Source of the DNA: a virus | Virus record (IMG/VR): IMGVR_UViG_3300032288_002231 | Coordinates: 1 to 20,024 of that record | Length of the DNA stretch: 20,024 bases | Reading direction: 5' to 3' (one strand) | Shown here: positions 1 through 20,024 of the stretch, one piece after another | Layout of the letters: every line of letters begins with the position of its first letter | How positions within the stretch are numbered: position 1 is the first letter of the stretch | The notes under the pieces: generated by a model | What the model saw: the letters and a program-made list of their open reading frames with translations, nothing else | What the model was told of the DNA's origin: nothing | Database searches by the model: none | Made by a program: the position numbers and the translations under genes

Positions 1-964
1 AGCTGGCTTGCATCAGTTGCTGCCCGAACTCGGCAAACCCCGTGAATTGGGCTCCCTTTGCGGCAGCCCCGCGGGATGCTCCGGGCGTGATTTCTGGAAT
101 CTTCAAGCCCGGGCCGGTTTGCGTCGGAGCAATCATCCGCAAACCTTGAGCTGCCTTGCCGATCAAATAAGAAAGCGCCTCGATCACCTTGCCAACCACG
201 AATGCCAGCATTTTCAGGGCAGGGATCAAAAGCGGAACAATGATCTGCATCAATGGGACGGCCAAGGCAAACATGGCCCCGATCAAATCGGTGATCGGTG
301 GCATTAGCATCCCGACTACTTCCATCAATGCGGAAAACAGCGGAACCAAAGCGTCTATGTATTGAAACAATCCTTGGCCAATCACTCCCGCCAATTGGCC
401 CAGCCATCCAGCCAACAATTCAAACTGGGGAGCAAGCGCAGTCAACAGCCCGGAAAATATCCCGATCACAGGGCCAGCAATGTTCATAATTGCGTCAGCC
501 AACAGCTTGAATGTCGGCATCAATGCCTGAACCACGGGAACCATCGCATCAGCAAAAAGGCGGACGATGGGAACCGCCGCCGCCATGATGGGGATAAACA
601 GACGCCCAACCACGGCAAACAAATCATCAAATGCTAGTTGCAATTGTTCAACAATGGCCGGATTCAATGCCCCGGCAAACTTTTCAGCTATGGAAATGAT
701 CCCGCCAAATGCGTCCGTCAATCCCCCGAACACATCCAAGGGAGCCTTGGCAAGGCTTGCGGTAGCCGCAACAAAACTCACAGATAATCCGGCGACTGCC
801 CGGGAAAACTTCCCGAATGCGTTTTCCATCCCAAGGAACTTTGTTCCAAGGTTAGCCGCGGCAGAACCCAATTTCCCAAGGGCAGTTGATCCCACCACCG
901 CGCTTTGTGCGAGGTTGGAAAATGTCTGGGCCAGTTGCATCATTGCTGCATCACCGGCTGCCAT
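1..964 (-). CDS. Tail tape-measure protein, N-terminal part (runs off left edge)
   Basis: An open frame starts at an ATG (964-962) and stays open to base 1, giving the first 321 residues; the rest lies outside the window. The start has an AGGGAG Shine-Dalgarno about 7 bases upstream and overlaps the preceding chaperone frame by 14 bases. The N-terminus is rich in Ala, Gly and Leu. From about residue 105 to 265 there are repeated hydrophobic helices of the type VPIVRLFADAMVPVVQAL, each punctuated by Pro. A Gly/Ala/Pro-rich linker follows. Long, helical, hydrophobic proteins directly after a G/GT chaperone pair are tape-measure proteins, which set tail length and are involved in DNA entry. The assignment rests on gene order and composition, because tape-measure sequences diverge strongly. 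A hydrolase domain further downstream cannot be excluded. Confidence 0.85.
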   Translation of the reverse strand, partial: MAAGDAAMMQLAQTFSNLAQSAVVGSTALGKLGSAAANLGTKFLGMENAFGKFSRAVAGLSVSFVAATASLAKAPLDVFGGLTDAFGGIISIAEKFAGALNPAIVEQLQLAFDDLFAVVGRLFIPIMAAAVPIVRLFADAMVPVVQALMPTFKLLADAIMNIAGPVIGIFSGLLTALAPQFELLAGWLGQLAGVIGQGLFQYIDALVPLFSALMEVVGMLMPPITDLIGAMFALAVPLMQIIVPLLIPALKMLAFVVGKVIEALSYLIGKAAQGLRMIAPTQTGPGLKIPEITPGASRGAAAKGAQFTGFAEFGQQLMQAS

Positions 965-1187
965 AGATCATCTCCCTCGCTTCTTCTTCGGTCTTGCCGT
1001 TGGCCATCCAAAACCGGATCGCTTGTTGCTTTTCTGATTCGCCATCATCAAACGCATACGGCAACGGCAACGGATTCCCTTTTGGGTCTCTCTTTCTAAA
1101 GTAAATGCCCAAAATCTGCCGGGGGGTGAGTTCTGCCAACTGTTCCATCGTCAACAGATACGGCTCATCCACAAGCGTTGCCACCAT
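951..1187 (-). CDS. Tail assembly chaperone, downstream (T-like) frame, probably expressed by -1 frameshift
   Basis: This 78-residue frame lies between the G-like frame and the tape-measure gene. It begins ATG GTG GCA (1187) but has no Shine-Dalgarno near that ATG; the nearest purine tract is the G run about 28 bases upstream, inside the previous gene. The same frame is open upstream past that gene's stop, back to about base 1283. That is what a programmed -1 frameshift needs. If fused, the product from 1654 to 951 would be 234 residues. The content (a MEQLAELTPRQI helix, an acidic middle, an EEAREMIYG end) does not itself identify a family. In lambda-like phages gpGT binds the tape measure during tail assembly. 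Independent initiation at 1187 is the alternative. Confidence 0.75.
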   Translation of the reverse strand: MVATLVDEPYLLTMEQLAELTPRQILGIYFRKRDPKGNPLPLPYAFDDGESEKQQAIRFWMANGKTEEEAREMIYGSR

Positions 1188-1204
1188 CTGCGGCCAATGG
1201 GGAA

Positions 1205-1654
1205 CTATGTCGCCCCCTCCGTCTCCGTCTCCCCGTTTCCCTCCCGCCTCGGCATGGATTCTTGGATCATCTGATCCATCACCACCTTGAGGGATTCAGA
1301 CTCGTTTTCCACCAGATACTTGGCCCTGATTTCATCAACGCCTAGCATCAGGCCCACAAGGGCAATCATCCCGGGGATGGACTGCAACGCTCGCTGGCAA
1401 TCCGGCCCGCCGAACGCATAACGCCCGGCGATAATATCGGCGCTCACCGCGGAAATGGATTCCTGAAAAGATGATCCCAGAATGTCCCGATGATCGATGA
1501 TTGACTTGAGCGCCCGACCTTCCAGCCACTTTTCAAACCGGCCCATCAATTTCAGGTTGAGCGGCGCGACCTTGTGCCTGTGGCCATCCTTGGCCTCGAA
1601 TACCAATCCTTGAGCCTGTGTCCCGATCGTCTCGGAAACCGTTCGCATAGGCAT
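1205..1654 (-). CDS. Tail assembly chaperone, upstream (G-like) frame
   Basis: The protein has 149 residues and a strong AAGGAGG site 9 bases upstream of its ATG. It sits between the tail-tube-like genes and the T-like frame plus tape measure, the position of gpG in lambdoid siphophages. Its length is close to lambda gpG (about 140 residues). It is mainly helical, with no recognisable catalytic motif; around residues 40-75 there is an LKSIIDHRDILGSSFQESIS segment. The acidic C-terminus (GNGETETEG) is encoded by the purine-rich stretch containing the G5 slip site, 4 to 13 bases before the TAG stop. It is expected to act as a temporary chaperone of the tape measure and to be absent from the mature tail. 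Assignment is by context and frame arrangement. Confidence 0.75.
   Translation of the reverse strand: MPMRTVSETIGTQAQGLVFEAKDGHRHKVAPLNLKLMGRFEKWLEGRALKSIIDHRDILGSSFQESISAVSADIIAGRYAFGGPDCQRALQSIPGMIALVGLMLGVDEIRAKYLVENESESLKVVMDQMIQESMPRREGNGETETEGAT
1211..1220 (-). promoter_or_regulatory. Likely -1 ribosomal slippage site between the G and T frames
   Basis: On the minus strand this reads GGAGGGGGCG. In the zero frame the codons are GAG GGG GCG ACA TAG. Slipping back one base lets the GGG-decoding tRNA re-pair perfectly on GGG and continue as GGC GAC ATA into the downstream frame. It is not the classic GGGAAAG heptamer, so slippage would rest on the G run. No clear downstream pseudoknot was worked out by eye. 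Confidence 0.55.
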
Positions 1655-1668
1655 GGTGGGATGCCTCC

Positions 1669-2166
1669 TTAAACTTGCGTGATGTCAAAATCCCCCGTTG
1701 AATCAGCGGAACACGACCATTTCATGTACCCCTTAACATTCTGATCAATGGTGAATTGGGAAATGATTGCCGGAACCGTCACAACGCCGGATGTTCCAAA
1801 CGCCACGCCATGCGTCAGCAAAATGCGGGCATAGTTGCCAACATGGGGCGTTGATGTCTCAGCCGTGCAAATCCCGGTTAGGGAAATCTTTGCCCGGCGC
1901 ATCCCGCCGAATGTGACTTGCTGGGGCGTTCCGAATTCCATGTACCGGCGCTTCTGACCGGCAAGGTTCGTCATGGTGGGAATCAACGGCGTCAACCGGG
2001 CCAATTGAATGGGCCAGTCAACTTGCTCCTGATAGATGGAAATGTTGGTGGTGTCCACCGTTGGCGCGTCAACTTGCAGCGTGTATGAATACGCCTCAAG
2101 CTCCAGCGATGTGCCGTAGACGAGGCGGGCATTTCTTCCGTAAAGGGCTGCAAGAGGCGCGGCCAT
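1669..2166 (-). CDS. Tail tube-like protein (second, longer copy)
   Basis: The protein has 165 residues and is preceded by AGGTGA. It opens with GRNARLVYG and then has TVDTTNIS near residue 40. These match GKNASITIG and TVDVTNFT at the same spacing in the next gene upstream (2177-2521). The rest alternates beta-prone stretches and short loops and ends in FDITQV. Phage tail-tube proteins commonly begin with this G-x-N-A, then TVD-x-TN pattern, and they lie just before the G/GT chaperones. I infer a tail-tube or tube-related structural protein. One of the pair probably polymerises as the tube; the other could be a tube variant, a tail-tip ring or a decoration. Which does which cannot be told from sequence alone. 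Confidence 0.65.
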   Translation of the reverse strand: MAAPLAALYGRNARLVYGTSLELEAYSYTLQVDAPTVDTTNISIYQEQVDWPIQLARLTPLIPTMTNLAGQKRRYMEFGTPQQVTFGGMRRAKISLTGICTAETSTPHVGNYARILLTHGVAFGTSGVVTVPAIISQFTIDQNVKGYMKWSCSADSTGDFDITQV

Positions 2167-2176
2167 TCATCACCTA

Positions 2177-2521
2177 TCAGACAGCGGTGATGGAACCGGA
2201 AAGCTCAAGGGTTGCTTTATCCTTGACCGCCGTATTCTTCTTGACGCTGGTAAGGATGATCCTGCGGGTAGCCGCCCCGCCACCACCGCCCACATCAAAG
2301 GTGATCAGCCCGGTTGCTCCGACAGTCGGCGTCAGCCCTGTATAAGGCCCGCTAGTGGACATGGTCCCGCCCGTCACCCCGGCGATCAAGGCGATCTCGC
2401 CATTGGTAGTGAAATTGGTCACATCCACCGTTTCCGCGGTGTCATCCAGCGACCAAGTATCCATCGGGTACAGAACCCCGCCGATGGTGATCGATGCGTT
2501 TTTACCGGCATAGTAAGCCAT
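2177..2521 (-). CDS. Tail tube-like protein (shorter copy)
   Basis: The protein has 114 residues and lies one base after the stop of the preceding structural gene. Its pattern is GKNASITIGG, then WSLDD, then TVDVTNFTTNGE, then a glycine-rich IAGVTGGTMSTSG turn and a final beta strand (TLELSGSI). This is the usual layout of small siphovirus major tail proteins: a beta-sandwich core with a DVTN loop and an amplitude-restoring G-rich turn. It resembles the following gene (1669-2166) at both the G-x-N-A and TVD-x-TN positions, which suggests tandem duplication. A run of five glycines around residue 78 marks a flexible loop. The alternative is a small capsid or tail decoration protein. Confidence 0.65.
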   Translation of the reverse strand: MAYYAGKNASITIGGVLYPMDTWSLDDTAETVDVTNFTTNGEIALIAGVTGGTMSTSGPYTGLTPTVGATGLITFDVGGGGGAATRRIILTSVKKNTAVKDKATLELSGSITAV

Positions 2522-2522
2522 G

Positions 2523-3005
2523 TCACGGGCCTCCGATGATCGCGATGTTATAGGTCATTGTGACCGATCCGGGGTTGGATATTTTGATGTTGCGAACTGT
2601 GCTGCTGACGGTCGCCGCGGTTGCCTGACTGAAGCAGAACCCGCCCCCAGCCGGGATAGTGATCGCCGGGCTTGTCCCGCTAAAGAACCATGTCAAGGGA
2701 TTGCTGGCCCCGGGCTCAATTTTCAGGCTGTCCGTTGTGGCCTTGGCAATGATCGCATAAACCCGAACCATCTGGACGGACTGCCCAAGCTGGTCGGTGA
2801 ATGAATACAGGTCAATCGTCGCGCTGGCAGCCGCCGCCAATGTTCCTTGAGCGACATAGATGCTGTTGGCGGCAGACGATCCAACCGTGTAAACCGTGTT
2901 CAGGGCAAGGCTATCCGGCCCCTGAACAGTCGGCTGGTATCCCGTATTGGCCTTGGTTTGCTGCCAAGCCGCCGAGATGGATACATTGGCGAAGTCTAGT
3001 GCCAT
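2523..3005 (-). CDS. Beta-rich phage structural protein of unknown role
   Basis: The protein has 160 residues. Its start overlaps the previous stop by one base (TAATG), so the two are translationally coupled. The composition is Ala/Ser/Thr rich with regularly spaced hydrophobic residues, typical of a beta-sandwich virion protein. Visible elements are TIDLYSFTDQLGQSVQMVRV, then LKIEPG, then an AITIPAGGGFCF edge strand, then ISNPGSVTMTYNIAIIG at the end. No enzyme motif is seen. The position between the tail-terminator candidate and the tail-tube genes suggests a minor tail, decoration or receptor-interacting component. It shares general layout with the preceding gene (3005-3385), which may be a distant paralogue. 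Confidence 0.6.
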   Translation of the reverse strand: MALDFANVSISAAWQQTKANTGYQPTVQGPDSLALNTVYTVGSSAANSIYVAQGTLAAAASATIDLYSFTDQLGQSVQMVRVYAIIAKATTDSLKIEPGASNPLTWFFSGTSPAITIPAGGGFCFSQATAATVSSTVRNIKISNPGSVTMTYNIAIIGGP

Positions 3006-3385
3006 TACACATCCTCAAGCACATAGACATAAAGATTACCGCCCGGGGTGCTGCTGACAGCAAGCGTCGCACAATCACCCGAGATTGGATTGCTGGTCGG
3101 GAACCCGTCTTGCCAGATCAATGGCTTGTTGGCCACCAGCGCAAAGGTGTTCACCGTGCTGCCGCCGCTATTCTTGGTCAAGACCGTCATGGCAGCATCT
3201 GCCCACATGACGATTGACTTCACTTGGCTGGCATCAATCGGGAAGATCACCGTAAACGCAGAAGCGGCAGGGGCAATGACCACTTCCGCGGCTGACGCCC
3301 CGTCAGCGGTCTGGCTTGCCGTGAAATTCAGATTCGGGCCGCCCGAGTTGCTGAAGGTGATTCCAACATTGTGAGAAAGCGCCAT
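3005..3385 (-). CDS. Small beta-rich structural protein of unknown role
   Basis: The protein has 126 residues and is coupled to its upstream neighbour by TAATG. It is rich in Ala, Ser, Thr and Gly with alternating hydrophobic residues, and has no charged catalytic cluster, signal peptide or membrane segment. The central segment (FPIDASQVKSIVMWADAAMT) aligns in layout with GQSVQMVRVYAIIAKATTD in the next gene, and both end in a beta hairpin. I infer a virion protein, with a decoration or minor tail role most likely from its position. Function is not recognised. Confidence 0.55.
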   Translation of the reverse strand: MALSHNVGITFSNSGGPNLNFTASQTADGASAAEVVIAPAASAFTVIFPIDASQVKSIVMWADAAMTVLTKNSGGSTVNTFALVANKPLIWQDGFPTSNPISGDCATLAVSSTPGGNLYVYVLEDV

Positions 3386-3825
3386 TATGCAACCCTCGTT
3401 TCGTCGCTCAGGAAATTGGCCCGGAATGTTGTGAGTTCAACGGTCGCACGCTGCTCTATCTGTATAAATGGCCCGCCCATGTTCAATTGCGTGTCGTACA
3501 CCGTTCCGGCCCCGCCCAACAGGGGCTGATAGATCGCGTTTCGGATCGTCTGGCGCAAAGCCAAATATCCTTGGACATCCAAATCCTGATCCCTGTTCCC
3601 GGCAAGATACATCACGACCACAACCGGGTAGATGTAAGCAACCTTTAGATTGAATGCTTCCTGTTCAATGATCTCCCCATCCTCGCTCGGGGAAATGACC
3701 ACCATCGGGAAGGGATCGCCCGTCAGCATGACCGGACGCTTGCGAAGGGCAACCGTTGCGCTGGTCGTGACCGCAGATTCAACCCGGGTCTTCAATGCGC
3801 TCAGGATGTCAAAGTAAACGCTCAT
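3385..3825 (-). CDS. Putative tail terminator / tail completion protein
   Basis: The protein has 146 residues. Its start overlaps the upstream stop as ATGA. The N-terminus, MSVYFDILSALKTRVES, is an amphipathic helix; it is followed by RKRPVMLTGDPFPMVVISP and later by VVVVMYLAGNRDQDL. A helix, then an RP-x-x-[beta] segment with a conserved proline, then a central beta sheet is the general shape of gpU/tail-terminator-like proteins. These sit between the head-closure protein and the tail tube in siphophage maps. The terminator caps the tube and docks with the connector. The call is by context and fold-type reasoning, so a different connector protein is possible. Confidence 0.5.
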   Translation of the reverse strand: MSVYFDILSALKTRVESAVTTSATVALRKRPVMLTGDPFPMVVISPSEDGEIIEQEAFNLKVAYIYPVVVVMYLAGNRDQDLDVQGYLALRQTIRNAIYQPLLGGAGTVYDTQLNMGGPFIQIEQRATVELTTFRANFLSDETRVA

Positions 3826-4265
3826 GGGAGGTCAATGTCCTCAACGGGCGTCCCGGCTTGCGCCTCGCATTCAAGCTGGTATTTGTTTCCCCAGACATCG
3901 TGATTGACAGCCGATATGAACCACTTAGTACCGTTCTGATCGGTGATTGATCCATTTAGTTGGGGCTGATAAACAACGCCATTGGAACCCGTCAGGATCA
4001 CCGAATCCGTGTCAGCCAAAAGATAATCGGTTGTGGAACCCTGCCAGACGATCTGGTCGGTGACAATCAGCTTGTCCCGCCACAGGTTCCAGATGCAAAA
4101 GGTTCGATAACCAAGCGTCCCATCGCCTGTATCGCTCAGGATGGTGTCAACGCCCTGCTGAAGGGCGTTTTCAACCGTGATGGCTATGCCATCCTGATTC
4201 TGCAATGTGACGGTCTGGGTGTTGTCAAAAACCGCCCAATCACCGGAAATATCAAGGGTGGGCAT
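3822..4265 (-). CDS. Putative head-tail connector / head-closure protein
   Basis: The protein has 147 residues and a beta-rich sequence: TQTVTLQNQDGIAITVENAL, several strands in the middle, WFISAVNHDVWGNKYQLECE near the end and an acidic tail. A compact beta barrel ending in a measured NGTKWFISAV-type hairpin is common in head-closure proteins. The gene lies two positions after the capsid and just before the tail-terminator candidate. No enzymatic motif is visible. The family is not recognised with certainty; the call rests mainly on gene order. Confidence 0.45.
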   Translation of the reverse strand: MPTLDISGDWAVFDNTQTVTLQNQDGIAITVENALQQGVDTILSDTGDGTLGYRTFCIWNLWRDKLIVTDQIVWQGSTTDYLLADTDSVILTGSNGVVYQPQLNGSITDQNGTKWFISAVNHDVWGNKYQLECEAQAGTPVEDIDLP

Positions 4266-4272
4266 TCGTCAC

Positions 4273-4491
4273 CTAGTAAATTTGGGAACGAATTTCCTGT
4301 GGAGACAGGATTTGAGCCATGCGGTTCAATTCCCCGACTTGACGGAGCAAGGATTCCCGCCATTCCGTCCGGGAAACAGACTGGCCCCCCACCGAATAGC
4401 TCGGTTGGGGGCTTACGCTGTCCGCAGTCAAAGCCGCCAGCAAATTGGTTCGCTGGGTGGCCAAAGCGGCAATGTCATCAGCAAGCGCCAT
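4273..4491 (-). CDS. Small phage protein in the head-tail junction region (unknown function)
   Basis: The protein has 72 residues and a TAATG overlap with its upstream neighbour. It has an N-terminal helix, ADDIAALATQRTNLLAAL, then a Pro/Ser-rich loop and SYSVGGQSVSRTEWRESLLRQV, then a helix ending QEIRSQIY. The 'helix, then SYSV-G-x-SV-S-R-x-EW' layout recurs in small phage head-tail proteins with no assigned role, and the size recalls gpW-like joining proteins. I know of no biochemical function. Co-location with capsid and connector genes is the only functional clue. Confidence 0.55.
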   Translation of the reverse strand: MALADDIAALATQRTNLLAALTADSVSPQPSYSVGGQSVSRTEWRESLLRQVGELNRMAQILSPQEIRSQIY

Positions 4492-4733
4492 TAGGACACC
4501 CTGTAGGCGTGTTCGGTTGAGGTGATGCCCATTGACGCATTGTATGCGTTGATGGCCTCGCCCTGTGAGTCAGCCTCAATTTCCATATCGGGCAGATGGG
4601 ATAGGCCGATCTTCCAAACCTTCTTGGATTCGGTGACGATCGGTTGGGTATCTGCGGGCAAAGCCGGGGCCAGCATCTCGCTGACCACCGGCTTGAATTC
4701 CGCTTCAACCCGCTCTTTACGGGGGCGGGCCAT
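4491..4733 (-). CDS. Small conserved-looking phage protein after the capsid gene (unknown)
   Basis: The protein has 80 residues and an AAGGAG site 9 bases upstream of the ATG. The N-terminus is basic (MARPRKERVEAEF). The second half, WKIGLSHLPDMEIEADSQGE followed by AINAYNASMGI, has the feel of a small alpha/beta domain like those in short ORFs that follow phage capsid genes. No motif gives a function. It sits six bases after the major capsid stop codon and is probably co-translated at high level with it. Confidence 0.55.
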   Translation of the reverse strand: MARPRKERVEAEFKPVVSEMLAPALPADTQPIVTESKKVWKIGLSHLPDMEIEADSQGEAINAYNASMGITSTEHAYRVS

Positions 4734-4739
4734 TTAGGA

Positions 4740-5903
4740 TTACTCCTTGCCGAGAACCACGAAGCGGGGATCACGGACGCCCGCGACACCCATCCACGAA
4801 GCCTTGACGGCCAAAGCGATATCCTGATTGAACTCCAGCGGGTTCAACGGGGGAGCCTCAACCACCTTGAGGGGCATCGCTTCCCGCCAGACGAACGCCT
4901 TCTTGAAGTCGCCCAGATAGACGCGGCCGTTGGCATTCGCCGCAGTCACGCCGCTATCGGTCAGCGCCTTGAGGGCATGGGGGCTGGTCAGGATTTGATA
5001 ATCCCGATCCAAGGGGTTGGATGCCTGTGTGCGGACAGGCTCGCCCGTGGTGGCGTAGTTGCCGCGCTGAACCTCGGTTGCGTTGACGATGGACCGCGCC
5101 TGATACTTCAGAGCGGGCATCACCAGCATCTGCTTGGGCTCGATCAGGATCGGATAGCCCGTCACAGGATCAACCATGTTCACAAACAACTGCTCAAGGC
5201 TGTTGATTGATGTCCAGTCGGTCAGGGAGTAGGTGGCAAGAGTGTTAACCCAACTGCCCGTGGTGAGGTAGGTGTTGTAGCTGGTTCCGTTCCAACTGTG
5301 ATTGTTGGTCACGCCCAGCACAACTTGCAGGATTTTGTACTCCCGGGTCAGGCCCAGATAAGTACCGACCGACCGGGCCGAATCCAGAATCTGGGTGGTG
5401 AGATCGGAGTAGATGGCCTCCATTGACACGGCGCAGATGCGTCCGTGCTTCTCAACGCCCGGATAGGTGATGTACTGACCGGCGAATTGGGTCTGGGGGT
5501 AGGGCTCGCCTTCCTCCAGTTTCTCGCCAAGGTCACGCACATCGGACAAGTAAGGAACCTTCTGGGTTCCAAGGTTGCCATTGGTCACCGGAACAGTAGT
5601 GGCCAACTGGTCGCCAATGAAGCTGGCCAGCTGGTACTTTTCCTTGATTTCGTTGACCAAAAGCTGTCCGGTGATTGCGGTGAACAGAGAAGCGGAAACC
5701 GCCTCGCTGGACTCCTGAACCCGGGTCATCCGGTTTTCAAGGACATCGTGCCAGTTGTGACCGATGAACGCCTCGGCCATGCGGCGCAGGGAGAAATCAC
5801 TCGGGGTGATCTTCTTGTCCGCGATGGCTTCCTTAAGCGTGTTAACGGTCGCCTGAACGCCGTTCTGCTCGCAAACTTGCTTGAGCTTGAATTCAATCGA
5901 CAT
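4740..5903 (-). CDS. Major capsid protein (HK97 fold)
   Basis: The protein has 387 residues and an AAGGAGG Shine-Dalgarno before the ATG. Its position after the prohead protease and putative decoration protein is the canonical place for the major head protein. The N-terminal ~75 residues are helical and charged, as expected for a delta or assembly domain. The middle has the long-helix and beta-hinge patterns of HK97-fold proteins, with VPYLSDVRDLGEKLEEGEPY near residues 120-140 as an E-loop-like segment. The C-terminus closes with a PFNP-like stretch (PPLNPLEFNQDIALAVKASW) and RDPRFVVLGK, which resembles the Mu gpT-like branch. Whether the N-terminus is removed by the upstream protease is unknown. 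Confidence 0.85.
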   Translation of the reverse strand: MSIEFKLKQVCEQNGVQATVNTLKEAIADKKITPSDFSLRRMAEAFIGHNWHDVLENRMTRVQESSEAVSASLFTAITGQLLVNEIKEKYQLASFIGDQLATTVPVTNGNLGTQKVPYLSDVRDLGEKLEEGEPYPQTQFAGQYITYPGVEKHGRICAVSMEAIYSDLTTQILDSARSVGTYLGLTREYKILQVVLGVTNNHSWNGTSYNTYLTTGSWVNTLATYSLTDWTSINSLEQLFVNMVDPVTGYPILIEPKQMLVMPALKYQARSIVNATEVQRGNYATTGEPVRTQASNPLDRDYQILTSPHALKALTDSGVTAANANGRVYLGDFKKAFVWREAMPLKVVEAPPLNPLEFNQDIALAVKASWMGVAGVRDPRFVVLGKE

Positions 5904-5928
5904 TGGAAAAACCTCCTTGTGTGTTTGG

Positions 5929-6411
5929 TTAGGACTGGCGAGCCAGCGGGTTGAGCTTGCTCAGAATCTGGATTTTCACTCGGGTGATCGAGGTTCCGCG
6001 CTCAACAACCCTGCCAATGGCAAGGGCTTCCGAGGCAACGGAAACGACCTTCTGATCCTCAAGGGCGTTGCCGGATTGCTTGGCGCAACCGACCAGATCG
6101 CCCACCTCGAAAGTTGCCGAGGCGCAATCAAAGGTGAACACGCCGCCCGCGTCAACTCGGATGACATTGTCGGTGGCGTTGCCGAACACCCGGGCGACAT
6201 TGGCGTCCTTTTGCTGACCGGACACACCGAGGAACTTCGTCACAAAGTTCGTTTGGGTGGTGGCAAGGTTGGTGTCCCAAGTCTCATCAGAAGCCTTGAC
6301 AAGGGTTCCGCTGGACATTCCCACGATGTCACCGACAGCAACCGCCTTGGCGGTGGCGACGGTGGCAATCGTCGGATTGGTGTTGCCGAATTGGTACTGA
6401 GAAACAGGCAT
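5929..6411 (-). CDS. Putative capsid decoration / head accessory protein
   Basis: The protein has 160 residues and a very strong AAGGAGG site. It is a beta-rich sequence with repeated V-x-V-GD turns: AVAVGDIVGMSSGTLVKA near residue 25, then FEVGDLVG near residue 100 and ALAIGRVVERG near 135. This pattern of a small barrel with GD-containing turns is shared by DUF2190-like and lambda gpD-type head proteins. The location between protease/scaffold and major capsid supports a decoration or head-stabilising role. No catalytic residues are evident. Confidence 0.65.
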   Translation of the reverse strand: MPVSQYQFGNTNPTIATVATAKAVAVGDIVGMSSGTLVKASDETWDTNLATTQTNFVTKFLGVSGQQKDANVARVFGNATDNVIRVDAGGVFTFDCASATFEVGDLVGCAKQSGNALEDQKVVSVASEALAIGRVVERGTSITRVKIQILSKLNPLARQS

Positions 6412-6427
6412 GGATCAAACCTCCTTA

Positions 6428-8122
6428 TTAGGAACGCAAAGCCTTAACCAAGGAATCGACCGTCAACTTTCCATCAGCGGGAACTACCGAAATCGGCTTC
6501 TCGCCACGGAAGATCACCCTTCGACGGTCTTCAAGGAGATTCTTCCAGTTTGCCTTTTTGGAATCCGCCAGAATCCCAAGGAATGCTTCGGTGATCGCAT
6601 ACTTGGGAAGGGCGGCTTCCTCACACGCCTTGCGGGCCTCATCAATTGATTTTTCCCGACGATCCCGGGCGCGGTAAGCGTCCACTTCCTCAAGGATTCG
6701 GGCCAGCGCCGGGGAAGGTTTCCGCCTCAAAGACTCCTCAGTCTTTTCGGGTTCCTTCTCATCTTCGGCTTCTTCAGTTTCCTCATCATCGGACATATCG
6801 GCTTCTTCAATGTCCGGGGCGGATTCAGCGTCATCCGCTTCCATCTCGCCGCCTTGGCCCATCAGGGCAAGCAGCTTGGCCACCTTTTCTTCGGCTCCCA
6901 GCGAATCGTCCATCACGATGTCGCCAACCTGATCCTTGATGGAATCCTCATAGCCGCCTTCTTCCCCATCCTCTTTCTGGACCGGGAACAATTCTGGTTC
7001 TTCCATGCCATCAGCCTCCTTGGTTGGATCACCCTCAGAAATATCCTGAACATTCCTCAAGAAATCCAATAGAGCTTGCGTATTCTTCTCAACGGCTTGC
7101 ATGGCTCCCGGCCCGGGGAATCTGTCAGCAATTGCCGTGTACAAATCGTTAAGCTTGGATTTTGTTTTTGGACCGGCCTTATCAAAAAGCGGGTACATTG
7201 ATTTGTACAAATCGTTAAACATCTGAGGACCGTCTTTTAACTTTTTCAGATTGTTCTGAAAAATCAGAACTTTCCTGAAAAGTTCGCTAACCTCAGAGCT
7301 TGGAACTTTCCCCGCCTCCACCCGCGGCTTTGGCTTGGGGATGACTTTGTCTTCTTCTTTCATGGATTCTTTCTCTGGCTTGTAACCTTTGCCGCGTCGA
7401 TCAATTTGATATCTAATCTCGCTCAATTCATCCTGTAGTTTTTTTTGAGCCGAAACATCTGGATCGCTTCCGTGTTTTGAAAGCAATTCAGAATATGAAA
7501 GATTGCCCCAGCCCTTTGCAATAATCTTGTCATTCAATTGGGAATCTTTGGATTTCAACTTATTCTCAGCATTCCTCAACTCAGACAAAGACATTTGCCT
7601 TGGCTGCTTGGCCTCCACAATGGATTTTGCCTTCATAACACACTCCATCAGCCCCGCGGTGGTTGCTGGTTCTGCCACCAGATCAACCGAAGTAACCTCA
7701 ACGATTTCCTCAATTTCTTCCACGCCTTCCCGGTTCAGTTTCGTCCGGGCTTGGGCATTGTGGCTGAGGCCGACAGCGGACGGGTCATTAGCCGCCCACC
7801 ATGCGAAGCCTTCCGCGAGGGGATGCTTGGGGTTGTAGGACAGGTCAGCGTAAATCCCGTCTGCTTCCAACCGGGGATTCACCAGCCGACCGAATCGATC
7901 CTCATACGAACGGGGCTCATCCCCCTTGGGATGGTCAATGTTGACCATTGCCCCATCGTATTTCTCAAGGGCTTTACGCATCACCTCAACGGGGTATTTG
8001 CGTCCATTCTTGGATTCAACCCCAAGGACTTTCACGCCCTTGATCATGGGAGCATCCCCCGCCCCGGTCGGGAGGGGGTTGCGTTCCTCATGGATGGAAA
8101 CAATCTGGCTCATCACTTCCAT
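6428..8122 (-). CDS. Prohead protease fused to a long acidic scaffold-like region
   Basis: The protein has 564 residues; the start is set by GGAGG 9 bases before ATG 8122. Residues about 25-165 form a prohead-protease domain with NIDHP (His64), GLSHNAQ (Ser120) and VTSVDLVAEPA (Asp147), spaced as in herpes-assemblin-like phage proteases. Residues ~168-370 are a Lys/Ser-rich helical segment with clearly more AT-rich DNA than its neighbours. Residues ~370-465 are extremely acidic, and the last ~100 are helical. Such extensions usually act as internal scaffold and are cleaved during head maturation. The start codon lies inside the end of the upstream sigma-like gene (35-base overlap). The middle segment may be a later insertion. 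Domain call for the N-terminus is firm; the scaffold role is inferred. Confidence 0.8.
   Translation of the reverse strand: MEVMSQIVSIHEERNPLPTGAGDAPMIKGVKVLGVESKNGRKYPVEVMRKALEKYDGAMVNIDHPKGDEPRSYEDRFGRLVNPRLEADGIYADLSYNPKHPLAEGFAWWAANDPSAVGLSHNAQARTKLNREGVEEIEEIVEVTSVDLVAEPATTAGLMECVMKAKSIVEAKQPRQMSLSELRNAENKLKSKDSQLNDKIIAKGWGNLSYSELLSKHGSDPDVSAQKKLQDELSEIRYQIDRRGKGYKPEKESMKEEDKVIPKPKPRVEAGKVPSSEVSELFRKVLIFQNNLKKLKDGPQMFNDLYKSMYPLFDKAGPKTKSKLNDLYTAIADRFPGPGAMQAVEKNTQALLDFLRNVQDISEGDPTKEADGMEEPELFPVQKEDGEEGGYEDSIKDQVGDIVMDDSLGAEEKVAKLLALMGQGGEMEADDAESAPDIEEADMSDDEETEEAEDEKEPEKTEESLRRKPSPALARILEEVDAYRARDRREKSIDEARKACEEAALPKYAITEAFLGILADSKKANWKNLLEDRRRVIFRGEKPISVVPADGKLTVDSLVKALRS
7138..7218. 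repeat. Pair of 15-bp direct repeats inside the protease/scaffold gene
   Basis: TGTACAAATCGTTAA occurs exactly at 7138-7152 and again at 7204-7218. The spacing is 66 bases, that is 22 codons in frame. The copies encode FNDLYKS and LNDLYTA within the AT-rich middle segment, so they mark an internal 22-residue repeat in the protein. Confidence 0.8.
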
Positions 8123-8621
8123 AAATGACCGCCTCCTTGATCAAATCCTGAATTTCTGCCAAAACAGCCCGTGGTTCCACAAAAATCATGCCCAACCGAG
8201 CGCAAGCGGTTTCAGGGGTTTCCCCCTCATGCCAAAGCATCTGGACGAATGCCGCGGCTGCCGGGGGCAGACTGGCAACGGCGTCCCGTAAATCCACGCT
8301 GCAATCGTTGATGGCCTCCAACCCGGCTGGCAAGCCAACCTTTGTCTCAATGACGGCCTTCTTGCGTCCCACCGCTTCCCGATACATGGAACCCCAAATC
8401 CATGTGCGGGAATAAGCGCCCAGCGTGATCCCCCGGGTCGGATCGTAATTTTTCAGCCCCTTGAGCAATCCCAACCATCCAGCCTGACACAAATCCTCGT
8501 ATGTGGTCTTGCGCCTGTATCGGCCAATGAACCACCTAGCCATGTGGTGAACCAATGGCTGGTATTTCAGGATTTCAGACTCATCCATCGGGGTGGTTCC
8601 AATGGTGTTCCGGGCTATCAC
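8088..8621 (-). CDS. RNA polymerase sigma-70-like factor (third in the window)
   Basis: The protein has 177 residues and a GTG start at 8621 that overlaps the portal stop (GTGA); a GGGGG tract lies 4 bases upstream. Residues ~18-90 look like sigma region 2: LVHHMARWF, YEDLCQAGWLGLLKGLKNYD, then the G-x-x-x-x-AYSRTWIWGSMYREA segment typical of region 2.3/2.4. A short linker leads to a degenerate region 4 (about 112-165, with ACARLGM-type helices). It would bind host core RNA polymerase and redirect it to phage promoters. Unlike the other two factors it lies inside the head-morphogenesis operon, and it is more distant from them in sequence. A region-2-only anti-host function is possible because region 4 is weak. 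Confidence 0.75.
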   Translation of the reverse strand: MIARNTIGTTPMDESEILKYQPLVHHMARWFIGRYRRKTTYEDLCQAGWLGLLKGLKNYDPTRGITLGAYSRTWIWGSMYREAVGRKKAVIETKVGLPAGLEAINDCSVDLRDAVASLPPAAAAFVQMLWHEGETPETACARLGMIFVEPRAVLAEIQDLIKEAVIYGSDEPDCFHP

Positions 8622-10858
8622 AGTTCCCCCCGGCGGGCCATACTCAACGCGATTGCCACGGCTTGCTGTTGGGGTTTGCCCTCATCCATGAGAAGCTTGA
8701 TTTTGTTGCTGATCTTGTCATCCATCTCTGATTCAGGAACCGCCCCGTCATAAGTTCCAGTCGGTCCTACGATCTCAATCCCTTCCTTTTTGTCTGCCGC
8801 ATCAATCTGCTTAACCAGTTTGGCAGACCACGATTTGCCAGCATCACCGCCCCACAGGAGCCAAGCAATATACCCGGCTGAATCTTCTCCCCATCCTTCC
8901 CCCTGCTTGTCCACCTCGTGCCGGGCGAAATAACTGTGCATCCGTTTGGCGGTTTCGGGGGTGACTTTCTGCCCATTGGACAGCGTGCGAGCCCGGGCAA
9001 CGCCAACCGCGGTTCCACCCCTGCCATGCTTCTTGCGAAGTTCCAATCCCCGGGCGGCAGCTTTGCGGACACCTTCCGGCGGGCTGAAATCAATGTGGGA
9101 ATACTTTTCGGCTTCTGAAATATTCCCGCTAGCAGCCGGATTGGGTTCAATAGGATCAAATATTTGGCCAATCAATTCCTTTGAAACGGCAGGGAACGCC
9201 GCAGACGCAATCGCTTGTGCCGTTTCCAATGGCAAAGCACCTTGGGCAACCTGTGTGGCCAAATCAACCAAGGATGTTACTTGAGCGCCATTTAACGCGG
9301 TGTCTTGAACTTGATCAGGCCCATCGGCCTGTTTTGGCAAATCTGTTGATTGATCGCCCATTGCTGGCGGCTCAATCCCGGGATTGGGATTGGACAGCAT
9401 CGGATTCTTTGCGGATTCTTCTCGGGACTTGGCAATGTTGCGCTGTTCTTCCTCGTAATTCTTGCCGCTGTCCGCGGTGATCGTCTGGGGTGACCACAAG
9501 CCCATGTCGTAATACTGCTTGGCCACCGATGCTTCTTCGTTGCGGTTCCGGCTGACCAGCGACGGCCCCTTGGCCCGAATGGTAACTTGTTCAAACACAT
9601 CCCGGGGGAGCATTCCCATATTCACGGCGTGGGCGATCTGGTTCCAAATCAACGAACGCTCAGGGCGTGTCCGGCGCTCGCCAATGGCTTGGCCCAGCAT
9701 CCGTTGCATACGCTCAAATGTCTTGACCGCGGGAGCCTCGGCAACCAAAGCGGAAGCATAGTTATTGTTTGAGGCGTCAGCGCTCATCATGGTTTCGGTG
9801 ATGCCAAACCGGGAAGCAATCGCCCGCAAATTGGCGTTGAGCGTTTCCACCAGATCGCCGGAACCGACATTCAGGCTCGGGAACTCGTATCCCACATTCC
9901 CGGTAGTTGTCAGGATCGATCCGTATCCCATGTGGCTAATATTTGTGCTTCTAGCCTGAACCGGATCAGTCACCGTGAAATCCGTTGCCGTCCGGGCAAG
10001 TTCAGCAATCGCATCAGGCGGGCTGTCATTCACCTTGCGAATCACGGCAATCTTTGACCGGGCCTTGGCCAATGCAATCATTGATTGCAACACATCCTCG
10101 GCAGCCCGCAGATTGGATTCAACGGCGTAAATCGTCGGGAGCCCTCGCTTGCTGTTGGATTCGCTGTTGATCTTCAGATGCAAAATCTGATCGGCTGGAA
10201 CCAGCGTTGGCGTCAGATCAAACCAAGGGCGTTCAATCACCCAATACCCGGTGATGTCGTGAATATCGTCGTCATCGCATTTGATGCCGAATGAATTGTT
10301 GGGAGTGGTGTCATCAGCCGGGGGGCGGATCAATTCAGGCTCGATAAACCGAATGCGAAGCAATCCATCCGAACCGGCAAAGAACCGCAAGAACGCTTCC
10401 CCGTCAGCGTGCAACCGATAGATGATTTCTGATTCAATTTCAGGCATCCGGTTGTGTTCAACCAACAGGTCAACCAAATCCTGAGTTTTCTTGATCAAGT
10501 CCAGATTGGCCCCGTCATATCGGGCTTGGACGGTGTAAGTGAACCCTGTCCCGACCACATAGTTTCTGTGGGCGTTGATCGCGCTGATGGCAAATTCATT
10601 GTTCCGGGCAATCTGCCGGGAACGATCCCGAATGATCTTGAGTTGCCACCAGTTGATGTACAAGGGCAGCAATTCGCCCGCCATCCGGTTATCCCGGCGG
10701 GTCATGTATTGTTGGGGAACACCGTCAAGGAACCCGTATGGGCCAACCTCGGCAAACAAATCCCGGGTGTCCATGTACGGGAAATAGGGCATGGACGCGT
10801 ATAGGTCCATGCTCTCGCTGATTTTCTTTGGCCCGTCAGCCGGTTTTGAGTCGCTCAT
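8618..10858 (-). CDS. Portal protein with fused C-terminal accessory domain
   Basis: The protein has 746 residues. The first ~480 read as a lambda-type portal: NRMAGELLPLYINWWQLKII near residue 60, RNNEFAISAINAHRNYVVG, and ADQILHLKINSESNSKRGLP near 225-245, followed by VESNLRAAEDVLQSMIALA. It forms the dodecameric channel through which the terminase packages DNA. The last ~160 residues are an added region. Residues 588-685 carry FSPPEGVRKAAARGLELRKK, RMHSYFARHEVDK and AGYIAWLLWGGDAGKSW. Residues ~712-746 carry a KIKLLMDEGKPQQQAVAIAL helix. I recognise both as recurring modules in phage structural or DNA-associated proteins with no assigned activity. The ATG lies in the arm of a hairpin (see 10853-10889). 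Confidence 0.85.
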   Translation of the reverse strand: MSDSKPADGPKKISESMDLYASMPYFPYMDTRDLFAEVGPYGFLDGVPQQYMTRRDNRMAGELLPLYINWWQLKIIRDRSRQIARNNEFAISAINAHRNYVVGTGFTYTVQARYDGANLDLIKKTQDLVDLLVEHNRMPEIESEIIYRLHADGEAFLRFFAGSDGLLRIRFIEPELIRPPADDTTPNNSFGIKCDDDDIHDITGYWVIERPWFDLTPTLVPADQILHLKINSESNSKRGLPTIYAVESNLRAAEDVLQSMIALAKARSKIAVIRKVNDSPPDAIAELARTATDFTVTDPVQARSTNISHMGYGSILTTTGNVGYEFPSLNVGSGDLVETLNANLRAIASRFGITETMMSADASNNNYASALVAEAPAVKTFERMQRMLGQAIGERRTRPERSLIWNQIAHAVNMGMLPRDVFEQVTIRAKGPSLVSRNRNEEASVAKQYYDMGLWSPQTITADSGKNYEEEQRNIAKSREESAKNPMLSNPNPGIEPPAMGDQSTDLPKQADGPDQVQDTALNGAQVTSLVDLATQVAQGALPLETAQAIASAAFPAVSKELIGQIFDPIEPNPAASGNISEAEKYSHIDFSPPEGVRKAAARGLELRKKHGRGGTAVGVARARTLSNGQKVTPETAKRMHSYFARHEVDKQGEGWGEDSAGYIAWLLWGGDAGKSWSAKLVKQIDAADKKEGIEIVGPTGTYDGAVPESEMDDKISNKIKLLMDEGKPQQQAVAIALSMARRGEL

Positions 10859-10889
10859 TTATACAATCCCCCTCAATATGTAAATGAGC
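10853..10889 (-). promoter_or_regulatory. Inverted repeat enclosing the portal ribosome-binding site and start codon
   Basis: GCTCATTTA (10853-10861) and TAAATGAGC (10881-10889) are perfect 9-base inverted arms with a 19-base loop. In the mRNA the GAGGGGG Shine-Dalgarno lies in the loop and the portal ATG (10858-10856) lies in the 3' arm. The element fills nearly the whole gap between terminase and portal. There is no T-tract, so it is not an intrinsic terminator. Translational control is inferred. Confidence 0.6.
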
Positions 10890-10891
10890 AA

Positions 10892-12382
10892 TCAAACCCG
10901 CCCCATAATCCGTTCAGTAAACCCATTCTGCCCTTGGATCAAGCAAGCCAGATTGAACGCGTCCGCAAGGTCTGGCGAGCTTTTCAACCGGCGTTTGGTC
11001 ATCGCTTTGGGTTCCACCATGCGCCGTTGCAAGCTGTCCAGCGTGAACACGGGTTGTTTCAATTCTAACATCAACTGATTGCGAATATCTTCCGGCAGCA
11101 TGGCAATTGATATTTGTTCGGCATCAGCAAGGTCGGATGATGAAAACCACAGTTCAGACCGGAAGTTGGGGAAATCGCCCTCGTAACGGGATCGCAAGGC
11201 TGAATTGATTTCCACGAAATTAAACCGATCGTTGGTTCGGCCTTTCATGTCAACCAGACCGGCCCCAAGCCCGGCGGCATCAATCAGAACGGGAATCTGT
11301 CGGGCGTCCTGTCCGGGTTGGGCGTATTTGATGCAAAGTTCCTTCAGACGGTCAGCAACCATTGTCAGGTTCCAACCGCGGTGGGATTCCATGTGGATGA
11401 TGTTTTGGCCCTTGCGAACGCAGACCGCCGTGCGATCATCACCGAATCGGGCCGGATCGCATCCGATTTGAACCAGCCATGCCGGGTTCATCTGGATTGG
11501 CTGTTGTAAGGCTTGCAATGCCCGTTCAGACCATACGGACGCAACGGAACGGCTGGGCCATCTGCCCAAAACCTGAACCTCAAACAACGGAGATTCCGGC
11601 TCATACCATTGACCGGCCCAATCAAACGCATTGTTGGGCATTTCCTCCCCGGGCTCAATCAACCGGCATTCTTCCCGGACTCGGGCGTCTACGGTTGGTC
11701 GGCTGATTGCCCCGGGAACCTTTTCCTGTCCGGTTGTCACATTAGGGTGTTGAAGGGCAGACATTTCCAACACGGTGTGCTGCCCGGAAGATTCTGCCAG
11801 ATAAGCGGGGCATGAAATGTCATAGGGGTTGTAGATGGCCAAGAAATAATGCCCGGGGCGGTTCGGTTCCACCATCGTTTTTGCCCGATCCCAGAATACA
11901 GCATCTATGCCCGCGGCTTCGTCAAAAACGATCATCTGGTGATCCATGTGACGGCCTTGGAATGAATCGCCCTTGGACGCTGTCAGGCCGTCAATCCAAT
12001 GATCTGGTGAAGATTCCAGCCGGGTTGCCTTGGGCAGCCAATTGGGATCATCAGCTTTGATCCGGCGCAATTCCCGGAACAGCAAATCCTTGACCGATTT
12101 CAAGGTCGGCGCGGTGGTCAAACAGATTCCCGGATTGAATCGATCATAAAACCACGATGCGATTAAAGCTGAGATAAAGGTCTTTCCAACCGAGTGGGCA
12201 GCCCGAACCAGAACGGAATACGGGGGCGTCACAATCGCCCGGCAGATTTCTTCCTGTTGTGGCGTCAGATACAGCCCTTTTGCCCGGGCGTAATCAATCG
12301 GCGTTTCATGTACGATCTTTTCCTTTTTTGGGATTTGGCTTCTGAGCTTCTTGGCTTGCTTGAGCATTCGTTGCAAGTTCAT
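10892..12382 (-). CDS. Terminase large subunit (packaging ATPase and nuclease)
   Basis: The protein has 496 residues. The ATPase domain has Walker A AAHSVGKT at residues 61-68, an ICLTTAPT segment near 86-93, and Walker B MIVFDEA at 150-156. An F-x-G-RH element (141-145) and the IYNPYD coupling segment (184-188) fall between and after these. The C-terminal nuclease is RNase-H-like: GCDPARFGDD (Asp309), LIDAAGLGAG (Asp367) and SPDLADAFNLA (Asp471/474) supply the metal-binding acids. The motor cuts concatemeric DNA and pumps it through the portal encoded next. The ATG lies 77 bases inside the small terminase gene, a long overlap that implies coupled translation. All expected catalytic residues are present. 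Confidence 0.95.
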   Translation of the reverse strand: MNLQRMLKQAKKLRSQIPKKEKIVHETPIDYARAKGLYLTPQQEEICRAIVTPPYSVLVRAAHSVGKTFISALIASWFYDRFNPGICLTTAPTLKSVKDLLFRELRRIKADDPNWLPKATRLESSPDHWIDGLTASKGDSFQGRHMDHQMIVFDEAAGIDAVFWDRAKTMVEPNRPGHYFLAIYNPYDISCPAYLAESSGQHTVLEMSALQHPNVTTGQEKVPGAISRPTVDARVREECRLIEPGEEMPNNAFDWAGQWYEPESPLFEVQVLGRWPSRSVASVWSERALQALQQPIQMNPAWLVQIGCDPARFGDDRTAVCVRKGQNIIHMESHRGWNLTMVADRLKELCIKYAQPGQDARQIPVLIDAAGLGAGLVDMKGRTNDRFNFVEINSALRSRYEGDFPNFRSELWFSSSDLADAEQISIAMLPEDIRNQLMLELKQPVFTLDSLQRRMVEPKAMTKRRLKSSPDLADAFNLACLIQGQNGFTERIMGRV

Positions 12383-12743
12383 TTCTGATTGCCTTCAGTT
12401 CCTTCCGAAGTTCATCCAAATCCGTTCGCTCGTTAATCTTTGCAAACCATTCCGGGTGACGCCTTTCCAGAACCCATGCGCCAGCTTGCCAGTTCTGCTT
12501 GGATGCAGCTTCAATCTTTTTCAGATTATTCTGGATAAACTCGGCTTGAGCCTTTTTCATCTCAGCCCGCAAACGAATATTAAGCGGGCCTTTGGATTGA
12601 TTGGATTTCCAGTTGTATAGCGTCTTTCTGGATATCCCTGCCACTTGGGCAGCAACTATCCACGGGCAACCAATCCTGATTGCATCGCAGATTGCTTTTA
12701 TATAGTCCTCATTCAACTTGAGCGGTTTAGTCTTTCTTTTCAT
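12306..12743 (-). CDS. Small terminase-like DNA-binding protein
   Basis: The protein has 145 residues. The basic N-terminus (MKRKTKPLKL) is followed by a helix-turn-helix at residues 28-48 (IVAAQVAGISRKTLYNWKSN). Then comes a helical oligomerisation region with the KQNWQAGAWVLERRHPEWF pattern that is common in phage small terminases, and a Lys/Gln-rich tail. Small terminases bind the packaging site and regulate the large subunit, and this one directly precedes and overlaps the large-subunit gene. The start has only a weak GGA Shine-Dalgarno, part of an inverted repeat in the upstream gap. A homologous non-terminase HTH protein is possible, but the gene order makes terminase most likely. Confidence 0.8.
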   Translation of the reverse strand: MKRKTKPLKLNEDYIKAICDAIRIGCPWIVAAQVAGISRKTLYNWKSNQSKGPLNIRLRAEMKKAQAEFIQNNLKKIEAASKQNWQAGAWVLERRHPEWFAKINERTDLDELRKELKAIRNELATNAQASQEAQKPNPKKGKDRT

Positions 12744-12751
12744 GCGTATTA

Positions 12752-12782
12752 TTCCAATTGGTCATTTATATATCCATTGGAA
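12752..12782 (-). promoter_or_regulatory. Inverted repeat before the small terminase gene
   Basis: TTCCAAT (12752-12758) and ATTGGAA (12776-12782) are perfect 7-base inverted arms separated by 17 AT-rich bases. The arm nearest the gene contains the weak GGAA that would serve as Shine-Dalgarno for ATG 12743. It could act as an operator next to the TATAAT box or as an RNA hairpin that hides the ribosome-binding site. Either is inference. Confidence 0.45.
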
Positions 12783-12785
12783 AAT

Positions 12786-12791
12786 ATTATA
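12786..12791 (-). promoter_or_regulatory. Possible -10 box (TATAAT) at the early/late junction
   Basis: A perfect TATAAT sits a few bases after the metallophosphoesterase stop codon, in the 52-base AT-rich gap before the terminase operon. A start site about 7 bases downstream would leave a leader of about 35 bases. No TTGACA-like -35 is found at 16-18 bases, so the box may be used by a phage sigma factor, or be coincidental. Confidence 0.4.
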
Positions 12792-12795
12792 CCCA

Positions 12796-13665
12796 TCACG
12801 GTTCCACAACCCGGCTCAAGTATTCCATATTGCCTTTTGTTCGGCTCAACTCGTGTTCGGTGAACCAGCCGCCTAGCGGACGGAATGACCGGCCCTGTTC
12901 AGCGTGCCAGCCGTCGTATTCATCCTTGTACGGCCCGCATCGGATGAAATGTTGCTGGGACCGCTGGAGCTTCCCGTATCGGCTTAAATGGGCAATGACA
13001 TTCTGATCGGTGTTTTTCCAATGCACATGGCCCGACAGGTAATAGTGGGCAAAATATTGCGAGCGTGTCCGGGAATGGTCTATCAGGCCCCGACTCACAG
13101 GGCCACCCCCCCCGTAGCCATGTGAAAAATGTAGCGTACGGGATACAGATCGTTTCTGGTTGCGTTGCTGGTGGAACACCAGATTCACGAATCCCCAATA
13201 CTTCCCCAGTTGCGTTTCGCATTTCGGATTGGCTGATTTGATGGCATAAACCAATCGATCAAGCAGATTGATTTCATGGCGTTTGGTGATGGATGTTTCA
13301 TGGTTGCCGAGGCTGATCAATGCGATATTTTCAGCCCAAGGCTTGAGCCAATCGGCGGCTTGTTTCACCACCTCATCCAGATAATTCCCGACTAGCAATT
13401 CCTCCCTCAGTTCCGACTTGCTGGAACGCGGATCGTATTTGCCACCCATAACATCAAAGAAGTCGCCATAGATGAGGACGGGAGCGCCTTCAGCCTTGGC
13501 CTTGTCCAGATGGCTGGCAAGCAATGCCCGGTCGCATTTCTTGGAATCCCAATGGCAATCAGCCATGTGAAGGATTCGGCGCTTTTGGATCGGGTTGCCC
13601 ACATCCACCACCAGACGATGGACATGAGGTTCAATGTCTTGAATTGTCCACCATCCGGGCATCAT
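12796..13665 (-). CDS. Calcineurin-like metallophosphoesterase
   Basis: The protein has about 289 residues. I place the start at ATG 13665, which overlaps the previous stop as TGATG behind a GAGGA site; a TTG three bases earlier would add one residue, and ATG 13662 is also possible. Counting from the TTG, the five metal-site motifs are all present: MADCHWD (34-41), YGDFFD (67-72), LGNHE (120-124), SHG (182-184) and SGHVHW (212-217). They place two metals for phosphate ester hydrolysis. The tail (~240-290) is aromatic and lacks a transmembrane segment. In a DNA-metabolism block next to RusA it may act on DNA ends like SbcD/Mre11, or on nucleotides or RNA; the sequence does not decide. No SbcC-like partner is present here. 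Confidence 0.85.
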   Translation of the reverse strand: MMPGWWTIQDIEPHVHRLVVDVGNPIQKRRILHMADCHWDSKKCDRALLASHLDKAKAEGAPVLIYGDFFDVMGGKYDPRSSKSELREELLVGNYLDEVVKQAADWLKPWAENIALISLGNHETSITKRHEINLLDRLVYAIKSANPKCETQLGKYWGFVNLVFHQQRNQKRSVSRTLHFSHGYGGGGPVSRGLIDHSRTRSQYFAHYYLSGHVHWKNTDQNVIAHLSRYGKLQRSQQHFIRCGPYKDEYDGWHAEQGRSFRPLGGWFTEHELSRTKGNMEYLSRVVEP

Positions 13666-13862
13666 CAATCCTCATCAGGATCGGGATCATCTTCCAAATC
13701 GCAATGCTCGCCCGATTCAATGATGGATAAACAGATGTTGGAAAGAATGTCAGCGGCGCGGATGGCGTCATCATCATGCCCGGAATTGACGATATGCGCC
13801 ATCCGGTTCATGCACAGGTCAAGGTTGGCTTTCAGTTCAAACCCTGAAAAATGGATTCCCAT
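13665..13862 (-). CDS. Small acidic protein, unknown function
   Basis: The protein has 65 residues, with AGGGG 6 bases before the ATG. The N-terminus is mixed and helical. The second half is strongly acidic and ends in DLEDDPDPDED. No Cys-His cluster, signal peptide or membrane segment is seen. A strongly acidic tail can mimic DNA, but I have no support for an anti-restriction role beyond charge. The gene overlaps the metallophosphoesterase start (TGATG), so the two are probably produced together. Confidence 0.6.
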   Translation of the reverse strand: MGIHFSGFELKANLDLCMNRMAHIVNSGHDDDAIRAADILSNICLSIIESGEHCDLEDDPDPDED

Positions 13863-13865
13863 CGG

Positions 13866-14093
13866 TCACCCCTTGACTTGATCATCACCCAAAGGCTCGA
13901 CATTGATTGCCTTGGCCCCCTCAAGAAGCAGCAAGCGCAATGCCTCAACCGACTCGGAATGAAACAGCACGGCGGCAACCAAAGCCTTTTCAAATTTGCC
14001 CTCAACATAGGCGCAATGGGCTTCGTTGAGCCAATCCCACGATCCGCATTCCGGATGCGGTGGGTATGGTTTTTCAGGGTTGCTTGCTGACAT
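13866..14093 (-). CDS. Small protein, unknown function
   Basis: The protein has 75 residues; its ATG overlaps the preceding TAA as TAATG. The N-terminus is Pro-rich (NPEKPYPPHPECGSW). It is followed by an amphipathic helical region (WLNEAHCAYVEGKFEKALVA, then SVEALRLLLLEGAKAI), with a TPR-like feel in helix pairing, but only one pair can be drawn. No catalytic residues are visible. It lies three bases ahead of the next small gene, so the run from 14773 to 12796 reads as one translationally linked unit. Confidence 0.6.
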   Translation of the reverse strand: MSASNPEKPYPPHPECGSWDWLNEAHCAYVEGKFEKALVAAVLFHSESVEALRLLLLEGAKAINVEPLGDDQVKG

Positions 14094-14773
14094 TAGCTAC
14101 TCCGGGAGCGAGAGCGCCCGGCGGGTGATCTGGGGTTCCTGATCAAGAACCGCCCGGCTGATCTCATCCTACGCCCGATAGATGCCCGGTTGCTGTAATT
14201 CCTCAAGCCGACCGATCCGCCATATCCCCACCAATAGAATCGGCCCTTAGATGGAGCCATGATCATGTCATTCATCACCTTTCGGGGAACGCGGGGATAA
14301 GTGTAACGGCCCCCCGGGTTGTTTCTGGATGGATTGATGACGATCATCGTCAGATCGCCTCGTTCCATCAGGTACTGCCGGACATTCACGGCAGAACTCA
14401 ATCGCCCCGGAACCATTGCCAGATTGACGGCGTCTGTTCTGCCCCCAAGCGGCCTGAAATTGATTCCGGCAATCCAGCTTGATCGGACGGCAAAATCCAG
14501 CCCGTCCGTGTATTGCTGAACCGGAGCAGCCCCGGGAACAGTCCTTCCGGGCCTTGGCGGGACGGCTGACGGCTTGGGCGGCTGGAATGGTTTGACTGTT
14601 GGTGCTTTTGGCTGGAACCCCTGCTTCCCCGGGGCTCCAATCCGCTGCAACCGAGCGCCCAATCTGGCAAGCGCCTGACTTGCAGAAACAAGGATATTAC
14701 CAGCGCCTTGGGCTGCCCCCTTGAAGACAGCTTGGAAGAATTTCAGAAAGCTTCCCGGCGTGGGGGCGGCCAT
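14093..14773 (-). CDS. KTSC-domain-like protein with basic tail
   Basis: The protein has 226 residues. Residues ~1-45 are an amphipathic Ala/Gly-rich helix; ~48-85 are a Lys/Pro-rich linker. From ~92 there are two halves that match the KTSC family (Pfam KTSC, about 60 residues, function unknown, often in phages): VRSSWIAGINFRPLG (~95-109), and later GRYTYPRVPRKVMNDMIMAPS then KGRFYWW. They are separated by an insertion of about 45 residues not found in a plain KTSC domain. The C-terminus is Arg/Ser-rich (RRMRSAGRF ... RSRSRSS), suited to binding nucleic acid. It has no strong Shine-Dalgarno, and starts two bases after the previous stop. The domain call is moderate; the function is unknown. 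Confidence 0.55.
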   Translation of the reverse strand: MAAPTPGSFLKFFQAVFKGAAQGAGNILVSASQALARLGARLQRIGAPGKQGFQPKAPTVKPFQPPKPSAVPPRPGRTVPGAAPVQQYTDGLDFAVRSSWIAGINFRPLGGRTDAVNLAMVPGRLSSAVNVRQYLMERGDLTMIVINPSRNNPGGRYTYPRVPRKVMNDMIMAPSKGRFYWWGYGGSVGLRNYSNRASIGRRMRSAGRFLIRNPRSPAGRSRSRSS

Positions 14774-14775
14774 TG

Positions 14776-15090
14776 TTACAGGGCTTGATAGGTCAGGTGA
14801 CCACCGACAGCCACGGCGGCAGACAGGTTGATAATCAATGCTTGCCCGGAAGCAGTCTCAAACAGGCCAGCAAAACCGCTGGGGGCAAGACCGGCTCCGG
14901 ATGGGGCGGCACCGCCGTTTGTGGTCAATGGCATGGCCCCGGTGATGTCGGTGGAACCTGATTTGAATTTGACCGACACATCACCCGCGGCAATCACGGT
15001 ATAGGACACCACTCGGATTTTTCGTCCGGGTTGGGCGGCCACAAGCGTTGTGTCACCGGAAGCCGATGTGGAAATGGTTGCAAATGGCAT
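14776..15090 (-). CDS. Small beta-rich phage protein (structural-like)
   Basis: The protein has 104 residues and GAGGGGG before the ATG. The pattern MPFATISTSASGDTTLVAAQ, then GRKIRVVSYTVIAAGDVSVK, then SGSTDITGAMPLTTNGG and a hydrophobic LSAAVAVGGHLTYQAL end is a compact beta sandwich. It recurs as a small phage protein, usually near structural genes. Here it sits apart from the late module, between RusA and a KTSC-like gene. It has no signal peptide and no catalytic motif. I would call it a decoration- or receptor-related protein only tentatively. Confidence 0.6.
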   Translation of the reverse strand: MPFATISTSASGDTTLVAAQPGRKIRVVSYTVIAAGDVSVKFKSGSTDITGAMPLTTNGGAAPSGAGLAPSGFAGLFETASGQALIINLSAAVAVGGHLTYQAL

Positions 15091-15104
15091 GACGGATTCC
15101 CCCT

Positions 15105-15518
15105 CTACTGGATAAGTGACACGGTCGCATAGGCCATGCTTGCCGCCGAATCATTTAGCCGAACGGTGACTTCCCGGACGAACTGGCATGAATCATCCTC
15201 AAGCCAACCGCGGGCAACCAGATAATCAAGGATTGGCTTGGCGCAGTTGTCAAGATCGCGATTGGATCGCCAACCCTTCCCGGGGGTGATCAATATCAGA
15301 ACCTTGACCGGGCGTCGGGCTTGGTGGATTTTGCATTCCTGAACAAGGATGGCGGCATCTGATTCCGTCAGCCATGCCTGATATTTTTTGGACTTGTGAA
15401 TCCGTCTCCCCACACCGCGCCAAATGTGGTTGGTGCTGGGCGGGATCGGCAAATCAAACTCGGCTATCAGGTGACGCACATCGTCGCCCAATGTCCGGTG
15501 ATCGTCCATCGCTGCCAC
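15105..15518 (-). CDS. rusA: RusA-type Holliday junction resolvase (endodeoxyribonuclease)
   Basis: The frame gives up to 137 residues from GTG 15518; ATG 15509 would give 134. Neither has a good Shine-Dalgarno. The N-terminal IPPSTNHIWR is the RusA beta strand and loop. The catalytic core is RDLDNCAKPILDYL (Asp88, Asp90, Lys94), then GWLEDDSC with Asp108/109 and the VTVRLN strand, matching the Asp70/Asp72/Asp91 metal site of E. coli RusA. It resolves four-way DNA junctions and would clear branches before packaging. It follows the second sigma-like gene after 25 bases. Length is near the family norm of about 120 residues, and all active-site acids are present. Confidence 0.9.
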   Translation of the reverse strand: MAAMDDHRTLGDDVRHLIAEFDLPIPPSTNHIWRGVGRRIHKSKKYQAWLTESDAAILVQECKIHQARRPVKVLILITPGKGWRSNRDLDNCAKPILDYLVARGWLEDDSCQFVREVTVRLNDSAASMAYATVSLIQ

Positions 15519-15543
15519 ACATACCAGATCACAGTTTCATCTC

Positions 15544-16116
15544 TCATACGGCCATTTCCATATTCTTGGCCCTGATATGTTTTCGGATGTAATCCACGGC
15601 GCTCAGCCATGAATTGCCGATGCTGTTCCTTGACCGTTTCATCATACGGCCTATTTCCCTGTGGTTGTATCCCTCCCCCTTAAGCTCAGCGATTTTCACC
15701 CAATCCTTTAACGGCAAAAGATTGATCAATTCCTTGTATTGCTTGCAAGCTTCCAGATTTTGCAGTCTGGCTGCCGGGTCAAAATCATCGCCGCCGATCT
15801 GGCATTCTTCTTCGCCAAGCGGGATATTCCTGCGGATGTCCCGTTTCAGGTTGTAATTCCAGCGCAGGATATTTTTCTTCGTGAATCTGACGGTGTTCAT
15901 GAAATAGGTCGAGAACTGGAACCCGCGCTCCGGCTCAAACGCCATCGCTGAACGGCACAAGATGAACAGCAATTCTGAATACCATTCATCAGAATCCATC
16001 CCGGAAGGGGGCGAGAATTGGCGCATGGCAAACGGGACCAGCGCCAGATTCTTTTCAACCAATCCTTTCTGATATTCGGTCATCTCACCATTTAAGGCAT
16101 GATCTGTCGTATTCAT
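15544..16116 (-). CDS. RNA polymerase sigma-70-like factor (second in the window)
   Basis: The frame gives 190 residues from ATG 16116; ATG 16083 (residue 12) is an alternative because neither has a convincing Shine-Dalgarno. Region 2 (about residues 40-85) contains MDSDEWYSELLFILCRSAMA, then ERGFQFSTYFMNTVRFTKKN, the core-binding and -10 recognition helices. Region 4 (about 130-182) contains a helix-turn-helix, KGEGYNHREIGRMMKRSRNS. The N-terminus and region 2 clearly align with the factor at 18329-18898, so they are paralogues. It should compete for host core polymerase and open a distinct promoter set, presumably middle or late genes. Its start overlaps the previous small gene by 32 bases. 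Confidence 0.8.
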   Translation of the reverse strand: MNTTDHALNGEMTEYQKGLVEKNLALVPFAMRQFSPPSGMDSDEWYSELLFILCRSAMAFEPERGFQFSTYFMNTVRFTKKNILRWNYNLKRDIRRNIPLGEEECQIGGDDFDPAARLQNLEACKQYKELINLLPLKDWVKIAELKGEGYNHREIGRMMKRSRNSIGNSWLSAVDYIRKHIRAKNMEMAV

Positions 16117-16264
16117 GGACGATCTTTTCCAGCTTGTCGTTTTGGCTTGTCAGGGAATCAATATGGGCCAACAAACATAAAATGTCATGTTTCAGGATCG
16201 GATCAATACAACCGTTCAAACGATCCTGTATTTCCCCGCGCCTCGCATCCGTGAACGCTTCCAT
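16085..16264 (-). CDS. Very small protein overlapping the second sigma gene
   Basis: The protein has 59 residues, beginning MEAFTDARRGEIQDRL at ATG 16264 with a strong GGAGGG site about 7 bases upstream. The upstream gene ends at 16268, so the ribosome-binding site lies inside its last codons. The last part, LAHIDSLTSQNDKLEKIVHE, has a heptad-like pattern and could form a short coiled coil. It overlaps the start of the sigma-like gene by 32 bases in another frame. Start signal and spacing support it; no homologue is recognised. A plausible idea is a sigma partner or regulator, but that is only inferred from overlap. Confidence 0.55.
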   Translation of the reverse strand: MEAFTDARRGEIQDRLNGCIDPILKHDILCLLAHIDSLTSQNDKLEKIVHEYDRSCLKW

Positions 16265-16267
16265 GCG

Positions 16268-16516
16268 TCAGCCCTCCTTTTTTTTCATCAACACCCTGAG
16301 CGGCAACTTGGCTTGGCCGATGTACTCAACCGGCGTAAATGGCTTGATCCCGAGCCAATAGTTTAGTTTTCCATCCGGGCCATTCTCGTAATAGGAATAC
16401 TCCCCCGTTTCGGTATCCACGGACACAGTCATCTGGGGAAGCCTTTTCCCATCAGCGTCATAAAGCTCGGCAGTCATCCCGGCCCTGCTCAAATCCTTTG
16501 CGTTGATTTTGGCCAT
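16268..16516 (-). CDS. Small protein, unknown function
   Basis: The protein has 82 residues from ATG 16516, preceded by an AGGGTG purine tract. It is a mixed alpha/beta sequence with VSVDTETGEYSYYENGPDGK, a beta hairpin, then an LGIKPFTPVEYIGQAKLPLR strand and a basic KKKEG end. No catalytic residues, signal peptide or membrane helix is evident. It follows the hairpin at 16535-16566, so it may be transcribed separately from the secreted-protein genes or by read-through. Confidence 0.6.
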   Translation of the reverse strand: MAKINAKDLSRAGMTAELYDADGKRLPQMTVSVDTETGEYSYYENGPDGKLNYWLGIKPFTPVEYIGQAKLPLRVLMKKKEG

Positions 16517-16534
16517 GTGTCACCCTGAAAGAAC

Positions 16535-16566
16535 CAACCCTGCCATCGGTGGGGATGACAGGGTTG
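16535..16566 (-). terminator. Terminator-like hairpin after the secreted-protein genes
   Basis: In the transcript CAACCCTG-U-CAUC pairs with GAUG-G-CAGGGUUG: 13 pairs including one U-G, with a CCCACC loop (16548-16553). The following bases GGUUCUUUC are only moderately U-rich. A smaller perfect hairpin (ACGGAC/GTCCGT, 16588-16602) lies between it and the stop codon of the upstream gene. It is a strong stem, but the weak U tract leaves intrinsic termination uncertain; it could instead protect the 3' end of the mRNA. Confidence 0.55.
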
Positions 16567-16601
16567 AATGCCCGGAACAATCAGATCACGGACATTGTCC
16601 G

Positions 16602-16940
16602 TCAGTATCGGCAGCAAGCGTACCAAAGGCCGTTTGACCCTTGGGCAATCCCGACTTCCCGCGGTTGCCAGCGGTTGCGGTAGCAACAGGACATTTCGGC
16701 TTGCTGGGGCGTTGATCCGCAACCGACGCCCTCATACCCGAGATTGCCCCCGAAATGCCCAATCCTCAAGATTCTGGCCATGTGATTGGCCACGCCTTGA
16801 GCGGATGAAAATTCAGCAGACGGGACGGCTTGCCCTCCATTGTTTCCATTGGAACCTCCCCGTCTGCCGAATAGACCGAACGGACCGGCGAACAGCCCGG
16901 GGGTGAGTACCAGCAAAGCCATCAGCGCAATCCGTTGCAT
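16602..16940 (-). CDS. Secreted small Cys-rich protein of planctomycete type
   Basis: The protein has 112 residues, with AAGGAG 8 bases before the ATG. Residues 1-19 (MQRIALMALLVLTPGLFAG) are a signal peptide, followed by a Gly/Asn/Arg-rich linker. Residues 47-112 form a small domain: AQGVANHMAR, IGHFGGNLGYEGVG, CC (85-86), VGIAQG and WYACC (107-110). I recognise this GH ... YEGVG ... CC ... GxA ... WYA arrangement from many exported planctomycete proteins of unknown function. The even number of Cys residues suggests disulfides after export. A phage copy beside a clamp gene is unexpected and reads as host-derived cargo. No enzymatic role is known. Confidence 0.75.
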   Translation of the reverse strand: MQRIALMALLVLTPGLFAGPFGLFGRRGGSNGNNGGQAVPSAEFSSAQGVANHMARILRIGHFGGNLGYEGVGCGSTPQQAEMSCCYRNRWQPREVGIAQGSNGLWYACCRY

Positions 16941-16952
16941 GGGTGGGGCTCC

Positions 16953-17204
16953 TTACTTGGACTTCTTGCCAGACTCAACGGGAACGATCACGACCTTTTC
17001 ACCGACCTTGCGGTAAATGGTTTCGGTCTTGATAACGGCGGGCTTTTCCTCAACCTTTTTCACCGTTTCCACAGGGGCGCAACGGGCGGCTTTGCGTTCA
17101 GCCCGGCGGGCAAAGAACCCCTTGGGGGCGCAATCCGGGCAATCACCAGCAACCGAAACGGCGCAAACCAAAGCCACGGCGCAAACGGACAAGATGCTTT
17201 TCAA
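16953..17204 (-). CDS. Small secreted protein (signal peptide, Cys motif), TTG start
   Basis: The protein has 83 residues from TTG 17204, chosen because GGAGGG lies 7 bases upstream and the signal peptide (MKSILSVCAVALVCAVSVAG) then starts at residue 1. An upstream ATG at 17249 would put 15 unlikely residues before it. The mature part starts DCPDCAPKG, then a basic FFARRAERKAAR segment, a Cys, and a Lys/Val/Glu-rich tail (AVIKTETIYRKVGEKVVIVP). It resembles the small, basic, Cys-containing exported proteins seen in planctomycetes. It is 12 bases upstream of the second secreted protein. A strict lipobox is absent, so a lipoprotein is unlikely. Confidence 0.7.
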   Translation of the reverse strand: MKSILSVCAVALVCAVSVAGDCPDCAPKGFFARRAERKAARCAPVETVKKVEEKPAVIKTETIYRKVGEKVVIVPVESGKKSK

Positions 17205-17249
17205 CTCAAACCCTCCTTGGTGGGAACCAATCACCGGAACACCCGGCAA

Positions 17250-18332
17250 TCAACTCAACGGCATCAAAAGATACCGATACTTGTCGCAAGTGATCAATGC
17301 CGGTTTTTTGTCCGAGCAGAAATGGAACACGACCTCTTGCGCTGCGTCCAGCGTTTTCATGGCATCAATCAGGTATTTCCAATTCAGGTCAATTTCAAAA
17401 TTCCCGCTTGCCGGCAACACGGGCTTGATCACGGATGTTCCGTATCCCGTCTCCGTCTTGCTTCGGAACAAAACATCCGCGTTGTGGCTTCGCATGGTCA
17501 CACGGTGCATATCATCCGAAACCGCGGTTGCCTTGCGGATTCCGTCCAGCAATTCCCCGGCGGTGGTGGTGAATTCAACCGTGACTTCGGAATCCTTGGG
17601 CAAAACCCCGCGGTAGTCTGGGAATTTACCCTCAATCAAAACCGTCTGCACTAGCACATTGTGAAATCGGATAGTGAACTTTCTGCCAACCACAATCCCG
17701 CAATCGGCGTCCGGGTCAGCATGGATCACCCGCTCGATCAGATTGCTGGCCCGCCCGGGGATGATGGATGTGGATTCCGGGGAATGGATGTCATCCCCAT
17801 AGATCACTAGACGGCGGCCATCCGTTGCCACGCCGTTGAGCTTTTCCTTGGCCAAGCTGATCAGGATTCCCGTCATGGAATAGCGGGAAGTCTCATGGGA
17901 AACCGCGTGGGATGTGGCATGGATGACCGAATCCAAATCCCCGGCCTTGACGGAGAATGATTTGCCGGATTCCTCAACGATAACATCGGGGTATCCGGTC
18001 GGGTCAATCCGGGCCAACTCGTATTGACTCAATCCGGATTGGATGACGATCTTTTCCCCGGATTCCTGAACCGTCACCATGTCCGAAGCCGCCGACAGAA
18101 TGGCGTTCAGCCTGTGGGCATCAATCAGGATTTGGCCATCCCCGGAAACATCAGCCTCAAGCATCTCAATACGGATTCCAAGTTCCAGATCGGTTGCCGC
18201 AATCGTGCATCGTCCGTTGATGCTGGTGATGCTGATACAAGCCAACTCGGGCTTGATTGCCTTGGCCGGGATGGCTTGGGCGCAGAATTTGACAGCGTCC
18301 CGAATCTGGCTTGTCTCAATCGTCAGTTTCAT
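17250..18332 (-). CDS. dnaN: DNA polymerase III beta subunit (sliding clamp)
   Basis: The protein has 360 residues from ATG 18332, the start that overlaps the sigma stop as ATGA and has CAGGGGG before it. An upstream ATG (18365) would add 11 residues inside the sigma gene. It begins MKLTIETSQIRDAVKFCAQA, the first helix of beta-clamp domain 1, and has MTGILISLAKEKLNGVATDG in domain 2. It ends YRYLLMPLS, close to the family C-terminus. Length fits bacterial clamps of about 366 residues. It forms a ring on DNA and tethers polymerases and other factors. A phage-encoded clamp implies its own polymerase or exchange with the host clamp; none is in this window. Coupling to a sigma-like gene invites a T4-like link between replication and transcription. 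Confidence 0.92.
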   Translation of the reverse strand: MKLTIETSQIRDAVKFCAQAIPAKAIKPELACISITSINGRCTIAATDLELGIRIEMLEADVSGDGQILIDAHRLNAILSAASDMVTVQESGEKIVIQSGLSQYELARIDPTGYPDVIVEESGKSFSVKAGDLDSVIHATSHAVSHETSRYSMTGILISLAKEKLNGVATDGRRLVIYGDDIHSPESTSIIPGRASNLIERVIHADPDADCGIVVGRKFTIRFHNVLVQTVLIEGKFPDYRGVLPKDSEVTVEFTTTAGELLDGIRKATAVSDDMHRVTMRSHNADVLFRSKTETGYGTSVIKPVLPASGNFEIDLNWKYLIDAMKTLDAAQEVVFHFCSDKKPALITCDKYRYLLMPLS

Positions 18333-18898
18333 GCTTGCCCCCTGATCTGTTCCCCGGCCCACCACATCCTCGTGTGGGCGTGATCCTTGATTTGCCTCAC
18401 CCGTTCATGGCTGATCCCGTGATCCCTGCCGATGACACGATGGGATTCATCCCAATTGCAACGATCAACCACTTCCAAATCGCGCTGGCTCAATCCAGCC
18501 GCATTGGCAAGGAAATCAATTTCCTCGCGGTTTTCATACTGTACACAGTCATCACGATGATCAGCAACCAAGGCCATCAATGACCGGTCTTTTTTTTCGT
18601 CATCGTAGGACAGGTTCAATGACAATACTTTCTTTTTGTCTGCGACCAAAAAATTGCGCCACAGTTTCCGCAGCTTCCATTTGAGCCCGTTGAACGCATA
18701 GGTGGAAAATGCCCCCTTGCTGGGATCATATGTCACCGCTGCCCGGCACAATCCAAGCGACAATTCAGAATAAATTTCATCTGAGTCCATCGGCGGCATC
18801 CGGTTTTTATTCATGAACGAATAAAGCAACCGTATGTTGTCCCCAACCAGTTTGGATTGCTCATCGGTCAACACAAAATTTTTGATTATCTTGCTCAT
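18329..18898 (-). CDS. RNA polymerase sigma-70-like factor (first in the window)
   Basis: The protein has 189 residues; its ATG overlaps the preceding stop (ATGA), behind ACGGAG. Residues ~37-81 are region 2 (MDSDEIYSELSLGLCRAAVT, then SKGAFSTYAFNGLKWKLRKL). Residues ~136-178 are region 4, with a helix-turn-helix (ESHRVIGRDHGISHERVRQI) that is close to canonical sigma-70 region 4.2. The linker is charged and lacks region 3. By family it binds host core RNA polymerase and directs it to phage promoters. It is translationally coupled to the clamp gene that follows, so the two proteins may be made at a fixed ratio. It is paralogous to 15544-16116. Confidence 0.85.
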   Translation of the reverse strand: MSKIIKNFVLTDEQSKLVGDNIRLLYSFMNKNRMPPMDSDEIYSELSLGLCRAAVTYDPSKGAFSTYAFNGLKWKLRKLWRNFLVADKKKVLSLNLSYDDEKKDRSLMALVADHRDDCVQYENREEIDFLANAAGLSQRDLEVVDRCNWDESHRVIGRDHGISHERVRQIKDHAHTRMWWAGEQIRGQA

Positions 18899-19539
18899 TG
18901 GGCTCCGTTCCCTATGCGTTGCAGCAACCCAGCCAGACGGGCTTGAATGTCCTCGTTTTTGCTGGTCGCCTTCAACCGCATCGTCTCAGCAGCGGCGCGA
19001 AGTTCCTTTTCGTGCCGTTCCATCTGCTCCCGATAGTTTTGGTTTCTGCGGGTGTATTCGTCAAGGCCAATTAACTTCCGCTCCCGCCCGGGCTGTTGTT
19101 TTTCCATGTGGGCATTCACGCCCGTTTCAATCCGCTGGCCGATGTGGCATGAGCAGGTCACGGCTTGGGTCTGGTGCGTTCCCATGCCCGGGTTCCATTT
19201 CCCGTCAACGATCTGCTCAAGATGCGGCAGCCCGCAAACCCAGCCAGCCCCCCGGCAATGTCCACAGGATGGCCAAGGCAACGCCTGACGATCCAATCGA
19301 TCCTTTTCTCGGGCCTGATGATCGGCAAGTCGCAATTCATCCCGGATGGCTTGCAGATGCTCCGTTCCCCAATTCGGGATTTTTTCCCTACGGGCAGTAG
19401 CCAAAACAGCGGCAATCAACTCCCGGTTGGATCGGCCCTCAGCCCGGAACACCTCATTCCACAGGGCATATGTCTGAGCCCAGTTTTCCCCGGAACATCC
19501 GAACAATCGAGCGTGGATATCCCACCAGTTACCTTCCAT
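18895..19539 (-). CDS. Zinc-knuckle protein of the replication block (unknown function)
   Basis: The protein has 214 residues; the start overlaps the end of the replication gene by 11 bases, behind GAGGGGGGAAGG. The first ~80 residues are helical, with WWDIHARLFGCSGENWAQ near the start. Residues 92-102 are CGHCRGAGWVC, a C-x-x-C-x-G-x-G knuckle like those in DnaJ. Cys129, Cys131 and His132 (CSCH) could complete a zinc site. The C-terminal ~65 residues are a charged coiled-coil (EYTRRNQNYREQMERHEKEL). Next to the replication protein it may be a helicase loader or accessory factor, but no ATPase motif is present. The zinc site is supported; the role is not. Confidence 0.65.
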   Translation of the reverse strand: MEGNWWDIHARLFGCSGENWAQTYALWNEVFRAEGRSNRELIAAVLATARREKIPNWGTEHLQAIRDELRLADHQAREKDRLDRQALPWPSCGHCRGAGWVCGLPHLEQIVDGKWNPGMGTHQTQAVTCSCHIGQRIETGVNAHMEKQQPGRERKLIGLDEYTRRNQNYREQMERHEKELRAAAETMRLKATSKNEDIQARLAGLLQRIGNGAQ

Positions 19540-20024
19540 TGCCTTCCCCCCTCATCCGATTGATCTCCAGCAATCGTTGCTGGTTCTCGGCTTTCTGCTC
19601 GGCCTTGATCCGGTCAAATATCCCCAGCGTTGGCAATTGCCCATCCGGGCTCGGTGGCCCAAGGATATCCGTCAGGGCATCCGAAGCAAACCCCTTCCGG
19701 GTTGGCGCGTTGGGCTTTTTCTTTGGCTCAAATATCCCTTGCCAGCCATTAGCTATGGACATTCTGATTTGTTCAACAGAAGCATCGGCCCCCCATCCAA
19801 TCATCTCATTTAGTTTGGCCTCGATAGTTTTAGGTTTCGGTTTAGGCAGCTTGCGCTCTTTCCGATATTCAAACCAATCTATCCATGCGGAACGGAATGC
19901 GGGGGTGTCCAATTCTTTTGGAAGCTGGGATATAGCCGGGTCATGTTCTGACACTTCCCCCTTTGGGGGGGTAAGGGGGGGATATTGAATAGGATTGACT
20001 TGACCAGAATAGACTAGACTAGAT
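19529..20024 (-). CDS. Phage replication protein, C-terminal part (runs off right edge)
   Basis: The frame is open from 19529 to the window edge. A GTG at 19954 looks like a start, but the frame continues upstream as ...QYPPLTPPKGEVSEHDPA with no stop, so the gene probably begins outside the window. The PPLTPPKG linker recurs in phage replication (O/DnaD-type) proteins, between an N-terminal helix-turn-helix and a C-terminal domain. Here the C-terminus has ELDTPAFRSAWIDWFEYRKE and SVEQIRMSIANGWQGIFEP, which I recognise from that family. Such proteins bind the origin and load the helicase. The zinc-knuckle gene overlaps its end. The GTG lies only two bases after a G run, a poor spacing for a real start. 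Confidence 0.7.
   Translation of the reverse strand, partial: SSLVYSGQVNPIQYPPLTPPKGEVSEHDPAISQLPKELDTPAFRSAWIDWFEYRKERKLPKPKPKTIEAKLNEMIGWGADASVEQIRMSIANGWQGIFEPKKKPNAPTRKGFASDALTDILGPPSPDGQLPTLGIFDRIKAEQKAENQQRLLEINRMRGEGNGR
19957..19969. other. C5/G5 hairpin in the replication-gene linker
   Basis: The plus strand reads CCCCC TTT GGGGG; on the coding strand this is C5-AAA-G5. It lies in the proline-rich linker codons (PPLTPPKG), with a second run of seven C bases nearby (19975-19981 on the coding strand). Homopolymer runs could allow polymerase or ribosome slippage. The hairpin could also be part of an intragenic origin; neither use is shown. Confidence 0.4.
19987..20024. repeat. Degenerate pentanucleotide tandem repeat at the right edge
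   Basis: The plus strand divides into GAATA GGATT GACTT GACCA GAATA GACTA GACTA GAT: a run of 5-base units with G at every first position and A at nearly every second. The last two full units are identical (GACTA). It runs off the window edge, so its full length is unknown. It lies inside the replication gene, where lambda-like phages carry origin iterons. Confidence 0.5.

Follow-up and report, generated by a model that had tools for sequence, protein, structure and literature searches.

Three sigma-70-type factors on one phage backbone, one of them in the head operon and all probably acquired in layers

The phage genome analyzed here encodes three proteins that, by their sequences, are sigma-70-type factors. 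They lie in three different modules, and the best reading of the sequence comparisons is that they accumulated in layers and not by triplication. The window, which is the whole stretch of DNA that was analyzed, is a 20,024-base IMG/VR contig with every confident gene on the minus strand. On that strand, two conserved genes are followed by SIG1, a beta-type clamp gene, small genes, SIG2, the RusA gene and more small genes. The order continues with a metallophosphoesterase-like exonuclease, the small and large terminase, portal, SIG3, protease/scaffold, decoration-like, capsid-like and tail genes (Table 1); the names decoration and capsid are based mainly on position. The initial annotation had reported three sigma genes of one phage, each in a different module. 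The coordinates and the assignment to one phage genome were correct, and both Pfam Sigma70_r2 and PHROG 351 matched all three proteins.

Table 1. Features of the window discussed in the text
Feature	Coordinates	Strand	Remarks
SIG1, 189 aa, sigma-70-type	18329..18898	-	Replication module; PHROG 351 and Sigma70_r2/r4 matches
SIG2, 190 aa, member of the SIG1 subfamily	15544..16116	-	Single-gene insert between coiled-coil ORF and rusA
SIG3, 177 aa, head-operon sigma	8088..8621	-	Sigma70_r2; between portal and protease
Portal protein	8618..10858	-	PHROG 21 (3e-37); adjoins SIG3 upstream
Putative prohead protease/scaffold	6428..8122	-	Weak PHROG 207 "head maturation protease" match (6e-4), position, family conservation; downstream of SIG3
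DNA polymerase III beta-type sliding clamp	17250..18365	-	PF00712, PF02767, PF02768; adjoins SIG1
Conserved gene g18895	18895..19539	-	Upstream neighbor of SIG1, slot marker; in near and deep clades
Coiled-coil ORF, 59 aa	16085..16264	-	Overlaps SIG2 start by 32 bases; directly precedes rusA in relatives
RusA-like resolvase	15105..15518	-	PHROG 34 (4e-17); downstream of SIG2
Gap before terminase genes	12744..12795	-	A+T-rich; TATAAATGACC box and sigma-70-like match; candidate late promoter

The start of SIG1 overlaps the stop of its upstream gene, and its 3′ end overlaps the clamp gene. The GTG start of SIG3 overlaps the portal stop by 4 bases, so SIG3 would be read with the head genes, and it is, judging from this arrangement, translationally coupled to the portal gene; at its 3′ end it shares 35 bases with the protease gene. 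The codon usage of SIG1, SIG2 and SIG3 fits the phage. No phage RNA polymerase was seen within the window, and no extra sigma gene was present in near-identical contigs that extend it on both sides (L006, ~9 kb; G004, ~7 kb). A fourth sigma candidate with a weak profile match (L005:1757-2392) was rejected because it corresponds to DUF669. Residues 584-709 of the portal protein form a C-terminal domain (PHROG 2859) that is shared with numerous viral contigs showing no other relationship (L034-L061).

A six-frame search of the entire record with Sigma70_r2 (PF04542) detected exactly three places, each above the curated cut-off: 8373-8567 (E = 1e-16), 18692-18850 (4e-9) and 15862-16062 (5e-7). 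Against the whole proteins, this profile scored 53 bits for SIG3, 29 bits for SIG1 and 22.8 bits for SIG2, the last falling slightly below the 24-bit cut-off. PHROG 351 ("RNA polymerase sigma factor") matched SIG1 at 4e-19, SIG2 at 4.5e-13 and SIG3 at 5.9e-13. A profile of SIG3 homologues matched region 2 of FliA (6.5e-12), and a SIG1/SIG2 profile matched both region 2 and region 4 of SigA (5e-12). In an alignment of 13 SIG3 proteins, D43, Q46, G48, W49 and Y70 were invariant and W74 was nearly so. D43 and Q46 align with D403 and Q406 of RpoD, which we take to be core polymerase-binding residues, and D43, Q46, Y70 and W74 match what are presumably the core-binding and melting positions of RpoD region 2. 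SIG1 and SIG2 have neither of the two tryptophans of region 2.3, a point against three working factors; ECF factors likewise do without them. When Pfam profiles were run on each protein, region 2 was present in all three, and none proved to be an unrelated helix-turn-helix protein. From these matches, all three are genuine sigma-70-type factors, for which core polymerase binding and transcription initiation are predicted.

Some region 4 features had also been ascribed to each protein. This held for SIG1, which matched Sigma70_r4 at 1e-4 (21.9 bits, slightly below the cut-off), and less firmly for SIG2, where the sequence gave only a weak HTH_38 match. In SIG3 a Pfam search of the whole protein detected no region 4, and only two of its 13 homologues gave a weak match. 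The signal accordingly declines from SIG1 (sequence) through SIG2 (predicted fold and weak helix-turn-helix) to SIG3 (predicted fold only). AlphaFold2 models of SIG2 and SIG3 (mean pLDDT 74 and 69, respectively) consisted of a region-2 bundle, a loose linker and a helical C-terminal domain with the predicted region 4 helices, and aligned end to end with sigma factors; the overall rmsd was large because the two domains are differently placed. Region 2 of the SIG3 model aligned with that of sigma-28 (Z 12, 2.1 Å over 77 residues), and the C-terminal domain of the SIG2 model aligned with region-4 structures at a Z near 9, a moderate value for small helical domains. The helix-turn-helix of the SIG3 model has a turn of seven residues, and that of region 4 usually has about three. 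As modeled, region 4 of SIG3 is degenerate.

Searches with the portal and TerL sequences yielded about 60 contigs of one uncultured phage family. SIG3 lay between portal and protease in all 39 distinct contigs covering the junction; a raw per-locus tally of 48 repeats some contigs, and some of the 39 are near-identical phages. SIG1 followed g18895 in all 13 distinct near-clade contigs (TerL ~70% identity) that carry this gene and in none of six deeper contigs. On the TerL tree this pattern corresponds to one change of state (branch support 96/93), with G050 discounted because it does not cover the SIG1 slot. Among contigs of the family, SIG2 was found in the window only, its absence elsewhere being read from contigs of other species. 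This nested occurrence supports layered addition, although the deeper relatives could instead have lost SIG1. A SIG1 hidden at the deeper-clade slot was rejected, since the slot holds a DUF669-like protein, a small ORF or a zinc-ribbon/HNH-like protein (names assigned by eye, except DUF669). In relatives the small coiled-coil ORF stands directly before rusA, and in the window the same ORF stands before SIG2. A degenerate SIG2 at that slot was likewise rejected: G008 has a small unrelated helix-turn-helix ORF, and the others have the coiled-coil ORF or a short gap. The relative G014 (40,014 bases), which is probably complete because both contig ends fall within the protease region, has exactly two sigma places.

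Several variations were observed around these loci. The beta clamp gene was otherwise found only in G008, where its adjacency to SIG1 is also kept. In two close relatives of the window, a C5 cytosine methyltransferase-like gene is inserted between g18895 and SIG1 (L005:5481-6749 and L006:8566-10005). In G008, a 1288-aa proline/alanine-rich ORF (L084:10414-14280) lies between portal and SIG3, and SIG3 still precedes the protease. In some relatives ParB-like proteins, named by eye, occur downstream of SIG1 at the place of the clamp or small genes of the window (L095:9410-10318, or G018 28672-29580; L097, G021 20113-21054; L085, G008 22334-23362). A prophage search for the host detected no portal or TerL relative in genome contigs, and the plasmid TerL relatives, all at or under 30% identity, gave no host pointer.

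Conservation against five relatives, expressed as identity x coverage, was ~0.25 for SIG1, 0.47 for SIG3, 0.71 for TerL and 0.83 for the capsid-like protein; by this measure few shared proteins of the window are less conserved than SIG1, and SIG3 has a value usual for the head region. The low value of SIG1, together with a SIG2 region 4 that is barely recognizable by sequence, would suit an account in which only one or two of the proteins are working specificity factors, with SIG2 and perhaps SIG1 as rapidly drifting modifiers or decoys that might, for instance, compete with sigma factors of the host or change its regulons. Sigma-like phage proteins may act on host genes instead, and SPO1-like phages provide examples of accessory, non-essential sigma factors that target the host (PMC9429907). 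However, the frames are open, their codon usage is phage-like and SIG1 is kept in every near relative covering its slot. We regard this account as unlikely, though worth keeping in view.

The pattern MDSDE-x-YSEL ... LCR ... FSTY, noted earlier in SIG1 and SIG2, is real: the two proteins share 40% identity over 78 aa of region 2 (E = 2e-13), with a shuffle z of 20.8, and only ~25% over their full length. By sequence they are clearly homologues within one phage sigma subfamily. SIG3, correctly described as the more distant factor in the head operon, gave z values of 3.6 with SIG1 and 0.2 with SIG2 and belongs to a separate lineage. The kinship of SIG1 with SIG2 is not clearly closer than its kinship with the sigma of the clostridial phage PMBT24, as the z values of SIG1 were 33.4 with its G008 orthologue, 20.8 with SIG2 and 18.9 with the PMBT24 sigma; a recent duplication is therefore not demonstrated. 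The N-terminal signature of SIG1 and SIG2 is common to other phage factors, including that of PMBT24. A tree constrained to a SIG1+SIG2 clade was neither rejected nor supported (AU p = 0.17), and in the unconstrained tree SIG2 had no supported position, with an end branch of 2.2 changes per column. The term paralogues thus applies to the pair loosely, as homologues, and not in the sense of a duplication in the window lineage.

These comparisons bear on the proposal of the initial annotation that one sigma gene was duplicated to give a three-step early/middle/late cascade. The resemblance of SIG1 and SIG2 in region 2, their location upstream of the late genes with SIG3 within them, and the precedent of SPO1 for a middle/late sigma series (PMC9429907) are all in keeping with such a cascade. 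Nevertheless, SIG3 stands outside that duplication and has the longer history in the family, the kinship of SIG1 and SIG2 is no closer than that of SIG1 and the clostridial-phage sigma, and the three promoter motif sets sought within the window were not found. An origin of all three by duplication is not supported by these results, and we consider the cascade improbable.

The window is almost without intergenic space and contains fewer sigma-70-like promoter matches than expected by chance (3 vs 12.5), so the proposed early/middle/late order gained no support from it. An unbiased 9-mer scan and a de novo search detected no repeated promoter motif in the window above control, and the TerS upstream regions showed no likeness between sub-clades. 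The gap at 12744-12795 is the only sizeable one before a late gene; it lies within the most A+T-rich 50 bp of the window and holds the TATAAATGACC box and one of the three sigma-70-like matches, which makes it a candidate late promoter. A partial palindrome, CCAATGG...CCAATTGG, is also present in this gap.

In the deeper clade, GGTCATTTA/GTCATTTAT ranked top or near-top among over-represented 9-mers. The 10-mer GGTCATTTAT occurs in SIG3-only relatives in 4-6 exact sense copies per genome and none antisense, where 0.0-0.2 are expected (L187/L188, G046; L181/L182, G028; L185/L186, G035; L191, G039; L183/L184, G032). Most copies lie a few bases before the Shine-Dalgarno sequence, 20-30 bp before the start codon, and some lie inside genes; no second conserved block was detected within 45 bp upstream. 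GGTCATTTAT could be a -10-type box read by SIG3, the only sigma seen in those phages, and as such is a concrete candidate promoter. Its closeness to the start codon implies a very short leader, which counts against a promoter. It could alternatively be a start-associated element, comparable to the repeated motif that precedes genes in a Microbacterium phage with a sigma factor (PMC9224216). The SIG1-bearing clade shows no enrichment of GGTCATTTAT, so a general link between this box and SIG3 cannot be drawn. In the window it occurs six times with at most one mismatch (1.2 expected). The two exact copies lie in coding sequence at the SIG3-protease junction and, on the strand opposite to the genes, in the gap before TerS, and for this reason no conclusion was drawn for the window. 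In G047 (L189-L190), ATTTGAACA/TGTTCAAAT are over-represented on both strands (7 and 5 copies vs 0.2 expected) and are perhaps a repressor operator.

One bolder reading is that the head-operon SIG3 runs late transcription through a single -10-type box, GGTCATTTAT in the deeper relatives, without a -35 element or T4-type helpers, and may even be packaged with its portal neighbors and injected to start the next infection; we rate this as a long shot. A region-2-only late sigma of the T4 gp55 type, assisted by a co-activator and by the sliding clamp whose gene adjoins SIG1, would agree with the absence of region 4 from the SIG3 sequence, the overlap of the clamp gene with SIG1 and the single promoter-like box without an upstream partner in SIG3-only relatives, but it is very improbable, because the clamp gene occurs only in the window lineage and G008, whose SIG3 is entirely without the C-terminal tail, the hhalign comparison with gp55 gave a probability of 2.5% over 46 columns, the predicted C-terminal part of SIG3 keeps region 4 helices, and clamp-coupled late transcription was rejected with the clamp conserved with neither sigma.

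From the homology, predicted folds, positions and nested distribution observed, we infer the activity, timing and targets of the three sigmas, and we consider a layered history, with all three working on host RNA polymerase, to be probable. The three factors would capture the polymerase of the host. SIG3 would be the ancestral sigma of the family, made on the late transcript with the portal and capsid proteins. SIG1 would have been gained later, in one sub-lineage, inside the replication module, and SIG2 last, by a single-gene insertion before rusA from the phage sigma subfamily of SIG1. SIG1, made with the replication genes, would direct polymerase to one or more promoters preceding the terminase-portal operon. 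SIG3, a product of this operon, may recognize mainly the -10 element, given its degenerate region 4, and late transcription would in this way be amplified or passed to later genes. SIG2 might add a small extra gene set or adapt the choice of promoters to a host.

Sigma cascades have been described in a small number of cultured phages, SPO1 and T4 among them. A nested series of one, two and three sigmas on one ~40 kb backbone would make the addition of transcription layers comparable between close relatives, and the fixed position of a sigma gene between portal and protease is both unusual and conserved. Limited phrase searches of openly available papers found no report of a sigma gene beside a portal gene, which is weak evidence. 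One or two sigmas per phage had been called usual, a rule to which the lytic Bacillus phages SPO1 and SP10 are exceptions: each encodes three sigma-type proteins, namely gp28, gp34 and a sporulation-like sigma, two of which control middle and late genes (PMC9429907). Three sigmas per phage therefore has precedent, and what is new is the head-operon sigma and the sense-only GGTCATTTAT motif of the SIG3-only relatives. SPO1 and SP10 resemble the window phage in this number, whereas the similarity of SPO1 gp28 to SIG1 is no greater than that of shuffles, gp28 and gp34 lie among replication genes and SIG3 in the head operon, and the SPO1 genome is 132 kb compared with about 40 kb. T4 gp55 and SIG3 are both small phage sigmas with region 2 and with late promoters as targets, those of SIG3 being putative, but they have no recognizable sequence relation, and the gp55 gene, unlike SIG3, is not coupled to the portal gene. 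gp55 has a conserved hydrophobic-acidic C-terminal clamp-binding epitope (PMC2988020); some SIG3 proteins have a hydrophobic and then acidic tail and others end earlier, so that this feature is not family-wide. The sigma of Enterocloster phage PMBT24 (WDQ45495) belongs to the SIG1/SIG2 subfamily, starts with LT-x-EQ-xx-LV-xx-N and has regions 2 and 4; PMBT24 differs in being a 100 kb phage with its sigma gene between those for DNA polymerase III alpha and an exonuclease. The FliA/WhiG group gave the best profile match to SIG3 region 2 (TIGR02479, 1e-10, besides the FliA match above), and relative to this group SIG3 is 60-70 residues shorter, with a short low-confidence linker at the place of region 3 and a degenerate region 4.
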